Assembly (NCBI GenBank): GCA_022842935.1
Contig: JALHOP010000015.1
Coordinates: forward strand, 62,001-126,000
Source: Myxococcota bacterium
GTDB taxonomy: Bacteria > Myxococcota > XYA12-FULL-58-9 > JALHOP01
Length of the DNA: 64,000 bases
Direction of reading: 5' to 3'
The notes beneath the pieces were generated by a model. The model saw only the letters and a program-made list of their open reading frames with translations, had not been told where the DNA came from and did not search any database. Shown here in pieces: positions 1-64,000 of this stretch (positions within the stretch are counted from its first letter, which is position 1; each line of letters starts with the position of its first letter). The translations under genes and the position numbers were made by a program.

Positions 1-2
1 AT

Positions 3-377
3 AGCGGTAGCCCAAATGCGGTGCCGCCTGGTCGAGACAGCCCGCTCATCCTGCGGGAGGGTGAAACGCGACGGCTCAGCTTCGCCGACACCGCGAAGCT
101 CGAGATTCGCCCAGACTTCTCCTCGGACCTCGCAACGTATCGTGGCTCACGCTTGGTCGCCGAGAGAATCGGCGGCTCCTACGACGTCACCCGCGTACGC
201 GATGTTCGCCCGGAACCAGGCGTCGAAATCGCTCTGAGCCGCCACGAGATGCTCGCCCTTCTCATCCATGCGGCCAGCATGACCTCGGCGCGCCCTGAGT
301 TCGTCGACTCGACCTTCGCCGTCAGGCAGCCGAGCCCAAACGAATACCGAGTGACGCGCATTCTCCGGGGAACTTGA
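3..377 (+). CDS. 3' end of an unrecognised gene (5' truncated by the window edge)
   Basis: The frame is open from the first codon of the window, so the start lies upstream. About 124 residues are visible, mixed hydrophilic, with no membrane segment, signal peptide or motif that I recognise. The stop codon lies five bases before the ATG of the phospholipase gene, and overlaps an alternative TTG start of that gene, so the two are probably co-transcribed. Function unknown. Confidence 0.6.
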   Translation, partial: SGSPNAVPPGRDSPLILREGETRRLSFADTAKLEIRPDFSSDLATYRGSRLVAERIGGSYDVTRVRDVRPEPGVEIALSRHEMLALLIHAASMTSARPEFVDSTFAVRQPSPNEYRVTRILRGT

Positions 378-382
378 TCATC

Positions 383-1165
383 ATGCTCCGTCCGATCCGG
401 GTCGCCGTGCTCTTTGGCGTAGCGGCGACCTTCGCGCCGCCACGCACCGCATCAGCGTATGTCGACGAGGTCCAGGCGTCGACGCGCATCGAGCAGTACA
501 AACCCATCTATGCGCTCTTTGGTAACCCCGACACGAAGCTGCAGATGTCGTTTCGGGTGAAAATGTTGCCGCTCACGGGTCTCTATGCCGGGTACTCGCA
601 GGTGATGATGTGGCGGCTCTGGGAGGAATCGAAGCCATTCCGGGACCTCAACTACAACCCGGAGATCTTCTACCGCTTCGAGCTGGGTGACGCTCCGAGC
701 TGGTATGTCGACCTCGGCCTCTACGAGCACGAATCGAACGGACGCAGCGAGCGTGCGTCACGTTCTTGGGACCGCAGCTACATCCGCTATAGCATGACAC
801 ATGCTCTCTCGAGCACGAGCCGGGCGCGCATTCACTGGAACGTGAAAGCCTGGGTTCCATACAACTACGACTACGACAATACCGACATTGCGCGACGGCG
901 CGGCCTCTACGAAGCGCAGATCTCCCTCGTGGACGCGTTCGGTTCGTGGCTCGACCGCAGCGACATCACGCTTCGCTTCTTTGGCGGCGGTCCGTCACAT
1001 GTGAACCCCCTCCAGGGTGGCCAGGAGATCACGGTCCGCTTCGCGCCGCGCTTGTTGTCGTCGTCAGCCGCGCAGATCGTCGTTCAGTATTTCCACGGCT
1101 ACGGCGAGAACCTCTTGGACTATGACGTCAAGAAGAGTGTTTTTCGCGCTGGCTTGGGTTTCTGA
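383..1165 (+). CDS. pldA: Outer-membrane phospholipase A (OMPLA/PldA family)
   Basis: This is a 260-residue precursor with a Sec signal peptide (about residues 1-25, ending TASA) followed by a beta-barrel of OMPLA size. The family signature is clear: HESNGRSE at 116-123, then SRSWDR, with a C-terminal GYGENLLDYD block like the GYGESLIDYN of enterobacterial PldA. Family knowledge: the enzyme is a calcium-dependent, dimerising outer-membrane phospholipase A1/A2 using His, Ser and Asn (E. coli H142, S144, N156). Here His116 and Ser118 are present, but the residue at the Asn position, 12 after the Ser, is Asp130. I chose ATG 383 over the in-frame TTG at 374 because it gives a compact signal peptide. 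It follows the truncated gene upstream by five bases. Confidence 0.88.
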   Translation: MLRPIRVAVLFGVAATFAPPRTASAYVDEVQASTRIEQYKPIYALFGNPDTKLQMSFRVKMLPLTGLYAGYSQVMMWRLWEESKPFRDLNYNPEIFYRFELGDAPSWYVDLGLYEHESNGRSERASRSWDRSYIRYSMTHALSSTSRARIHWNVKAWVPYNYDYDNTDIARRRGLYEAQISLVDAFGSWLDRSDITLRFFGGGPSHVNPLQGGQEITVRFAPRLLSSSAAQIVVQYFHGYGENLLDYDVKKSVFRAGLGF

Positions 1166-1174
1166 GACTCACGG

Positions 1175-1726
1175 TCAAGCTGGTGCCAGGCGCGCGATCC
1201 AGGCGTCGAAGGCGTCGATGAGCTTCTGTACGCTAGAGCGGACTCTCTCATCGGTGATGGCACCACTGGCATCGAAGAGACCTTCCTTCGCAGTGATGTA
1301 GACTTCTGGGGACTGCATGGGAAGCGCGCCCGACGGACCCAAGATGCTGCGCAGGTGAGCTTGCGCGACGGCGGTCCCGATCGCACCGACAGAGGCACCG
1401 AGGCACGCCACCGGCTTGTGCTTGAACGAGCTCTTGCCGCCTGGGCGTGATGCCCAGTCGAGCGCGTTCTTGAGCACTCCCGGGATCGAGCGGTTGTACT
1501 CGGGGGTTACCACGAGCAGGCCGTCGCTGCTCTCGATGAGCTTCTTGAGAAGGCTCACCGCCGCAGGTGGTTCAGGCCAGAGGTCTTCGTTGTAGAGCGG
1601 CAGGCTACCGATGTCTGCATAGCTGCACGTCCAAAGATCCCTGGCGAGCGTCTCGACCGCCGTCGCGAGCTTCTTGTTCAATGAATCCCTTCGGAGACTT
1701 CCGACAATCACAGCAATCGTTTTCAT
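1175..1726 (-). CDS. NAD(P)H-dependent FMN reductase (ChrR/YieF-like flavodoxin fold)
   Basis: A 183-residue cytosolic flavodoxin-like protein. The N-terminal GSLRRDSLNKKLA segment (about 9-21) is the FMN phosphate-binding loop. The block TPEYNRSIPGVLKNALDW around 75-92 is the hallmark of the NADPH-dependent FMN reductase / quinone reductase / chromate reductase group. Such enzymes reduce quinones, chromate or azo compounds at the expense of NAD(P)H; the real substrate cannot be read from sequence. Start ATG 1726 puts the first beta strand (KTIAVIVGS) at the N-terminus. The open frame continues 19 codons upstream but looks non-coding. The gene is convergent with pldA. Confidence 0.88.
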   Translation of the reverse strand: MKTIAVIVGSLRRDSLNKKLATAVETLARDLWTCSYADIGSLPLYNEDLWPEPPAAVSLLKKLIESSDGLLVVTPEYNRSIPGVLKNALDWASRPGGKSSFKHKPVACLGASVGAIGTAVAQAHLRSILGPSGALPMQSPEVYITAKEGLFDASGAITDERVRSSVQKLIDAFDAWIARLAPA

Positions 1727-1946
1727 TGAGGCCCTCGGCTGGAACCGTGCACGGCGGTCCGCAAGACACGCCCTACCCCGCAATCGCCTTCACAGCCACG
1801 GACAATCGTCCACGCCCCAATCACTGCAAGCGTCGCAATCGCTCCCCTCGCCCTCAGGAGCCCACATGCATCACCCTCCGCGCGGTGTGGGGAAGGCGAC
1901 AGAGAAAGAGCGGTGGTACGATGGAGTAAAGGCAAGGGACGGACGG

Positions 1947-2663
1947 GTGAGACGACTGCTCGTGGTCGCGACGATCGGGCTTGTGGCGTGCGGGTCCGAC
2001 GACGACGGGTCGGACCCGCTCGAGTTCGACCACCCTGGAACGCGGCCACTTGCCGCCTGCGCCGACGCGAGCAGCGAGGACGCTTTCGTGCTCGCGCTTC
2101 GCTATCAGACCGGGATCCGCTACAACGAACGCTTGGCGAGCGACTACGCCTGGGCCTTGAATAGCGCTCGCGCAGCCTACCCGACGCTTTGCGAGCCGCG
2201 CGCCTTCGCCGATGTGTCACCAGACGTCGTCAGAGTCCGCGCTAACCATCCGCGCGTGCTCGACGCGTGGCGCAACGGACGCATCGCCACCGGTGTATGG
2301 GCGGTCGACGCGGTGCTCGAGTCCGTGGATGTCGCACGCATCGAGCCCGAGTCGCAGGCCCGCACGTTCGTGCTTACGCTGGCGCAGCCGGTGAATGCTC
2401 GGGCCCTCGCGCAAGCCCTCGACGACACCCGCGCCGTCGACGCAACCGCCGAGCGCATTGACGCTAGCAACGACTTCTTCTTCGACGGTCACGCGTACGT
2501 CTCACGCGCACCCTCCGACATTATCGTCCGATCTGGTGAACGGGCGACGGGCTTCACCTTCAAGCTCGCGAACGGTGGCGGGCGGGTCGCGGTCGTCGTC
2601 CATCACAATGGAGTGGTCGGCCAGCTCGCAAACGACCAGGGCTTGCCACATCCCGCGCCGTGA
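1947..2663 (+). CDS. Putative lipoprotein of unknown function
   Basis: A 238-residue protein starting at GTG 1947 with an upstream AAGGCAAGGGA that can serve as ribosome-binding site. A short basic-hydrophobic N-terminus ends in a lipobox LVAC followed by an acidic GSDDDGSD stretch, so it should be lipid-anchored at the cell envelope, probably the outer membrane. The rest is alternating hydrophilic sequence with a His-His pair near the C-terminus. I do not recognise the family. The open frame extends about 90 codons further upstream over the fmn reductase promoter and is not likely to be translated. Confidence 0.62.
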   Translation: MRRLLVVATIGLVACGSDDDGSDPLEFDHPGTRPLAACADASSEDAFVLALRYQTGIRYNERLASDYAWALNSARAAYPTLCEPRAFADVSPDVVRVRANHPRVLDAWRNGRIATGVWAVDAVLESVDVARIEPESQARTFVLTLAQPVNARALAQALDDTRAVDATAERIDASNDFFFDGHAYVSRAPSDIIVRSGERATGFTFKLANGGGRVAVVVHHNGVVGQLANDQGLPHPAP

Positions 2664-2690
2664 AGTGGCAGTTAGTCGCCTGAGCTACCC

Positions 2691-2975
2691 CTAGGCCGCT
2701 GGTGCGTCGCCACCTGGCGTCAGCCGACGCCAGCAATGACCGCAGAGTGTCGCCGCGCGCATGATCACCATGCCGCAGGTTGGACAGTTGCGGAGCTCGG
2801 GCGCCGGGCCGAGATCTAAGCGTAAGACGAGCTGGCGCCAAGCGTCTCGTAGCGGGGTAAGGCTGTCGTCCGATCCGTCGGTCCGCGAAGGCAGACGCTC
2901 CATGGCGTGCTCGACAGCTTCGACGCACACACGAACGGCGTCTTTACGAGCGTCCGGAGTAGCGAGGCTATTCAT
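2691..2975 (-). CDS. Small zinc-ribbon protein
   Basis: A 94-residue soluble protein. Residues 1-60 look helical; the C-terminal part has two CxxC knuckles (Cys64/Cys67 in NCPTCGM and Cys78/Cys81 in LCGHCW), a classic four-cysteine zinc ribbon. No catalytic motif is seen. Zinc ribbons like this are often adaptors or nucleic-acid contacts, but nothing here allows a specific role. The gene converges on the lipoprotein gene with a 27-base gap. Confidence 0.68.
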   Translation of the reverse strand: MNSLATPDARKDAVRVCVEAVEHAMERLPSRTDGSDDSLTPLRDAWRQLVLRLDLGPAPELRNCPTCGMVIMRAATLCGHCWRRLTPGGDAPAA

Positions 2976-3174
2976 CGGACACGCGTGTCGAATACATCGT
3001 GGTGTTCACGAGTCTTCCCTTTCCGCTCCGCAAAGCGGGTTACGCACGCTCGTTCATCGAGCGCGCGTCATTGGCCTGAGGGAAGGATCGGAAAACGAAG
3101 CGAACGAAGAAGTCGTCCGGCTCTTTGACAGAAAGACCCCAAAGACCTTCACACCATACAGGCCTGAGCCCCGT

Positions 3175-4293
3175 TTAGCAACGCACCGCGACCGGCTCGG
3201 GCGCTTCGCCCATCCGACGCAACCAGCGCCAATGCGAAGCAATAGCACCACGCAAAGTCGAATGCTCGTTAAAGCGGACGCCACGCTCTCGACAGACGTT
3301 CTTCACGATCACCGAAAGTGCCGGATAGTGGACGTGGCAGATGCGCGGAAACAAGTGGTGCTCGACCTGATAGTTCAGGCCGCCGACGTACCAGGTAAGG
3401 ACGCGGTTGCGCGGCGCAAAATCGACAGTGGAAGCGACCTGATGCTCGGCCCAGCCGAGCGGCAGCCGACCGTTCGAGTCCGCCGACGCAAATCCAGCCT
3501 CTTCGACACAGTGGGCGAGCTGAAACACGACCGCCAACATGACGCTCGTCGCGAATGAGATGGCGAAGTAGCAGGCGACGACCGTCCACAGCGGGTGCGT
3601 GATCGCCGGAATGATGAACGCAAGCCCAAAGAAGGCAAGCTTGCCGAGGACGACCTCGACGAGGTCCCATCCCCTCGGGCGCTTGAAACGCGTGCCAGCG
3701 ACCCGCCCGCGAGCGAGGTTCTTGAAGTCGTAGGTGAAGTGCCATTTGAGCAGCAAGAAGCCGTACAGCGGCCACAAGTAGAGGTGCTGGAGCTTGTGCG
3801 CCGCGAAGTGACGTTGCTCTGGCGCTAGGCGCGCAAGCACGCCGACGCTCATGTCATCGTCGGAGCCATCGACGTTCGTGTACGTGTGATGCGCGATGTT
3901 GTGCTTGACGCGCCAGATGAACGAGCACGCGCCGAGCATATCGAGGGTGAAGCCAAGGAGTCGATTCGCGAGCGCGCTCTTCGTGTAGGCGCCGTGGTTA
4001 GCGTCGTGCTGGACGCTGAAGCCGATGCCCGCGGTCGCGAGCACCAGCGACGCGCATAGAGCGACCACGGCCCACACCGAGCTCACGACGAACACGAGCA
4101 AGACGTAGGTAGCAGCAAACCAGGTAAGAAGGGTGATGGTCTTCACGACCATCGCGGTGTTGGCGCCGCGTGAGCGCCCCGTGCTCGCGAAGTACGCGTT
4201 GACCTGCCGCGTCAACTCGCGGTGAAAGCCATCGTCCCTGGGGAAGCGGGCCTGGCGGTCGGGTTGGCACGCCATTGGTGAGTCGGTCGTCAC
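3175..4293 (-). CDS. Acyl-lipid/acyl-CoA fatty acid desaturase (delta-6-like)
   Basis: A 372-residue integral membrane di-iron desaturase. All three histidine boxes are visible: HDANH at 96-100, HNIAHH at 131-136, and QVEHH at 309-313. The Gln in place of the first His of box three is typical of front-end (delta-5/6) and related acyl-lipid desaturases. Four hydrophobic segments lie at about 50-72, 75-95, 210-230 and 232-255. There is no fused cytochrome b5 domain, so electrons must come from a separate ferredoxin or cytochrome. It should place a double bond in membrane acyl chains, influencing fluidity or polyunsaturated fatty acid synthesis. Regiospecificity cannot be read from the sequence. 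Confidence 0.92.
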   Translation of the reverse strand: MTTDSPMACQPDRQARFPRDDGFHRELTRQVNAYFASTGRSRGANTAMVVKTITLLTWFAATYVLLVFVVSSVWAVVALCASLVLATAGIGFSVQHDANHGAYTKSALANRLLGFTLDMLGACSFIWRVKHNIAHHTYTNVDGSDDDMSVGVLARLAPEQRHFAAHKLQHLYLWPLYGFLLLKWHFTYDFKNLARGRVAGTRFKRPRGWDLVEVVLGKLAFFGLAFIIPAITHPLWTVVACYFAISFATSVMLAVVFQLAHCVEEAGFASADSNGRLPLGWAEHQVASTVDFAPRNRVLTWYVGGLNYQVEHHLFPRICHVHYPALSVIVKNVCRERGVRFNEHSTLRGAIASHWRWLRRMGEAPEPVAVRC

Positions 4294-4638
4294 GTTGGAT
4301 GGTCTTTCACGGCAGAGGGCCGCATCTTGGGGTTACCCGGATGAGTCTATGGCATTGGGCGCGGGTTTACGACCGCGGCGGCGATAATGTGTTCGCTTTG
4401 ACGGAACCAATACAGAAGTCAGACAAGCCCGTGACTCACGCCGGCTCCAATCGGGACTTTCTGCGGTGGCGGGACCGAAGATTTTCGAACCGCTGCTTTA
4501 GCGGGCATGTGAAGCACCGGTATTGACGCCCTACCCAACCCACGGCAAGTCAGGCGGTGAGCGCTTCTTTCCCGGCTTGAGGAGGCGGGATTCCCAAACC
4601 GACACACCTGGCGTGTGCCGACCAGAGAGACGACCAGC
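4294..4638. other. Intergenic region between divergent genes
   Basis: About 345 bases separate the divergent desaturase gene and the next plus-strand gene, so both promoters should lie here. I see no convincing -35/-10 pair. A TTGACG at about 4397 on the plus strand lacks a plausible -10 at 17 bases. No RNA gene or long repeat is evident. Confidence 0.5.
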
Positions 4639-5109
4639 GTGACACGAGCAAGCGTGGAAAACCGCATCGACGAAGCGTTCGCAGATGCATCGATACCTGA
4701 AAACGAGGCAGAGCTCGCGCCACCAAGCATCGATGCACCTTACGTCGTCGAGCATTTCCTCGGGCGCTCGCGTGCCGACATCGATCGGTCGACCTTCCGT
4801 CCAAGCCTCCACATGGAGGACTTCACGTACATGACGCAGCAAGCGGTCGAGTATTACCTCCCGCCCGTCTTGAAGCTGATGTTGACCGCACCCCACGACG
4901 ACGAGCTCTGGGTCTACTTGAGCGGTTTCCTCGGCGGCGCCCGTCATGCATACGCTGGCAACCTGCGCGCTCTCAGTCGCGAGCAACACGAAGCAATCGC
5001 AGATTGGTTCGACTGCATTCGCGACACGCTCGTCGGGACGACGGGCTTCGATCCGAGCCACGCCGCAAAGCTCGCGGAGCTCTATCGGCAACTCGCTCGA
5101 GCCCCGTAA
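4639..5109 (+). CDS. Hypothetical cytosolic protein (possibly DUF6714-like)
   Basis: A 156-residue protein without signal peptide or membrane segment. The central block has an FTYMTQQAVEYYLPPVLKLM segment followed by aromatic and acidic residues. This resembles my recollection of the uncharacterised DUF6714 family (a pattern of YMT..A..YYLP followed by a short helix), but I cannot verify it. GTG 4639 follows AGAGAGACG; a second GTG at 4615 is also possible. No function can be assigned. Confidence 0.6.
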   Translation: MTRASVENRIDEAFADASIPENEAELAPPSIDAPYVVEHFLGRSRADIDRSTFRPSLHMEDFTYMTQQAVEYYLPPVLKLMLTAPHDDELWVYLSGFLGGARHAYAGNLRALSREQHEAIADWFDCIRDTLVGTTGFDPSHAAKLAELYRQLARAP

Positions 5110-5312
5110 GGCTCTGCGGGCTTGCGAGGCGAATAAGTGCAGCGGCATGCGCTTCGCAGCTTACGTTGTCTTTGTTTCGCTTTATCGAACCATGCGAACA
5201 AAAAAGCGAATCACGCGCGACCGCACGCGAACATACGTCCGCTACGGCGGAATTGACGACATCGGTCGACGGTTGTATGCGCCAGACCATGATCTCATCG
5301 CGGAAGTCCAAA

Positions 5313-6098
5313 ATGCAGCGCCCCCCCTTTGTAGCCGTGGTCGCCTTCAGCGTGTCCTTCTTGCTCGGAGGGTGCGCAACAATCATCAATCAGGGCGAGG
5401 TAGGCGTTCGTGACACGCTTGGTAGCCTTTCCGACAGTCCAAGCCCTGCAGGGCTGAAGATCTTCTTCTGGCCCATCTTCGACATCACGCGCTTGCCCAC
5501 TCGCACGGTGAATCTGCAGGTCAATGCGGACTTGCCCTCACGTGAGGGCCTCACCATTGCGAGTGAGATCTCGATTCTGTACCGGATGCTGCCGGATGCA
5601 GCGCCTCGGGTACTCGGCGACATCGGGCCAGACTTCGAGACAGCTCTCATTCTGCCCGTCTTTCGCTCTGCGATCGCGGATGTATCGTCGCGATTCGACG
5701 CCAAGGACATGCACACGAGTAGGCGCGCCGAGATTGAGGAGGCGGTCCGCGAGCAGATGCGAGGCGTGCTTGCACCTCGGGGGTTCGAGGTGGAAGCGGT
5801 GTTGCTGAAATCGGTGAGGCTGCCTCCTGGGCTCGCGAGCTCCATCGAAGAGCGATTGCGCGCCGAGCAAGACGCCGAACGACTGCGCTTCGTCCTTGCC
5901 CAAGAGCAACGCGAAGCAGAGCGCAAGCTCATCGAGGCCAAGGGCGTGCGTGACGCTCAGCTCACCCTGGCCGAGGGCCTCACTCCCGAGATCTTGAAGT
6001 ACAGAGCCATCGAGGCCCTTCAGAAGCTCTATGAGTCGTCCAACGCGAAGGTCATCATCACCGATGGCCGGGGAAACCTCATCGTCGACACGAAGTAG
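5313..6098 (+). CDS. SPFH/prohibitin-like lipoprotein
   Basis: A 261-residue protein with a lipoprotein signal (hydrophobic stretch ending LLGGC, then ATIINQGEVGV). The body has the SPFH (stomatin-prohibitin-flotillin-HflK/C) pattern: a GEVGVRDTLG opening, a beta-rich first half, and a long charged helix from about 175 to 215 (RAEQDAERLRFVLAQEQREA). This last part is the coiled coil through which these proteins oligomerise. SPFH proteins usually form membrane ring scaffolds; a lipid anchor instead of an N-terminal transmembrane helix suggests an envelope (periplasm-facing) version. ATG 5313 is preferred because GGAAG lies six bases upstream; in-frame ATGs at 5277 and 5289 lack this. Confidence 0.85.
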   Translation: MQRPPFVAVVAFSVSFLLGGCATIINQGEVGVRDTLGSLSDSPSPAGLKIFFWPIFDITRLPTRTVNLQVNADLPSREGLTIASEISILYRMLPDAAPRVLGDIGPDFETALILPVFRSAIADVSSRFDAKDMHTSRRAEIEEAVREQMRGVLAPRGFEVEAVLLKSVRLPPGLASSIEERLRAEQDAERLRFVLAQEQREAERKLIEAKGVRDAQLTLAEGLTPEILKYRAIEALQKLYESSNAKVIITDGRGNLIVDTK

Positions 6099-6154
6099 CC
6101 GCGAGGAGACACTGGTGGCCGCCGTCGTTCGGCGTCTTGGCGCCGCCCCTTGGG

Positions 6155-6182
6155 TCTTCTTGAACAACGCCTCGAGCTTCGC
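6155..6182. repeat. Left copy of a 28-bp direct repeat flanking vapBC
   Basis: This matches 7301-7328 at 26 of 28 positions in the same orientation. The right copy is the 3' end of the zinc-ribbon gene (codons for AKLDALFKK). This left copy is an orphan remnant (AKLEALFKK on the minus strand) with an in-frame stop just upstream, so it is not an expressed gene. The pair brackets about 1.1 kb containing vapBC. Confidence 0.75.
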
Positions 6183-6331
6183 GCTTCGTGCGCGAGCGTC
6201 GCGGCGCTAGCGAGCATTTCGTGGCCATGGGCCAGGAGCTGGAGGCCTAGCTAAGCTAGCTGCTCGAGATCGGCGCGGTGGCCGTGCAGCTTGCCTGTGT
6301 CGGGCTGCGCATGGCCGAACGACGATTCTTA

Positions 6332-6351
6332 GCAGACGCAACGTCGTCTGC
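6332..6351 (-). terminator. Inverted repeat downstream of vapC, possible terminator
   Basis: GCAGACG and CGTCTGC are perfect 7-base arms around a 6-base loop, 26 bases past the vapC stop. There is no U tract, so it may stabilise or terminate the vapBC transcript only with help from Rho. Confidence 0.35.
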
Positions 6352-6377
6352 CGCATTGTGCCGCGAACATAGCCCGC

Positions 6378-6758
6378 TCAAAGCCGCTGCGCGTCCGGAA
6401 CCGCTCCGAGGCCTCGGTCGAAAGTACCCAACGGGACGTGACCCGCCTGCCGAGCGATCGCAAGTATCAGCGCGTCTGAGAAGTCTACTCGGGCGGTCGA
6501 CGCCATCAAGAGCAGCGCCTCCTCCACGCACCTGCGGTCTTCGAGCACCAGGGTTGCGTGAGCAAGGAGCATTTCGATCGCCGACGTGAGCTGTGCCCGA
6601 GAACGCGCGTAGACTGCCTCAAGAACCCAAACAGTCTCGCAAAGGACGACGTGCGAAATCCAGGCCCCGGAAGCCACGAAGGCCTCTGCCTTCGCGAGCT
6701 GAACCGCGTCATCGCCGGTGAGCAGACGCACCAGTACGTTGGTATCAACGGCGCGCAT
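6378..6758 (-). CDS. vapC: PIN-domain ribonuclease toxin (VapC family)
   Basis: A 126-residue single-domain PIN protein. The four conserved acidic residues are visible: Asp5 (VDTNVLV), Glu41 (CETVWVL), Asp95 (FSDALI) and Asp114 (TFDRGL), which together bind Mg2+/Mn2+. VapC toxins cut tRNA or rRNA to arrest growth; the target is not predictable here. The gene overlaps the upstream antitoxin gene by 14 bases, the usual antitoxin-first order. All active-site residues are intact, so the toxin is probably functional. The module sits between two copies of a 28-bp direct repeat. Confidence 0.9.
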   Translation of the reverse strand: MRAVDTNVLVRLLTGDDAVQLAKAEAFVASGAWISHVVLCETVWVLEAVYARSRAQLTSAIEMLLAHATLVLEDRRCVEEALLLMASTARVDFSDALILAIARQAGHVPLGTFDRGLGAVPDAQRL

Positions 6759-7008
6759 GCTTGCGCTTCATTCGCGTACGAATCGCGTTCTTGATCTCGA
6801 CGTTGCTTCGCTTTCCAGGCGGCTCGTCGCCGAAAAGAGCAAGGCGAATGTCAGCTGAGGTGAAAACACCTGATCGCCGCACCACGACCTCGTTGCCTCG
6901 TTCCTCCCATACCAACGTGCTACCCGGCGCCAGGCCCAGCTTTCGTCTCACTTCTGCAGGCACTGAAAGCTGGCCCTGTGCCGTTAGGCGCGACTCCGCG
7001 AGCTTCAT
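6745..7008 (-). CDS. vapB: SpoVT/AbrB-type antitoxin (VapB family)
   Basis: An 87-residue protein. Residues 1-45 form a swapped-hairpin AbrB DNA-binding domain (LTAQGQLSVPAEVRRKLGL, then GSTLVWEERGNEVVVR). The basic C-terminal tail (about 65-87) would wrap and neutralise VapC. AbrB-type antitoxins also repress their own promoter, often as a complex with toxin. A perfect 14-base palindrome nine bases upstream of the ATG is a good operator candidate. There is no obvious Shine-Dalgarno sequence in the eight bases before the start, so translation may be from a short or leaderless mRNA. Confidence 0.88.
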   Translation of the reverse strand: MKLAESRLTAQGQLSVPAEVRRKLGLAPGSTLVWEERGNEVVVRRSGVFTSADIRLALFGDEPPGKRSNVEIKNAIRTRMKRKHARR

Positions 7009-7016
7009 GAGCTTAC

Positions 7017-7030
7017 ATTACCATGGTAAT
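7017..7030. promoter_or_regulatory. Palindromic operator candidate of vapBC
   Basis: ATTACCATGGTAAT is a perfect 14-base palindrome beginning nine bases upstream of vapB. GAGCTC and AAGCTC flank it roughly symmetrically. AbrB-type antitoxins bind such dyads, so autoregulation is a reasonable inference. Confidence 0.6.
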
Positions 7031-7295
7031 GAGCTCGTGGCAACGCGCAACATTCGACCCAGCCTGCGGGATACTCCCAACAAGCGGAGGCGGCCGGACG
7101 CCAGGACCTCCTGCTCGCCCTGACCGGCAACCTCCAGCCCGGGGTTACTGCAAAGCCCGAATCGCTTTGCGGGCGACATCAACGAGGCAGTTGTGCTTGA
7201 TCTCGAGCGCGAGAGCGAGCTGGCGGCCGAGTTCGCCCAAGCTCGAGGAGCAGGCGACCCGTCGATATTCAGCGTTTCCGACATTCGAAGAAGTC
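7031..7295. other. Non-coding stretch between vapBC promoter and the zinc-ribbon gene 3' end
   Basis: About 265 bases with no gene I can support. A short minus-strand reading (SLGELGRQLALALEIK, ending at a stop at 7145) looks protein-like and could be a remnant, but it has no start or recognisable family. This stretch lies inside the repeat-bounded vapBC segment. Confidence 0.4.
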
Positions 7296-7592
7296 CTAAT
7301 TCTTCTTGAACAAGGCGTCGAGCTTCGCTTTCGCGGACGCGACCTCGGCCGCCGCATCGATGCGTTTGCCGCCGGGCTCGAAGTAGCCACAAAAATTCCC
7401 CCGCTCCTTGTCCGCTACCCACTCCGCCGTCGGCTCTCGGCAGTCATGATGCGCCGTCACGTCGTAGAACGTGCAGTTCTTGCACGAGCGCATGTCAGCG
7501 CGGCACGTCGGACACGCATCGCCGCGGTTCACCCTGCCATCGAGCTCGCGCGCCGTGCGACAGGACCAGCATACGAACGTGGACTTGGCCAT
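7296..7592 (-). CDS. Small cysteine-rich zinc-ribbon protein
   Basis: A 98-residue cytosolic protein with CWSC (8-11), CPTC (27-30), CKNC (37-40) and two later Cys (about 51 and 68, the latter in NFCGYFEP). The first two pairs can form one zinc ribbon and the remaining cysteines a second site. The C-terminus is a short helix (VASAKAKLDALFKK). I recognise the pattern as a recurrent conserved small protein in deltaproteobacteria, but no function is known to me. A copy of its last codons reappears on the far side of vapBC. Confidence 0.78.
   Translation of the reverse strand: MAKSTFVCWSCRTARELDGRVNRGDACPTCRADMRSCKNCTFYDVTAHHDCREPTAEWVADKERGNFCGYFEPGGKRIDAAAEVASAKAKLDALFKKN
7301..7328. repeat. 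Right copy of the 28-bp direct repeat (3' end of the zinc-ribbon gene)
   Basis: This is identical to 6155-6182 except at two positions and in the same orientation. It encodes the last nine or so residues of the intact zinc-ribbon protein. The arrangement (intact 3' end at one edge, orphan copy at the other) resembles an attachment-site duplication. Confidence 0.75.
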
Positions 7593-7608
7593 TCGCTCTT
7601 CCTAGGCC

Positions 7609-8304
7609 ATGGTCCGCCGAGCGGACACGAAAAAAGCAATGCAAGCCAGAACCGTTGGACCCAATCGCGGCGCAAGAGTCGGGGTCGTCCTCATCACGGG
7701 CGCTCTTTTAGCCTGTCGTAGCGCGAGCTACTACGGACCGGCCCCGGGCCCAGCCCTGCAAGCCAGAGCGGCGCTCTCCGGCGACGCGGTCAACAACGAT
7801 CCCAAGAGCAAGTTCCGCATCGGACGGGTCGACAAGAAGCTCCAGCCCGTACGCGGCAAAGCTACGGCGACATCGCCTTACACCACAACGGCCCTCACCT
7901 ACCGCGGCTTGCGCGATGGCAGGGTGTGTTTCGCGTTCGAGTACGGCGCGCAATACTACCGTTCGAGCGGTTCGCAGCAGCAGGCGGAGGCGGAACGCGC
8001 GGCGGGCGCCAAGCTCAATGTCTTCACCTTCGAGCTGCGCGACGCCCTCGACGATCTCGACGACAGCTGGCCGAATCCACCGAAGACGCAGATCGTGTCG
8101 GCGCGCGTGATCGACAGTCGGCTCGAGGACCGTACCAAAGAGACAGCCAAGGGCTCCGTGACACACACAGAGTGGCTCGAGACGACGATCGAAGTGTGCG
8201 GGGCAAAGCCAGCCGGCGATGCTCCGAAGTACCTCACCGTCACGCGCTATCCCCCCGAGGCAACCCGCGCGCCGACGTTTTTCATCTGGTCGGTGGACGG
8301 CTAG
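7609..8304 (+). CDS. Putative lipoprotein of unknown function
   Basis: The frame gives 231 residues from ATG 7609. A second ATG at 7639 (MQARTV...) may be the real start, because it leaves more room for a promoter and gives a normal signal length. The hydrophobic segment GVVLITGALLAC ends in a lipobox, so the protein should be lipid-anchored. The mature part is beta-rich with a Gln/Ala-rich stretch near residues 120-132. No known domain is recognised. It is divergent from the zinc-ribbon gene with only 16 bases between, and converges on the kinase-like gene with three bases between. Confidence 0.68.
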   Translation: MVRRADTKKAMQARTVGPNRGARVGVVLITGALLACRSASYYGPAPGPALQARAALSGDAVNNDPKSKFRIGRVDKKLQPVRGKATATSPYTTTALTYRGLRDGRVCFAFEYGAQYYRSSGSQQQAEAERAAGAKLNVFTFELRDALDDLDDSWPNPPKTQIVSARVIDSRLEDRTKETAKGSVTHTEWLETTIEVCGAKPAGDAPKYLTVTRYPPEATRAPTFFIWSVDG

Positions 8305-8307
8305 CGC

Positions 8308-10719
8308 TTACTGCAGGTCCGCGCAGCAGCGGAAGCCTAGCGTATCGGAGTGCGCGCTCGACGACTCACTCGCTCGCGCCGAGCACCGCGCCGTGAATGC
8401 GGCCTGCTCGACCGAGCCGCCCTTGATGACCTTGCCATCACCCATGCGACTCGCAGTCCACTCGGCGACGTTGCCCGACATGTCAGCGACACCGTAACCG
8501 CTTCGGCAACGACCGAACTCACCGGCCGCGGCCGGACGACCACCTTCGCCGACGTTACAAATGCCCGGCTCGAAGCTGCCGCCAAAGGGGAACTTGGCAC
8601 CGTTCGGTCCCTTGCAGGCACGCTCCCACTCGTCTTCGCTGCACAGGCGCTTGCCCAACCCCTCGCAAGCCTTCTTGGCGCGCGCCCACGTATACCCGCC
8701 CACGGGCTCGCGACCACGCTGGTTCGGGTACTCGTACAAGTCGATGCAGTAGCTCGCCGTGCTTTCGGTGTGCGCCGATTGGTCGCCAAACGCGCGCATG
8801 GGGTCGTTGGCGTCGCTGCCCGAGACGAAACGGCCAGCTTTGATCGTGGCCATTCCCGCAGGGCAGCTCGCATGAACGACCGCGGGAGCGGACTCCTCGC
8901 TAGGCGAGCTGGACAGACTTGGTGGCTTCGGCGGCACTGGCATCGCGAGTGGCGGCGGTTCAGAAACCAGCCCCCCATCATCGACGGGATTCGCGAGTGC
9001 CGCAGCCCGGCGCAGCGCGTCGGCAGTGCTCTGACCGTCGTTGGTCGGCTGGGTGAGACGGGGGGGCGCACCCATACTTGCGACCGGCGCGCTGGGGACG
9101 GCGTTCACTCCAGCAGGAACTGGTGCTTGCTCGGGCGGCGTCGGGGCCTGACCCGCATCCGCGATAGCGGCCGGGGCCGGTTGTGGCGTGGCTGCGAGAG
9201 GCTGAGGCTGAGGCTGAGCCGCCTGCAGCGACCCGTACCAGCGCGTCGCGGCGATGCCAGCGATTGCAAGCAACACGGTGATGGTGATGACCATGATGCC
9301 CGACACGCGCTGACGGCGCGCGCGGAGGTGGCGGTCACGCGGGCGGGCTGCAATGCGCGCCGTGTCCTGCTTGATGGAGCCGCGCGGCTTACCGAACGCG
9401 CGGGAGGGGCCGGCGTGGGAAGGCTCGTCGACCACTGGCGCGGGACGGGGTCGGGCGTCGGCCATCGGCCGTGATGGCGGACGGTCGGCAAGCTCCTGTG
9501 GAGGCGGAGCGGGAGGTACGACCCGTTTCGGGGGCCGACGCGGCACTTCGGCGGCGGGCAAGCTCACTGACACGGAGGAGGCAAGCGGCTCAGCGCTCAC
9601 TTCGGTCGGCGTGTCGTCGAGCGGCTTTGGCGCCGGCGCTTCGGAGACGCCGGACGTCGACAGCTCCTTCATCGGAACGAGCTCGACCGGCGGGGGCTCG
9701 TCAGCGATGGTCGCCGGCTCGCTGACGTCGTCGAACAGCTCGTTGGCGAACGCGGGAAGCGCCGTCATCCCTGGCACCGCGAGGTCTGGCGTCGCACTGC
9801 TCATGGCGCCTGCGAGCTCCTGAAACAACGCGGCGCCGGATGTGTAGCGATCCGCGGCAAGCTCGGAGGCCCCCTTGCGCAGAACCTCGACGACACCGGT
9901 GGGGAGCTTGCTCGCCGCATCCAGCCAAGCCGCCGGGTCAGGGCTCTGCAAGCGGCCGACGAGCATCTCACCCAGCATGATGGCGAGCGCGTACGTATCC
10001 GCCGCCGCGGTCAGCTCACGCTCCTCAGCACGAACCTCGGGCGCGATGTAATCGATCGTGCGTTGCTGCTGATGCAGCGCCAGGAGAGGACGGCTTGGAA
10101 TGCCACGCTGGTGCGCGACCCCGGTCACCTTCAAGACGTCCGGCAGAACGACCACGTTGTGCGGACGGAGTGCACCGTGCACGCCGACCCTCTGCCAGCC
10201 ATCGATAGCGCTCGCGAGCTGCGCGGCGATTGGCAGTACCTCGGCGAAGCCGAAAATCTGACCGCGCTCGACGCGCAGGTCGATGATCTTGCGCAGCGTC
10301 AGCCCTTCGAGGAAAGGCATCGTGTAGTAGAGCGTCGAGCCCTGCTCACCCTCGTCGTAAATGCGCACCACATTCGGGTGATGAAGCTTCTTGGCGGTGC
10401 GGATGAGCTTCAAGAAGCGGGCGCGCTCGTCGTCGGCCTGCAAGAGGTTCGGCGCGACCAGCTTCAGCGCGACGTCGACATCCACCTCTTCATCGCGTGC
10501 ACGCACCACCCAACCAGCAGCGCCGTTTGCGACTCCATCGACGACCCGGTAGCGCCCACCCACGATGGTGCCCGGCTCGACCGGGAGTTTTCCGCGCGCG
10601 GCACGGCGACTGGTCGGTGCGCCCTTACCCGGGCGACGCGGAGCGGCAAGCGCGGCGGAGCACACCGTGCACTTTTTGCTCCCGTCCGAGTTGTAGCTAC
10701 CGCACCGATAGCAGAGCAC
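8308..10719 (-). CDS. Membrane-anchored kinase-like protein with C-terminal SUMF1/FGE-type domain (probably catalytically dead)
   Basis: 803 residues. The order is: an N-terminal zinc ribbon (Cys3, Cys6, Cys17, Cys20); a bacterial Ser/Thr kinase-like domain about 57-310; a Pro/Ala-rich linker; one transmembrane helix at about 472-493; a Pro/Gln-rich periplasmic stalk; and a formylglycine-generating-enzyme-like domain from about 616 (CPAGMATIKAG, ending GFRCC). The ATP-lysine is present (ALK86), but the catalytic loop reads HGALRPHN at 181-188, not HRDLKPxN, and the DFG aspartate is missing (LKVTGVA, 196-202). The SUMF1 domain also lacks both cysteines equivalent to human FGE Cys336/Cys341. 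It is therefore inferred to be a signalling scaffold or sensor and not an enzyme. Confidence 0.88.
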   Translation of the reverse strand: MLCYRCGSYNSDGSKKCTVCSAALAAPRRPGKGAPTSRRAARGKLPVEPGTIVGGRYRVVDGVANGAAGWVVRARDEEVDVDVALKLVAPNLLQADDERARFLKLIRTAKKLHHPNVVRIYDEGEQGSTLYYTMPFLEGLTLRKIIDLRVERGQIFGFAEVLPIAAQLASAIDGWQRVGVHGALRPHNVVVLPDVLKVTGVAHQRGIPSRPLLALHQQQRTIDYIAPEVRAEERELTAAADTYALAIMLGEMLVGRLQSPDPAAWLDAASKLPTGVVEVLRKGASELAADRYTSGAALFQELAGAMSSATPDLAVPGMTALPAFANELFDDVSEPATIADEPPPVELVPMKELSTSGVSEAPAPKPLDDTPTEVSAEPLASSVSVSLPAAEVPRRPPKRVVPPAPPPQELADRPPSRPMADARPRPAPVVDEPSHAGPSRAFGKPRGSIKQDTARIAARPRDRHLRARRQRVSGIMVITITVLLAIAGIAATRWYGSLQAAQPQPQPLAATPQPAPAAIADAGQAPTPPEQAPVPAGVNAVPSAPVASMGAPPRLTQPTNDGQSTADALRRAAALANPVDDGGLVSEPPPLAMPVPPKPPSLSSSPSEESAPAVVHASCPAGMATIKAGRFVSGSDANDPMRAFGDQSAHTESTASYCIDLYEYPNQRGREPVGGYTWARAKKACEGLGKRLCSEDEWERACKGPNGAKFPFGGSFEPGICNVGEGGRPAAAGEFGRCRSGYGVADMSGNVAEWTASRMGDGKVIKGGSVEQAAFTARCSARASESSSAHSDTLGFRCCADLQ
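9201..9218. repeat. Three tandem GCTGAG hexamers
   Basis: A short in-frame microsatellite within the kinase-like gene, encoding the Gln-Pro dipeptide run of the stalk just outside the transmembrane helix. Its length could vary between strains without a frameshift. Confidence 0.7.
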
Positions 10720-10897
10720 CGCTTAGTCTCCGTACAAGCTAATGCCCCCCACTCGTCCGGAAAAACCCCACGGACACAAGAAGGCGGGAAGGCGGGTAAC
10801 ACACGCGCAAAAGCGCGGCAATGGATCAGTTTCGACGTTGTCCTGACAAGGGTTGCGGGCCTCTTTGCTAAGCTCGCGCCTGGGTGACACTGACAGT

Positions 10898-10911
10898 CCC
10901 GTCAAGACGGG
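10898..10911. other. Short inverted repeat upstream of the kinase-like gene
   Basis: CCCGTC and GACGGG arms with a minimal loop lie in the 253-base gap between the outer-membrane barrel gene's stop and the kinase-like gene's start. It could act in termination of the former or regulation of the latter. No U tract follows, so support is weak. Confidence 0.25.
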
Positions 10912-10972
10912 CGCGAGGCCGGCGGGAGGCAGATGAAAACGTGCTCTCGGGAGCCCTGACGCGCAACCCAAA

Positions 10973-12160
10973 TCAGTGCCAAAACCCAATCGAAACACCG
11001 AAGTTGCGATAGTCGCGGGCGTAGTCGAAGACGCCGGTAAGCCGCCAGACCCAGATGAGCTCGAAAAGGCGGAGATCGAAGCCAACCGTCCCGTGGATAC
11101 GGCCATCGGAGGCGTCGAAGCGCGATGGCTCGTAATAGCTGCCGACCCGCCCGCGCATCTGGTTGGGCCAGAATTCGCTCTCCGCGCCGAGACGCACCGA
11201 GACGCTGGGCCTACGGCCCGCGAGCTGCTCGGTACGCTCGATCCAGGCACCGCGGCCTGTAGCGCCATTGCCGGTACCGATGAGAACCACGTCCGCCGCG
11301 ACGGTCAGATAGGAGCGACGCAGCTGATCGAGGTCCTCGTTGGCGATGCGCGGGTCGCCGTACGAGTTTCTCAAATTCAGCGGCTTGTCGCCGAAACTAT
11401 AGGCAACGCCGCCCGCTACTTGCCAGGGCGCGCCGAGAGCGTCCGGGATGAAGCGGTCTTCGATCTGATCGTTGTCGCCACCGCCGTCGCGCGTCGCGTC
11501 GACCGGGAGTCTTACGGACAAACCCAGGCGAATAGGCTGGCCATGCGGACGCACCACGACACCGAGCGCGAGGGCGCTTCCGCTATAGCGTGGATTCTGC
11601 TCTTCGTCGTTCCCTGCCGTGAAGCTCGCCGAGGGCACGATGAGCGCGACCCCACCGGTCACTTCACCGTCGAGAAACGCGTACGACGCCGCGAGCGTGC
11701 CGAGCAGCGTGTTGATGCGTAGTCGGTTGCTGACATCGCACGTCGCGACCGCCGCTGGGCAGAACCGCGTCTGTTGCGAGTCGAACGCGAGCGCAACGCC
11801 AAGGCGTCCGAAGTTGAAGCCGAGAGACGCCGCGAGCAACTCGGCGCTTTCGTTCTCCGGGTCGCGCCCCGAGTTCTCGATGTCGCTGCTGCCGGCCGAC
11901 GCAAGGTAATCGAGCGAGAAGTCCCAATCGAACCAAGCGGCTCCGTTGTAGTCGTACCGCACCGCCATCGACGCCGGGTTCATCAGCGTCGCTCCCGACC
12001 CGGTGGCGAGCGCCTGAGCCGCGCCGCCCATTCCGAGAATGTTCGAGGGCGCAACGATTGGCGCGACGTAGACCTCGACCGGCGTGCTGGGTCGATAGTC
12101 TTGTGTGATCACCAGGCTGGTGAGCACGAGGGCGAGGCTCATCGCGCGCCACGCTCGCAC
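10973..12160 (-). CDS. Outer-membrane beta-barrel protein (PorV/FadL-like)
   Basis: 395 residues with a short signal peptide (RAWRAMSLALVLTSLV, start GTG 12160). The mature N-terminus NILGMGGAAQALATGSGATLMNP closely resembles the opening of long-chain fatty acid transporter-like/PorV barrels (small helical plug, then MNPAS). After it come alternating polar/hydrophobic strands and a C-terminal aromatic-containing strand ending GFWH. It should insert in the outer membrane through the BAM machinery. Cargo is unknown; the family includes hydrophobic-compound channels and secretion shuttles. The gene stands alone between dut and the kinase-like gene, both on the same strand. Confidence 0.78.
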   Translation of the reverse strand: MRAWRAMSLALVLTSLVITQDYRPSTPVEVYVAPIVAPSNILGMGGAAQALATGSGATLMNPASMAVRYDYNGAAWFDWDFSLDYLASAGSSDIENSGRDPENESAELLAASLGFNFGRLGVALAFDSQQTRFCPAAVATCDVSNRLRINTLLGTLAASYAFLDGEVTGGVALIVPSASFTAGNDEEQNPRYSGSALALGVVVRPHGQPIRLGLSVRLPVDATRDGGGDNDQIEDRFIPDALGAPWQVAGGVAYSFGDKPLNLRNSYGDPRIANEDLDQLRRSYLTVAADVVLIGTGNGATGRGAWIERTEQLAGRRPSVSVRLGAESEFWPNQMRGRVGSYYEPSRFDASDGRIHGTVGFDLRLFELIWVWRLTGVFDYARDYRNFGVSIGFWH

Positions 12161-12200
12161 AATGGGAGCTGGTGCTCAAATTGCCGGAGAGTCGCGGTCG

Positions 12201-12659
12201 CTAGCTACTGACCCCAGTCGAGCCGAACCCGCCCGTTCCCCGCGCCGTGGACGCAACCGAGGTGACGACCTCGATGGCGGACATGTCGACCTTCGCCACC
12301 ACCATTTGCGCGATGCGCATGCCAGGCTCGACGACGAACGGTTCTTCGCCATGGTTGATGAGGATGCACTTCACCTCGCCGCGATAGTCGGCGTCGATGG
12401 TGCCGGGGCTATTGAGCACCGTGACGCCGTGTTTGGCGGCGAGCCCGCTACGCGGACGCACCTGCGCCTCGTAGCCTTCGGGGATCGCCATCGCGAAACC
12501 ACACGGAATCAGGGCGCGACGCCCGGGCGCTAAGGTGACTGGTGCGTCGAGCGCGGCCGCCAAGTCGAGACCCGCCGATGACGCCGTCCCCCTAGACGGC
12601 AACGGCACTTCTTTGCCGAGCTTTGCGTGCAGGGGTTGGATTTTCACGGTGACGCTCAT
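12201..12659 (-). CDS. dut: Deoxyuridine 5'-triphosphate nucleotidohydrolase (dUTPase)
   Basis: 152 residues, the usual length of the trimeric dUTPase. The conserved motifs are all visible: SAGLDLAAA (motif 1), [10 protein letters not shown] (2), [13 protein letters not shown] (3), RIAQMVV (4), and the C-terminal flexible [10 protein letters not shown]-loop-like motif (5). It hydrolyses dUTP to dUMP and diphosphate, keeping uracil out of DNA and supplying thymidylate synthesis. The start codon overlaps the fabI stop by four bases, so the two genes are translated together, with fabI first. Confidence 0.97.
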
Positions 12660-13462
12660 GAGGCACTCCCAGGGGTTGCGGCGGCCCAGGCCCCGCCGCC
12701 TAGCAAGTGGAAACCAGAATCTACGAAGATGGTTTCGCCAGTCATCGCCGAGCCGATCGCCGAAAGCGGAGCCAACGCCGCGCGGCCAACGTCATCGATG
12801 TCGATGTTGCGTCGCATGGGCGACTCGCGCTCGACACAGGCAAGCATCTCACGCAGGCCGTGGATGCCAGCGGCGGACAGCGTGCGCACAGGCCCCGCGC
12901 TCAGCGCGTTGACGCGCACACCGCGCGGACCGAGATCGACGGCCAGGTAGCGGACCGTTGCTTCGAGGGCTGCCTTTGCGACACCCATCACGTTGTACGA
13001 GGGCACCACCACCTTGGCGCCGAGGTAGCTCAGGGTGAGGATGCTCGGGTTGTTCTTCGAGGCCTCAAGCAAGGGGGCCGCGTGCCGCGCTAGGGCGATA
13101 AGCGAATAACACGAGACGTCCATCGCCATCGCGAAGCCGTCGCGCGAGGTTTGCAGGAAGCTACCCGAGAGTTCTTCGCGCTTGGCCGATGCGACCGCAT
13201 GCACCACGAAGTCGAGCCCACCTGGCTCGAGCGCTTGCATGACGGCTGCGATCTCGGCGTCGTTCCCGAGGTCACACGGCGCGACATGAAAAGCCCCAAG
13301 CTCGCGCGCAATGGGCTCGACGCGCTTCTTCATGAGCTCGTTCTGATACGTGACCGCAAGCTCGGCGCCTTCGGCCTTGGCGCTCCTCGCAATGCCGTAG
13401 GCGAGGCTGCGCTCATTGGCGATGCCGACGATGAGACCTCGGTGGCCGCTCAAGAGACCCAT
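12656..13462 (-). CDS. fabI: Enoyl-[acyl-carrier-protein] reductase (NADH), FabI type
   Basis: 268 residues, a short-chain-dehydrogenase fold. The nucleotide-binding loop is [13 protein letters not shown] (13-25). The catalytic pair is Tyr156-x6-Lys163 (SYNVMGVAK), with Tyr146 in SYLG. Choosing ATG 13462 puts these residues at exactly the E. coli FabI numbers, which supports that start over the longer open frame to 13498. The enzyme performs the last reduction of each fatty-acid elongation cycle and is the triclosan target in other bacteria. It is coupled to dut by a four-base overlap; no functional link between the two is known. Confidence 0.95.
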
Positions 13463-13521
13463 GCTCAAGACTTCTAGCAGGCCGATCTGACAAGCCACCC
13501 GGCACGCGACGCTGCTAGGCG

Positions 13522-14727
13522 TTAGCCTGCGATACCGACCGTACCCTTGTGGTTCATCCCAGCAACGCGGTTGCGGCCGTTTTCCTTGGCTGCGTACAGC
13601 GCTTTGTCGGCCTGTTGCAGCAAGGTGCGCCCATCAACCGACTCGCACTCGCCGAGCGCCGCGACGCCGATTGAGATGGTGAGCTGGTAAGGCGACTCTT
13701 CGTCGCCCACATTGGCGCGGCCGATGCTCGCGCGCAGACGTTCGGCGACCGCGATGGCCCCAGCGAGGTTCGTTTGCGGCAGGACCACGCAAAACTCATC
13801 GCCGCCATAGCGGACGGCGACGTCGATACCGCGGACGCCTTGGCGCAGCAGGTCGCCGACGCGACGCAACACGGCACTTCCGAAAATGTGATCGTGTGAG
13901 TCGTTGACGCGCTTGAAGTGGTCGACGTCGAGCATGAGCACCGCAAGCGTCGTCTCGTGGCGCTGCGCACGGGCATATTCTTCTTCGAGACGGGTGTGCA
14001 GCCAGCGCTGGTTGTACAGACCGGTGATCTCGTCGGTCATGCTGAGCTCTTGCAGACGCGCGTTGGCCTCGGTGAGCTGTTGCGTGCGCTCCGCGACGTG
14101 CGCCTCGAGCTCCTGGTTCATTTGCTCGATGCGCCGGTTCGCCGCCTCGAGCTGATCGACCTGTTTGGCGCGCTCGGAAATGAGGCGCGCAAGCTCCTGG
14201 TTCATGGCGTCGATCTGATGATTGGCCTGAGCAAGATACTCGAGCTGCTTCACGCGCTGTTGCACCAAACGATCGACGTCCTGATTGACCGCGTCGATCT
14301 GCGCGTCGGCCTGCGTGAGGTATGACGTCAATCGTTCGTTGGCGCGAACGACGCTACGCTTGGAGGCGGCGCGGCGCATGGTCTGCACGGCTTCGTCCAT
14401 CGACTCGAGAGGCAGGCTCAAGAAATCGTAAGCGCCGGCTTGTTCGGCATCGATGGCGCGTTGGGGCTGGTTGTGGCTCGCAACCACGACGACTTCGATC
14501 TCGGGCAGCGTCTGGCGCGCCCACCACAACACTGCTTGCGCGTCGATCTCTGGCGGTGCGTCTTCGACCAGCAACACATCGCAAACTGACCGCGATAGCG
14601 ACGCACACGCTTCCTCGAGGTTCTTCGCACGTTCGATGTCGAAGCCACGCGCGGGCAATAGCTCAGCGAAAAGTTCGGTGACGAGCTCGTCGGCGGCAAC
14701 CAGCAAAATGCGCGGACGCTCGTTCAC
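13522..14727 (-). CDS. GGDEF diguanylate cyclase with degenerate receiver domain and long coiled coil
   Basis: 401 residues from GTG 14727. A receiver-like domain (about 5-115) is followed by a long coiled coil (about 125-240, repeating Q.D.L.Q.N..I..MNQE) and a GGDEF domain. GGDEF at 308-312 is intact (written GGDEF), and an RxxD inhibitory site (RGID, 299-302) precedes it by five residues. It should make c-di-GMP with product feedback. The receiver lacks the usual features: the acidic pair reads AADE, the phospho-Asp region reads VEDAPPE, and the conserved Lys is Leu (FLSLPLE). Control is therefore probably not by ordinary Asp phosphorylation. It is divergent from icd with a 261-base gap. 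Confidence 0.92.
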   Translation of the reverse strand: MNERPRILLVAADELVTELFAELLPARGFDIERAKNLEEACASLSRSVCDVLLVEDAPPEIDAQAVLWWARQTLPEIEVVVVASHNQPQRAIDAEQAGAYDFLSLPLESMDEAVQTMRRAASKRSVVRANERLTSYLTQADAQIDAVNQDVDRLVQQRVKQLEYLAQANHQIDAMNQELARLISERAKQVDQLEAANRRIEQMNQELEAHVAERTQQLTEANARLQELSMTDEITGLYNQRWLHTRLEEEYARAQRHETTLAVLMLDVDHFKRVNDSHDHIFGSAVLRRVGDLLRQGVRGIDVAVRYGGDEFCVVLPQTNLAGAIAVAERLRASIGRANVGDEESPYQLTISIGVAALGECESVDGRTLLQQADKALYAAKENGRNRVAGMNHKGTVGIAG

Positions 14728-14920
14728 CGTGCGCGGCCCTCGAAAGACAAAGAAGCGTAGTGCCGTTGATGATGCCGTGGCCCACGTCACTTGGCAAACC
14801 GTCTGCCCCGTACGTCGTCCCACACAGCCGGAAAAACGTGACTTTTCTCACTGGGCGTAGCGCCTACATGTGCTCTTGCAGGCTGGGTGTGCCGGGGTGT
14901 AAGTGGCCTCGGCCTAGCAC

Positions 14921-14946
14921 CGCTGTTTCGCACTCGCTGTTTCGCA
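14921..14946 (+). repeat. Two tandem 12-base direct repeats upstream of icd
   Basis: CGCTGTTTCGCA occurs twice with two bases between the copies, 14 bases start to start. That is more than one helical turn, so the spacing is only loosely compatible with a dimeric regulator on one face of DNA. It lies 43-68 bases upstream of the icd ATG, immediately before a hairpin. Confidence 0.6.
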
Positions 14947-14948
14947 AC

Positions 14949-14967
14949 CTCGCGACCGGGTCGCGAG
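14949..14967 (+). promoter_or_regulatory. Perfect inverted repeat in the icd leader
   Basis: CTCGCGAC-cgg-GTCGCGAG is a perfect 8-base stem with a 3-base loop, ending 21 bases before the icd ATG, so just upstream of the likely ribosome-binding site. It may be an RNA hairpin or an operator dyad. Confidence 0.55.
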
Positions 14968-14988
14968 CTCGCTCAAGGTTCAGAAGTC

Positions 14989-16251
14989 ATGACGTATCTA
15001 AAGCTCAAAGCCCCCACGACCGGCAGCAAGATCACCGTCGACGCCAGCGGCAAGCTCAACGTTCCTGACCATCCGATCATCCCCTTCATCGAAGGTGACG
15101 GCACCGGTCCCGACATCTGGAAGGCCTCGCAGCCCGTCTTCGACGCAGCGGTCGAGAAGGCCTACGGCGGCAAGCGCAAGATCGTCTGGTTCGAGGTCTT
15201 CGCGGGCGAAAAGTCAGTGAAAATGTACGGCGAAAACCAGTGGTTGCCCGAAGACACCCTGACCGCCATCAAGGAATACATCGTCTCCATCAAGGGCCCG
15301 CTGACCACACCGGTCGGCGGCGGCATCCGCTCGATCAACGTTGGTCTGCGCCAAGAGCTCGACCTGTACGCCTGTGTCCGCCCGGTGCGCTGGTTCGAAG
15401 GCGTGCCCTGCCCGGTCAAGGAGCCGCAGAAGCTCAACGTCGTGATCTTTCGCGAGAACATCGAAGACGTCTACGCGGGCATCGAGTGGAAAGAGGGCTC
15501 GAAGGAAGCCGGGGACATCATCCGTTGGCTCAACGCGGGCCCCGTCAAGGCGCTCGGCAAGTCCATTCGAGCGGACAGTGGCATCGGCATCAAGCCGATG
15601 AGCGTCACTGGCAGCAAGCGCCTGGTGCGCGCGGCCATCCGCTACGCCATCGCCCAGAAGGCCCCTTCGGTGACCCTGGTCCACAAGGGCAATATCATGA
15701 AGTTCACCGAAGGCGCTTTCGCCGAGTGGGGCTACGAGGTCGCGCGCGACGAGTTCGCCGACTACGTGGTCACCGAGAAAGATGTCACGGAGAAGCACGG
15801 CGGCAAGGCACCGGCCGGCAAGGTCATCCTCAAGGACCGCATCGCAGACAGCATGTTCCAGCAAGTGCTGTTGCGCCCCGAAGAGTACAGCGTCATCGCG
15901 ACGCCGAACCTGAACGGTGACTACCTCTCGGACGCCTGCGCCGCACAGATTGGCGGCTTGGGTCTCGCTCCAGGCGGGAACATCGGCGAGAAGGCCTCGG
16001 TGTTCGAGGCAACGCACGGCACCGCGCCCAAATACGCAGGCCAGGACAAGATGAACCCCTCGTCGGTCATCCTCTCGGGTGTCATGATGTTCCGCCACAT
16101 GGGTTGGAACGAGGCAGCCGATCTGATCGAGAAGGGCATCGAGAAGGCTATCGCGAAGAAGACCGTGACCTATGACCTCGAGCGCCAGATGCAGGGCGCG
16201 ACGTTGGTCGGCTCGTCGGGCTTCGGCAAGGCAATCATTCAGAACATGTAA
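14989..16251 (+). CDS. icd: Isocitrate dehydrogenase (NADP+)
   Basis: 420 residues, close to the E. coli dimeric enzyme (416). Typical blocks are [14 protein letters not shown] near the N-terminus, the substrate segment around [35 protein letters not shown], and [13 protein letters not shown] near the C-terminus. Ser115 is the equivalent of E. coli Ser113, the isocitrate-binding residue phosphorylated by AceK. The reaction is isocitrate + NADP+ to 2-oxoglutarate + CO2. ATG 14989 (SD around AGAAG) is chosen over longer in-frame starts because it begins at the conserved region. It is first gene of an icd-mdh-sdhCAB run. Confidence 0.97.
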
Positions 16252-17256
<1,005 letters not shown>

Positions 17257-17276
17257 GAAATCAAGGAGTTGGTGTC

Positions 17277-18020
17277 ATGGCATCGACGGTAGCGAACGAC
17301 GCAAACCTCGCGAAAGTGGCCAAGCAGAATCACGCCATGGGTTGGGTCCGTGGGTTCGTCACGTCGTCGATCGGCGCCAAATACGTGATGGCGGCGTCGG
17401 GCCTGGCGCTCGTCGGTTTCGTGCTCGTGCACATGGTCGGCAATCTCCAGGTCTTTCTCGGGTGGGAGAAACTCAACGCCTACGCCGCCTTCTTGAAGTC
17501 GACGGGCTCGCTCTTATGGGTGGCCCGTATCGGTCTCCTGGTGGCGGTCCTTGCGCACATCGTCTCGGGCCTGCGCCTTGCTTACCTCAACAAGCAGGCG
17601 CGTCCCGTCCGTTATCGCAAGCAGACGTCGATGCACACGAACGTCTTCGCGCGCACAATGGCGGTGAGCGGCCTCATCGTGGTGGCGTTCATCGTCTATC
17701 ATCTGCTGCACTTCACTCTGGGGGTCACGAACCCGGCAGACTACGCGCTCGAAGATCCACTGGGGCGCCACGACGTCTATTCGATGGTCGTGCGCGGCTT
17801 CCAGCAACCCCTGGTCTCGGCGTCTTATATCGTGGCCATGGCGCTCGTCGGCATGCACCTGTCGCACGGCGCGACCAGCATGTTTCAGTCGCTGGGCCTC
17901 AATCACCCCAAATACAATAGTTTGTTCAGCAAGGTTGGCCCCGCGATCGGCGTGCTCGTCTTTCTCGGCAACATCTCGATGCCGGTAGCCGTGCTGCTCG
18001 GGTTCATCCAGCCGCGTTGA
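17277..18020 (+). CDS. sdhC: Succinate dehydrogenase cytochrome b subunit (single-subunit, b558 type)
   Basis: 247 residues with five predicted membrane helices (about 38-58, 80-103, 130-155, 178-200 and 220-243), as in Bacillus SdhC and Wolinella FrdC. Histidines in LVHMVGNLQV, FIVYHLLHFT and MHLSHGATS are the likely ligands of two hemes. There is no separate sdhD, as expected for this type. Family knowledge: such di-heme subunits usually work with menaquinone and move electrons across the membrane. The start ATG 17277 has a strong AAGGAG eight bases before it. It is followed 20 bases later by sdhA. Confidence 0.94.
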   Translation: MASTVANDANLAKVAKQNHAMGWVRGFVTSSIGAKYVMAASGLALVGFVLVHMVGNLQVFLGWEKLNAYAAFLKSTGSLLWVARIGLLVAVLAHIVSGLRLAYLNKQARPVRYRKQTSMHTNVFARTMAVSGLIVVAFIVYHLLHFTLGVTNPADYALEDPLGRHDVYSMVVRGFQQPLVSASYIVAMALVGMHLSHGATSMFQSLGLNHPKYNSLFSKVGPAIGVLVFLGNISMPVAVLLGFIQPR

Positions 18021-18040
18021 TGTAAGGAGCGATGGTCGCG

Positions 18041-19950
<1,910 letters not shown>

Positions 19951-19954
<4 letters not shown>

Positions 19955-20727
19955 ACATCACCCTGCATGTTTGGCGTCAGAAGTCCGCACGCGAGCCGGG
20001 CAAGCTCGTGACCTACAAGCGCGGCGACGTGTCCCCCGACATGTCTTTCCTCGAGATGATCGACGTCTTGAACGAAGAGCTGGCGGCCAAAGGTGAAGAG
20101 CCGATCGCGTTCGCTCACGATTGCCGCGAGGGTATCTGTGGCTCGTGCTCGATGATGATCGACGGCATGCCACATGGCCCTCAAGATTTGACCACCACCT
20201 GCCAGCTGCACATGCGCACGTTCAAAGACGGGGCCGAGATCACGGTCGAGCCCTGGCGGGCAGCGGCCTTCCCGGTGGTGAAAGACCTGATTGTCGACCG
20301 CGAGGCCTTCGATCGCATCATTCAGCAGGGTGGCTTCGTGTCGGTGAACACCGGCAACGCGCAAGACGCAAACGCCATCCCCATCAGCAAGGAAGCGGCG
20401 GACAAGGCGTTCGAAGCGGCGGCTTGCATCGGTTGCGGCGCATGTGTCGCGGCCTGCCCGAATGCGTCGGCGATGTTGTTCGTGTCCGCGAAGGTTGCAC
20501 AGATGGCCGAGCTACCGCAGGGCCAGCCGGAGCGCTACCGGCGCGCGAAGAAGATGGTGGACCAGCACGATGCAGAAGGATTCGGCGCGTGCCGCAACCA
20601 CTATGAATGTGAAGCGGCCTGCCCCAAGGGCATCAGCGTCCGCTATATCGCGCAGCTCAATCGCGACTATCTGAAAGCCAGCGTCGCGGTGGCTGAGCAC
20701 GCCGGTCGGTCCAGCGGACCAGGATGA
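19951..20727 (+). CDS. sdhB: Succinate dehydrogenase iron-sulfur subunit
   Basis: 258 residues from GTG 19951 (GTGA overlap with sdhA). The [2Fe-2S] ligands are in [16 protein letters not shown]; those of [4Fe-4S] and [3Fe-4S] are in [12 protein letters not shown] and the later [15 protein letters not shown]. It carries electrons from FAD to the heme/quinone subunit. The frame is open to 19861, but the extra part runs over sdhA and is rejected. The stop overlaps the next gene by four bases. Confidence 0.97.
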
Positions 20728-22523
20728 GCCGACGCGCGGCGCGAACCGCGCGGCAACGCGACACGAGTGTCGGCCGCACGGTCTTCTGTTGTGGCGTCGC
20801 GCTAGCCAGCATCGCGCTCCTCGTCGTGGCGTGTAGTCCAGAAAGTTCTGCACCTCGGGATCGTGGCGACACCGACCAGGGTGACACCCAAGACACGGAC
20901 GGTGACGACGATTCGGGCGGCAACGACGACGACGGTGCAATCCCGCCGCTCGTCACGGTCGACTGGCGAACCGTACGAGGTCCGCCGCTCGCATACATCG
21001 TCACTGCAGAGGTGGCGGGCGAGCCGTTTGCGCTAACCAGCACGGGGTTTGCGACCCGTGGCCCGTGCGTCGGCGACCTATGCACACTCACATGGTACGA
21101 CGACGCTGGCAACGTTCTGCGGCAGCACACAGACCTCGTGCCGGGTGCGACCGATTGGGTCTCGACCGATGGGGAGTTGTTCGCGGCTGTCGAGGTGACT
21201 GCCAGCTCGGTTTGCGACCCAACGGGCATAGCCCTCCCCACCTTCGAGGGAACCTGGGGGCTCTATAGCGTTGCGACCGGTGAGCGTCTGGTCGAAGTCT
21301 CACCGGTTAGCGTCGACCCCAGCTTCCCGGAGTCGACCTTTACGCGGCACGGCACCATTGTGCGGGTGGACCGCGTCGAACCGACGTCGTGTGCGGTCGA
21401 TGTGCGCGAGGCGCGACGTACGGTGGCCCCGTACGCCTCTCCGACCGGATTGTCTGGTCTCGACTCACCCTACGTAGAAGACGACACCGCCGATGGTCAG
21501 CTCATCGTTAGCTCGCGCTCCGGGCTGAGAATGGAGCTTGGCGTGGTACGCAGCGACGTCGGCGACAGCTACGTCGTCATCGAGCCCGACTTCCGCGAGT
21601 GGGCAAGCGCGCATGGCTACGTGCACGCGGTCGCCGAGTATCCGTTTCAGCGGATTGCTACTTTCACTGTCGCTACGCGCGGGGTCGACACGCTAGCTGT
21701 CGCGTTCGACGAGGAGGATTTCACGCGGAGCACGGCATCGTTGCACTGGGTCGCGGTCTGTAGTGACGACGCCACGCCACGCTGTGACTTACATGACACG
21801 CGAACGCGTGCCGTCCGCCGAGTCGACCTTGGGCCACGGCGTGTCGCCGTGCTCGCGGGTGCAAGCGATCTGTTGATGCTCGATGTCGAGGGCGGACACC
21901 TCACGCTTTTGGACCTTCGCAACGGAGCAGGCACGCAACTAGCGGGAATCGATACGGCGTATGCCGTGGGCGAGCGAGCCTTCGTGGCCACGAACAGCGA
22001 CACCGCTTTCGCGGTCACACGCGACGTGGTCGCGTCCATCGCCGAACGCCCGCGCGATGTTCTGCGCGGCGCCACTCAGGTCGTCCAGCCGCAGTCCGAC
22101 GTGGTCTTCGTGGTCTCGTCCAACCCAAGTGGCAGCCAGACGCGACTGCATGCATGGAACGTCAAGACCAACGTCCTCGCGCACCTCACCGACGATCTCA
22201 ACTACAACCCGCCCTTTGGTCGTCCATTCACCGCGGACACGATGTGCGCCGCTCCTGGCTTCGTGCGCAGCGCCGGACCACCGCAAGCCTCCGCCGCCCA
22301 ACCCGGCCGCTGGCTGCACTTCACCGAGTTCGTTCCCGACGTCGAGCCGAAGCTTAGGCTCTACATCGTGCCCGCCGACCTTTCGGCGTCACCGCGGCTC
22401 TTCGCCGAGCTGGTACCGGACGGTTGCGCCCCGCCCCTCGTAGACGCCAGCGACACGCGCTTCTGGGTCCCGGTGCCAAGCTCGACCGCGGGCGTGCGCG
22501 CAATCTTCGCGAGCTGGGATTGA
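20724..22523 (+). CDS. Large lipoprotein with Asp-rich linker, translationally coupled to sdhB
   Basis: 599 residues. A basic N-terminus and hydrophobic helix end in LLVVAC, a lipobox, followed by an Asp/Gly/Thr-rich flexible segment (about 40-72) that lets a globular domain stand off the membrane. The rest is beta-rich with repeated short strand-turn units and looks like a propeller or similar fold, but I see no family motif. The ATG overlaps the sdhB stop by four bases, so it is made with the succinate dehydrogenase operon. No link to respiration is evident from its sequence. A strong hairpin follows the stop. Confidence 0.72.
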
Positions 22524-22531
22524 GCCGCAAG

Positions 22532-22549
22532 CGGGGGGCTCTGCCCCCG
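22532..22549. terminator. GC-rich hairpin between convergent genes (terminator candidate)
   Basis: CGGGGG and CCCCCG form a 6-base stem around a 6-base loop, nine bases after the lipoprotein stop and before the end of the minus-strand lipoprotein gene. It lacks a U tract, but its position suits a bidirectional terminator. Confidence 0.5.
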
Positions 22550-22613
22550 GTCACTTGGCCACAGCGTCGCGCTGGGCGGCCCGGCACACTGCCAGGCCGC
22601 GCGTGCGCTGCCG

Positions 22614-23318
22614 CTAGATCGCCGCCGGTTGGACCACTTCGGTGATGGCGCTCGTCGCGCCGGTGGTTCCAAACTCGATGACCTCGTAGGTCACCTTGTC
22701 GTCCTTGCTCTTGGACTTGGCCATGCCGGTCACCGGAACGGCGTCGTGGATCCAGACCGTGCTCTCGAAGGTACCGACCGCGCTCTCGGTCTTGCTGTCG
22801 ATCTTCATGGCGTCGGTGAACACACCAGCGGGAGTCGTCACGGTGTCGCGGGCGACCTCGGTGGTGCTCACGTTCATCTTGAGCATGCCCATCTGATTCT
22901 TCGACATCATGCCGAGAACCATCGAGGGAGCTTCTTGGGCCGGCTCGTCGTTGTGCTTGGTGATGAAGCGCTTCACTTCCCAGGTTTCCGGCTTGTCCCA
23001 CGCCGCCGCGACGACCAGCATCTTGCCGATGTTGCGACCGTAGTAGTCGACGCGGTCGACTTCGATCCAGCGTCCTCCACCCTCCTCGCCGAGAACGCTA
23101 TAGCGGATGCGAGCTGGCTCACCTTTCTCGTTTACCTCGAGATACTCGACCCACTGGCCTTCCGCGTAAGGCATGCGGGATTGCTGAGCGGCGGGGAACT
23201 GTTGTGAACGCGCGGTGAAGTTGGCACGCCAGCTGTCGAGGTCGGTCTTGCGGGCGGGGTCGACAGAGGCACAACCGACGAAGATGAGTGCTGCAGCAAC
23301 AACGAGTGAACGAAACAT
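22614..23318 (-). CDS. Putative lipoprotein of unknown function
   Basis: 234 residues from ATG 23318, which has GGGAGAA eight to nine bases upstream. The signal MFRSLVVAAALIFVGC ends in a lipobox. The mature protein is mostly beta with a PYAEGQWVEYLEVNE segment and a later YEVIEFG strand; it resembles the periplasmic proteins with a single LolA- or lipocalin-like sheet only in overall composition. No known motif is seen. A 9-codon-longer open frame to 23381 is rejected on the strength of the ribosome site and signal peptide. Confidence 0.75.
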   Translation of the reverse strand: MFRSLVVAAALIFVGCASVDPARKTDLDSWRANFTARSQQFPAAQQSRMPYAEGQWVEYLEVNEKGEPARIRYSVLGEEGGGRWIEVDRVDYYGRNIGKMLVVAAAWDKPETWEVKRFITKHNDEPAQEAPSMVLGMMSKNQMGMLKMNVSTTEVARDTVTTPAGVFTDAMKIDSKTESAVGTFESTVWIHDAVPVTGMAKSKSKDDKVTYEVIEFGTTGATSAITEVVQPAAI

Positions 23319-23381
23319 CAGGAAATTCTCCCTTGAAGGTCCCGCTGGTGTTTCACGTGTCGCGGGGTGGTAGCAAATCAA

Positions 23382-24950
23382 TCAGCGGAGGCTGAAGATT
23401 TGGACCGGCTGCGCCTTGCCCTTCACCTTGGCGGGCTCGAGCCGCGTCGCGGTCGGGGGCGAGCCTGCGCGCATGAAGGTCGTCTCGTCGCTGATGACGC
23501 GTCCGGGCCCTGCGGCTCCAGCAAGGCGGCTCGCGAGGTTCACGCAGTCGCCGATGACCGTGAAGTCGAGGCGGCGGCGCGCGCCGATTGCCCCCGCGAC
23601 GCAAGCACCGCTCGCTATGCCTACGCCAATAGCGATGGGATCTTCACCGCGGTCTTTGCGCATCGCATTGAGGGTGGCCAAAGTCTCGTGCATTTCGAGA
23701 GCCGCGGCGACAGCATGTTTGGCGTCGTCAGGGCTATGCACCGGCGATCCCCAGACCGCCATCAACGCGTCACCGATGAACTTATCGAGAGTTCCGCCAT
23801 GGCGGAAGACGATCTCGACCATCAAGTCGAAATATTCGTTCAGGAGCGCGACGACCTTCGCTGGGGCCGTCTGTTCGGAGAGCGATGTGAAGCCACGAAT
23901 GTCCGCGAAGAGCACGGTGACCTGAGCCTCGGCGCCCCCGCGGTCGAGCTCGACGTCGTTGCTCATGACGCGCTCGACGACGAGTGGCGACAAGAAGCGC
24001 CCCAACGATTCGCGCGCCCTGCCCTCGTCTTCGAGCCGTCGCACCAGCAGTGCGTTGCCCACTGCGACACTCGCGCCGGAGCCCAACCCCGACAACATGT
24101 CCAGGTCGTCATTCGTGAAAGCGGACGCGTGCGAGGTGTTACCGACGTGCAACATGCCGAGCAGCCGGCCCTTGTCGATGAGTGGCACACACATGACCGA
24201 GCGCATGTTGGCGCGAACGATCGACATGGCCGCCGAGAAGCGCTCGTCCACCAAAGCGTCATTGGCGAGGATGGCCTCGCGCCCCTTGACGACACGGTCG
24301 ATGACAGTTCGGCTCACCATGACGCGCTGGGCGCTGTCCCCGTGAACGGAGCGCGTGGCGATGGGCTGCGGTTCGTCGTTCTCGTCCATGAGCAAGACGA
24401 CGCCGGTATCCGCGCGCACGAGCTCGAAGGTCACCTCGAGCATCCGCTGACACAGCGCCCGCACGTCCGTGATCGCCGTGAGCTCGCGCACGGCGGCGAA
24501 GGCCGCGCGCAGACGCTCGTAGTCAGTACGCAAACGCTGGGCGTCGTCGATACGCTTGACCGGCTCGAACGTCTGTACGGCGCGTGTCGCAAGGACGCTG
24601 GTCTTGCCCTCACGGCTCTCTGGCACGATCTGCAGGATGGTCGCGGCCGAGCCCGAGCCAGTCTGGAACGTGTACCTGCAGCCACCGAGCTCGAGCTCGT
24701 CACCTGGGACCAGGCGGTGCTTGAGGACACGCGTACCATTAACAAAGGTGCCATTCGAGCTGCCCAGGTCGTGCACCACCCAGTGACCGTCGATACGACG
24801 CAGGACTGCGTGATTTTTCGAGACCTGGACGTCGTCGAGGACGACCGTGTTACCCAAGCCTCGGCCGAAGGTGAGGCTCTGGCCGTCGAGCACCACGTCT
24901 TGGTGGACCAAGTTCTCTGGGTCGGCGACGGGGACGAGCCGCGAGATCAT
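23382..24950 (-). CDS. FHA-GAF-class III adenylate/guanylate cyclase
   Basis: 522 residues from ATG 24950. An N-terminal FHA domain (GRGLGN, SKNHA, SSNGT in the first 80 residues) binds phosphothreonine; a GAF domain (about 140-300) senses a small ligand; and the C-terminal third is a class III nucleotidyl cyclase. The metal aspartates are in FADIRGFT and FIGDALMAVWG. The Lys in LDKFIGD and the acidic residue in LDFTVIGD favour ATP over GTP, and Asn/Arg of VNLASRL stabilise the transition state. It should make cAMP under control of phosphorylated partners and a GAF ligand. A TTG at 24989 is a weaker start. Confidence 0.92.
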   Translation of the reverse strand: MISRLVPVADPENLVHQDVVLDGQSLTFGRGLGNTVVLDDVQVSKNHAVLRRIDGHWVVHDLGSSNGTFVNGTRVLKHRLVPGDELELGGCRYTFQTGSGSAATILQIVPESREGKTSVLATRAVQTFEPVKRIDDAQRLRTDYERLRAAFAAVRELTAITDVRALCQRMLEVTFELVRADTGVVLLMDENDEPQPIATRSVHGDSAQRVMVSRTVIDRVVKGREAILANDALVDERFSAAMSIVRANMRSVMCVPLIDKGRLLGMLHVGNTSHASAFTNDDLDMLSGLGSGASVAVGNALLVRRLEDEGRARESLGRFLSPLVVERVMSNDVELDRGGAEAQVTVLFADIRGFTSLSEQTAPAKVVALLNEYFDLMVEIVFRHGGTLDKFIGDALMAVWGSPVHSPDDAKHAVAAALEMHETLATLNAMRKDRGEDPIAIGVGIASGACVAGAIGARRRLDFTVIGDCVNLASRLAGAAGPGRVISDETTFMRAGSPPTATRLEPAKVKGKAQPVQIFSLR

Positions 24951-25007
24951 ATGGCGGCGAGCATCGCTCCACGCCGGCCGCTCTGACAAGCAGTTGCGAC
25001 GGGGGCG

Positions 25008-25580
25008 CTAATCAACCTCGGAGAGGCTGCTCTTGGTCCGAGCGGCGTCCCCCGCGACCCGCCAAGCCGATTCGCGCTGATCGCCCAACGGGCGCTTGAA
25101 CCAGTCCACGAACTCACGCCCCGTGGACAAGCCCTGACCAGTGACACCGGCTGCGACGGCGCTAACGACCTGCGGGAATGTGCGGCTGACATACGAAAAC
25201 AGATAGGCAACGACGCCGGCCTGGAAGCTACTCGAAATGCCCCACTCGGGGGGCAGGGACACACCCGATGCGGCGAGGCCCGCACCAACGACCGACGCGA
25301 GGCCTGCGAACGCTAATGTGTGAAGGATTGGCGAGCTCGTGACGTAGTCGAAGAAGTTCCGTCCTCGGCCTTTGCCAAGCGACTTGTCGTAGTACTCGAA
25401 GGCGGCGACCCCGACGGTCTTCGGCACGCTCCACGCAGTGCCGACGACGCCGCCGATGGCGCCCCCAGCGCCAACGAGGGGTTTCTCGAGCACGGGGCTC
25501 GAGCGGAGATCGACAACGCCTTTGTCCCAGAGGGGACGCATGCGGGTCCCCAAGGAGTCGGAGCTTTCGAAAAATGGCAT
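25008..25580 (-). CDS. Hypothetical protein with Gly/Ala-rich hydrophobic segments
   Basis: 190 residues. Two moderately hydrophobic Gly/Ala/Val-rich segments (about 40-60 and 88-112) could be membrane or buried helices; the ends are charged. No motif or family is recognised. It lies in the same direction as, and 57 bases upstream of, the cyclase gene and 42 bases downstream of the TPM gene, so it may belong to the same long transcription unit. Confidence 0.6.
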   Translation of the reverse strand: MPFFESSDSLGTRMRPLWDKGVVDLRSSPVLEKPLVGAGGAIGGVVGTAWSVPKTVGVAAFEYYDKSLGKGRGRNFFDYVTSSPILHTLAFAGLASVVGAGLAASGVSLPPEWGISSSFQAGVVAYLFSYVSRTFPQVVSAVAAGVTGQGLSTGREFVDWFKRPLGDQRESAWRVAGDAARTKSSLSEVD

Positions 25581-25622
25581 GGAGTGCTGATTGTCGTCGG
25601 GAAGCCCGCTCGGGTTGCGACC

Positions 25623-26240
25623 CTAACCGGCGCTCTCAGGGCGATCTGGAAGCTCGTTTACGTCGTCAGAGCGCCTCGGAAAGTCTTTCGCGAGCAAAGT
25701 ACCAATGTCGCGAACGACAGCTGCCACGCCGTCACCCGCGACACCCCGGTGAATGGCATGAACGATGGTGTCGACGTGTTTGTCCCAGGCGTCGGGCGCG
25801 ACGCGTGCGTTGATCCCCGAGTCCGCGAGGATGACGACGCGCCGTTCGGTCTCGGAGAGCATGACGAGAACGCCGGTCCGCTCCCGCGTCATGTGGACAC
25901 CGCGTTCCGAAAAGAGAGCCGCCGCTCGCGCTCGCGCCGCTGCATCCATGCGCGGGCGACCAGCGAGCAACCGCTGCATGCGTGAGGTCGAAACGAGCAG
26001 CCACATCATTCCGAAGAAGGGCACCTGCGCGAGCAAGTAATATGGGGCAGGTAAGTGCGGGACGATGAGGACCAGAGCCGTCGCACACGCAGCAGCCAAG
26101 AGCGCCGCGGCAAGAGCGCGCTCAGTGCCGTAAGTGGCGCTGCGCTCGACGTCGACGACTACGACTTCGCCGGACGTCGCCGCTTCGGCGTCACGAATCG
26201 CCGCTTCGATGGTCGCGCGCTCTCGATCCGTGAAGAGCAT
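25623..26240 (-). CDS. TPM-domain membrane protein (second of two)
   Basis: 205 residues. The N-terminal LFTDRERATIEAAIRDAEAA is the opening of a TPM (TLP18.3/Psb32/MOLO-1) domain. Two transmembrane helices follow (about 44-64 and 70-88), and the TPM sheet resumes with TGVLVMLSETERRVVILADSGI in the last half. The start codon overlaps the upstream TPM gene by one base (TGATG). Proteins of this kind are paired with LemA-type lipoproteins and a YgcG-like partner in many bacteria, and this operon has that order. The molecular activity is unknown. The ORF extends further upstream only over the Gly-rich tail of its neighbour. Confidence 0.82.
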   Translation of the reverse strand: MLFTDRERATIEAAIRDAEAATSGEVVVVDVERSATYGTERALAAALLAAACATALVLIVPHLPAPYYLLAQVPFFGMMWLLVSTSRMQRLLAGRPRMDAAARARAAALFSERGVHMTRERTGVLVMLSETERRVVILADSGINARVAPDAWDKHVDTIVHAIHRGVAGDGVAAVVRDIGTLLAKDFPRRSDDVNELPDRPESAG

Positions 26241-26992
26241 CACCATCCCCCGCTGGCGCCGCCGCCGCTCGAACGTCCGCCGCCGCCACCGCCGAAGCCG
26301 CCGCCGCCGCCGCCGCCGAAGAAACCACCCCCGGAGCGTCCAGACAGCAGGGCATTCCCAGCTCCCCAGAGTAGCCATCCGCCATAGCGGCGACGCCGTC
26401 CGAGGCTCGAGATGATGACGAAGAGAATGAAAAAGACAATGAGCGCCGGGGAGCTCGTGCGGCGCGCCCGGTGATGCTCCTGCGTAAGCTCGCGCGGCAA
26501 CTCCGACGCGTTACCGGTCGCGGCGGTCATCAGGGCATCGAAGGCGCGGTCGAAGCCTCCGATGTAGTCGCGGTTACGAAAAGCAGGTCCGATGATGTTG
26601 CGGATGACGCGGCCCGTGAGCACGTCGGTGATGTTGCCCTCGAGCCCATCACCAACCTCGATCCTGACGCGGCGGTCATCGGTGACGACGAGCATGAGCA
26701 GTCCGTCGTCTTTACCCTTCTTGCCGAGCTTCCAGGTGTTGAAGGTGCGGAACGCGACGTCTTCGATCGCGTCGCCGTCGAGCGTCGGCAAGATGAGCAA
26801 TGCCATCTGCGGCCCGTTGCCGTGTTGGTAGCTCGCAAGCTTCTCATCGAGACGCGCGCGATCTCCGGGCTCGAGCAAGCCCGCCAGATCAGTGACGTGC
26901 GCGTTGAATGGCGGCACCGCGTACGCGGACGCTCGTGACGCGCAGAGCAGCGCGGCACAGGCGATCCCCAAGGCGATGCCGCTGCGTTTCAG
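26240..26992 (-). CDS. TPM-domain protein with C-terminal Gly-rich tail (YgcG-like, first of two)
   Basis: 250 residues if translation starts at CTG 26992. A signal peptide (KRSGIALGIACAALLCASRASA) leads to a TPM domain (about 25-165: VTDLAGLLEPGDRARLDEKL, then DDGLLMLVVTDDRRVRIEVG and FDRAFDALMTA). A transmembrane helix (about 190-205) and a Gly-rich tail (GGGFFGGGGG pattern) follow. The canonical TTG start at 26971 would delete the basic residues of the signal peptide and has no ribosome site. CTG 26992 has GAGGTG five bases upstream and overlaps the lemA stop by four bases. Family role: uncharacterised envelope protein. Confidence 0.83.
   Translation of the reverse strand: MKRSGIALGIACAALLCASRASAYAVPPFNAHVTDLAGLLEPGDRARLDEKLASYQHGNGPQMALLILPTLDGDAIEDVAFRTFNTWKLGKKGKDDGLLMLVVTDDRRVRIEVGDGLEGNITDVLTGRVIRNIIGPAFRNRDYIGGFDRAFDALMTAATGNASELPRELTQEHHRARRTSSPALIVFFILFVIISSLGRRRRYGGWLLWGAGNALLSGRSGGGFFGGGGGGGFGGGGGGRSSGGGASGGW
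26255..26330. repeat. Gly-codon simple repeat (gcc/ccg runs)
   Basis: Low-complexity GCC/CCG triplet repeats on the plus strand encode the Gly-rich tail of the TPM protein. Such tracts are prone to length change. Confidence 0.65.
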
Positions 26993-27576
26993 AACTTCAC
27001 CTCGGGCGCGTTCGCGTCAGCTGGGTTCCCCGTGAAGGTCGGCCGCACGGCCTTGCCCCGCATTTTTGCGCCAATCATGCTCGGGAACGTCTGCACGGTC
27101 GTGTTGTAGACCGCAACGGAGTCGATGAAGCGGCGCCGGGCGACCGTAATGCGGTTCTCGGTGCCTTCGAGCTGCACTTGAAGATCGCGGAAGGCTTCAG
27201 TCGCCTTGAGCTCGGGGTAGCGTTCGGAGACGACGAGCAAGCGCGACAGCGCACTCGACAGCTCGCCTTGAGCCTGCTCGAAGGCCTGGAGCTTGGCCGG
27301 GTCGTCGATGGTAGAGCCGTCGATTTGGACGCTCCCGACCTTGGAGCGGGCCTGGACGACTTTCTCGAGAGTCTCTTGCTCGAAGTTCGCGGCTCCCTTC
27401 ACCGTGTTCACGAGGTTTGGTACCAAGTCTGCGCGACGCTTGTACTGGCTCTCGACTTCGGCCCAGGCGGCCTTGACCTCTTCGTCTCTCTGGATAACTT
27501 CGTTGAAGCCGCAAGCCGTTCCGCTAAAGAGGACGGCGAGCAAAGCTGCTTGGGCGGCAATCTTATCGAGCTTCAT
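26989..27576 (-). CDS. lemA: LemA-family lipoprotein
   Basis: 195 residues with a lipobox (FSGTAC) after a basic-hydrophobic start, then the characteristic LemA opening FNEVIQRDEEVKAAWAEVES and the long helix NLVNTVKGAANFEQETLEKV. The C-terminal helices include LVVSERYPELKATEAFRDLQ, a near-universal LemA signature, and NTTVQTFPSMI. Family role is not settled; LemA proteins occur with TPM proteins in envelope-stress-linked operons. An AAGGAG lies eight bases before ATG 27576. It is the first gene of the lemA-TPM-TPM set. Confidence 0.93.
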   Translation of the reverse strand: MKLDKIAAQAALLAVLFSGTACGFNEVIQRDEEVKAAWAEVESQYKRRADLVPNLVNTVKGAANFEQETLEKVVQARSKVGSVQIDGSTIDDPAKLQAFEQAQGELSSALSRLLVVSERYPELKATEAFRDLQVQLEGTENRITVARRRFIDSVAVYNTTVQTFPSMIGAKMRGKAVRPTFTGNPADANAPEVKF

Positions 27577-27639
27577 GTGGACGCGCTCCTTGCACAGGCA
27601 TAGAGCGCACTCGGTGGAGGGGGCGCAAGCGCTCAGCGA

Positions 27640-30600
27640 TCAGAAGCTGGTGCCGATGCGGAACATGGCCGCCGTCCCGCCGCCCGGGGTGTGCGATACC
27701 GAGCCCGTCGCGAAGAGGTCACCGCGCTGGTAGCTCAGCGACGCGTGACCGCCGACGCGGGCAGGCTCATGGAGCCACTCGTTTCGCACGAGACCGCCCA
27801 GCGCCGCGTGAGCACCGGCACGCAGCGTCCAGGTCGAGTTATCTGCGTTGGTGTGCCGATACTGGAAACCACCCGCCGCGGTCGCCGGAAGAGTCATATC
27901 GTTCGGCAACGGCAGGGTATTGAACACGCGCCAGTCACCTTGCAAGCGGGCGTTGACCTGGGCGCCGTCGACGAGGCCCCCGTACAGACCAACGCCGCGT
28001 GTCACCCCGCTTGCATCGGTGCCCTGGATGCCCGCGTGGACGAGCGCGCTCCAGGATTCGGTCGGCACGAGCGGCTGCTGCACACCTGACAGCGGCTCTG
28101 CGTGGGGGTTGAAGCTCCGTGGCGGCGCCACCGTGAGACCTCCCCAGAACAGGCTGTCGCGACCCAGCGAACCCACGGTGAATGCGCCGTTGGGGTTCAC
28201 CTCGAAGTGGTCACCGAGCCGGTAGCCGCCGGCCATGAGCCCCATGCCGTCGGTGAAACGCATGGCGTCGAACGGGCGGTACGTGACGACGGCACCAACG
28301 TGGCTGCCGGAGGCCGAAAGAGGACCCGCTTCCAAACGGAGCCGCCCCTGCCCCGTCGTGTCCTGGACGTGGAATTGCGCCTGGTTGACCTGCACCATCG
28401 CGAGGGCTTCGAGCTGACGCGCGTTGTCGATGCGGAGGCTGAAGGGGATGCCAGCGTAGCTCGTGCTGATGTGCGCGGTGATGCGTGAGTTGTCGGCGGT
28501 CGGAGTCAGCGTGATCATGGCGCCACGCGCAAGGCCCGAGATGCCGCTGACACGCGCCAGGACGTTGTCGACTTGCTGCATGTCGACGTTGACGTTGAGG
28601 TCGCCGTTGCGGACCCGAACATTCGTCGCGGTAATGTTGTTGATGTGGAGGGCGCCGTCCACGAGCGAAATGTCGACGTTGCGACCGCCAGTCTCGACCG
28701 AGACATCGCGCCAGGTGCCGAGGGCCTGGAAATCCTGCGCACGGCCGCGCCAGGCTCCAGTCGCCGGGTCGTAGCCCAAGCTGTAGATGCCACGGCGGAT
28801 ATCGGCTGTGACATCGCCCTGGTTGACGAGGAGTTGGCCACCATCCGGGACGCGCAAGACCGCTTCACGGAACAAGCCATCGGTGAAGCGCGTACGCAGC
28901 GACAGGCTCTCACCCGGTGTGTTGTTCACGCGAATGGTCGTGTCGCGATAGCGCGCATCGAGCGTTCCTACGTCGATGCCAGCGTTGGTGAGCCGTCCTT
29001 GCGCATCGACGTCGAAGCCCGCGCGCAGGTTGGCGCTGCTGGCGACGAGGCCCAAGCTGCGGATGTCGATCTGGCCGCGGTCGAAGCCGATACGCAGCGC
29101 CTCACCTGTCGCGTTCCGAACATATCGCGCGTCGAGGCCCTCGACACCGATGTTCACGTCGCTGTCACGGCTCGTGAGCGTCGAGCGTCCTGGCAAGAGC
29201 ATGTCGATGTTGGCGACTGTGCCGTCCGGCATCGTACGCACGTTGACATGGTCGGCGTTGGCGACCGTGACACGGTGCCCATCGAGCGTCATGCCGATGT
29301 TGCGGCCCGACAGTCCAAGCGACAGCGCGCCGTTCGCATCACGACGAACCTCCGCGATGGCGTTGTCGACCGAGAGGTGCGTGAGCTGACTGGTCGCCGT
29401 GTTGCCGTCGAAGCGGATATTGTCGCCGGCGAACCGCAACGCGTCGCCATCTGGCCCGAAGCTCGCGTCGACGGTACCGTTGACGAAGCGCAGGGTGCCA
29501 CGGCGGTTGGCATAGGAGAAAGCCTCAGCCGTGCCACGAAGAGTCGTCGTCGTGCCGTCGGTGCGCAGCTCGAGTGCGCCGTTGCGGCCGACCTCGTAGG
29601 TGCCGTGCCCGCTCGTGTAACTTGCGGAGAGCGCGTTGCCGCGCATGATGACGGTGTTGCCCTCGCGAATGAAATCGAGGGAGCCCTGGCGCGCCACCAG
29701 CGTGGTCCCGTTTTGCTGCAGCTCGAAGCCACGGCTGCCGCCTGACAGGCGAGAGAGCAAGCCGTTCTCGTCGAAGCTAGCATGCAGGCTGGCGCCGGTC
29801 GCCACCATGTGCGTGCTCGGGTCCGTGAAGCGTACGTTGTCGCCCTCGCCGACGATGCTCGTGAGCTGCCCGCGCTGGTCGTAGTTGATCTGGAAGCTCG
29901 AGGTTCCGGTCGCCCGCCAGTTGCGGTCGCCCATCGCGAGGTTCACGTCACGCCCACGCAAAGCGAAGGCCGACGAGCCATCTGGACGGCGTATGAAGTC
30001 GACGGCAGCGACGTTGGCCTGAAAGCTGTTGCGGCCGTCGTCAAAACGAACGCCGTTCGCCGTCCATCCGAGGTTACCCGCTCCCGTACGGCCGTCGCGG
30101 TGCAGTGTCATTGTGAGGGTTTCGGCCCGGAAGCCGGCCGTCCGTGTGGCAACTGCGACGTTGGCGGCATCGGCGGTCCAGCGCGCCACATCACCCTCGG
30201 TCGTCGCTGTGATGCCGGCGCGCCCGCTGGTGACGCTCACACCAGGCGTACGGAGCGCTAGCGCGTCAAAACCCGCGCGCATGGACTCGGGTGACCCGCT
30301 CGCGAACTCGGCACCGGTCAGACGGATGGTCGTCTGCGATCGACGCAGGTCGATGTTGGCGGAATCGGCGCGCATCAAGAACGAGCCGTCGGTAGCAAGC
30401 CGCGTCTGCAAGCCCTGGAGGTCAATGGAGGTCGAGCGTGTATCGACGCGGAAGCGCTCGAGCACCGACGACTGGCTTTGCGGACCGATGTTGAGGTCGA
30501 GCCCGCCCAGGTGCGCGGTTGTGCCGTTGGCGGTGAGGAAGGCGCCCGGGCTCTGCAGCCGGAGATTGCCATCGCGCGCGACGAGGCGCGCGCCAGGGGG

Positions 30601-31218
30601 CACTGCGATGCGGGTCCCCCTACCGTCGTCGTAGAACACCGGGAACCGCAGCACGCGAGTAAAGTTTGCGTCGCGTGGAATGACACTGCCCAAGGTGGTC
30701 GATAAATCCGCGATCGCGGATCGCATGCCCGTCGGGGCGCCGGTTGGCGTATTGCGGATGATGGCGCGGTTGGCGGCCCCGGCAAGCTCCAGCGCTGTCG
30801 TGGCACCAGGGGTCACGCGATCGAGTCGGTCGCGGCCGCGCAGCAGATCGTCGCCGGCACCAACCACTGAACGACGGGCTTGACTGAGCTCTCGGTCGAG
30901 ATCACCCGTGACGTTTCGAATCTCGCGGGTCAGCTCTTCGGTGGGTACCCGCGCCACACCGCTCGGCGCAGCCGGCTGTGGAATGGTCACGTCAGTGACG
31001 ACGATCCCCGTGCGATCGACCACAGACCGCAGGTCGCTCGACAGAGCAAGCCGCGCGCGAGCGGGCGCGAGCGCGTCGGCACCGAACGGAGAACCAGAAA
31101 GCGAGGGGCGCGGGCCAACGCCGGACTCCGGTTCGACGTCGACCTCGGTCGCCGCATCGGTCGTCAGCGGGCGCGGTTGCGGAAGCCGTTGGATGCGATG
31201 CTCGTTACCGTCGGCCAT
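27640..31218 (-). CDS. 1192-aa beta-repeat protein with C-terminal barrel, no visible signal peptide
   Basis: A large protein from ATG 31218, with GGAAGG eight to ten bases upstream. Residues 1-190 are Pro/Ala/Arg-rich with predicted coiled segments. About 190-960 are many short beta-strand units alternating with Gly/Asn turns (patterns such as VRFDDGRNSF, NVRTMPDG, DLNVNVDM), like the OstA/LptA-type beta-jellyroll stacks in style. The last 220 residues alternate like an outer-membrane barrel and end in Phe (RIGTSF), the usual BAM signal. No signal peptide is visible at this start or in the upstream extension. It lies head to tail after rlmI-like and before lemA. No named family is recognised. 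Confidence 0.75.
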   Translation of the reverse strand: MADGNEHRIQRLPQPRPLTTDAATEVDVEPESGVGPRPSLSGSPFGADALAPARARLALSSDLRSVVDRTGIVVTDVTIPQPAAPSGVARVPTEELTREIRNVTGDLDRELSQARRSVVGAGDDLLRGRDRLDRVTPGATTALELAGAANRAIIRNTPTGAPTGMRSAIADLSTTLGSVIPRDANFTRVLRFPVFYDDGRGTRIAVPPGARLVARDGNLRLQSPGAFLTANGTTAHLGGLDLNIGPQSQSSVLERFRVDTRSTSIDLQGLQTRLATDGSFLMRADSANIDLRRSQTTIRLTGAEFASGSPESMRAGFDALALRTPGVSVTSGRAGITATTEGDVARWTADAANVAVATRTAGFRAETLTMTLHRDGRTGAGNLGWTANGVRFDDGRNSFQANVAAVDFIRRPDGSSAFALRGRDVNLAMGDRNWRATGTSSFQINYDQRGQLTSIVGEGDNVRFTDPSTHMVATGASLHASFDENGLLSRLSGGSRGFELQQNGTTLVARQGSLDFIREGNTVIMRGNALSASYTSGHGTYEVGRNGALELRTDGTTTTLRGTAEAFSYANRRGTLRFVNGTVDASFGPDGDALRFAGDNIRFDGNTATSQLTHLSVDNAIAEVRRDANGALSLGLSGRNIGMTLDGHRVTVANADHVNVRTMPDGTVANIDMLLPGRSTLTSRDSDVNIGVEGLDARYVRNATGEALRIGFDRGQIDIRSLGLVASSANLRAGFDVDAQGRLTNAGIDVGTLDARYRDTTIRVNNTPGESLSLRTRFTDGLFREAVLRVPDGGQLLVNQGDVTADIRRGIYSLGYDPATGAWRGRAQDFQALGTWRDVSVETGGRNVDISLVDGALHINNITATNVRVRNGDLNVNVDMQQVDNVLARVSGISGLARGAMITLTPTADNSRITAHISTSYAGIPFSLRIDNARQLEALAMVQVNQAQFHVQDTTGQGRLRLEAGPLSASGSHVGAVVTYRPFDAMRFTDGMGLMAGGYRLGDHFEVNPNGAFTVGSLGRDSLFWGGLTVAPPRSFNPHAEPLSGVQQPLVPTESWSALVHAGIQGTDASGVTRGVGLYGGLVDGAQVNARLQGDWRVFNTLPLPNDMTLPATAAGGFQYRHTNADNSTWTLRAGAHAALGGLVRNEWLHEPARVGGHASLSYQRGDLFATGSVSHTPGGGTAAMFRIGTSF

Positions 31219-31285
31219 CTGAGCGCAACCTTCCCATCTTCGCGGGTCTGTCTCTAGTATCGGCGGAGATTGGTTGCCGATGCCT

Positions 31286-32470
31286 CTAAAGCACCATGAC
31301 AACGCGGCACTTCAGGTAGTCGGTCTCGGGGACCCCGCCCAGGATGGGGTGGTCCGGCCCAGCGGCACGTTTCTCGACGAAATGGATATAACGCTGCGCG
31401 TCACGCGCTGCTGCGACGATCATCGCGTCGAAGGCCTCGGGGCTGATACGCCCGGAACACGAGCAGGACACGAGGATGCCGTTCGGCGCGACGAGCTTCA
31501 TCGCCCGGAGGTTCACCTCGTTGTAGGCGCGCAGGGCATTTTGCTCGGTGTCCTTGCCCGCCGCGAAGGCAGGCGGATCGAGAATCACGGTGTCGAAGCG
31601 GTCGCCTGCCTTCACCAGTTCAGGGAGAAGCTCGAACACATCGCGCGCCTGGGCGTCGACGACAGATGCGAGGCCTGCACGTTCGGCATTGGCTCGCACC
31701 TTCTCGACCGCTTGAGCAGACACGTCGACCGCCGTCACACTAGAGCATCCGGCGGCTGCCAGCTGCAGCGCAAAGCCACCGTGATATGTGAAGCAGTCGA
31801 GCGCGCGACCACGGGCATAACGCGCCACGTGGACATGGTTCACCGCCTGGTCGAGGAACGAACCGGTCTTCTGATCGGTGAGAGGGTCGATGCGATAGGC
31901 AATCTTGCCTTCGTGGTAGAGCGCCTCGACCGGCTCCTTGCCATGCACTACGCGAACGTCTTCGCCAAGTCCCTCGCGGCTGCGCGCGCGCGCGTCATTC
32001 TTCACGACAAGCGCGCGCGGCTTGTAGAGATCGAGCAGGGCCTCAACGACGGCCGGCTGGAGCATGTCCGCTGAAGCGGTCGTCGACTGGGCGACGAGCA
32101 CATCGTCGTAGCGATCGACGAAGAGGCCAGGAAGGCGATCGGCTTCGCCGTGCACGGCGCGGTAGGCGTCGAACCCCGGCATCAAGCGCTCGCGACGCTC
32201 GCGGGCCTCTGCGAGGCGCGTCTTGATCACAGCCGCGTCGAACGGCTCCTTGCCTTTCCCAACCATACGCAACGTGATGGCCGAGCGCGGCGAATACATG
32301 GCTGTGCCGTACACGCGCCCGTCTTTACCGGCGACCTCGACGAGCCCAGGCGTTTTGCCGGGCATGTCGCTGATGTCGCTCGCGTAAACCCACGGGTGTC
32401 CCTGACGCAGCCGCTTCAGGCCCTTTTCGTGCACCACGGCACGTCCGCGAATGGTGAAGGTGTCGGTCAC
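31286..32470 (-). CDS. rlmI: Class I SAM-dependent rRNA methyltransferase (RlmI-like)
   Basis: 394 residues, the length of E. coli RlmI. An N-terminal PUA domain (about 5-80, GHPWVYASDI) binds RNA; a linker domain of about 90-195 follows; the Rossmann methyltransferase has motif I DCFTYHGGFAL, motif IV LDPPAFA, and the SCSCS segment (motif VI) with cysteines for m5C chemistry. E. coli RlmI methylates C1962 of 23S rRNA. The equivalent target here is inferred only from homology. The start lies 88 bases from the end of the ybeD gene. Confidence 0.9.
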   Translation of the reverse strand: MTDTFTIRGRAVVHEKGLKRLRQGHPWVYASDISDMPGKTPGLVEVAGKDGRVYGTAMYSPRSAITLRMVGKGKEPFDAAVIKTRLAEARERRERLMPGFDAYRAVHGEADRLPGLFVDRYDDVLVAQSTTASADMLQPAVVEALLDLYKPRALVVKNDARARSREGLGEDVRVVHGKEPVEALYHEGKIAYRIDPLTDQKTGSFLDQAVNHVHVARYARGRALDCFTYHGGFALQLAAAGCSSVTAVDVSAQAVEKVRANAERAGLASVVDAQARDVFELLPELVKAGDRFDTVILDPPAFAAGKDTEQNALRAYNEVNLRAMKLVAPNGILVSCSCSGRISPEAFDAMIVAAARDAQRYIHFVEKRAAGPDHPILGGVPETDYLKCRVVMVL

Positions 32471-32558
32471 GTGGGAAGCGCCTCGAGCCCGCTACGCGAT
32501 GATGTCGGTCCAACGCAGACAGCGGCGTAAGACGACAAGGACCTCGCGAGCACTTTGG

Positions 32559-32846
32559 TTAGAACACCATTCGAACGCCAGCGACGGCGCGAAAGGCGGC
32601 ATAGATGTCGAGCACCTTCTCGGCGCTCTCCACCGGGATGGAGATGGTGAGGGCTTGGTGCTTTCCACCCGCGCTCTCACGGACGCTAACGGTGGGCTCG
32701 GCCTGGGGCCCGGCGATCACCGTCGCGGCCTGAAGAACCCGCGCCGCGAAGTCAGGCGTGTTGTCACCGATCACCTTGAACATGTACGGGCCCGGGAACG
32801 TGTGGCTCTCGTTCAGGACTCTCAACGTGTCATCGCGCTCGGACAT
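32559..32846 (-). CDS. YbeD-like DUF493 protein
   Basis: 95 residues, with the DUF493 pattern FPGPYMFKVIG near the N-terminus and SVRESAGGKHQALTISIPVESAE in the middle. The family is a single small alpha/beta domain of ferredoxin-like fold, often linked to regulation by allosteric ligand binding; E. coli YbeD has no firm role. The gene lies upstream of the rlmI-like gene on the same strand, downstream of tRNA-Ala. Confidence 0.82.
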   Translation of the reverse strand: MSERDDTLRVLNESHTFPGPYMFKVIGDNTPDFAARVLQAATVIAGPQAEPTVSVRESAGGKHQALTISIPVESAEKVLDIYAAFRAVAGVRMVF

Positions 32847-32980
32847 GTTCGGCGGGGCCTATAGCGGACGCGGCCAAGGCTGGGAAGGCCCCTCTTTCCT
32901 TTCGCGTGGCCGTTGGCATCGAGACGCTACGCGGGCCACTGGGCAAAGTTGACCTGCGATGTTGGCGGCGCTCGAGCATT

Positions 32981-33056
<76 letters not shown>

Positions 33057-33145
33057 AACCTGTCCCGCCGCAGGCTGCTTTTGGCGACCTTTGACGAGAG
33101 GCGCGCGCAATAACACGCGCGAAAAACAGGGTCAACGGGATACGG

Positions 33146-34762
33146 TCAACTGCGCTTGACGACCGCTGTACCCTGTTTTGCGGGCCCGTCGATGCGAAAC
33201 CGGCTCACCTGGTCGCGCAGACGCCCCGCAAGGTCACTCATATCGCCGGCCGCCCGGGTGACCTCCTGCGCCGACACCAGGCCCTGGTTGGAGACGGCCG
33301 CGACCTCTCCCATCGCGGCCACCATCTGCTGCGTGCTGGACAGCTGTTGGTGGGTGCTCACGGTGATCTTCCGCGCGGACTCGGTCGCCTGCTCGATGAG
33401 GCCAAAGATGCTACCCATCGACTCCGCCATCTTGGCCATCTCCTCGACGCCCTGGCGGCTGGTCGCGGTGCCCTGCTGACTCGCCTCGAGTGACGCCTGG
33501 ATGAAACGGTGGATCTCCTCGATCGTCTCCTTGATCTCCTTGGTCGAGCCCACAACGTTCTCGGCGAGCCGACGCATCTCCTGCGCAACTAGGGAGAAGC
33601 CCTTGCCAACCTCACCGACGCGCGACCCCTCGAGGGCGGCGTTTAGGGCCAAGAGGTCGAGGCGGTCCGAGATGTCATCGATGATGTCGACGACATTGAT
33701 GATGGCCTGCGACTTTTCGTAGAGCTTGTTGATGCGGTCGGCGATGAGGTCGTTCTGTTCGGCGATCTCACCGATGGCGTTGCGAGCGATGCGCAGCGCG
33801 TCTTGGCCCACACGAACCGTCGTCGACATCTCCTCGGAGACCTGGCTCATCGAGCCAGCGTTGGTCGCGATGACTCGCGCGGTGTCCGACAACGCGGACA
33901 TGCTGCTCGAGACCTCCTCGAGACTGGAGGACTGCTCGCGGGCGCCCTGCTCCTGTTGCCGCGCGTTCTCGGAGAACTCGCCAGCGACGCCGTTGAGCTG
34001 CACCGCCGTGTCGTTGATTTGCTTCACCAGGTTGCGCTGACTGATGAGCATGCGGTTGAAGGCGCTCGCCATGCGGCCGATGTCGTCCTCGGCGCCAACC
34101 ACGAGCGGGGGATGAGAGAGGTCACCGTGAGCCACTTTTTCGGCGACCTGGGCCATGACGGTCAGCCGGGTGGCAATGAAGCGCGCCAGCACGATGGCAA
34201 GGAGAAGTGCGCCGGCGAGGATGACGACACCGAGCAGGAAGGTCGCACTCTGCACGGCGAGGATCTCGTTCTGCACCCTGTTGGTCGACAGGCCCAGGAC
34301 GATGCTGCCATGCGTGCCGCTCTCGGACGTTGCGGAGCCGTAAATCAGCAAAACGTTGCCGATAGTCTCGACGTTGAGCTCGGCCAGACGCTGTGGCGCC
34401 AACAAGCGATCAAAAATGAAGCGGTCGACGCGCAACGCTGAGAGGCGACGTTCATCGGCATACTCCGCGACACGCTTGCCGTCCTCGGTGAAGGCGATTG
34501 CGAAGGCAAAGTCGGGATCACGCGACGCGCCGCGAAAGCTCTCGGAGATCGCCTTACCGTCACCAAAGTCGATGGCAGGCCCCGCTTGGTACGAAAGCAG
34601 GCGCACCAGCGCTTCGCCCTTGTCGCGCAACGCTGCGTTGAGGCCGTTGATCTGCCGAGCCGAGAAATACAGCAGCTGCAGAACGACAACCGCGAGAACG
34701 ACCGCGGCGATGGCGGAGAATATCTTCCAGAAGATGGAGAGGTTACGCAGGAAAGCCATCAT
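33146..34762 (-). CDS. Methyl-accepting chemotaxis protein with CHASE8-like sensor domain
   Basis: 538 residues. Transmembrane helices at about 14-33 and 171-193 frame a 138-residue periplasmic domain. Its sequence (ALVRLLSYQAGPAIDFGDGK, then a FAFAIAFTEDGKRVAEY block) matches my memory of the CHASE8 pattern known from YfiN. A HAMP domain (about 194-247) and a long coiled-coil signalling domain follow, with the conserved hairpin tip DRLDLLALNAALEGSRVGEV at about 370-389. The usual Ala/Ile of NAAIEAA is changed. ATG 34762 overlaps the stop of the YfiR-like gene by four bases (ATGA), so both are made together. Confidence 0.9.
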   Translation of the reverse strand: MMAFLRNLSIFWKIFSAIAAVVLAVVVLQLLYFSARQINGLNAALRDKGEALVRLLSYQAGPAIDFGDGKAISESFRGASRDPDFAFAIAFTEDGKRVAEYADERRLSALRVDRFIFDRLLAPQRLAELNVETIGNVLLIYGSATSESGTHGSIVLGLSTNRVQNEILAVQSATFLLGVVILAGALLLAIVLARFIATRLTVMAQVAEKVAHGDLSHPPLVVGAEDDIGRMASAFNRMLISQRNLVKQINDTAVQLNGVAGEFSENARQQEQGAREQSSSLEEVSSSMSALSDTARVIATNAGSMSQVSEEMSTTVRVGQDALRIARNAIGEIAEQNDLIADRINKLYEKSQAIINVVDIIDDISDRLDLLALNAALEGSRVGEVGKGFSLVAQEMRRLAENVVGSTKEIKETIEEIHRFIQASLEASQQGTATSRQGVEEMAKMAESMGSIFGLIEQATESARKITVSTHQQLSSTQQMVAAMGEVAAVSNQGLVSAQEVTRAAGDMSDLAGRLRDQVSRFRIDGPAKQGTAVVKRS

Positions 34763-35370
34763 CGGCCAACGTCGTTGATGACCTTCGCCAAACGAATCAG
34801 GTCGCTGCTGAACGAAGCCCCCTCCTTCTGACTCTGGCCCCAGTTGATCAGGATGCTCGGCTTACCCTCCATCACGAAGACGCCGATCGTTAGAGACTTG
34901 GTGACGTAGTCCTCGCGTGCACCCATGGTGATGATCTTGCGCTCCTGAGCGAGCGCCGCGATTCCGTCGACTTCGTTGTCGAGCCCATTGCATGCGTACA
35001 GGGCATCGACGCCCTCGTTGCGGATGAGGTCCTTCATGGACCCGCCCGTGTCATAGGCGACCCGCATCGCTTTGAAGGGTAACCCGTGGACCGCGAACTT
35101 CTCGAGGCCTTTGAACGCCTGGAGAATCTCGTTGGCGCAGTTCTCGGAGGCCGCATTACCGGCGCGGTAGAGGACTCCGACAGAAACGCCATCGCCCGCC
35201 CGCTCCTTCATGTTGCGGTCGTAAGCAAGCGCGCGCGTGAGAATGGAAGCTTGCCGCAAAGCGGGCACGCCCCCTTCGGCTTTGGCGACCTGCAACCCCA
35301 ACACCAAGCCTGCCAGAGCGAGGAAGACTGCTGTGACCTTGAGCAGCAACGCGCGTGGAAACAGGGTCAT
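34759..35370 (-). CDS. YfiR-like periplasmic protein
   Basis: 203 residues from ATG 35370, with a signal peptide (ALLLKVTAVFLALAGLVLG...KAEG). The mature region follows the YfiR/DUF4154 scheme: VSVGVLYRAGNAASENCANE, a GVDALYACNGL strand, a KSLTIGVFVMEGKPSILINW strand, and SFSSDLIRLAKVI at the end. Two cysteines (78 and 127) could form one disulfide. In Pseudomonas, YfiR sits in the periplasm and represses the diguanylate cyclase YfiN. Here the gene is coupled to a chemoreceptor instead. A GGAA lies about nine bases upstream; the open frame to 35478 is longer. Confidence 0.78.
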   Translation of the reverse strand: MTLFPRALLLKVTAVFLALAGLVLGLQVAKAEGGVPALRQASILTRALAYDRNMKERAGDGVSVGVLYRAGNAASENCANEILQAFKGLEKFAVHGLPFKAMRVAYDTGGSMKDLIRNEGVDALYACNGLDNEVDGIAALAQERKIITMGAREDYVTKSLTIGVFVMEGKPSILINWGQSQKEGASFSSDLIRLAKVINDVGR

Positions 35371-35455
35371 CGAGTGGAGTTCCGTTGGCATCGTCCCTGC
35401 CGGCGGCCTGCCAGTCAAGAAATGATCAAGCCCCCGCCCGCCCGCATAATGACGC

Positions 35456-38400
35456 TCAGCGTTGCGGGACTGTGGCAAGTGAGCGGACCACGCGGGCCAC
35501 GTCTCCGGTCAGCCGCTCACGCATGGCATGGGTCACCAGACGTTCCCGTACCTGCGCCCGATCGCGCAGGAAGACCAGGCGCGCACGAATGGGCCCGTCG
35601 ATGCCACATAGACGGGCAACGGCCATGGCATAAGCATCGAGCTGGGTGGCGTAGGCGTCTTCTGCGGTCGCTTTGGCGTGCGCATGCTTGAAGTCGACAA
35701 TCACCGGCTCGTTTCCGTCCCAATAGAGAAGGTCGATCTGGCCGCTCACGGTCGCCGTGTAGCCTTCGACGCGGAACGGCACCACAAAGGGCATCTCGTG
35801 ACGACGCTGGGCCGGGGACAAGGCAGCGACATGCAGCCCGAGCGGCGAGGTGAGAAAGGTCAGGAGGTCGTCGCGAACGGCATCAAGTCGCGGATCTTCG
35901 GGGTCGTAGCCGCACAAGCGCAGCTCGGCATGGATGAACGCGTCGCGGCTACCATGCGCTGCCGCCCGATGGAGGTTGGCGAGGACCATGTGGCTCACGC
36001 GACCACGGGTGAGCGGATCGAGGGTCGCATCGCCCGCGCGACCGTTGGCGGTCGCCAAGCCCTGCCGGTGCCACGCGGGGCCTGCGCTTTCGGAGAGCGC
36101 GGACTCGAGATCTGTCACGGTAAGGGCAAAGCGCGTGCCTGCAGGGAGCTCCCTGACACGATGGTCGACATACGGTTTGGCGAGCGCGGCCGTCGCGGAG
36201 CCGAACAGGCTCAGCTGTCCTACGGGTACTGTTGCATCGCGCCCCACCGGCGCCACGACCGCGGGTCGCGCCGCCGCATCGTCGCGCTGGCGAATGGGTG
36301 GTAGCTCGTCTTCACCACGCGACACCATGACCCCGTCGTCGATGGCCCGGTCTTTCCAGGGCGCAAGCCCCCGCTCTTCATCGGCCTTGAGCAGCACCCG
36401 CGCGAAGCCACCCAGCTGCGCGTCGTCGGTCGCAACGAAGGTCACCTGCTTCTTGGCGCGCGTGACGGCCACGTAGAGCAAGCGCCGCTGCTCGGCGAGA
36501 CTCTCGTCGCGTTGCGCGACGAGGGCGGCGCGATAGGCGCGACTGCGCAAGCTCTTTCCCTTGGCCGCGCCCGTGGCTCCACGGCGCTCGGCGGCAACTA
36601 CGAATCCAACGCCTGGCGCGTGCCAGAGGCTACTGCCGCGTTCGTTACGGTCATGCGAGAGGTCGGCGAGAATGACGTGATCGAACTCCAAGCCCTTTGC
36701 CTGGTGAACCGTCATGATGGACACAGCGCGATCGCGCGCGGCACCCACTGGACGCAATGGCTCCATGACGCGGCGCTGAGCGAAGTCGCGCTGCTCGAAG
36801 ACGAAGTGCGAGGTGCCGCGACCCGAGCCGCGTTCGTGCGCCCACGCGAGCTCGCCAAAGCGCTCGATGTTGGCGACCTTCTGCTCGCCAAAGGGCAGCG
36901 CAAGGAGCGCCGCGCGGACGTCGAGCCGGTCGACAACCCTCGCGATCGCCCTCCCCGCGCCAAGCGTAGCGACGTCATCGACGAGATCTCTGAGCGCCGG
37001 GGCGACCAACCTTGCCGTCGCGATGTCAGGTGCGTACGTCGATAGGAATCCGCTCGCATCGCCGCGCCGCAGCGCGTGAAGCGCCGCCCGGTCACGCGTC
37101 CCGAAGAGGTGCAACATCGCAGAATCGGAAAATCCGATGAGCGGTGAGCGCATGGCGACAGCCGCCTCGAGATACGCCTCACCGTCGACGAGCCAGGTGA
37201 GCAGTGCCATCAGGTCGACGATCTCGGTCTGGTCGTAGAAGCCGCTGCCGCCGCTGATGACGGATGGGATACCCAGGGCCGCAAGAGAGCGCGTGAACTT
37301 CTGCGACTTGCCCATGGCGCGCAGCAAAATGGCGAAGCTCGACGGCTCGGCGCCAGCGTCGACCGCACCTCGGATGAGGCGGGCCACGGCACGGGCCTCG
37401 GCCTCGGCCCGCGCATGGCGATTGGCGTCAGGGGCAACGTCGGCCGTGAGCCAGACGAGCGCTGGCCCGTCGGCTGCAGCCTTGCCCGGCAACGCCTCAA
37501 GCTGCTCGTAAGGGGTCAGCATGGTGGCGCCCAGGTGATTGACGCCCGCTACGACACCGGCGCTCGAACGACGACTGACCTTGAGCTCGTCCATCTGGCA
37601 GCCGAGCGCCGCGAGATCGTCGGCGAAGCGATTGAACGCCTCGGGATCAGCGCCACGGAACGTGTAGATGGCCTGCTTACGATCACCCACGACGAACAAG
37701 GTCGCCGGTTCGCCATCGCGGACAGCACCATCGAGCCCCGCCAGGAGACGAACGAAACGACGTTGGCTTGCGTTGGTATCTTGAGCCTCGTCGACGAGGA
37801 TGACCTTGTAACGGTCGCGGACGCGCGCGTGCAGCTCGGCGTCGTGCAGCAGTGCATGACTCGTTTGCTCGATGAGGTCAGGGAAATCGGCCGAGCGCGT
37901 CTCGCGTTTCAGCGCGGCATAGCGTTCGCACGCGGAGCGCATGAGCTCTTGCAAGGGAGGCACGAGCGCTGCCGCGGCTTGTTCGGCCAGCGGCTCGTCG
38001 ATGAGCTCGGCGAGCTCCTTGCGCTCGGCAGCTTCGTCGTTGAGCCGAGCGCCCTTGAGCTCGTCGTTGGCCGCATGCCACGCGGCCGCCCAAGCGCCGA
38101 GGTCGTCTCCCAAGGCGGGCACCTTGTGGAGGAGAAAGTCGCCTACTTGCGTCTGCGTCTTTTTGCCGTAGGTAAGACGGTTGGCGTTTAGCGCGTCGCG
38201 CAAACGGAGCCAGCGCTGGTGAACATCGCGCTGCGCGGCCCGCGCATCGTGCGCGGCGAAGCGCTCCCAGAGGGGGCGCGGATCATCGTCTTCCCTCGCT
38301 TTGGCGACCGCCCCCCACATGGCGTCGACAAGGCCCTCGCCCTGTGGCCCCCGCGCCGAAAAGCGGATGTCCTTGCTCACCGCGGTCAAGGCCTCGCGGC

Positions 38401-38788
38401 TCTCGGAGCGGGCGCCGAACCATGCCTCTTCGCACGCAATGCGGAACATGCGCTCGTCTTCGCCGAGCTCGCCCATGATGGTCGGCACATCGGTGAAGCC
38501 ACCGTGAATGCCAAACCCCTGCAACATCTGCAGGGCTAGGCCGTGAAAGTTCGCGATGGGCGCACGACCGAGCTCGTCGAGCACCTTGCGATCGACACCC
38601 TTCTCGATGAGTCGCACGCGAATGCGCGCGCGCAGCTCGGCCGCCGCTTTCTTCGTGAAGGTGATGGCAACCACCTGTGTGGGCGACAGGTTGCGGTCGA
38701 TGATGTGGCCAACGTAGGCCTCGACCAGTTGATACGTTTTGCCTGTCCCGGCGCTCGCGCGCAGGAAGCGATGGGTCATGCCGCTCAT
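35456..38788 (-). CDS. addA: UvrD/RecB-type helicase-nuclease (AddA-like)
   Basis: 1110 residues. Superfamily 1 helicase motifs are visible in order: ASAGTGKTYQL (Walker A, 11-21), VDEAQDTN (Walker B), VVGDRKQAIYTFRGAD (motif III), VHQAKGLEFDHV (V), and LLYVAVTRAKKQ (VI). The C-terminal RecB-like nuclease has IDLLYWDG and VDFKHAH, with the Q-x-x-x-Y-A segment (QLDAYAMAV) behind. It should act with AddB in double-strand-break processing. The start ATG overlaps the addB stop by four bases, so the order is addB-addA. A Chi-like sequence cannot be predicted from this window. Confidence 0.9.
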   Translation of the reverse strand: MSGMTHRFLRASAGTGKTYQLVEAYVGHIIDRNLSPTQVVAITFTKKAAAELRARIRVRLIEKGVDRKVLDELGRAPIANFHGLALQMLQGFGIHGGFTDVPTIMGELGEDERMFRIACEEAWFGARSESREALTAVSKDIRFSARGPQGEGLVDAMWGAVAKAREDDDPRPLWERFAAHDARAAQRDVHQRWLRLRDALNANRLTYGKKTQTQVGDFLLHKVPALGDDLGAWAAAWHAANDELKGARLNDEAAERKELAELIDEPLAEQAAAALVPPLQELMRSACERYAALKRETRSADFPDLIEQTSHALLHDAELHARVRDRYKVILVDEAQDTNASQRRFVRLLAGLDGAVRDGEPATLFVVGDRKQAIYTFRGADPEAFNRFADDLAALGCQMDELKVSRRSSAGVVAGVNHLGATMLTPYEQLEALPGKAAADGPALVWLTADVAPDANRHARAEAEARAVARLIRGAVDAGAEPSSFAILLRAMGKSQKFTRSLAALGIPSVISGGSGFYDQTEIVDLMALLTWLVDGEAYLEAAVAMRSPLIGFSDSAMLHLFGTRDRAALHALRRGDASGFLSTYAPDIATARLVAPALRDLVDDVATLGAGRAIARVVDRLDVRAALLALPFGEQKVANIERFGELAWAHERGSGRGTSHFVFEQRDFAQRRVMEPLRPVGAARDRAVSIMTVHQAKGLEFDHVILADLSHDRNERGSSLWHAPGVGFVVAAERRGATGAAKGKSLRSRAYRAALVAQRDESLAEQRRLLYVAVTRAKKQVTFVATDDAQLGGFARVLLKADEERGLAPWKDRAIDDGVMVSRGEDELPPIRQRDDAAARPAVVAPVGRDATVPVGQLSLFGSATAALAKPYVDHRVRELPAGTRFALTVTDLESALSESAGPAWHRQGLATANGRAGDATLDPLTRGRVSHMVLANLHRAAAHGSRDAFIHAELRLCGYDPEDPRLDAVRDDLLTFLTSPLGLHVAALSPAQRRHEMPFVVPFRVEGYTATVSGQIDLLYWDGNEPVIVDFKHAHAKATAEDAYATQLDAYAMAVARLCGIDGPIRARLVFLRDRAQVRERLVTHAMRERLTGDVARVVRSLATVPQR

Positions 38789-41736
38789 GCGCTTTCGCCT
38801 TCGACGTCGTCGAGGTCTTCGGTGTCGAGCTCACGCGCGCGACACAAGCGCCGCATCTCACAGACATCACAGATCGTCGCTGGGGCTGGATCCGGCTCGA
38901 GGCGGCCAGCCAGGAGTCGATCGACGCGCGGCCAAAGGGTCGCGTCGAGCGTCGCCTGAAACGTCGCCACGTCGCACGCATCGGCGCCCCCGAACACCGC
39001 CGCGTCGCGCTTCTCTTCGCCGTCGCCGAGCTGGCGCCAAGCGGCGGTAAGGCGCTCGCCTCTCGCGAAGTCGCGCGCGACGACCGCCCCATACATCGCG
39101 AGCTGAAAATGTCGCCCTGGCTCGAACTTTGGCGCGGTGCTCTTGTAGTCGAGCGTCACCAAGAGCTGTGGTGCACGGTCGACCCGGTCGATGCTGCCGA
39201 CAACCGTCAGCTCGCGGTCGCTATTCGGGTCTTTGAGTTGAAGCGCTTTATCGTCGCGAAAAGCGTACTCGAGCTCGAGCGGCTCGTGCTCGCGACGGGG
39301 ATCGAGGTCTTTATTGAGCTGGACGACGACGCTACGCCAGGCTTGCGCCAGCGCCGTTTCGACCATCGCCGGATGGATTGGCACTTCGCGGAGAATTTCG
39401 ACACGTTTAGCAGCGAAGACGCGTGCAGCGCGCTGCATGGTCGCGTCAACGTCACGGCGCGCAGCCGCGAGCCCGCCGTTCGCGACGATGTCGGCGTAGA
39501 CGTAGCGAAGCGCTTCGTGAGCGGCGAGGCCGTCTTCACGCCCGTCAGGAGCAAGACCTGGGGGCTGGTCATCGGAGAGTCTCAATAAGTGCTTGCCGAA
39601 GTGACGATAGACGCAGCGCCCGAGTGCGTCGAGGCTGGAGACGGAGAGCGGCCTCTCGAACACGAGAGACGCAAGGCGTGCGCGGTCGTCGGCGGCGAGC
39701 GCCGCCGGCAAACGGCCAGTGCTCGCCGCACCCTCGTGCGCTGCGCGGCGAGCAACCCAGCTCACGCTCTCGCTATCGCAGACGTCGCGGGCTGCCCGCG
39801 CTGCGACGGTCGGTGCCGGCGCAATGCCGGGTCCGGGTGCAACCGAGCCGAAGGCGACGAGCTCGAGGACCTGGGCAGGCGCTATCAGCGCCGCCTCAGC
39901 GTACGTAGGAACCGGGGTCTCGGGCGAAAGACCGCGCATCTTGAGCAGGTCATTGACCATGTCGCAGCGACCGTCTTTTTCGGCACCCTCGCGTACGCCG
40001 TAAGTCACGACGACCTGACGGCGCGCGGTAGCCAACGCTTCGCGCCACAGCCAGCGATCGCGCGCATCGTTCTCGAGGGCCGGCCGGCCGTCGATGGGGG
40101 CGCTTTGCAACAAACGGACACCGAAGGTGCGGTTGAGCTCATCGCGCATGGCGTCGGTGAGAATGACGTCTGGGCGCACACGGCGTGGAAAGGCCTCTCC
40201 GTCGACCCCGGCAATGACCACACATTGATAGGCGGCACCCACGAGGTCATCGAGAGTGCCGATGGTCACACTACCGGCGCGATTGCCGAGAGCGGGCAAG
40301 CGCCGCTCGGCGGCCAGCGCCATGAGCCAAGCGTGCAACTCATCGGCAGCGAACGCGGGGGCATCGTCGCCCAGCAGTCGCGCGCCAGCCGCAAGATCGC
40401 CTAGGACATCGGCGAGGGCGGTCAAACCCTCATCGTCGTCGAGATCGGCGCGCTGCGGAGGACGCCGACGGACGTCTTCGACGAGGGCAACGAGGCTTGC
40501 GAGCTGCCGCCGCAAGGACGGCGCCTTCGCAGGCTCGCTCCAACGCAGCATGAAGGCCTCGATGGCCGAGGCGTAGGCTTCGGCGCGCTCCGCGCCAGCA
40601 CCAGCGCCACCGAAACGTGTATGCGCTTTAGCGGTGAGAGCGTCACGGTAGTCGCGCACGGCGGGCGAGCGAGCCCCGGCCGCGCGTACCTCGCGGGCGA
40701 CCCGCTGTGGCGAGTGGCCGTTTACCGCTTCGCCCAGCGCGAGCCAGGCGTCGATGAGCTCTTCACGTCGGTAGCCACCAACACCCAGCCCGACCGCAGC
40801 GATGACCGCCGAGACACGCCGTACCCGCCCCGCCGGGAGCCCACGACGCGTGTGCGCGGGTGCCCCAAAGCGCTGCATGGCCTCGGCGATGAGCTCGCCC
40901 AGCCCGTCGGGATCTGGAGTCGCGACCGCAATGCCGTCCGCTGGAACTCCCTCGGCAAGCCACGCGGCAACCGTCGCAGCGACGCGCCGGGCTTGCTCTG
41001 CTGGCTCTGGCACATGCAGGACACGCGGCGTGGCGACGAGCGGTCGGGGGTCATGAACGACCTCGAGGTGAGCGCTCTGCTGCGCGGTCTTCTCGATGAC
41101 CGCGAGCGAGGCCTCGCTCCAGCTGAAGTCAGCGGGCAGATCGGAGTCGTAGGGAATGCGCACGGTGACCTCGTGGCCACGCGCGGCAAACGCCCTCAGC
41201 AGATCTCCGCGGCTCCCGAACAGATCGGCATCGCCCTCGACGATGACCTCGCGGACCTCGGCGAGCGGGGGCGGCAAGTCACCCTTGGCGACTGCGAGCA
41301 CGGCGTCGCGCCATTTGTCGGCGTCGTCGATGAGGCGCTTCTGGGCGAGCAGCGCCTCGTAGGCGATGAGCACGTCGACGAGCTCATCCAGCTCGCCCGA
41401 GAGCTTTTTCTTCGCCTTCGAAAGGACCGAGCCGGTCAAGCCGCACGTCCGCAGCTCGAGGAGAGCACCATGCACCGCCCGCACCGCAATGGGGTCGTGC
41501 GCAAAGCGCTGGAAGTGCTCGGGGCCACGCAACATGACCTCTCGCACGAGCATGCGAATGACGACGCTACCGGCGGCTAGACGCGCCCCACCGGCCAAGA
41601 GGTCGGCGAGACCAGAAAACGTAACGAAGCCCTCGGCGACGAGCGCGTCGGCTCCCGCAGCGTCGACCAAGGCGTGCTCGAGCGCTGCCCGGGACGGAAA
41701 GATGCGCAGCGTCGTTGTGCGGGCGGGCAACCCCAT
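38785..41736 (-). CDS. addB: PD-(D/E)XK nuclease/iron-sulfur helicase-like subunit (AddB-like)
   Basis: 983 residues. The N-terminal half is a degenerate helicase-like region with no clear Walker A lysine in the expected place, as in AddB. The C-terminal nuclease has GSIDRVDR and TLDYKST. The four cysteines expected for an AddB-type [4Fe-4S] cluster are present: Cys707 or so in GRCVYRHF, and CDVCEMRRLC near 955-964. It forms the AddAB complex with the downstream addA product. The addA start lies inside its stop. Confidence 0.85.
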   Translation of the reverse strand: MGLPARTTTLRIFPSRAALEHALVDAAGADALVAEGFVTFSGLADLLAGGARLAAGSVVIRMLVREVMLRGPEHFQRFAHDPIAVRAVHGALLELRTCGLTGSVLSKAKKKLSGELDELVDVLIAYEALLAQKRLIDDADKWRDAVLAVAKGDLPPPLAEVREVIVEGDADLFGSRGDLLRAFAARGHEVTVRIPYDSDLPADFSWSEASLAVIEKTAQQSAHLEVVHDPRPLVATPRVLHVPEPAEQARRVAATVAAWLAEGVPADGIAVATPDPDGLGELIAEAMQRFGAPAHTRRGLPAGRVRRVSAVIAAVGLGVGGYRREELIDAWLALGEAVNGHSPQRVAREVRAAGARSPAVRDYRDALTAKAHTRFGGAGAGAERAEAYASAIEAFMLRWSEPAKAPSLRRQLASLVALVEDVRRRPPQRADLDDDEGLTALADVLGDLAAGARLLGDDAPAFAADELHAWLMALAAERRLPALGNRAGSVTIGTLDDLVGAAYQCVVIAGVDGEAFPRRVRPDVILTDAMRDELNRTFGVRLLQSAPIDGRPALENDARDRWLWREALATARRQVVVTYGVREGAEKDGRCDMVNDLLKMRGLSPETPVPTYAEAALIAPAQVLELVAFGSVAPGPGIAPAPTVAARAARDVCDSESVSWVARRAAHEGAASTGRLPAALAADDRARLASLVFERPLSVSSLDALGRCVYRHFGKHLLRLSDDQPPGLAPDGREDGLAAHEALRYVYADIVANGGLAAARRDVDATMQRAARVFAAKRVEILREVPIHPAMVETALAQAWRSVVVQLNKDLDPRREHEPLELEYAFRDDKALQLKDPNSDRELTVVGSIDRVDRAPQLLVTLDYKSTAPKFEPGRHFQLAMYGAVVARDFARGERLTAAWRQLGDGEEKRDAAVFGGADACDVATFQATLDATLWPRVDRLLAGRLEPDPAPATICDVCEMRRLCRARELDTEDLDDVEGESA

Positions 41737-41781
41737 GCATTCAGCCTAGCACGGGGCCCCGACATGAATCGCCGCGTCAGA

Positions 41782-42240
41782 TCAGGGCTTGAACGACTTC
41801 ATGATGTCGCCGAGCGTCGAGTCGAGCTCGCTGATACGCGGCTCGTCCACCGTGGCGACGAGCTGAGTAAGGACCTCGTCATCGATACGGAACACGTGTT
41901 TCTGCACCAGGCGCACCTGAGGCGTGGCGTGGAAGCTGACAGTCAAGGCAATGCCCTCGCCGCCATCGACGAACTTGAAGTTTTCTTGGTTCATCCGCTT
42001 GAGGCCAGGAACAGCCTGGGCGGTCTGCTGATAAAATTCGTTCATCGCGGCTTCGGGGCTTGGGCTCGTGGCCGGCACACGCGAGACGACGATATTGGCA
42101 CGCGGCTTGGCTTGGGTCGTCTGAAGGGCAAGCGGCACCTTCAGCGTGTCGGCTGGCTCGATGTACGTGAGCTGCACCCGCATTTCCCAGTTCTTCGGAA
42201 CTGCAACCTGTCCCTGTCCGACCTGCTTCATCGCGCCCAT
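41782..42240 (-). CDS. DcrB/PsbP-like (DUF1795) protein
   Basis: 152 residues. The region VPKNWEMRVQLTYIEP and the ANIVVSRVP strand, a helix around EFYQQTAQAVPGLKR, and a VSFHATPQVRLVQKHVFRI strand fit a DcrB-like (PsbP-fold) domain. No signal peptide is visible. Two starts are close, ATG 42240 and ATG 42231. Many homologues lie near secretion-system genes, but nothing here supports that link. It lies 73 bases upstream of the LPP20 gene's stop, in the same direction. Confidence 0.68.
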   Translation of the reverse strand: MGAMKQVGQGQVAVPKNWEMRVQLTYIEPADTLKVPLALQTTQAKPRANIVVSRVPATSPSPEAAMNEFYQQTAQAVPGLKRMNQENFKFVDGGEGIALTVSFHATPQVRLVQKHVFRIDDEVLTQLVATVDEPRISELDSTLGDIMKSFKP

Positions 42241-42313
42241 CCTTTTCCGCACCCTATATGGTGGATATGCGGCGCGGATCAACTGCCGCGCCGCCTCCTC
42301 GCATCGCCTCGAC

Positions 42314-43954
42314 TTAGCGGCCCTTCATGGCGTCGTCGATCTTGGCGCCGACCTTGTTGACGAGCTCGTTGCCGAGCTGCCGCACCACACGACGCTCTGC
42401 TTCTTCGCGCGAGCGATGGCCTTCCTTGCGGCTCTCGTTCATCGCGGCGATCGACTTCTTCTTCGCGACGTTCTTGACATCCAGCTGTACGACGCCGCGC
42501 GCGAAGGAGATGGCGGCCGCGCTACCGGTGCCCTTGCCACCATCTTCGATGCGGATGTTGGCCGTGATCATGACGTCGAGCCCGGTCGAGTCACCGTCAG
42601 GCTCGCTGACCTCGTAGCCACGTTGTGTGAGCCCTTGGACGAGAGCGGTGCGGAAATCAGAAGCGTAGGGACCGTCCGCAGCGACGCCGACCTTGAGCGC
42701 GGTCTGTACGTCTTCGAGGGCCGCCGCGACGTCGACGTGCGAATATTCGCCCGCGATGCCGACACCGTCGCTGTCAACGATACGCAGCTCGCCGTTCAAC
42801 GACTCGCGCTGCACCATGGCGTCGAGCGCGCGTGAGAGCTCCTTGAGTTGCACCTGCTTGTCGTTCGTCTTGGCGGAGTCCATGTGTTTGCCGATGGCTT
42901 GGTCGAGCTGCGCGATCTGGTCGCGCAGCGAAGCAGAAGCCTTCGCGCGCTCCATGCAGGCCAAAGCGTACGTCGTGCCCTTGCCCTCCCAGACCTCATA
43001 GAGCTTCACGTCGCTGAAGACCTTGCCCGTTGAGATCTTGGTGGTCTGCTCGCTGGATTGCGTCTCGAGGGGCTTTGCACCGGTCGAGCTATAGGCACCC
43101 ATGAAGTCTTTGCTGACAGCCTGCACACGCGCCACGAAGATGCGCGACAGCGAGGCGTACGAGCCGTTCTCGGCGATCGGACGGGTCGGCCCCGTACCGA
43201 CGCCGCAGAGGTACTCGCGATACGAGAAGCGTGGGTCTTCACCGTCGACCCAAGCCGGAGCATCGCCGCCACGACGCGCCTTCACGTCGCTCGAGGTTTG
43301 CGCAGGCGCGTTGTCAGGCTTGCCGCTCTGCTCCGTGGCCGCGACCTTCGGCGGCGGCTTGGGTGCGTCCGCCTTTTTGCCGTGTTTGTCGAAGATGTCG
43401 TCGGTGTCGACCTTGGTGACGTAGCTCTTCACCGCGCCCGACATCTCCGCCGCCTGGATGAGCTCGGCTGCCTTCTTGAGATCCAAGGCCGCCAAAGCGT
43501 ACATGGTGCCGTCGTTGCCGATGTAGCGGTCGACGATCTCGACGCCTTTCAACGACGCCGAGGCCGACGTCTTGATGGCCTGCTCGACGGCTTGTTCGTC
43601 TTTGCCGTTCGTGGACGCCTGGTAGTCCTTCATCAGCGAGGCGCTGAACACCTCGATGACCTTGGCGATCTCGGCACGCGCACGATTGTCGGTGGTCGAG
43701 CGCAAGAGCGATGGGTTTTTGATGCCCGACGCGGAGCCTACCCCGTAAAATACGCGCTTGCCGTCGGCGTTGATCGCCGCGCTGCCGCGGTTCACCCAGC
43801 CTGGCTCGCCATCGTCCTTGGCGCGATCTCCGAAAGCCGCGACGTCACGGTCGGAGTTGACTCCATCCGCTTTGGCAGACCCTTTGCTGGCACCTTTGGA
43901 TCCGCCACACGCAATGGCGGCGCTGCAGAGAAGAACGACGGCGAGACGCTTCAT
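42314..43954 (-). CDS. Lipoprotein with two LPP20-like domains
   Basis: 546 residues with a lipobox (SAAIAC) after a basic N-terminus. Two LPP20 signature regions are visible: GEPGWVNRGSAAINADGKRVFYGV followed by DNRARAEIAKVIEVF (about 50-115), and APAWVDGEDPRFSYREYLCGVG (about 235-260). The C-terminal third includes a helix-rich part (QIAQLDQAIGKHMD) and a CsgG/LpoB-like strand region (AALKVGVAADGPYA). LPP20-type proteins are surface or periplasmic lipoproteins in epsilon- and deltaproteobacteria; the job of this one is unknown. The upstream gap to the propeller gene is 109 bases. Confidence 0.8.
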   Translation of the reverse strand: MKRLAVVLLCSAAIACGGSKGASKGSAKADGVNSDRDVAAFGDRAKDDGEPGWVNRGSAAINADGKRVFYGVGSASGIKNPSLLRSTTDNRARAEIAKVIEVFSASLMKDYQASTNGKDEQAVEQAIKTSASASLKGVEIVDRYIGNDGTMYALAALDLKKAAELIQAAEMSGAVKSYVTKVDTDDIFDKHGKKADAPKPPPKVAATEQSGKPDNAPAQTSSDVKARRGGDAPAWVDGEDPRFSYREYLCGVGTGPTRPIAENGSYASLSRIFVARVQAVSKDFMGAYSSTGAKPLETQSSEQTTKISTGKVFSDVKLYEVWEGKGTTYALACMERAKASASLRDQIAQLDQAIGKHMDSAKTNDKQVQLKELSRALDAMVQRESLNGELRIVDSDGVGIAGEYSHVDVAAALEDVQTALKVGVAADGPYASDFRTALVQGLTQRGYEVSEPDGDSTGLDVMITANIRIEDGGKGTGSAAAISFARGVVQLDVKNVAKKKSIAAMNESRKEGHRSREEAERRVVRQLGNELVNKVGAKIDDAMKGR

Positions 43955-44063
43955 GTAGGGGTGGCTCCGTATCGACCCGTTTGACGAGGCGCGACGCTAC
44001 CCCATTCTGCGAGATGGACTCAAACCGAACGCAACCAAGGTGGGTGCAGCCCCACGGCGGAGG

Positions 44064-46187
44064 CTATTTCACCTGAAACGTGCTCTCACCAAAGCCCTCG
44101 TTTTCGGCCTCGTCGATCACGCGGACCGTGAAGGTGTGGGGGCCCTTGTCGAGGCTGTCGAGCTTCACCTCGAAGACCTCGTTTGCACCGTCGAGGACGC
44201 CGTCGGTCGGCGCCATGGGCCGGAACTCGCCACCGTCCACCGCGTATTCAGCGCCAACGATTGGGCCCACGTTGTCCGTGACGCTCACCTTTGCTGACGC
44301 TTTCTTGCCGTCGACCGCCACCTTCACGCTCTCGACCTTCGGCTGACTGTTGTCGATGAGGACCGACGTGCTCTCACGACGATCTTCGAGCTCGGCGCCG
44401 CGTGGATTCGAGGGCTCGTCGGTTGCGCGCACGCGGAATTGATAGTGCCCATCGGGCAGCTGCGCGGACTGCACCGTGTAAAACGGATCCTCGAGGTCCT
44501 TGTTGAGCGTGCGCCATTCGGCGCGGCCCTCGGGGCGGAACTCGAGGTCGTACTTCAGGTCGTCGCCGTTGGGGTCCTCGGCGACCCAGCGCACGGTCAA
44601 AGCGCCCCGCTGCTCGATCTGACGCGCGCGCGAGGCCTGGTTGCGGCTCTCGTTCTGCTCGCCACGGCGCATCTCTTCCGAGGCCTTCTCCGCGAGCGAG
44701 ACCGTCTTCGATTTCTGCTCCTCGCGCGGCACGCCAATCAAGGCGACCCCCTTCCGCAGAGCCACCACCTCGCGCACGAACGGCCGCAGGTTCTGGCGCA
44801 GATATGCGATGCGCATGCGATTCACCCGCGGCGCTTCTTTCCCGTCGCTCGACAACGTGAGGCGGAGCTGCACGAATCGACCATTGGGAACGTCCGCGCG
44901 CTGGCCCCCTGGATACGGTATCTCGGCGCTCCACGCCGACCACGTCGCGTCGGGCGTCGCTGTCTGCCCTGTACGCGCCGCGACGGTCGCCCGGGTCTTG
45001 TCCGGAACGATCCCGAAGAGCTGCACGGTCCCAAAGCTCGAGTTGATTCCAGCATCGTAGGCGACAGTGAAGAACTCGCCTTTCGTCGCTGTCGGACCCG
45101 TGACCTGAATGACGCGGCCACCCGCGCTCGCCACCGCGGCGATGCTTCCCTTACCAAGGTCGACGAGGTGCGTGATGCGACGCGACTTCGCCTGGTAAAT
45201 CATGCTGATCTCACGATTCTTCGGCGCCACCGAATAAAGGCGGCCGCGCGGGTCATCGCGCCCCGAAGCGCCCGTCGCCACGATGACGTTCCCCTGCCCG
45301 TCGATGGCCAATGCGAAGATCGCCTCGTCGTTGGAGCCTGCGAGCGTCTCGGAGGCACCGTTCATCCCAACACGCACGAGCTGACTTCGCACCGTGGGAC
45401 CTTTGCCCTTTCGTGGGCCGTCGCCATCGTCCGAGGCCAGGGCTTCGGCTCCGCTCACCGCAGCGGCGTACACATACCCATCGCGCACGACGACCGAGGT
45501 GATCTCCGGATGCCCGCTGTCGAAGAGCGCACGGAAGTCCTTCTCGCCGTCAGCGCTGCGGAAGAGAATGCCTCGCTCGCCGCCACCCACGAAGATACCG
45601 AGCCCCTTTTGGAAAGCGATGGAACGTAGATGCGTCTGTTCCGAGGCGAAGAGCTCTGTTGCTTTGCCGTCTTTGACCTTGAGAACTTTGCCGGGGTCCC
45701 CGGTCGCGACGTAGAGCCCGCCGCCTGGGGCCTCTGTCATCGACCAGACGTAGCCGACCTCTCCGCTATAATAGACCGTCGACTTACCCTTGCCGTCTAG
45801 CTTGTGAATCTTCGCTCCGGGGCCAGTCGCGGCGAACAAACCATCGTCGGTCGACAGGAGCGCCGTGACCACACCGCCCTCGAGCTTTGCGATCTCGCGG
45901 GATTTGCCGGCCTTGTCGATGGCGAGGACAATCCCGCCGCCCGACTTGGCGACGATGACGTCATCGCCTTTGGCAGTCGCGGCCGTAAAGCTTACCGAAG
46001 CATCGGAGAAACGCTCACGCGCGATGGGCGGCAAGGTAATGAGGCCGTCCTCGGTGACCGCGGTGCTCTCGGGATTGCCATCGAGGAAGCTTCCGAATCC
46101 TTCGAGGTTGTAGAATCGGGTGCCCTCGGCACGAGCACTGCCGGTGTACGTAATAGCGGCAACGACCGCCAAGACCTTCAATTTCAT
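44064..46187 (-). CDS. Secreted beta-propeller protein with C-terminal Ig/FN3-like domains
   Basis: 707 residues with a signal peptide (LKVLAVVAAITYTGSARA). About 30-390 is made of repeated propeller blades (GGLYVATGDPGKVLKV, IFVGGGERGILFRSADG, NVIVATGASGRDDPRGRLY). A linker (about 470-510) has basic coiled sequence. Two Ig-like domains follow (EDPNGDDLKYDLEFRPEG; IDNSQPKVESVKVAVDG; ending FTVRVIDEAENEGF). No catalytic motif is seen. It likely binds a ligand in the periplasm or at the cell surface. It is followed 51 bases later by the S55 peptidase gene in the same direction of transcription upstream. Confidence 0.78.
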   Translation of the reverse strand: MKLKVLAVVAAITYTGSARAEGTRFYNLEGFGSFLDGNPESTAVTEDGLITLPPIARERFSDASVSFTAATAKGDDVIVAKSGGGIVLAIDKAGKSREIAKLEGGVVTALLSTDDGLFAATGPGAKIHKLDGKGKSTVYYSGEVGYVWSMTEAPGGGLYVATGDPGKVLKVKDGKATELFASEQTHLRSIAFQKGLGIFVGGGERGILFRSADGEKDFRALFDSGHPEITSVVVRDGYVYAAAVSGAEALASDDGDGPRKGKGPTVRSQLVRVGMNGASETLAGSNDEAIFALAIDGQGNVIVATGASGRDDPRGRLYSVAPKNREISMIYQAKSRRITHLVDLGKGSIAAVASAGGRVIQVTGPTATKGEFFTVAYDAGINSSFGTVQLFGIVPDKTRATVAARTGQTATPDATWSAWSAEIPYPGGQRADVPNGRFVQLRLTLSSDGKEAPRVNRMRIAYLRQNLRPFVREVVALRKGVALIGVPREEQKSKTVSLAEKASEEMRRGEQNESRNQASRARQIEQRGALTVRWVAEDPNGDDLKYDLEFRPEGRAEWRTLNKDLEDPFYTVQSAQLPDGHYQFRVRATDEPSNPRGAELEDRRESTSVLIDNSQPKVESVKVAVDGKKASAKVSVTDNVGPIVGAEYAVDGGEFRPMAPTDGVLDGANEVFEVKLDSLDKGPHTFTVRVIDEAENEGFGESTFQVK

Positions 46188-46238
46188 CGGGGATGCCTCT
46201 TCGCGCCCGCTTGATGGAGCGGGGCGACTAACACTGCT

Positions 46239-47981
46239 TCAGGGTGCAACGACTTTGAGCTGGGTGATGGCGCCGCCGCTGACGGTACCAGGGCGGGAGC
46301 GGCGCTCCTCCCAGGCGAGACCGCGTGAGCGACGCTGAACGTTGGAGTCGCCTGACAAGGTGGCAACGGCCGACGGGGGGATGAACGGCATGACCTCGAC
46401 GTCGGCACGAAGGCCGGCGCCGTCGCGTACGGCCATCAAGTAGAGGTTCCCGTCGGTGCGTCGTGCGTTCAAGGCCTTGGCGATGTCCTGCAAACGATTG
46501 GGCCGCGGATCACCCGAGACCTCGTCGCTCACCCTCTCCGCGAGGTCCGCGCCACAAGCGATGATATCGACCTCGTCGCCGACCCACGAACGCGGCACAT
46601 TGACGACGAACTTCTCGTAGGTCACGGGTCCGTTGTAGCGACGCAGACGCACCGCGATCTCGACGGGCTTGCCCGCTTCGATCGACTGCTGCCCGAGGCT
46701 CACGTCTTCGATGGTCTCTTCGATGGGCTCGGGGTTGAGCTGCGCGTCGATGGAGAGCTTCATCTTCGGAGGCGGGCCGAAAGGGGTCTGCCACATGCTG
46801 GCAAAGGCGATGGCCATGTCGATGGCTGGTGAGGTCATGAGCGAGCCGTCGCGCTGCGCGGAATACACGTTCTTCACGACGATGGGCTGCATGCCTTCGA
46901 TGTCGATCGTTCCGTTGAAGCGCATGGTGCCGCGCTCGCTGGCATCGACGCGCCCTCCAAGCGCCGCGGCGATGCCCATGGCTACGAAGCGTGGCGTGAG
47001 CTCGATGTCTCGCGCTACTTCGAGATCGAACTTCGCTGGGCCCTGCGGGGTCGCGATAGCGCCGGTGACAGGTACCATCGAGGGCACTCCCCCCATGTAG
47101 CCACCAATCGCCGTCAGCCGGTCCTGCGTGACCTCGCCGAGGGTCGCGCCTGGGATCGCCATTTTGAAGGACCGTTGCTGCGACGCCATGGTGTTGACGA
47201 TGAAGGCATTTGCCATCGGGATCGAGACCGCGCCGGCACCGAAGAACGGATGCCCGAACGCCAACACCTCGTTGCCTTCGACCGAGGTCACCGTACCGGT
47301 TGCGGCGATGTTCACGGCGCCCCGCACGAGGATCGCCGCGACCGCGCCGCCGGGAACGAGAGGCACGGCTTTCGTGTTTTTTCCAGCGGAGCCGCCCGCC
47401 ATCGCCATGAAGCCGTTGCTCGCAAGCCAGGGCTCGAAATGATCGATCACTGCTTGCGGCGCGCCCGAAATGGACAACGGGGTCGCGATGGGCGCGAGCT
47501 CCGTCGTTCTGTTCGTTTTGGCGGCCACCGTCGTACCGTCACGCATCGCCTTCCACTCGGTGGAGCGCACGGGCTCACCTTCGAGCCGCCACGGCCTGTC
47601 TTGAGCCTTGAGCTTCATCACGTTGAGCATGTCGCCGATGGGCGTAATGCCGGCGATGGGCTCCTTGGCGAAGGTCGAGAACGAATACGCCAGCGCGCCG
47701 ACCAGCTTGCCGTCAATCGAGCAGGGGCTGCCGCTCATGCCGGCGACGACACCGGTGAACTCGGCTTTTTCGCCCTCGAGCCTGATGAGCACGACGTCGC
47801 GGTCGGGGCCGAGGAAATTCGTCATGGTGCCACGCACCGTGAACGGGAACGGCTCGACCTGATCGCCTTGGAAGACGGTGAGGCAGACACCTTTTTGACC
47901 CGCTTTCACATCGGCGACCGGCATGACAGGCGGGAGGGAGACCGTCTGCGAAACGGCCAAGAACGCGAATGTTGCTAGCAC
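46239..47981 (-). CDS. SpoIVB-type (S55) serine peptidase domain protein
   Basis: 580 residues with a short signal-like N-terminus. The S55 hallmark GMSGSPCSIDGKLVGALAYSF (the active Ser being in GMSGSP) is present near residues 80-100. The His-containing FGHPFFGAGAV segment around 240-250 is a good general-base candidate. The C-terminal part (about 400-580) is beta-rich and of unknown function. Family knowledge: SpoIVB cleaves a regulator during sporulation in Bacillus, but non-sporulating bacteria have many homologues. The role here is open. The gene lies 10 bases before the plsC-like gene. Confidence 0.85.
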   Translation of the reverse strand: MLATFAFLAVSQTVSLPPVMPVADVKAGQKGVCLTVFQGDQVEPFPFTVRGTMTNFLGPDRDVVLIRLEGEKAEFTGVVAGMSGSPCSIDGKLVGALAYSFSTFAKEPIAGITPIGDMLNVMKLKAQDRPWRLEGEPVRSTEWKAMRDGTTVAAKTNRTTELAPIATPLSISGAPQAVIDHFEPWLASNGFMAMAGGSAGKNTKAVPLVPGGAVAAILVRGAVNIAATGTVTSVEGNEVLAFGHPFFGAGAVSIPMANAFIVNTMASQQRSFKMAIPGATLGEVTQDRLTAIGGYMGGVPSMVPVTGAIATPQGPAKFDLEVARDIELTPRFVAMGIAAALGGRVDASERGTMRFNGTIDIEGMQPIVVKNVYSAQRDGSLMTSPAIDMAIAFASMWQTPFGPPPKMKLSIDAQLNPEPIEETIEDVSLGQQSIEAGKPVEIAVRLRRYNGPVTYEKFVVNVPRSWVGDEVDIIACGADLAERVSDEVSGDPRPNRLQDIAKALNARRTDGNLYLMAVRDGAGLRADVEVMPFIPPSAVATLSGDSNVQRRSRGLAWEERRSRPGTVSGGAITQLKVVAP

Positions 47982-47990
47982 AGCGAAACT

Positions 47991-48776
47991 CTACTCGGGG
48001 CGGCTCTGAGTTTCCATGATGTGGGAGGATACAGGTCGATTCTTTTCGGTCGACCTCGCCCAAGCAGCGCGAGCCCGCGAAAGCTCCACTCCGACCGCTG
48101 TTTGAACCGCAGCGAGTTGCTCGTTGAGGCCCTCTGGCGTCCAGGCGACGGTCGAAATGGGCTCTCCAATCGAGATCTGAACTGTCCCAGGCGACGGCAG
48201 CCAACGCGGCCACCAGCCCGGCGTGCTAGTCAGCTCGCGAACACCGTGTACGGCCATGGGCACGATCGGATAGCGGGTCGCGAGCGCGACGTGGATGCAG
48301 CCCTTCTTGAACGCCTTGAGCTCCCCGGTCTTCGAACGGGTGCCCTCCGGGAAAATGACGACCGACCAGTCCTTCGGGAGTGTCGCGACGGCCTCCCTGA
48401 TACTCGCGATGGCGCCCCGCGGATTACGGCGGTCGATCATCACACCGCCGCTCGTCGCAAACGCGATTCCAAACACGGGCACCCGGCGGATCTCGCGCTT
48501 GGCGACGAACACCGCCTCTGGGGGCAAGATGGCCGGTAGCAGCACGATGTCGAGGAAGCTCTGATGGTTCGATACGAACACGGCCGGGTTCCGCAAGCGC
48601 TCGGCGTTCTGAATCTCCCAATCGATACCCAGCGCGGCCATGACTGTCTTGCCCCAACGCGTCCGCGTGATGAGCCAAGCGCGGCGCGGCCCGAAGGGAC
48701 AGAGCAGCAGCGTGAGGCTACTCCAGAAGAAGGTCAGGAAGGCCGCGAGGGCGAAGCGCAGATGCGCGACAAACAT
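47991..48776 (-). CDS. 1-acyl-sn-glycerol-3-phosphate acyltransferase (PlsC-like)
   Basis: 261 residues from ATG 48776. After a transmembrane helix (about 7-28) come the acyltransferase motifs: NHQSFLD (catalytic HX4D), FVAKREIRRVP and IFPEGTRSK, then the motif IV-like PIVPMAVHG. It acylates lysophosphatidate in phospholipid synthesis. The reading frame stays open to 49181, but this is over the neighbour's promoter and is not used. The gene ends ten bases past the S55 gene start and is divergent from the M23 peptidase gene. Confidence 0.9.
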   Translation of the reverse strand: MFVAHLRFALAAFLTFFWSSLTLLLCPFGPRRAWLITRTRWGKTVMAALGIDWEIQNAERLRNPAVFVSNHQSFLDIVLLPAILPPEAVFVAKREIRRVPVFGIAFATSGGVMIDRRNPRGAIASIREAVATLPKDWSVVIFPEGTRSKTGELKAFKKGCIHVALATRYPIVPMAVHGVRELTSTPGWWPRWLPSPGTVQISIGEPISTVAWTPEGLNEQLAAVQTAVGVELSRARAAWARSTEKNRPVSSHIMETQSRPE

Positions 48777-48911
48777 GGCGCTGGACTCACGCAACAATCG
48801 CGCTGGGTTGTCAATCTCGCAGACGGTGCCGAGGGGGCCCTTACTCGGAATTCGTGCCGGGTTACAGCCGGTTACTCGCGAACCGACGATCGCTCCTGCT
48901 AAGGTCGAACG

Positions 48912-49772
48912 ATGCTGGTTGCTTTCCTCGCCTATGCCACCGTCTCTGCGGCCATCCCCCCGCCGACAAGCATTACGATGACGGTCGAAGGTTCCATCGA
49001 AGCCACGCTCCAGCGCGCGCTTCCCAGCAAGGACGCCTCCGAGCTCGCCGCCCAGATCGCCCGCCTCATGCGCTGGCGCGGCGACTTCATCCGCCACGCG
49101 CAGCGCGGCGATCGCATGACGCTCCTCTACGAGCAGGGCGAGACCCAACAAGAGCTGGTTGCGCTCGCCTATCGCGGACAAGAGCTCGCGCTCACCGCAT
49201 ACCGTTACGCCGACGAGAACGGCGTGCAGCGCTTCTATGACGAGAACGGCACGCTCATCGAGCCGGGCATCAAGAATAGCCCGGTGTCACGTTACACGCA
49301 GATCACCGAGCGCGTCGATCCAGGCCGCGGCAATCGCCGCCACGCCGGCATGGACTTCAAGGCACCGACAGGCTCGCCGGTTCGCCTCCCCTTCGCTGGA
49401 CGTGTGACGCGAGTGAACTGGAATCGCGTCAACGGCCGCTGCGTGGAGGTCGCTGTCTCTGGTGGACGCCTCGTGCGCTTCCTGCACCTCGACACCATCA
49501 ACAAGAACGTCAAGGCCGGCGCGCAGCTCGCGCTGGGCGCTGCCATCGGTACGGTCGGCAACACTGGCCGTTCGAGCGCGCCTCACCTCCACTACGAGAT
49601 CCGCGACTCGGGCGATCATCCGCTCGAGCCAGACAAGGTGCACGGCACCTTCGTCGTGCGACTCAACAAGGACCTGCATCCGCAGTTTGCCAAGACCCGT
49701 GCACGTATCGACAAGCGGTTTGCCGAAGCGGACGGCGCCGTCGCGACGCTGAGCGTTACGAAGACGAATTAG
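48912..49772 (+). CDS. M23-family peptidoglycan endopeptidase
   Basis: 286 residues with a signal peptide (MLVAFLAYATVSA). The C-terminal half is a lysostaphin/gametolysin-type domain: HAGMDFKAP has the zinc His-x3-Asp, and HLHYEI the second metal/catalytic His pair. The FAGRVTRVNW and GNTGRSSAPHLHYEI blocks are typical. An N-terminal propeptide-like domain (about 25-135) is included. It should cut peptide cross-links in the cell wall, probably in periplasm. The 3' end overlaps the convergent HEAT-like gene by 17 bases. Confidence 0.92.
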   Translation: MLVAFLAYATVSAAIPPPTSITMTVEGSIEATLQRALPSKDASELAAQIARLMRWRGDFIRHAQRGDRMTLLYEQGETQQELVALAYRGQELALTAYRYADENGVQRFYDENGTLIEPGIKNSPVSRYTQITERVDPGRGNRRHAGMDFKAPTGSPVRLPFAGRVTRVNWNRVNGRCVEVAVSGGRLVRFLHLDTINKNVKAGAQLALGAAIGTVGNTGRSSAPHLHYEIRDSGDHPLEPDKVHGTFVVRLNKDLHPQFAKTRARIDKRFAEADGAVATLSVTKTN

Positions 49773-50514
49773 CGGCGCGCGCCGCTTCGCAGATGCGGCT
49801 CGCCGCCAGGCGCAATGACGGCGACAAGGCCTCGTCATCTCGAAGCTTGCCGATGGACTTCGTCGGCAACGTGACGAGCAAAGGCACCGCCGCGTGAACG
49901 GCGAGGTGAGGGTTGTGCGCAAGAGCGATGCGTACCGGCAGCCTGCGGCTCCACGCTGCAGCGTCGATGACCGCCTCGAGCGCCGTGGTCACGGTCGGCC
50001 GCTTGCTGCACATGGCGAGGACGTTCGCCTCGGTGACACGCGGGTTATTGAGCACGTGCGTCACGACCACCGCGTCTGGGTCACCGACCAGCCGCATGAT
50101 CTGGTCACGGGTCGCCCGGCGCGCCAGGGCCCGCCGTTCCCCGAGAGTCATCGACGCGAGCGTCCGATCCACGAGCCCCTGTGTGTCGGCACTCTCGCGC
50201 CTCTTGGCGGCTGCCCGGGCTTCGTTGGCGGACCAGAGCCACTGCAGCGCCACGACGGCCTGGCTCTCGCGAGCCAAATCGGCGAGCAACGAGCAGCGCA
50301 CCTCGTCGACGAGGACGCTGGCGGGCCGCATGAGACTGAGGACGATCTCACTGGCGACCGGCTCGCGCCCCAAAGCAGCACGGCCGATGTCTTCGAGAAC
50401 GCTGACCGCGACGTCCGCTGAAGCGGTTGCAGCGAGCTCGGCAAGCAAGGCAACGCGCGCCGCCGGTTCAGAGACGGCGCGCAATTTCCGAACGACGTCT
50501 GACGCTTGGGTCAA
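49756..50514 (-). CDS. Hypothetical HEAT-like helical-repeat protein
   Basis: 252 residues without signal peptide. Paired-helix units appear in about 115-190: LGERRALARRATRDQIMRLV, DPDAVVVTHVLNNPRVTEANV. I recognise this LGERxALAR...DP...LxNPRxTE pattern as a recurring family in deltaproteobacteria, uncharacterised as far as I know. Its ATG overlaps the stop of the 97-aa gene by four bases, and its 3' end overlaps the M23 gene by 17. It may be a scaffold protein. Confidence 0.72.
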   Translation of the reverse strand: MTQASDVVRKLRAVSEPAARVALLAELAATASADVAVSVLEDIGRAALGREPVASEIVLSLMRPASVLVDEVRCSLLADLARESQAVVALQWLWSANEARAAAKRRESADTQGLVDRTLASMTLGERRALARRATRDQIMRLVGDPDAVVVTHVLNNPRVTEANVLAMCSKRPTVTTALEAVIDAAAWSRRLPVRIALAHNPHLAVHAAVPLLVTLPTKSIGKLRDDEALSPSLRLAASRICEAARAANSSS

Positions 50515-50804
50515 ATGCGAATGTTGTTCTGTCTCCGCAGCAGGTCCGCTGTGGTCAGGTTCCTCCGGTCCTCATCTTGGCCTTCGGCGCGGTTCCTGTC
50601 GACGTTGTCGAAGCGATTGGTCTCGCCGATAGTGCGCAGCGCTCTGTCATCGCTGCGCGTGCGCCTGACTACCGAATCTTGGTCGCGGCCGTCATCCGGA
50701 GGACGCTTGATGTTGGCGGCATTGGCGGTGGTCTGCGCCCCTGTGGCGGCTGCTCCCGCTCCTTGGGCTCGCATACCCTGAGGCTTGGCATGGATGGCGG
50801 TCAT
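50511..50804 (-). CDS. Small basic/acidic orphan protein (97 aa)
   Basis: A 97-residue hydrophilic protein. An Ala/Gly/Thr-rich N-terminal third is followed by a charged C-terminal half (RDQDSVVRRTRSDDRALR, ending LRRQNNIRI), with no Cys, no Trp and no hydrophobic segment, so it may be disordered. It has GGAG nine bases upstream. The four-base overlap with the HEAT-like gene suggests joint translation. No homologue is recognised. Confidence 0.6.
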   Translation of the reverse strand: MTAIHAKPQGMRAQGAGAAATGAQTTANAANIKRPPDDGRDQDSVVRRTRSDDRALRTIGETNRFDNVDRNRAEGQDEDRRNLTTADLLRRQNNIRI

Positions 50805-50920
50805 GGCGGTGACTCCGTTGGCCCCCCTGTTTCAATGGTGGTGGGGGTCTTCGTTTTGCTTCGGCAAGCGGCGTCCACCCTTCGGTGGACACGCCCCACG
50901 CGGGCGTGCAGCCTACAGCG

Positions 50921-51280
50921 ATGATTTTCATACGCGTTGGTGCCCTCGCTGGCTTACTCGCCGTCACTTTTGGTGCATTTGGAGCGCATGCCCTGCGCGA
51001 GCGCTTGGCACCAGACATGCTATCGGTCTACCAAACCGGCGTGCTCTACCACCTGGTGCACGCTTTGGCCGTGTTGGGGGTCGGCATCTTGGCCGATCGC
51101 AATCCAAGCGGTGCCCTGAGCTTCTCTGGCTGGGCCTTCGTTGCTGGACTACTTCTCTTTTCGGGGAGCCTGTACGCGCTCGCGCTCTCGGGAGTGCGGG
51201 TACTCGGCGCCGTGACACCCGTCGGTGGTGTGGCGTTTCTTGCGGGCTGGGTAGCGCTCGCCTGGTCGACGGTGCGCTAG
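50921..51280 (+). CDS. DUF423 membrane protein (YgdD-like)
   Basis: 119 residues from ATG 50921. Four hydrophobic helices span nearly the whole length. The GAFGAHALRERLAP motif at about 17-30 is the DUF423 signature, with YQTGVLYHLVHALA next. It is a small inner-membrane protein of unknown function in this widespread family. The gene is on the opposite strand to the small orphan genes around it, and its last four bases overlap the end of the 152-aa gene. Confidence 0.9.
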   Translation: MIFIRVGALAGLLAVTFGAFGAHALRERLAPDMLSVYQTGVLYHLVHALAVLGVGILADRNPSGALSFSGWAFVAGLLLFSGSLYALALSGVRVLGAVTPVGGVAFLAGWVALAWSTVR

Positions 51281-51735
51281 CCGCGAACGAGACCGGAGCG
51301 TCGCAACATGTCAGCCTGTATGTCGGCGATGGTCATTTGCTGCTCGGCCTGCCGGCGGACTGCTTCGCGCTGCGCCTCATGTCGCGCTGAGTTGCTCTCG
51401 GATGCCTCACCGACCCGCTCGACGTTGGTATCCTGCTCGGCACGCGTCGCCTGCTGGGCAGCAAGCTGCGCGACACTGACCGGCACGGCCTGCGCATTGC
51501 GCTCCGCGTAGTCTTGCCATTCGGCGCCGCGCTGCGCGTTGTGGCGGCTTGCGTCGTCAACGGCTTGCGTGGTGCGCGCCTCGCCCGACTGGGCTTCGCG
51601 GCTTTCCGTCATGCGGCGAACGGCCAGCTCGCGGGTCTCCTTGCTTTCGAACGCGAGCAGCTCGTGCCGATCTTCCGTCGACAGTCGACGGTCGGTTTGC
51701 TCTTGCTCGGGTCGACCAACGCGCTCCACTGCCAT
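51277..51735 (-). CDS. Charged coiled-coil orphan protein (152 aa)
   Basis: 152 residues, very rich in Glu, Arg, Gln and Ala, with no Cys and only one Trp. Long predicted helices (ARRMTESREAQSGE; QAAQQATRAEQDTN; SARHEAQREAVRRQAEQQMT) suggest a coiled coil. GAGGAG lies about eight bases before ATG 51735, so it is well expressed in principle. No family is recognised. It lies 23 bases after the 96-aa gene on the same strand. Confidence 0.62.
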   Translation of the reverse strand: MAVERVGRPEQEQTDRRLSTEDRHELLAFESKETRELAVRRMTESREAQSGEARTTQAVDDASRHNAQRGAEWQDYAERNAQAVPVSVAQLAAQQATRAEQDTNVERVGEASESNSARHEAQREAVRRQAEQQMTIADIQADMLRRSGLVRG

Positions 51736-51758
51736 CGTGCTGCTCCTCGACCGATGAA

Positions 51759-52049
51759 TTATGCCCGAACTTTGCCCTCGAGGGCAGCGACAGAATATTG
51801 CTCACCGGTCGTCGCGTGCTCGATGGGGACGGTCGGGGCACGCGTCACGTGGCTCGCCACGGCGGCCTTGCCACGACGCGCCTGGTCGTCTGCCGCGGCA
51901 ATGCGAGCGTTCTCGGCGCCGACCTTATCGCGGGCAAGCATGGCCTTCTCGCCATCAGAAACGCCGAACTCATCGACAGCGGCGCTGCGAACGTTTTTGC
52001 CAATAGTCTTCGATGCTTCGTCAGCCTGGCCGATTGCTGTCACTGTCAT
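51759..52049 (-). CDS. Small orphan protein (96 aa)
   Basis: 96 residues, no signal or membrane segment. An amphipathic start (TVTAIGQADEASKTIGKNVR) is followed by alternating Ala/Asp/Arg helix-forming sequence (ARDKVGAENARIAAADDQARRGK). An AAGG lies nine bases before the ATG. It is 80 bases from the end of the dihydroorotase gene, transcribed away from that gene's end. No homologue is recognised. Confidence 0.55.
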   Translation of the reverse strand: MTVTAIGQADEASKTIGKNVRSAAVDEFGVSDGEKAMLARDKVGAENARIAAADDQARRGKAAVASHVTRAPTVPIEHATTGEQYSVAALEGKVRA

Positions 52050-52129
52050 GGGTCGTTGCCTTCACGGTCGCTGGCGGGAAGCTAAACCGCATTCGGACCT
52101 ACACGCGCCCTGACCCGCTGGCTAAGCCA

Positions 52130-53455
52130 TTAGAAGCGAAGCGCTTGCCCAATCGGTGACCCAATGACAGCCCCATCACGCATCACCTCCCGGCCCCGGA
52201 TAATGGTCGCAACTGGCCATCCGACAACACGTTTTCCGTCGTAGGGGGTCCAACCGGAGCGGCTCGCGATGGCGTTGCTCTCGATGGTGCGCTTGACCTT
52301 CAGGTCGACCAGCGTGAAGTCGGCGTCGTAACCCCGCGCGATCCGCCCCTTGCTCATGAGTCCTAAGGCGCGAGCGGGGCCCTCACAGGCGAGGTCGACG
52401 AAACGCTGCAACGTCAGGCGACCGGCCGCCACGTGATCGAGCATCACGGGAACCAGGGTCTGGACGCCGGTCATGCCGGAGGGACTCTCCGGATAGGGCT
52501 TGGCTTTTTCTTCCTTCGTGTGCGGGGCATGATCGGAGCCCAGCACGTCGACGAGGCCGCTATTGACGGCGTGCCACAAGGCCTCACGATGCCGAAGCTC
52601 GCGAATCGGCGGATTCATCTGCGCGTAGGTCCCGAGCGCCTCGTAGGCCTCGGGTGCGGTGAACGTGAGGTGCTGCGGGGTGACCTCGACCGTCGCGAGG
52701 TCGCGCCGCTGCGCCAAGAGCTCCATCTCTTCGGCGCTCGTGACATGCAACACGTGGACGCGGCGATGATGCTGGACGGCGAGTCGCATGAGGCGCTCGA
52801 CCGCGAGGCGTCCCGTTTCGACATCGCGAACGTTGCAGTGCTCGCGCACGTGCGTTCCCGCTTTGACTCCCGCCTTGCGGGCAGTGAGCCGCGGCTCGTC
52901 CTCGGCGTGGATGGCGACGCGGCGATGACCGTTTTGCAAAATGCGTCCGAGCGTCTCGTCATCCGGAACCAGGAGATCACCGGTCGAGCTCCCCATGAAC
53001 ACCTTGACGCCGGCGCAACCGGGTAACACCTCGAGCCGCCCGAGCTGCTCGACGTTCGCCGCCGAGCCCCCGATGAAGAACGCGTAGTCGCACCAGGCTC
53101 GCCCTTGGGCGCGCGCGAGCTTGTCGGCGAGATCGGCCTCTGTGAGCGTCAGCGGCTTGGTGTTCGGCATCTCGCAAATCGCGGTGACGCCACCCAAGAT
53201 GGCTCCGCGGGTACCTGTCTCGAGATCCTCTTTGTGTGTGAGACCCGGCTCGCGAAAGTGGACCTGCGAGTCGATGACCCCGGGCAGAACGTGCAGGCCC
53301 CGCGCTTCGACGACAACGCTCGCCGCTGCGGCCTTGAACTCGCCGATAGCCGCGATCTTGCCGTCGCGAATGCCGATTGTCGCTATGGCGGACCCACTGG
53401 GAGTCACGCAGGTCCCCCCGCGGATCAGCATGTCGAAGATCATCGCAGCAAACAT
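52130..53455 (-). CDS. pyrC: Dihydroorotase
   Basis: 441 residues from ATG 53455. Amidohydrolase landmarks: VIDSQVHFREPG (60-71), GVKVFMGSSTG with the carboxylatable Lys, IHAEDE, LHVTSAEE, and GSDHAPHTKEEK. It converts carbamoyl-aspartate to dihydroorotate in pyrimidine synthesis. The first His of the usual HxH is Gln64, leaving Asp62 and His66. I recall a large proteobacterial subgroup with the same Gln, so this may be normal for the subfamily. A long N-terminal extension to 53614 is rejected. It is divergent from the sulfate adenylyltransferase gene. Confidence 0.88.
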   Translation of the reverse strand: MFAAMIFDMLIRGGTCVTPSGSAIATIGIRDGKIAAIGEFKAAAASVVVEARGLHVLPGVIDSQVHFREPGLTHKEDLETGTRGAILGGVTAICEMPNTKPLTLTEADLADKLARAQGRAWCDYAFFIGGSAANVEQLGRLEVLPGCAGVKVFMGSSTGDLLVPDDETLGRILQNGHRRVAIHAEDEPRLTARKAGVKAGTHVREHCNVRDVETGRLAVERLMRLAVQHHRRVHVLHVTSAEEMELLAQRRDLATVEVTPQHLTFTAPEAYEALGTYAQMNPPIRELRHREALWHAVNSGLVDVLGSDHAPHTKEEKAKPYPESPSGMTGVQTLVPVMLDHVAAGRLTLQRFVDLACEGPARALGLMSKGRIARGYDADFTLVDLKVKRTIESNAIASRSGWTPYDGKRVVGWPVATIIRGREVMRDGAVIGSPIGQALRF

Positions 53456-53612
53456 GCGGGAGAAACCTCGCGTGACGCAAGTGAGCGGACATGCGAGCCG
53501 GCAAGGAAGGCAAAGGCAGCGGAACCAGGGTGACACATGAAGCGCCGGACAGCCGATCGGAGAAACGGTTCGCGTCTTTGCAAAGCCGACGCCTCGCGGT
53601 AATGACGCGTCC

Positions 53613-55298
53613 ATGATTGAGCCTTACGGTGGAAAACTCGTCTCGCTTCTGACTTCCGACGCCAAAGACACGCGCCGCATGAAGCGCCTTACCCTGGGCG
53701 AGCGTGCCGCCTGCGACCTCGAGCTGCTTGCGACCGGGGGCTTTTCCCCGCTGACGACCTTCATGGGGAAGAGAGATTACGAGCGGGTCTGCGCCGAGAT
53801 GCGCCTTGCGGACGGGACGCTTTGGCCGATTCCGGTCACCCTCCCCGTGAGCCGCGACTTCGCACTCGTCGAAGGCGAAGACGTGGCCCTCTGCGACACC
53901 GTCGGTAACGCGCTCGCCGTCATTAACGTGCGCGAGATCTACGACTACGACCCAGTGGCCGAAGCGCGGGCAGTGCTCGGCACCACCGACGAGAAGCACC
54001 CTGGCGTGCAAGCACTTGGGCGGCAAGGTAGCCGCTATGTCAGCGGTCCGCTCACGGTCATGCAAACCCCGGCGCACTTCGACTTTACTGACTTGCGCTT
54101 GACCCCCAAGGACGTTCGCGCCGCCATCGCGCAGCGCGGCTGGACCAAGACTGTCGCCTTTCAGACGCGCAATCCGCTGCACCGCGCCCACGAAGAAATC
54201 ACCAAGCGCGCAGCTCGCGAGCTTGGCGCGGGCCTGCTGCTGCATCCAACGGTCGGACTCACGAAGCCCGGCGACGTCGACCACTACACCCGCGTCCGCT
54301 GCTACCAGGCGCTCGCTCAGCATCACTACGCGGCGCGTGAGATCGTCCTCGGGCTCTTACCGCTCGCCATGCGTATGGCCGGACCGCGCGAAGCGCTCTG
54401 GCATGCCATCATCCGGCGCAACCACGGCGCAACCCACTTCATCGTCGGCCGCGACCATGCGGGCCCGGGCAACGATAGCAATGGCAAGCCGTTCTACGGT
54501 CCATATGCCGCGCAGGAGCTGGCTCTCGAGCACGCCAAAGAGCTCGGAGTTGGGATCGTCCCGTTCCAGATGATGGTGTACTTGCCCAACAAGGATACCT
54601 ACGTTCCCGTGAACGAAGTGCCAGCTGGGGAGCCGACCGCCGACATCAGCGGCACACAGGTCCGCGACGACTATCTGGCCAAGGGCCGGCCACTACCGAC
54701 CTGGTTTACGCGTCCCGAGGTCGCGGCCGTTCTAGCGGAGACGAGCCCGCCCAAGTACGCGCAGGGGGTCACCATCTGGCTCACGGGCCTGTCGGGCGCC
54801 GGGAAGAGCACGATCACGCATGGCCTCGAGCAGCGTCTGCTCGCGGTGGGCCGGGACGTCACCATCCTCGACGGCGACGAGATCCGCACCCACCTGTCCA
54901 AGGGTCTCGGCTTCAGCAAGGAAGACCGCGACGCCAACATTCGCCGCGTGGGCTACGTCGCTTCGCAGATTACCCGCCACGGCGGAACGGTCATCGCGGC
55001 CGTCATCTCCCCGTACAAAGCGGTGCGTGATGAGGTCCGCAAAACGGTCGGCAATTTCATCGAGGTGTTCGTCGACGCCCCCCTCGAGGTCTGCGAAGCA
55101 CGCGATGTCAAAGGCCTCTACAAGAAGGCTCGCGCTGGCGAGCTGAAGGGTTTCACGGGGATCGATGACCCCTACGAGGCGCCGGTGAATCCCGAGGTCG
55201 TGGTGCATACCGGGCAAGAAACGGTGCGCCAGAGCATCGACAAGATCGTCGACAAGCTCACCGCGCTTGGCTACTTGAAGAAGGCAAGCGACGGCTAG
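53613..55298 (+). CDS. Bifunctional sulfate adenylyltransferase / adenylylsulfate kinase
   Basis: 561 residues. The first about 390 form the ATP sulfurylase: QTRNPLHRAHEE (the QxRNP/HxxH active motif), GRDHAGPG and ISGTQVR. The last 170 are APS kinase: GLSGAGKST (P-loop), DGDEIRTHLSKGLGFSKEDRD, and the ISPYKAVRDEVR segment. It activates sulfate to APS and then PAPS, for cysteine synthesis or sulfation. A fused protein of this kind also occurs in bacteria such as Aquifex. The start lies 157 bases from the dihydroorotase start on the other strand. Confidence 0.95.
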   Translation: MIEPYGGKLVSLLTSDAKDTRRMKRLTLGERAACDLELLATGGFSPLTTFMGKRDYERVCAEMRLADGTLWPIPVTLPVSRDFALVEGEDVALCDTVGNALAVINVREIYDYDPVAEARAVLGTTDEKHPGVQALGRQGSRYVSGPLTVMQTPAHFDFTDLRLTPKDVRAAIAQRGWTKTVAFQTRNPLHRAHEEITKRAARELGAGLLLHPTVGLTKPGDVDHYTRVRCYQALAQHHYAAREIVLGLLPLAMRMAGPREALWHAIIRRNHGATHFIVGRDHAGPGNDSNGKPFYGPYAAQELALEHAKELGVGIVPFQMMVYLPNKDTYVPVNEVPAGEPTADISGTQVRDDYLAKGRPLPTWFTRPEVAAVLAETSPPKYAQGVTIWLTGLSGAGKSTITHGLEQRLLAVGRDVTILDGDEIRTHLSKGLGFSKEDRDANIRRVGYVASQITRHGGTVIAAVISPYKAVRDEVRKTVGNFIEVFVDAPLEVCEARDVKGLYKKARAGELKGFTGIDDPYEAPVNPEVVVHTGQETVRQSIDKIVDKLTALGYLKKASDG

Positions 55299-55302
55299 CT
55301 TC

Positions 55303-55358
55303 CGTGGTCGACGGAGCTGCCCACAAAAGCGAAGCTTTTTGGGCATGTCTAGACCACG
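55303..55358 (+). terminator. Extended hairpin after the sulfate adenylyltransferase gene
   Basis: An inner stem TGCCCA(c)AAAAGC-gaa-GCTTTTTGGGCA (55318-55345, one bulged base) is enclosed by outer arms CGTGGTC (55303-55309) and GACCACG (55352-55358). It begins four bases after the stop codon. There is no T run after the stem, though the stem itself contains T5. Likely a transcription terminator or structured 3' end before topA. Confidence 0.55.
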
Positions 55359-55528
55359 AGCCACGCGCTCCACCGGTGACGCGACCGCGCTCACCGAGCG
55401 TGGTCACCCATGTTCGGTACTCGCAGTTTCAGTCCGATTTCCACACGCTCGGCGTTGAAGTTCCGCCATCGGCTTGAGACCCGCCCCTTGCAACCGCGCC
55501 GGAAGTCGTGCTCAACGGGTTGTCCTAA

Positions 55529-58252
55529 ATGGCGGTAAGTCTGAAGCTCGTAATCGTCGAATCGCCCACGAAGGCGAAAACCATCCGCAAGTTCCTCGGC
55601 AAAGAATACCGTGTCGAGGCGTCGATGGGTCACGTGCGCGACCTCCCCGCGTCGGCTGACCAGATACCCAAAGAGGTCAAATCGAAGCCGTGGGCCCGTA
55701 TCGGCGTCGACGTCGATAACGGCTACGCGCCGGTCTACATCATCCAGCCTGAAAAGAAGAAGGTCGTCGCCGACCTCAAGAAAGCTCTCGAAGACTCCGA
55801 CGAGCTCTTCGTCGCGACCGACGAAGACCGCGAGGGTGAATCAATCGGGTGGCACCTCGTGCAGGTGCTCAAGCCAAAGGTGCCCATCCGGCGCATGGTG
55901 TTCCACGAGATCACCCAAGAGGCGATCCAGAAAGCCCTGGCTTCGCCGCGCGCCATCGACGAGCAGCTGGTGCAGGCGCAGGAGACCCGCCGCATCCTCG
56001 ACCGGCTGGTGGGCTACACGGTCAGTCCGCTCTTGTGGAAGAAGGTAAAGCCGAAGCTTTCGGCGGGCCGCGTCCAGTCGGTAGCGGTGCGCTTGCTCGT
56101 GTTGCGCGAGCGCGAGCGTATGGCGTTCGTCTCGGGAACCTACTGGGACGTAAAGGCGATGCTCGAGAAGAGCAAGACGCCCTTCGAATCGCAGCTCATC
56201 TCGCTGGGTGGTGTCCGCCTCGCCACGGGCAAAGACTTCGACGAGTCGACCGGTAAGATCACAGCGGGAGCCAACGTGCTTCTGCTCTCCGAGACGCAGG
56301 CGCGCGAGCTCGAAGCGAAGCTCCGCGGCCGCGACTTCAAGGTCGTGAGCGTCGAGACGCGCTCGCAGACACGATCGCCGTCACCGCCGTTCACCACCTC
56401 GACCCTGCAGCAAGAGTCGAACCGCAAGCTGGGCCTTTCGGCGCGCCGCACCATGCAGGTGGCGCAGCGCCTCTACGAGAACGGCTTCATCACCTATATG
56501 CGTACCGACTCGACCAACCTTTCCGAAGAGGCGATCACCGCTTCGCGGTCTCTGGTCGAGCGCAAATATGGGCGCGAGTACCTCTCCGAGAAGCCACGCC
56601 AGTACAGCACCAAGAGCAAGGGCGCGCAGGAAGCGCACGAAGCGATCCGCCCCGCCGGCTCGTCGATGGCGACGGCCGAGGAGCTCAAGCTCGACGGTCC
56701 CGAGGCCAAGCTCTACGAGATGATCTGGAAGCGCACCGTCGCCACCCAGATGGCCGAGGCCAAGCTCTCGTTCACCACGGTCAAGCTCGAAGTCACCGTG
56801 CCCGCGCCCTATCAGCGCCCACAGGGCACCCAAAGCGACGTCGCCGAGTTCCGCGCCAGTGGCAAAGAGGTGGTCTTCCCCGGCTTCTTCCGCGCTTATG
56901 TCGAGGGCTCCGACGACCCCGACGAAGCGCTCGATGATCAAGGCTCGCAGCTCCCGGCCATGAAAGAGGGGGACGGCGCCAGCTGCCAGTCACTCGAAGC
57001 TCTGGGCCACGAGACCAAGCCGCCCGCTCGCTACACCGAAGCGACCCTGGTGAAGGCCCTCGAGAAGGAAGGCATCGGTCGCCCTTCGACCTATGCGTCC
57101 ATCATCGACACCATCCAGTACCGCGGCTACGTCCTCGCCAAAAACAAGCAGCTCATCCCGACGTTCATCGGTGTGGCGGTGACGCGCTTGCTCGAGGAAG
57201 CGCTCAAGCACGTCGTCGATCTCACCTTTACCGCCGACATGGAGGCGCGCCTCGACGAGATCGCCGAGGGGAAGAGCGCGCTCGACTACCTCGACTCGTT
57301 CTACCGCAAGGAGCTGCTCGGTGGCGTCGAAGGCGGCGCGGCGCTCGACGCGCGCGAGATGTGCACCATCGACTCGCCACGGGCCGCCCCGTACCTGATC
57401 CGTGTTGGCCGCTACGGCGCCTACGTGGACTACGGCTCGACCGAGACCGAAAAGAAGACTGTCTCGCTCCCCGACGACACCGCTCCGGCGGACGTCACCA
57501 AGGAGATGATCGACGACCTCATCGGTCGTGCTTCCTTGAACAACAAGCCGCTCGGCACGTTCCCGGAGACTGGCGAGCAGATCTACGTGATGCACGGCCG
57601 CTTCGGTCACTACATGCAGCTCGGCGAGTTCGTCGACGGCAAGAAGAAGCCCAAGCGCGTATCGATCCCGAAGAACATGGACCCGCGCACCATCGATCTC
57701 GTGGTCGCGCAGCAACTGCTCGCGCTGCCCCGCGCTCTCGGTAACCACCCGGAGAGCGGCAAGGTCGTGCGCGCCGGCATCGGCATGTTCGGACCCTACG
57801 TCTTGCACGAAGGGAAATACGCCTCGCTCAAACCAGAAGACGACGTGCTTACCGTATCGCTCGACCGGGCGGTGCAGCTCATCAAGGAAAAGAAAGACCG
57901 CTTTGGCGGAGGTCAAGAGACCCTCCGCGACATGGGCGAGCACCCCGAGGACAAGAAGGCGGTTCTCGTCGTGAAGGGCAAATACGGGCCCTATATCAAA
58001 TGGAACAAGGTGAACGCCTCGCTGCCCGAGGGCCTAGCGCCCGAGGAGCTCACCATGGAGCGCGCCATCGAGTTGCTCGCCGAGCGCGCCGCCAAGAAGG
58101 GCATCAAAGGCCGTCGCGGTGGTGGTGGCGCAAAGACCGCCGCGGCCGAGACAGCGGACGACGCCAAGCCCGCGAAGAAGAAGGCGCCGGCGAAAAAGAA
58201 GGCCGCTCCCAAGAAGAAGAGCGCCAAGGCCGAAGAGCCGGTCGCCGACTGA
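55529..58252 (+). CDS. topA: DNA topoisomerase I (type IA)
   Basis: 907 residues. The Toprim domain starts LVIVESPTKAKTIRKFLG and contains ATDEDREGE (55-70 range in the family). The active tyrosine is in FITYMRTDSTNLSEEA. The catalytic core ends near residue 640; after it are several Toprim-associated C-terminal repeats (GRYGAYVDYG, GRFGHYMQLG, GMFGPYVLHEG, GKYGPYIKWN) in place of Zn fingers, and a Lys/Ala tail (AKKKAPAKKKAAPKKKSAK). It relaxes negative supercoils by single-strand passage. The Lys-rich tail is a DNA-binding feature. Tandem hairpins follow the stop. Confidence 0.97.
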   Translation: MAVSLKLVIVESPTKAKTIRKFLGKEYRVEASMGHVRDLPASADQIPKEVKSKPWARIGVDVDNGYAPVYIIQPEKKKVVADLKKALEDSDELFVATDEDREGESIGWHLVQVLKPKVPIRRMVFHEITQEAIQKALASPRAIDEQLVQAQETRRILDRLVGYTVSPLLWKKVKPKLSAGRVQSVAVRLLVLRERERMAFVSGTYWDVKAMLEKSKTPFESQLISLGGVRLATGKDFDESTGKITAGANVLLLSETQARELEAKLRGRDFKVVSVETRSQTRSPSPPFTTSTLQQESNRKLGLSARRTMQVAQRLYENGFITYMRTDSTNLSEEAITASRSLVERKYGREYLSEKPRQYSTKSKGAQEAHEAIRPAGSSMATAEELKLDGPEAKLYEMIWKRTVATQMAEAKLSFTTVKLEVTVPAPYQRPQGTQSDVAEFRASGKEVVFPGFFRAYVEGSDDPDEALDDQGSQLPAMKEGDGASCQSLEALGHETKPPARYTEATLVKALEKEGIGRPSTYASIIDTIQYRGYVLAKNKQLIPTFIGVAVTRLLEEALKHVVDLTFTADMEARLDEIAEGKSALDYLDSFYRKELLGGVEGGAALDAREMCTIDSPRAAPYLIRVGRYGAYVDYGSTETEKKTVSLPDDTAPADVTKEMIDDLIGRASLNNKPLGTFPETGEQIYVMHGRFGHYMQLGEFVDGKKKPKRVSIPKNMDPRTIDLVVAQQLLALPRALGNHPESGKVVRAGIGMFGPYVLHEGKYASLKPEDDVLTVSLDRAVQLIKEKKDRFGGGQETLRDMGEHPEDKKAVLVVKGKYGPYIKWNKVNASLPEGLAPEELTMERAIELLAERAAKKGIKGRRGGGGAKTAAAETADDAKPAKKKAPAKKKAAPKKKSAKAEEPVAD

Positions 58253-58268
58253 AACGCTCGGGTTCGCT

Positions 58269-58315
58269 GCGGTCGCCCGGACCGCTGCAAAGCAACGCAG
58301 GGCCTTGCTCCTGCG
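58269..58315. terminator. Two tandem hairpins between topA and the Nudix gene
   Basis: GCGGTC-gccc(g)-GACCGC (58269-58285, 6-base stem) and CGCAGG-8 nt-CCTGCG (58296-58315, 6-base stem) follow the topA stop in the gap to the convergent Nudix gene. No U tract is present, but two GC stems suit a bidirectional terminator. Confidence 0.4.
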
Positions 58316-58355
58316 CCCCTCTCGAACGGTAGGTCTGCGCTCGGAACGAAGGGCT

Positions 58356-58874
58356 TCACGCTCGCCGGTCACCGAGGGGCCCGTCGAGCCACGGACCGCC
58401 AGTGACCTCTAGTCCGCTTTTACGGGCAAGCACCGCGCGTTCGACGGCCACGCGACTCGCCGGCAGCAATCCATCGGGAAGCTCTGTCGGCTCGAAGAAC
58501 GCCGCGCCTTTAGTCTCGAGGCTCGGCGCGCCTGGCACACCCGAGCAACGGCCAACGAGCACGACAGTGCAACGGCTCTGGAAGCCGGACTCGAAAGCGA
58601 GCAAGCCTGCGACCTCGCAGGTAAGGCCAGTCTCCTCGCGAACCTCGCGCACCAACGCCTCCGCCGCGGTCTCGCCCGGCTCGATCCAGCCGGAGGGCAG
58701 ACCCCAGGGATACGTCTGACGAAAGACGTGGTCGACGAGCAGCACCCTGCCCACTCCGTCGAACAGGACGCCCGCGACGCCAACGTTGAACTTCGGCGAC
58801 TTGAGCCAGACAGCACGCCAGACCAGGCGCTTGGGTAAAGCCTTGTAGCCCCACGAGAGCGCAGCGCGGATCAC
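58356..58874 (-). CDS. Nudix hydrolase
   Basis: 172 residues from GTG 58874. The Nudix box is complete (G-x5-E-x7-RE-V-R-EE-T-GL), around residues 60-82. A short leading sequence FNVGVAGVLFDGVGRVLLVDH gives the first sheet. The substrate (an NDP linked to some moiety) is unknown. The GTG start overlaps the stop of the amidinotransferase gene by four bases (GTGA), so the gene is translated after it. The long open frame upstream of 58874 in this frame is not used. Confidence 0.87.
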   Translation of the reverse strand: MIRAALSWGYKALPKRLVWRAVWLKSPKFNVGVAGVLFDGVGRVLLVDHVFRQTYPWGLPSGWIEPGETAAEALVREVREETGLTCEVAGLLAFESGFQSRCTVVLVGRCSGVPGAPSLETKGAAFFEPTELPDGLLPASRVAVERAVLARKSGLEVTGGPWLDGPLGDRRA

Positions 58875-60022
58875 AGGCGCAGCAGCTGGCCGATGCAGCA
58901 GTGGTAAGCGCCGTCCTTGAGCGTCATGTGGAACGGCGAGAGGATGACGACGATGCCACGCCGCGCGAGGAAGTCGGCGGTGGCGGCGCAGTGCTCGTTG
59001 TCCGCGACGAAGACCTCGCCGGGATTGGGACAAGCGATGTTGGCGCCCGCGTGCAGCATGGCGTCGGGCGGAATGACGAGCGTGCCCCCATCGGGTACAC
59101 CGAAGATCCACTGCATGCGCTCGATGTCGTTTTGGTTCGCGATGGCGTGCGGGGCGATCAACATCGAACGCGTTGCGCCTTGACCTGCATAGTTCGCGGC
59201 GTAGTCGAGGTGGAGGGTCTTATCGCCAGCGAGCTGGATTGGCACGTGAACGATATTGGCGCCGTCTTGGTTGAGCCGGTGCACCAGGCGACCGAGCCGC
59301 TCGACAGACTCGAGGGTGCCCCGCATGCTGCTGAAGCCTTGCAGCAAGTAGTGTTTGCCATTGCGGACGGCTTGCAGAGTATCACCCCACTCGATCGAGC
59401 CCTTGCCGGGAACATCGCGGTCGAGCTGGACACCCCCAGAATAAGCCGCTTGTTCGAAACGTCGCTGCTGCCAGCGCAGACTCGAGACAACGGCCTTATC
59501 CGCTATACCGGTCACAACGTCGGTATTATAGACGGCTTCGGTGGCGCCCCCGGGCTGCACCATCAGGTAGACTTCGCAGCCGCGCTCGAGCAAGTCCCGA
59601 ACGAGCTTCGCGTGATGCGTAAACGCGAGGTGCGTATCGATGCGCACGTCACCCTCGGAAGTGAGCGGCGAGCCGAAGAAGTCACCGGACAAGGCGTGGG
59701 GGATTGCGAGCGCAGCCTTGGTGAGCTTGCCCACCTCGTCACGGCGACCAACGCGGCCAATCGCATCGAGATTCAGAGTACGGCAGACCCGCAAGCGGGC
59801 ATCACCGACCGGGTAGTAGTGACGCAACAGCGCGTCGAGGGCAGCTTGTCGCTCGGCTTTCGCGGTCCGCGGCAAGCGCACGACACCGTCGCTCGCGACG
59901 ATCTTGGGCTGCTGCATGACCGCCTGCTTGACCTTGGCGGCTCGTGGCTCGGGGGCAGCTCCGGGTGCCCGTACCTGCGTACGGTCAACGACGTGCAGAG
60001 CTACCCCAATGTCGAGGCCCAT
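58871..60022 (-). CDS. Amidinotransferase/arginine-deiminase superfamily protein (DDAH-like)
   Basis: 383 residues from ATG 60022 (a GTG at 60025 is also possible). Guanidino-modifying enzyme features are: EWGD (acidic/guanidine-binding motif) around 210, HLDYAANYAG with the catalytic His, and GAYHCCIGQLLRL at the C-terminus, where one Cys is the nucleophile. Other blocks are NTDVVTGIAD and SGDFFGSPLTSEGD. It may hydrolyse or transfer an amidino group, for example from arginine or dimethylarginine; the exact reaction is not clear. The start could also be ATG 59917, since the first 36 codons are low in conservation. Confidence 0.72.
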   Translation of the reverse strand: MGLDIGVALHVVDRTQVRAPGAAPEPRAAKVKQAVMQQPKIVASDGVVRLPRTAKAERQAALDALLRHYYPVGDARLRVCRTLNLDAIGRVGRRDEVGKLTKAALAIPHALSGDFFGSPLTSEGDVRIDTHLAFTHHAKLVRDLLERGCEVYLMVQPGGATEAVYNTDVVTGIADKAVVSSLRWQQRRFEQAAYSGGVQLDRDVPGKGSIEWGDTLQAVRNGKHYLLQGFSSMRGTLESVERLGRLVHRLNQDGANIVHVPIQLAGDKTLHLDYAANYAGQGATRSMLIAPHAIANQNDIERMQWIFGVPDGGTLVIPPDAMLHAGANIACPNPGEVFVADNEHCAATADFLARRGIVVILSPFHMTLKDGAYHCCIGQLLRL

Positions 60023-60124
60023 CACTTCTGAGCATCGGCGCGGCGTTCAAAAAAGTTGCGTCGCGGCGCCTCGATGAGCCAGCCGCATTGCCCAACACAT
60101 CGGGTCATGGGCGGGTGTGCGCGG

Positions 60125-61039
60125 CTAGACTGCGACGTCCCCGCGCGACGTTTCTGTGCCGGCCCCGCCCGCCGCCGTCGTCAGCAGGTCATGGAGGCGA
60201 TTGCGGTCGGCATAGTCCGTCGAGGCGATACGGCCGCGATCCGCAAAAGCAAGGTCCAGGAGCGCCGCTGCGGCGACGGGTCGCTCGGCTGGCGACAACG
60301 CATCGAGAGCGTCGCTGGCCGCGCGAATACTCGACTGAGTCAGGGGTTCGGCAATGAGCCGAGCGAGCGTCGCGAACACGCGGGTCCGCTTCCCGTGCTC
60401 TGACCGGAGAGGCGTGGCCTCGGCGGCCCCCGCCCGCAGTGCCGCCAGCGCCTCGGGAGAGAGCAACTTCCGCTGGTCGAGCTTGGTGCGGAGGTCATCG
60501 AGGCCATCGGCGACGTGGACCTTCGCCGCGCCCTGACTAGCCTGCAGGCGGGCCAGCGGCTCACGTAGGCGAGGCAGCTCGACCATCGCCTTGTGGGCCG
60601 CCGCAGCCTGGCGTCCGGCCAAAAAATTCGTGAGACGCGCGAGCGGCCACGCGCCGCACGCCATCGCCGCTCCGGTCAGCCCGACCGTCCAACCGACGGC
60701 ATCAACTCCGCTGAAGGCAGCCGCGGTGGCCCCTGCGATACCGCTGAGGAAGGAGCCGGCGAGAACCAGCACGACCGCATCGCCCCTTTCCAATCCATGG
60801 CGTTGAACGAAGGCACGCGCCTTTTGCAGGGAGCCGCGACTCACCACCTCCCAGGAGCCAGCCAAGGCGCGCTGGAGGTCGCGCTGCTGGAGGCGGAGCT
60901 CCGTCACCATAGCGGCAAGCTCTCGCTTGATGCTCGCGAGGTCCGCGCCCGACGCAACGGGCACCAACGCGCCTGGCTCAGTCGAGCCAAGGAAGGTAAG
61001 GGGCAAACGGGTGGCGGTTTTCTCGGCGATTTCGTTCAT
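60125..61039 (-). CDS. Hypothetical membrane protein with two transmembrane helices
   Basis: 304 residues from ATG 61039 (AGG five bases upstream). A cytosolic N-terminal region has coiled sequence (ADLASIKRELAAMVTELRLQQ); two hydrophobic helices (about 90-110 and 115-135) form a hairpin. A long helical C-terminal part (GAAEATPLRSEHGKRTR) follows. No catalytic motif or family is recognised. It lies between the amidinotransferase gene and moaB, all on the minus strand. Confidence 0.68.
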   Translation of the reverse strand: MNEIAEKTATRLPLTFLGSTEPGALVPVASGADLASIKRELAAMVTELRLQQRDLQRALAGSWEVVSRGSLQKARAFVQRHGLERGDAVVLVLAGSFLSGIAGATAAAFSGVDAVGWTVGLTGAAMACGAWPLARLTNFLAGRQAAAAHKAMVELPRLREPLARLQASQGAAKVHVADGLDDLRTKLDQRKLLSPEALAALRAGAAEATPLRSEHGKRTRVFATLARLIAEPLTQSSIRAASDALDALSPAERPVAAAALLDLAFADRGRIASTDYADRNRLHDLLTTAAGGAGTETSRGDVAV

Positions 61040-61106
61040 TCGCCTGAAATCATCGCGCGGGGGGTACCGACGTTGCCGCGCCGCCGCTGCCAGTCCGGCA
61101 CTCGAT

Positions 61107-61631
61107 TCAGCCCAGGCGCGGCATGAGGTCGACCAGGTTGCAGGGCCGATAGCGGCTATCGAGCTGGAGCTTGAGGATCTTCTCCCAGCCGTCGCGACAC
61201 GCGGAGGGCGACCCTGGGAGGCCGAACACGAAGGTGCCCTGGACGATGCCCCCAACCGCCCGCGATTGCAGCGTGGAGACCCCGACACTCTCGTAGCTAA
61301 GCATCCTGAAGAGCTCGCCGAAGCCCTCGATACGCTTGTCGAAGAGCTCGTGCAGGGCCTCTGGCGTCACGTCGCGCGCGGTCAGGCCAGTCCCGCCGGT
61401 GGTGATGACCACCTGAATGACGGGGTCTGCCGCCCACTTGCGCACGCTTTCGCGGATGGAGGTGATGTCGTCGGTGACAATGGCGCGAGCGCCCACCCGA
61501 TGCCCGTCGCGCTCAATGAGCTCCACCAACGTCTGGCCAGAACGATCGTCGGAGAGCGTCCGAGTATCGGAAATCGTCAATACCGCGATAGTCACTGGCT
61601 GAAACTGCCTGCTTGCGTCGATCCCAGCCAT
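61107..61631 (-). CDS. Molybdopterin adenylyltransferase / MoaB-like protein
   Basis: 174 residues from ATG 61631, with GGGGAG about six bases before it. The family core is complete: TIAVLTISDTRT (strand 1), GGTG in VVITTGGTGLTARDVTPEA, and SYESVGVSTLQSRAVGG then TFVFGLPGSPSACRDGW. MogA/MoaB proteins adenylylate molybdopterin before molybdenum insertion. Distinguishing MoaB from MogA is not possible here, but the length and sequence look like MoaB. No other molybdenum-cofactor genes lie in the window. Confidence 0.92.
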   Translation of the reverse strand: MAGIDASRQFQPVTIAVLTISDTRTLSDDRSGQTLVELIERDGHRVGARAIVTDDITSIRESVRKWAADPVIQVVITTGGTGLTARDVTPEALHELFDKRIEGFGELFRMLSYESVGVSTLQSRAVGGIVQGTFVFGLPGSPSACRDGWEKILKLQLDSRYRPCNLVDLMPRLG

Positions 61632-61746
61632 CCCGACTCCCCTGCACGTAGGTCCACGTAGGTGTATCAACGGGTCCACGAGGCATGGAAGTAGGCCCTG
61701 CGGTATGCTTCCATTTCGAATAGCCCGCTACGAGGTGATGTCCTCC

Positions 61747-63402
61747 ATGACCGATGGCGCGTCCGACTATCTCACCCGTCTGCGTCAGCTGACACACATC
61801 GGCGTCGCACTATCGACCGAGAAGAACCACGCGAAGCTCCTCGAGCTGATCCTCCTCGAGGCCAAAGAGATCGCTAACGCGGACGGCGGAACCATCTATC
61901 TGCGCACGAAGGACGACCACCTCGAGTTCGCCATCATGCGCACGACCTCGCTCGGCATCGCCCTCGGCGGCACCACGGGTAAAGAAATCAAGCTGCCCCG
62001 CCTGCCCCTCTACGATCCGGTAACGCGCGAGCCCAACCACCACAACGTCGCGACTTACGCGGCGCTCCAAGGCGTGTCGCTGAACATCCCCGACGCGTAT
62101 CACGCCGCCGGTTTCGACTTCTCGGGCACCAAGAAGTTCGACCAGGCGAACGGCTATCGGTCGATGTCGTTCCTCACGGTGCCCATGAAGAACAACAAGG
62201 GCGAAGTCATCGGCGTCCTCCAGCTCTTGAACGCCCGCGCCAGTACGCACGCCGATCCGGTGCCGTTCAACACCGAGGTGCAAGAGGTCGTCGAGTCGCT
62301 TGCCTCTCAGGCCGCGGTGGCTCTCGACAACCAGCGCTTGATTGCCGCGCAGCGCGACTTGCTCGACGCGTTCATCCGGCTCATCGCCGACGCCATCGAC
62401 AAGAAGTCGCCCTACACCGGCGGTCACTGCAAACGAGTGCCGCTCCTCACCGAGATGCTGGCGCGAGCGGCGTGCGCGGCCAAGGAGGGGCCCTTCGCCG
62501 AGTTCAACCTCGACGAAGAGGAGTGGTACGAGCTGCACATCGCTTGCTTCTTGCACGACTGCGGCAAGATCGTGACGCCGGTCCACGTGATGGACAAGGC
62601 CACCAAGCTCGAGACCATCTACGACCGCATCAACGAGGTGGCGATGCGCGTCGAGGTCGCCAAGCGTGACCTCGAGCTCGCGTGGCGCAAGACACGTGGC
62701 AAAGCCAAGGTGAAGCGCGAGGTCCTCGACGCGCAGCTCGCCGAGCTCGATGCGGACATGGAGTTCCTGCGCAAAGCCAACATCGGCGGCGAATTCATGG
62801 ACGACGCTAGCATCGCGCGCGTCGAAAAGGTCGGTAGCCGCGAGATCACGGTCGGCGGGGTTCGCCGGCCACTGCTCTCGAAAGAAGAGGTCTACAACCT
62901 GTCGATTCGCCGCGGCACGCTCAACAACGAAGAGCGCAAGATCATCAACGACCACATCGTCATCACCATCGAGATGCTCGAGAAGCTGCCCTTCCCCAAG
63001 CACCTCGAGCGCGTCCCTGAATACGCGGGCGGCCACCACGAGAAGATGGATGGCACCGGCTACCCGCGCGGCCTCACACGCGAGCAGATGTCGACCCCAG
63101 CACGCATGATGGCTATCGCGGACATCTTCGAAGCGCTTACCGCGCAAGACCGGCCCTACAAGAGCGGCAAGAAGCTCTCCGACGCCATGAAGATCATGGG
63201 GATGATGAAGGCCGACAATCACATCGATCCCGAGCTCTTCGACCTCTTCGTGAAGTCTGGCGTCTACCGCGAGTACGCGAGCAAGTTCTTGCCGCCCGAG
63301 CTCATCGACAACGTCGACGAGGAAGGCTTGGTGAAGATTGTACCGAAGCCCCGTCTCATGAAGCAGCCGACGCAGGCTCCACGTGAGGCGGCTCGGGCGT
63401 GA
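61747..63402 (+). CDS. GAF-HD-GYP protein (c-di-GMP phosphodiesterase-like)
   Basis: 551 residues from ATG 61747 (GAGGTG nine bases upstream, so I prefer this to 61705 and 61738). An N-terminal GAF domain is at about 15-190. The HD-GYP domain has HD at 270-271 (FLHDCGK), and HHEKMDGTGYP at 430-440, so all metal ligands are there. The distance between them is about 160 residues, near 95 longer than in ordinary HD-GYP proteins, because of a coiled-coil insertion (LELAWRKTRGKAKVKR, then DAQLAELDADMEFLRK). It should hydrolyse c-di-GMP, with a GAF-bound ligand as control. A diguanylate cyclase gene lies at 13.5 kb in the same window. Confidence 0.9.
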   Translation: MTDGASDYLTRLRQLTHIGVALSTEKNHAKLLELILLEAKEIANADGGTIYLRTKDDHLEFAIMRTTSLGIALGGTTGKEIKLPRLPLYDPVTREPNHHNVATYAALQGVSLNIPDAYHAAGFDFSGTKKFDQANGYRSMSFLTVPMKNNKGEVIGVLQLLNARASTHADPVPFNTEVQEVVESLASQAAVALDNQRLIAAQRDLLDAFIRLIADAIDKKSPYTGGHCKRVPLLTEMLARAACAAKEGPFAEFNLDEEEWYELHIACFLHDCGKIVTPVHVMDKATKLETIYDRINEVAMRVEVAKRDLELAWRKTRGKAKVKREVLDAQLAELDADMEFLRKANIGGEFMDDASIARVEKVGSREITVGGVRRPLLSKEEVYNLSIRRGTLNNEERKIINDHIVITIEMLEKLPFPKHLERVPEYAGGHHEKMDGTGYPRGLTREQMSTPARMMAIADIFEALTAQDRPYKSGKKLSDAMKIMGMMKADNHIDPELFDLFVKSGVYREYASKFLPPELIDNVDEEGLVKIVPKPRLMKQPTQAPREAARA

Positions 63403-63447
63403 TGCCCGCTTTAGCGGTCCGTATTGTGTCAGCCTGACCGGGCGATG

Positions 63448-63711
63448 CTAGTTCGTCTTGGTCGGCGCGACTACCGGCCTTGGCTCGTCCCACTTGCCTT
63501 TGAAGTAGCGCTGTTTGCGGATCTCTCTGCACGTTGGCTCCCATGCGCCGCCCGCTTCACGGCTGTAGCAGTCCCAGTAGTAGTCGGTGGCGCCATCCGA
63601 GATGATGACGAAATGATTCTTGTCAGTCTCGCTGCCGTGGATGGCGACCATGGGGGTCGTCGCACAACCAACGAGTGTCATGATGCACGCAATCGCAGAC
63701 AAAGTACGCAT
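63448..63711 (-). CDS. Small lipoprotein (87 aa)
   Basis: 87 residues from ATG 63711, with AAGGAG six bases upstream. The signal MRTLSAIACIMTLVGC ends in a lipobox. The mature part is short and Tyr/Asp/Trp-rich (VIISDGATDYYWDCY, then CREIRKQRYFKGKW). Two cysteines remain in the mature part and could form a disulfide. No family is recognised. The longer open frame to 63867 is rejected because of the strong ribosome site here. Confidence 0.68.
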   Translation of the reverse strand: MRTLSAIACIMTLVGCATTPMVAIHGSETDKNHFVIISDGATDYYWDCYSREAGGAWEPTCREIRKQRYFKGKWDEPRPVVAPTKTN

Positions 63712-63896
63712 GAAGAGCTCCTTTGCCTTCCCCATGAGCAGAATCCATGCCACGCGAGAGAAGGGACGTAGCGGCTCTTTGCGCGTCGGTAGCCGCACAG
63801 CGCGTGTCATTATGCGATACGCGCACGAATCTGCGACGAGTGGTTGAACGCGCGTGCGCAGGAACACGGCAGCGCGGCGCCGCGAGCGTTGCGAGC

Positions 63897-64000
63897 TTAG
63901 CCGAAAGGCCGAACGCCGATGAGGACGCCGTGCGCCCAGAACGCGAACCCCGCCCAGGCCAGCAAGCCAACGGTGACGGTCGCGAGGGTTGGACCAAGCC
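63897..64000 (-). CDS. C-terminal end of a membrane protein (partial, 5' end beyond the window)
   Basis: About 34 codons are visible, ending LIGVRPFG-stop. The hydrophobic stretch LATVTVGLLAWAGFAFWAHG is a transmembrane helix followed by a short tail. It looks similar to the end of NnrU-like or isoprenylcysteine-methyltransferase-type membrane proteins, but the fragment is too short to say. Confidence 0.45.
   Translation of the reverse strand, partial: LGPTLATVTVGLLAWAGFAFWAHGVLIGVRPFG

Follow-up and report, generated by a model that had tools for sequence, protein, structure and literature searches.

A probable rewired YfiR switch in Myxococcota: YfiR-like proteins paired with CHASE8-type chemoreceptors and often encoded beside TonB-dependent receptors

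What does a YfiR-like protein act on when the gene coupled to its own encodes a chemoreceptor in place of a diguanylate cyclase, and what feeds it when no YfiB is encoded beside it? Both questions are raised by two minus-strand genes in a stretch of 64,000 nucleotides from a Myxococcota bacterium (contig JALHOP010000015.1, positions 62,001 to 126,000), referred to here as the window. The features on which the argument relies are the following:

33146..34762, minus strand: CHASE8-HAMP-MCP chemoreceptor, 538 aa (Pfam and translation)
33293..33745, minus strand: match to the MCP signalling domain, receptor residues 340-490, with hairpin tip DRLDLLALNAALEGSRVGEVGKGF (Pfam, 97.9 bits, and tip alignment)
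33902..33931, minus strand: methylation-site-like motif SSSLEEVSSS, residues 278-287 (sequence)
34046..34192, minus strand: HAMP domain, residues 191-239 (Pfam, 39.9 bits)
34346..34633, minus strand: CHASE8-type periplasmic domain, residues 44-139 (CHASE8 bits, model, and alignment with E. coli DgcN/YfiN)
34759..34762, minus strand: 4-nt overlap ATGA of receptor start and YfiR stop (sequence)
34759..35370, minus strand: YfiR-like (DUF4154) protein, 203 aa, predicted to be exported to the periplasm (DUF4154 match, AlphaFold model, Foldseek)
38785-41736 and 35456-38788, minus strand: AddB/AddA-like helicase-nuclease pair (gene order upstream of yfiR)

In the overlap, the ATG of the receptor (34762-34760) is interlocked with the TGA that ends YfiR (34761-34759), and the third-position GC (83% and 79% in the two ORFs) as well as the codon-position GC pattern fit coding sequence. 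On the minus strand, the AddB/AddA-like pair is followed by a gap of 85 bp, yfiR, the receptor gene, a tRNA-Ala gene and a DUF493 gene. The gap contains one weak terminator-like hairpin, and no sigma-70-type consensus was found in the region of the yfiR locus. An earlier note, made from the DNA letters, had described the two ORFs, their four-base overlap and the lack of a YfiB-like partner next to them; both ORFs lie where it had placed them, share the ATGA, and no OmpA/Pal-like gene is adjacent. No TonB-dependent receptor (TBDR) gene lies near the pair either. Elsewhere in the window, a protein of 1220 aa with no Pfam match is encoded at 27640-31302 (minus strand). Together, the two genes specify a small regulator in the periplasm and a membrane-bound chemoreceptor that is probably under its control.

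The 203-aa protein matches DUF4154 (PF13689) above the Pfam threshold (30.9 bits versus a cut-off of 24.9), with residues 89-196 covering profile positions 44-143 only. Export is predicted from a single hydrophobic stretch at the N-terminus (residues 8-26) and an AKA/EGG-like signal-peptidase site after it, with a signal peptide of approximately residues 1-31. The AlphaFold model, based on an alignment of 57 sequences, has a pLDDT of 94.7, and in Foldseek it matches the solved YfiR structures 4zhu (TM 0.64/0.72), 4yn7, 4yn9 and 4xjy and the YfiB-YfiR complexes 5eb1 and 6ikk. Of those, 4zhu, 4yn7 and 5eb1, together with other YfiR entries, lie at TM 0.6-0.74, in support of the YfiR fold. The protein contains two cysteines, C78 and C127, neither of which aligns with the cysteines of E. 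coli YfiR. The pairs Cys71-Cys110 and Cys145-Cys152 of the redox-sensing Pseudomonas YfiR (PMC4655355) were not found in the sequence of the window protein.

The receptor has two hydrophobic helices (residues 14-32 and 175-193), and its output is an MCPsignal domain (97.9 bits), with no GGDEF domain identified by Pfam. CHASE8 (PF17152) scores are borderline: 26.9 bits (E 6e-6) on the whole receptor and 29.9 bits in the genome-wide run, against a cut-off of 27, while those of its relatives are clearly above it. The model of the periplasmic domain (pLDDT 92.6) is PAS/Cache-like, and its structure matches include WalK, PctD, CitA and the LapD-type CdgS9. With these results, the YfiR identity of the small protein, the two transmembrane helices and the signalling hairpin, all proposed in the earlier note, are confirmed, and its CHASE8-like sensor is upheld by a profile score around the cut-off together with the fold. 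The receptor segment PAIDFGD aligns with AAVVFAD of E. coli YfiN; the row of locus L190 in this alignment, being out of frame, was disregarded. The phenylalanine of the AAVVF motif, proposed as part of the YfiR site by Malone et al. 2012 (PMC3375315), is kept, and the rest of the motif only partly so (PAIDF). At the hairpin tip, the receptor has unchanged counterparts of Tsr N381, E385, R388 and E391, with R394 replaced by K and V398 by L (Tsr numbering). The tip is nevertheless divergent, having RLD in place of QTN. The motif SSSLEEVSSS, which resembles the methylation-site consensus, is a putative methylation site, and no CheR tether was found at the receptor C-terminus.

To what extent the pairing is shared was assessed in 195 Myxococcota genomes, in which YfiR-like loci were examined with local profiles and neighbours were counted within 3.5 kb. 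DUF4154 is present in 55 of the 195 genomes and CHASE8 in 65; in the window genome, the one Pfam match to each falls in the described pair. The 88 YfiR-like loci comprise 33 with a kinase-type receptor within this radius, 17 with an MCP (the window and two loci placed by their che-cluster context included), 36 with neither and two that were unassigned. The YfiR-like genes near a chemoreceptor come from 17 genomes of 8 families, so the pair is not confined to one genome. Among them are five genomes of the window's own order (e.g., G188, G192, G193 and G194), five Myxococcus-group genomes with the order MCP then YfiR, and G013, where a TBDR gene on the opposite strand lies between the YfiR-like gene and the MCP gene. 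After collapsing relatives at 45% identity, 12 of the 47 clusters retain the MCP pairing (p at most about 4e-6), and with the 17 genomes and 8 families this rules out chance pairing. A first scan of named genomes worldwide returned nothing and a second one only two Myxococcus/Pyxidicoccus loci, and plasmids gave no match. In three loci (L077:518-5188, L119:4361-6607 and L117:2916-4829), DUF4154 lies at the C-terminus of open frames of 637-1556 aa with no other Pfam domain, which are either fusions or over-extended ORFs.

In four of these genomes, the YfiR-like gene lies inside a chemosensory cluster. In G003, G006 and G008 it is grouped with genes for CheW, PilZ-REC or REC, CheA, CheB and TPR-CheR and for a HAMP-MCP receptor that fits the local CHASE8-HAMP profile in its N-terminal region; G001 has the same gene order up to CheA, inside which the contig ends. 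The signalling domain of the window receptor is 50% identical to that of an orphan MCP with the same tip in its own genome (contig C6) and 38-44% identical to the che-cluster receptors of G001, G003, G006 and G008, in which its tip type is also found; other MCPs reach 37% or less, with far lower scores. Some YfiR-linked MCPs (L110, L114 and L079) have the tip LNAAII or LNASII, with isoleucine for the usual tip glutamate, a replacement shared by two orphan MCPs encoded on contigs C3 and C6 of the window genome.

The window genome encodes 8 MCPs and five CheA clusters, and the window receptor, an orphan, is encoded far from every CheA gene. Judged by sequence, the best candidate for supplying its kinase is a cluster on contig C4, with CheW, a hybrid CheA-REC, CheB, TPR-CheR and REC, a content like that of the YfiR-bearing clusters, and without an MCP gene in the part that was read. 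Each of the four CheAs from YfiR-bearing clusters finds its best match in the C4 CheA. The C4 cluster is only a candidate because the margin becomes small once REC is removed, and the best-match status fails for the ATPase/CheW part alone. After the cluster (L175:71-9757, G000:C4) come genes for a CHASE2-adenylate cyclase and a Crp-like protein, which hints at cAMP as an output. Since two flagellins and 19 GGDEF domains are also encoded in the genome, motility and c-di-GMP are both possible outputs.

According to Pfam, the 68 receptors sharing the CHASE8-HAMP N-terminal region include 39 with HATPase_c, 21 with MCPsignal and three with a guanylate cyclase domain; the histidine kinase is the commonest YfiR-linked output in the phylum. 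GGDEF is absent among the 25 Pfam families listed, of 29, for these receptors, and scanning of locus ORFs for GG[DE]EF turned up no such motif. An origin from GGDEF inside the phylum has, on these listed families, no support. The earlier proposal of a rewired control module therefore stands as regards a chemotaxis-type output replacing GGDEF, while the part by which the module moved from a diguanylate cyclase finds no support in these genomes. In quick trees, MCP coupling requires three changes on the YfiR tree and five to six on the CHASE8-HAMP tree, and an AU test does not reject a single MCP-coupled clade (p 0.127). The hairpin-tip classes differ and thus suggest more than one MCP graft.

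Starting from the observed protein identities, gene coupling, conserved pairing and its presence inside che clusters of four relatives, we consider it likely that the YfiR-like protein and the receptor form a trans-envelope module that provides input to a chemosensory array, in which reversible YfiR-CHASE8 binding sets CheA activity. Once exported to the periplasm, the YfiR-like protein would bind reversibly to the receptor dimer at its PAS/Cache-like CHASE8 domain, and an outer-membrane partner, a ligand or the folding of the YfiR-like protein itself would determine its binding state. This state would shift the HAMP domain and the four-helix hairpin, thereby altering how active the CheW-held CheA kinase is, and the receptor would adapt via CheR/CheB methylation. 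We infer both the YfiR-receptor binding and the identity of the kinase, and repression as the sign of YfiR action would follow by analogy with YfiN. Against the mechanism are the redox cysteines that are not conserved, the partly kept AAVVF motif, the borderline CHASE8 score and the orphan state of the receptor.

Instead of being a titrated repressor, the YfiR-like protein might be a small-molecule binding protein that presents its ligand to the CHASE8 receptor, as in LuxP-LuxQ or a sugar-binding protein with Trg. Foldseek also returned the ABC-type binding proteins 3lft and 3lkv, which are given as structural neighbours of YfiR in the YfiR crystal paper (PMC4655355), with LuxP further down the list. 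The model resembles one lobe of such substrate-binding proteins (3lft with L-Trp, 3lkv and a Rhodothermus substrate-binding protein); however, one lobe alone forms no classical two-lobe cleft. In Pseudomonas YfiR crystals, L-Trp and vitamin B6 are bound in the pocket that also takes F57 of YfiB (PMC4887326), which would speak for ligand binding. Taken together, we regard this alternative as unlikely. Another reading concerns the receptor, which could be a non-chemotactic, array-independent MCP-like protein, or be tied to YfiR by co-expression only, without direct regulation. Its distance from any CheA, the QTN to RLD change at the tip and the missing C-terminal CheR tether would agree with this, but the tip retains its key residues and is of a type also present in che-cluster receptors, and the pairing is conserved in 8 families and found inside che clusters in four relatives, making such a reading highly improbable.

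Around the 88 YfiR-like loci, that of the window included, the survey detected no YfiB-like (OmpA/Pal-like) ORF. A TBDR gene lies at 3.5 kb or less from 52 of them (e.g., L060, L065, L110, L114 and L157), and in 24 of the 47 clusters after the collapse at 45% identity, far more than chance would give, the expectation from how many TBDR genes each genome has being about 5% at most. The neighbouring TBDR is a candidate answer to what feeds YfiR without YfiB. The window genome itself has a second YfiR-like gene, missed by the Pfam DUF4154 model and caught by the local profiles:

L173:5284-7955 (G000:C11, about 148283-150954): TBDR gene and second YfiR-like gene, 8 bp apart

This gene starts 8 bp past the TBDR gene and lacks an adjacent receptor; it is 47-50% identical to that of the window and its nearest row on the YfiR tree. 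The YfiR-like proteins of Myxococcota, and perhaps those of any organism without YfiB, could tentatively be periplasmic adaptors that link an outer-membrane TBDR to a CHASE8 receptor of the inner membrane whose output is a kinase or an MCP domain, with the halves split in the window genome (TBDR and YfiR2 on C11, YfiR1 and the MCP in the window), though we give this rather less than an even chance. A precedent for one receptor reading two YfiR proteins is Thauera, with two YfiR homologs and a single YfiN as reported by Malone et al. 2012 (PMC3375315). If the adaptor reading is true, outer-membrane substrate recognition would steer a chemosensory array, and a TBDR feeding YfiR would join outer-membrane nutrient uptake to chemosensory or kinase output. 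The accessible text of the open-access literature yielded no report of a YfiR-TBDR link, the co-mentions being a regulator study and a gene screen.

The YfiR-MCP pairing itself is not new, because MCP domains in place of the GGDEF domain of YfiN are already mentioned by Malone et al. 2012 (PMC3375315), and the rewiring had thus been published. That paper's main text contains neither of the words Myxococc- and TonB, and the passages found in it mention the MCP cases without their architecture, distribution or che-cluster context. Nothing was found in the open-access literature on YfiR in Myxococcota, nor on DUF4154 together with chemotaxis. With this locus, the brief remark in the literature on MCPs as possible outputs of YfiR systems becomes concrete, recurrent and testable, with four genomes having YfiR inside che clusters.

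The pair resembles NCBIfam NF053591 (TOL_0243 YfiR-like protein) and NF053592 (histidine kinase near YfiR-like) in combining a YfiR-like protein with a CHASE8-type receptor. NF053592 matches the receptor from its N-terminus through HAMP (44 bits, cut-off 194), and NF053591 matches 27 of 57 relatives; those systems have kinase output, and the window YfiR-like protein itself matches neither YfiR model. As in YfiBNR of P. aeruginosa and YfiR-DgcN-YfiB of E. coli, a DUF4154 gene lies just upstream of, and overlaps, the gene of a two-TM CHASE8/PAS-HAMP receptor, and the YfiR-like model has the fold of solved YfiR, at 11% identity to E. coli YfiR. Unlike YfiBNR, the window pair has MCP output for GGDEF, no YfiB-like gene beside it and none of the redox cysteines. 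It shares with the divergent YfiN-YfiR pairs described by Malone et al. 2012 (PMC3375315) a YfiR and PAS/HAMP core with another output (MCP or histidine kinase), and amounts to a rewiring, recurrent in Myxococcota, of a known switch for biofilm control, with the YfiR-like gene often beside a TBDR gene.
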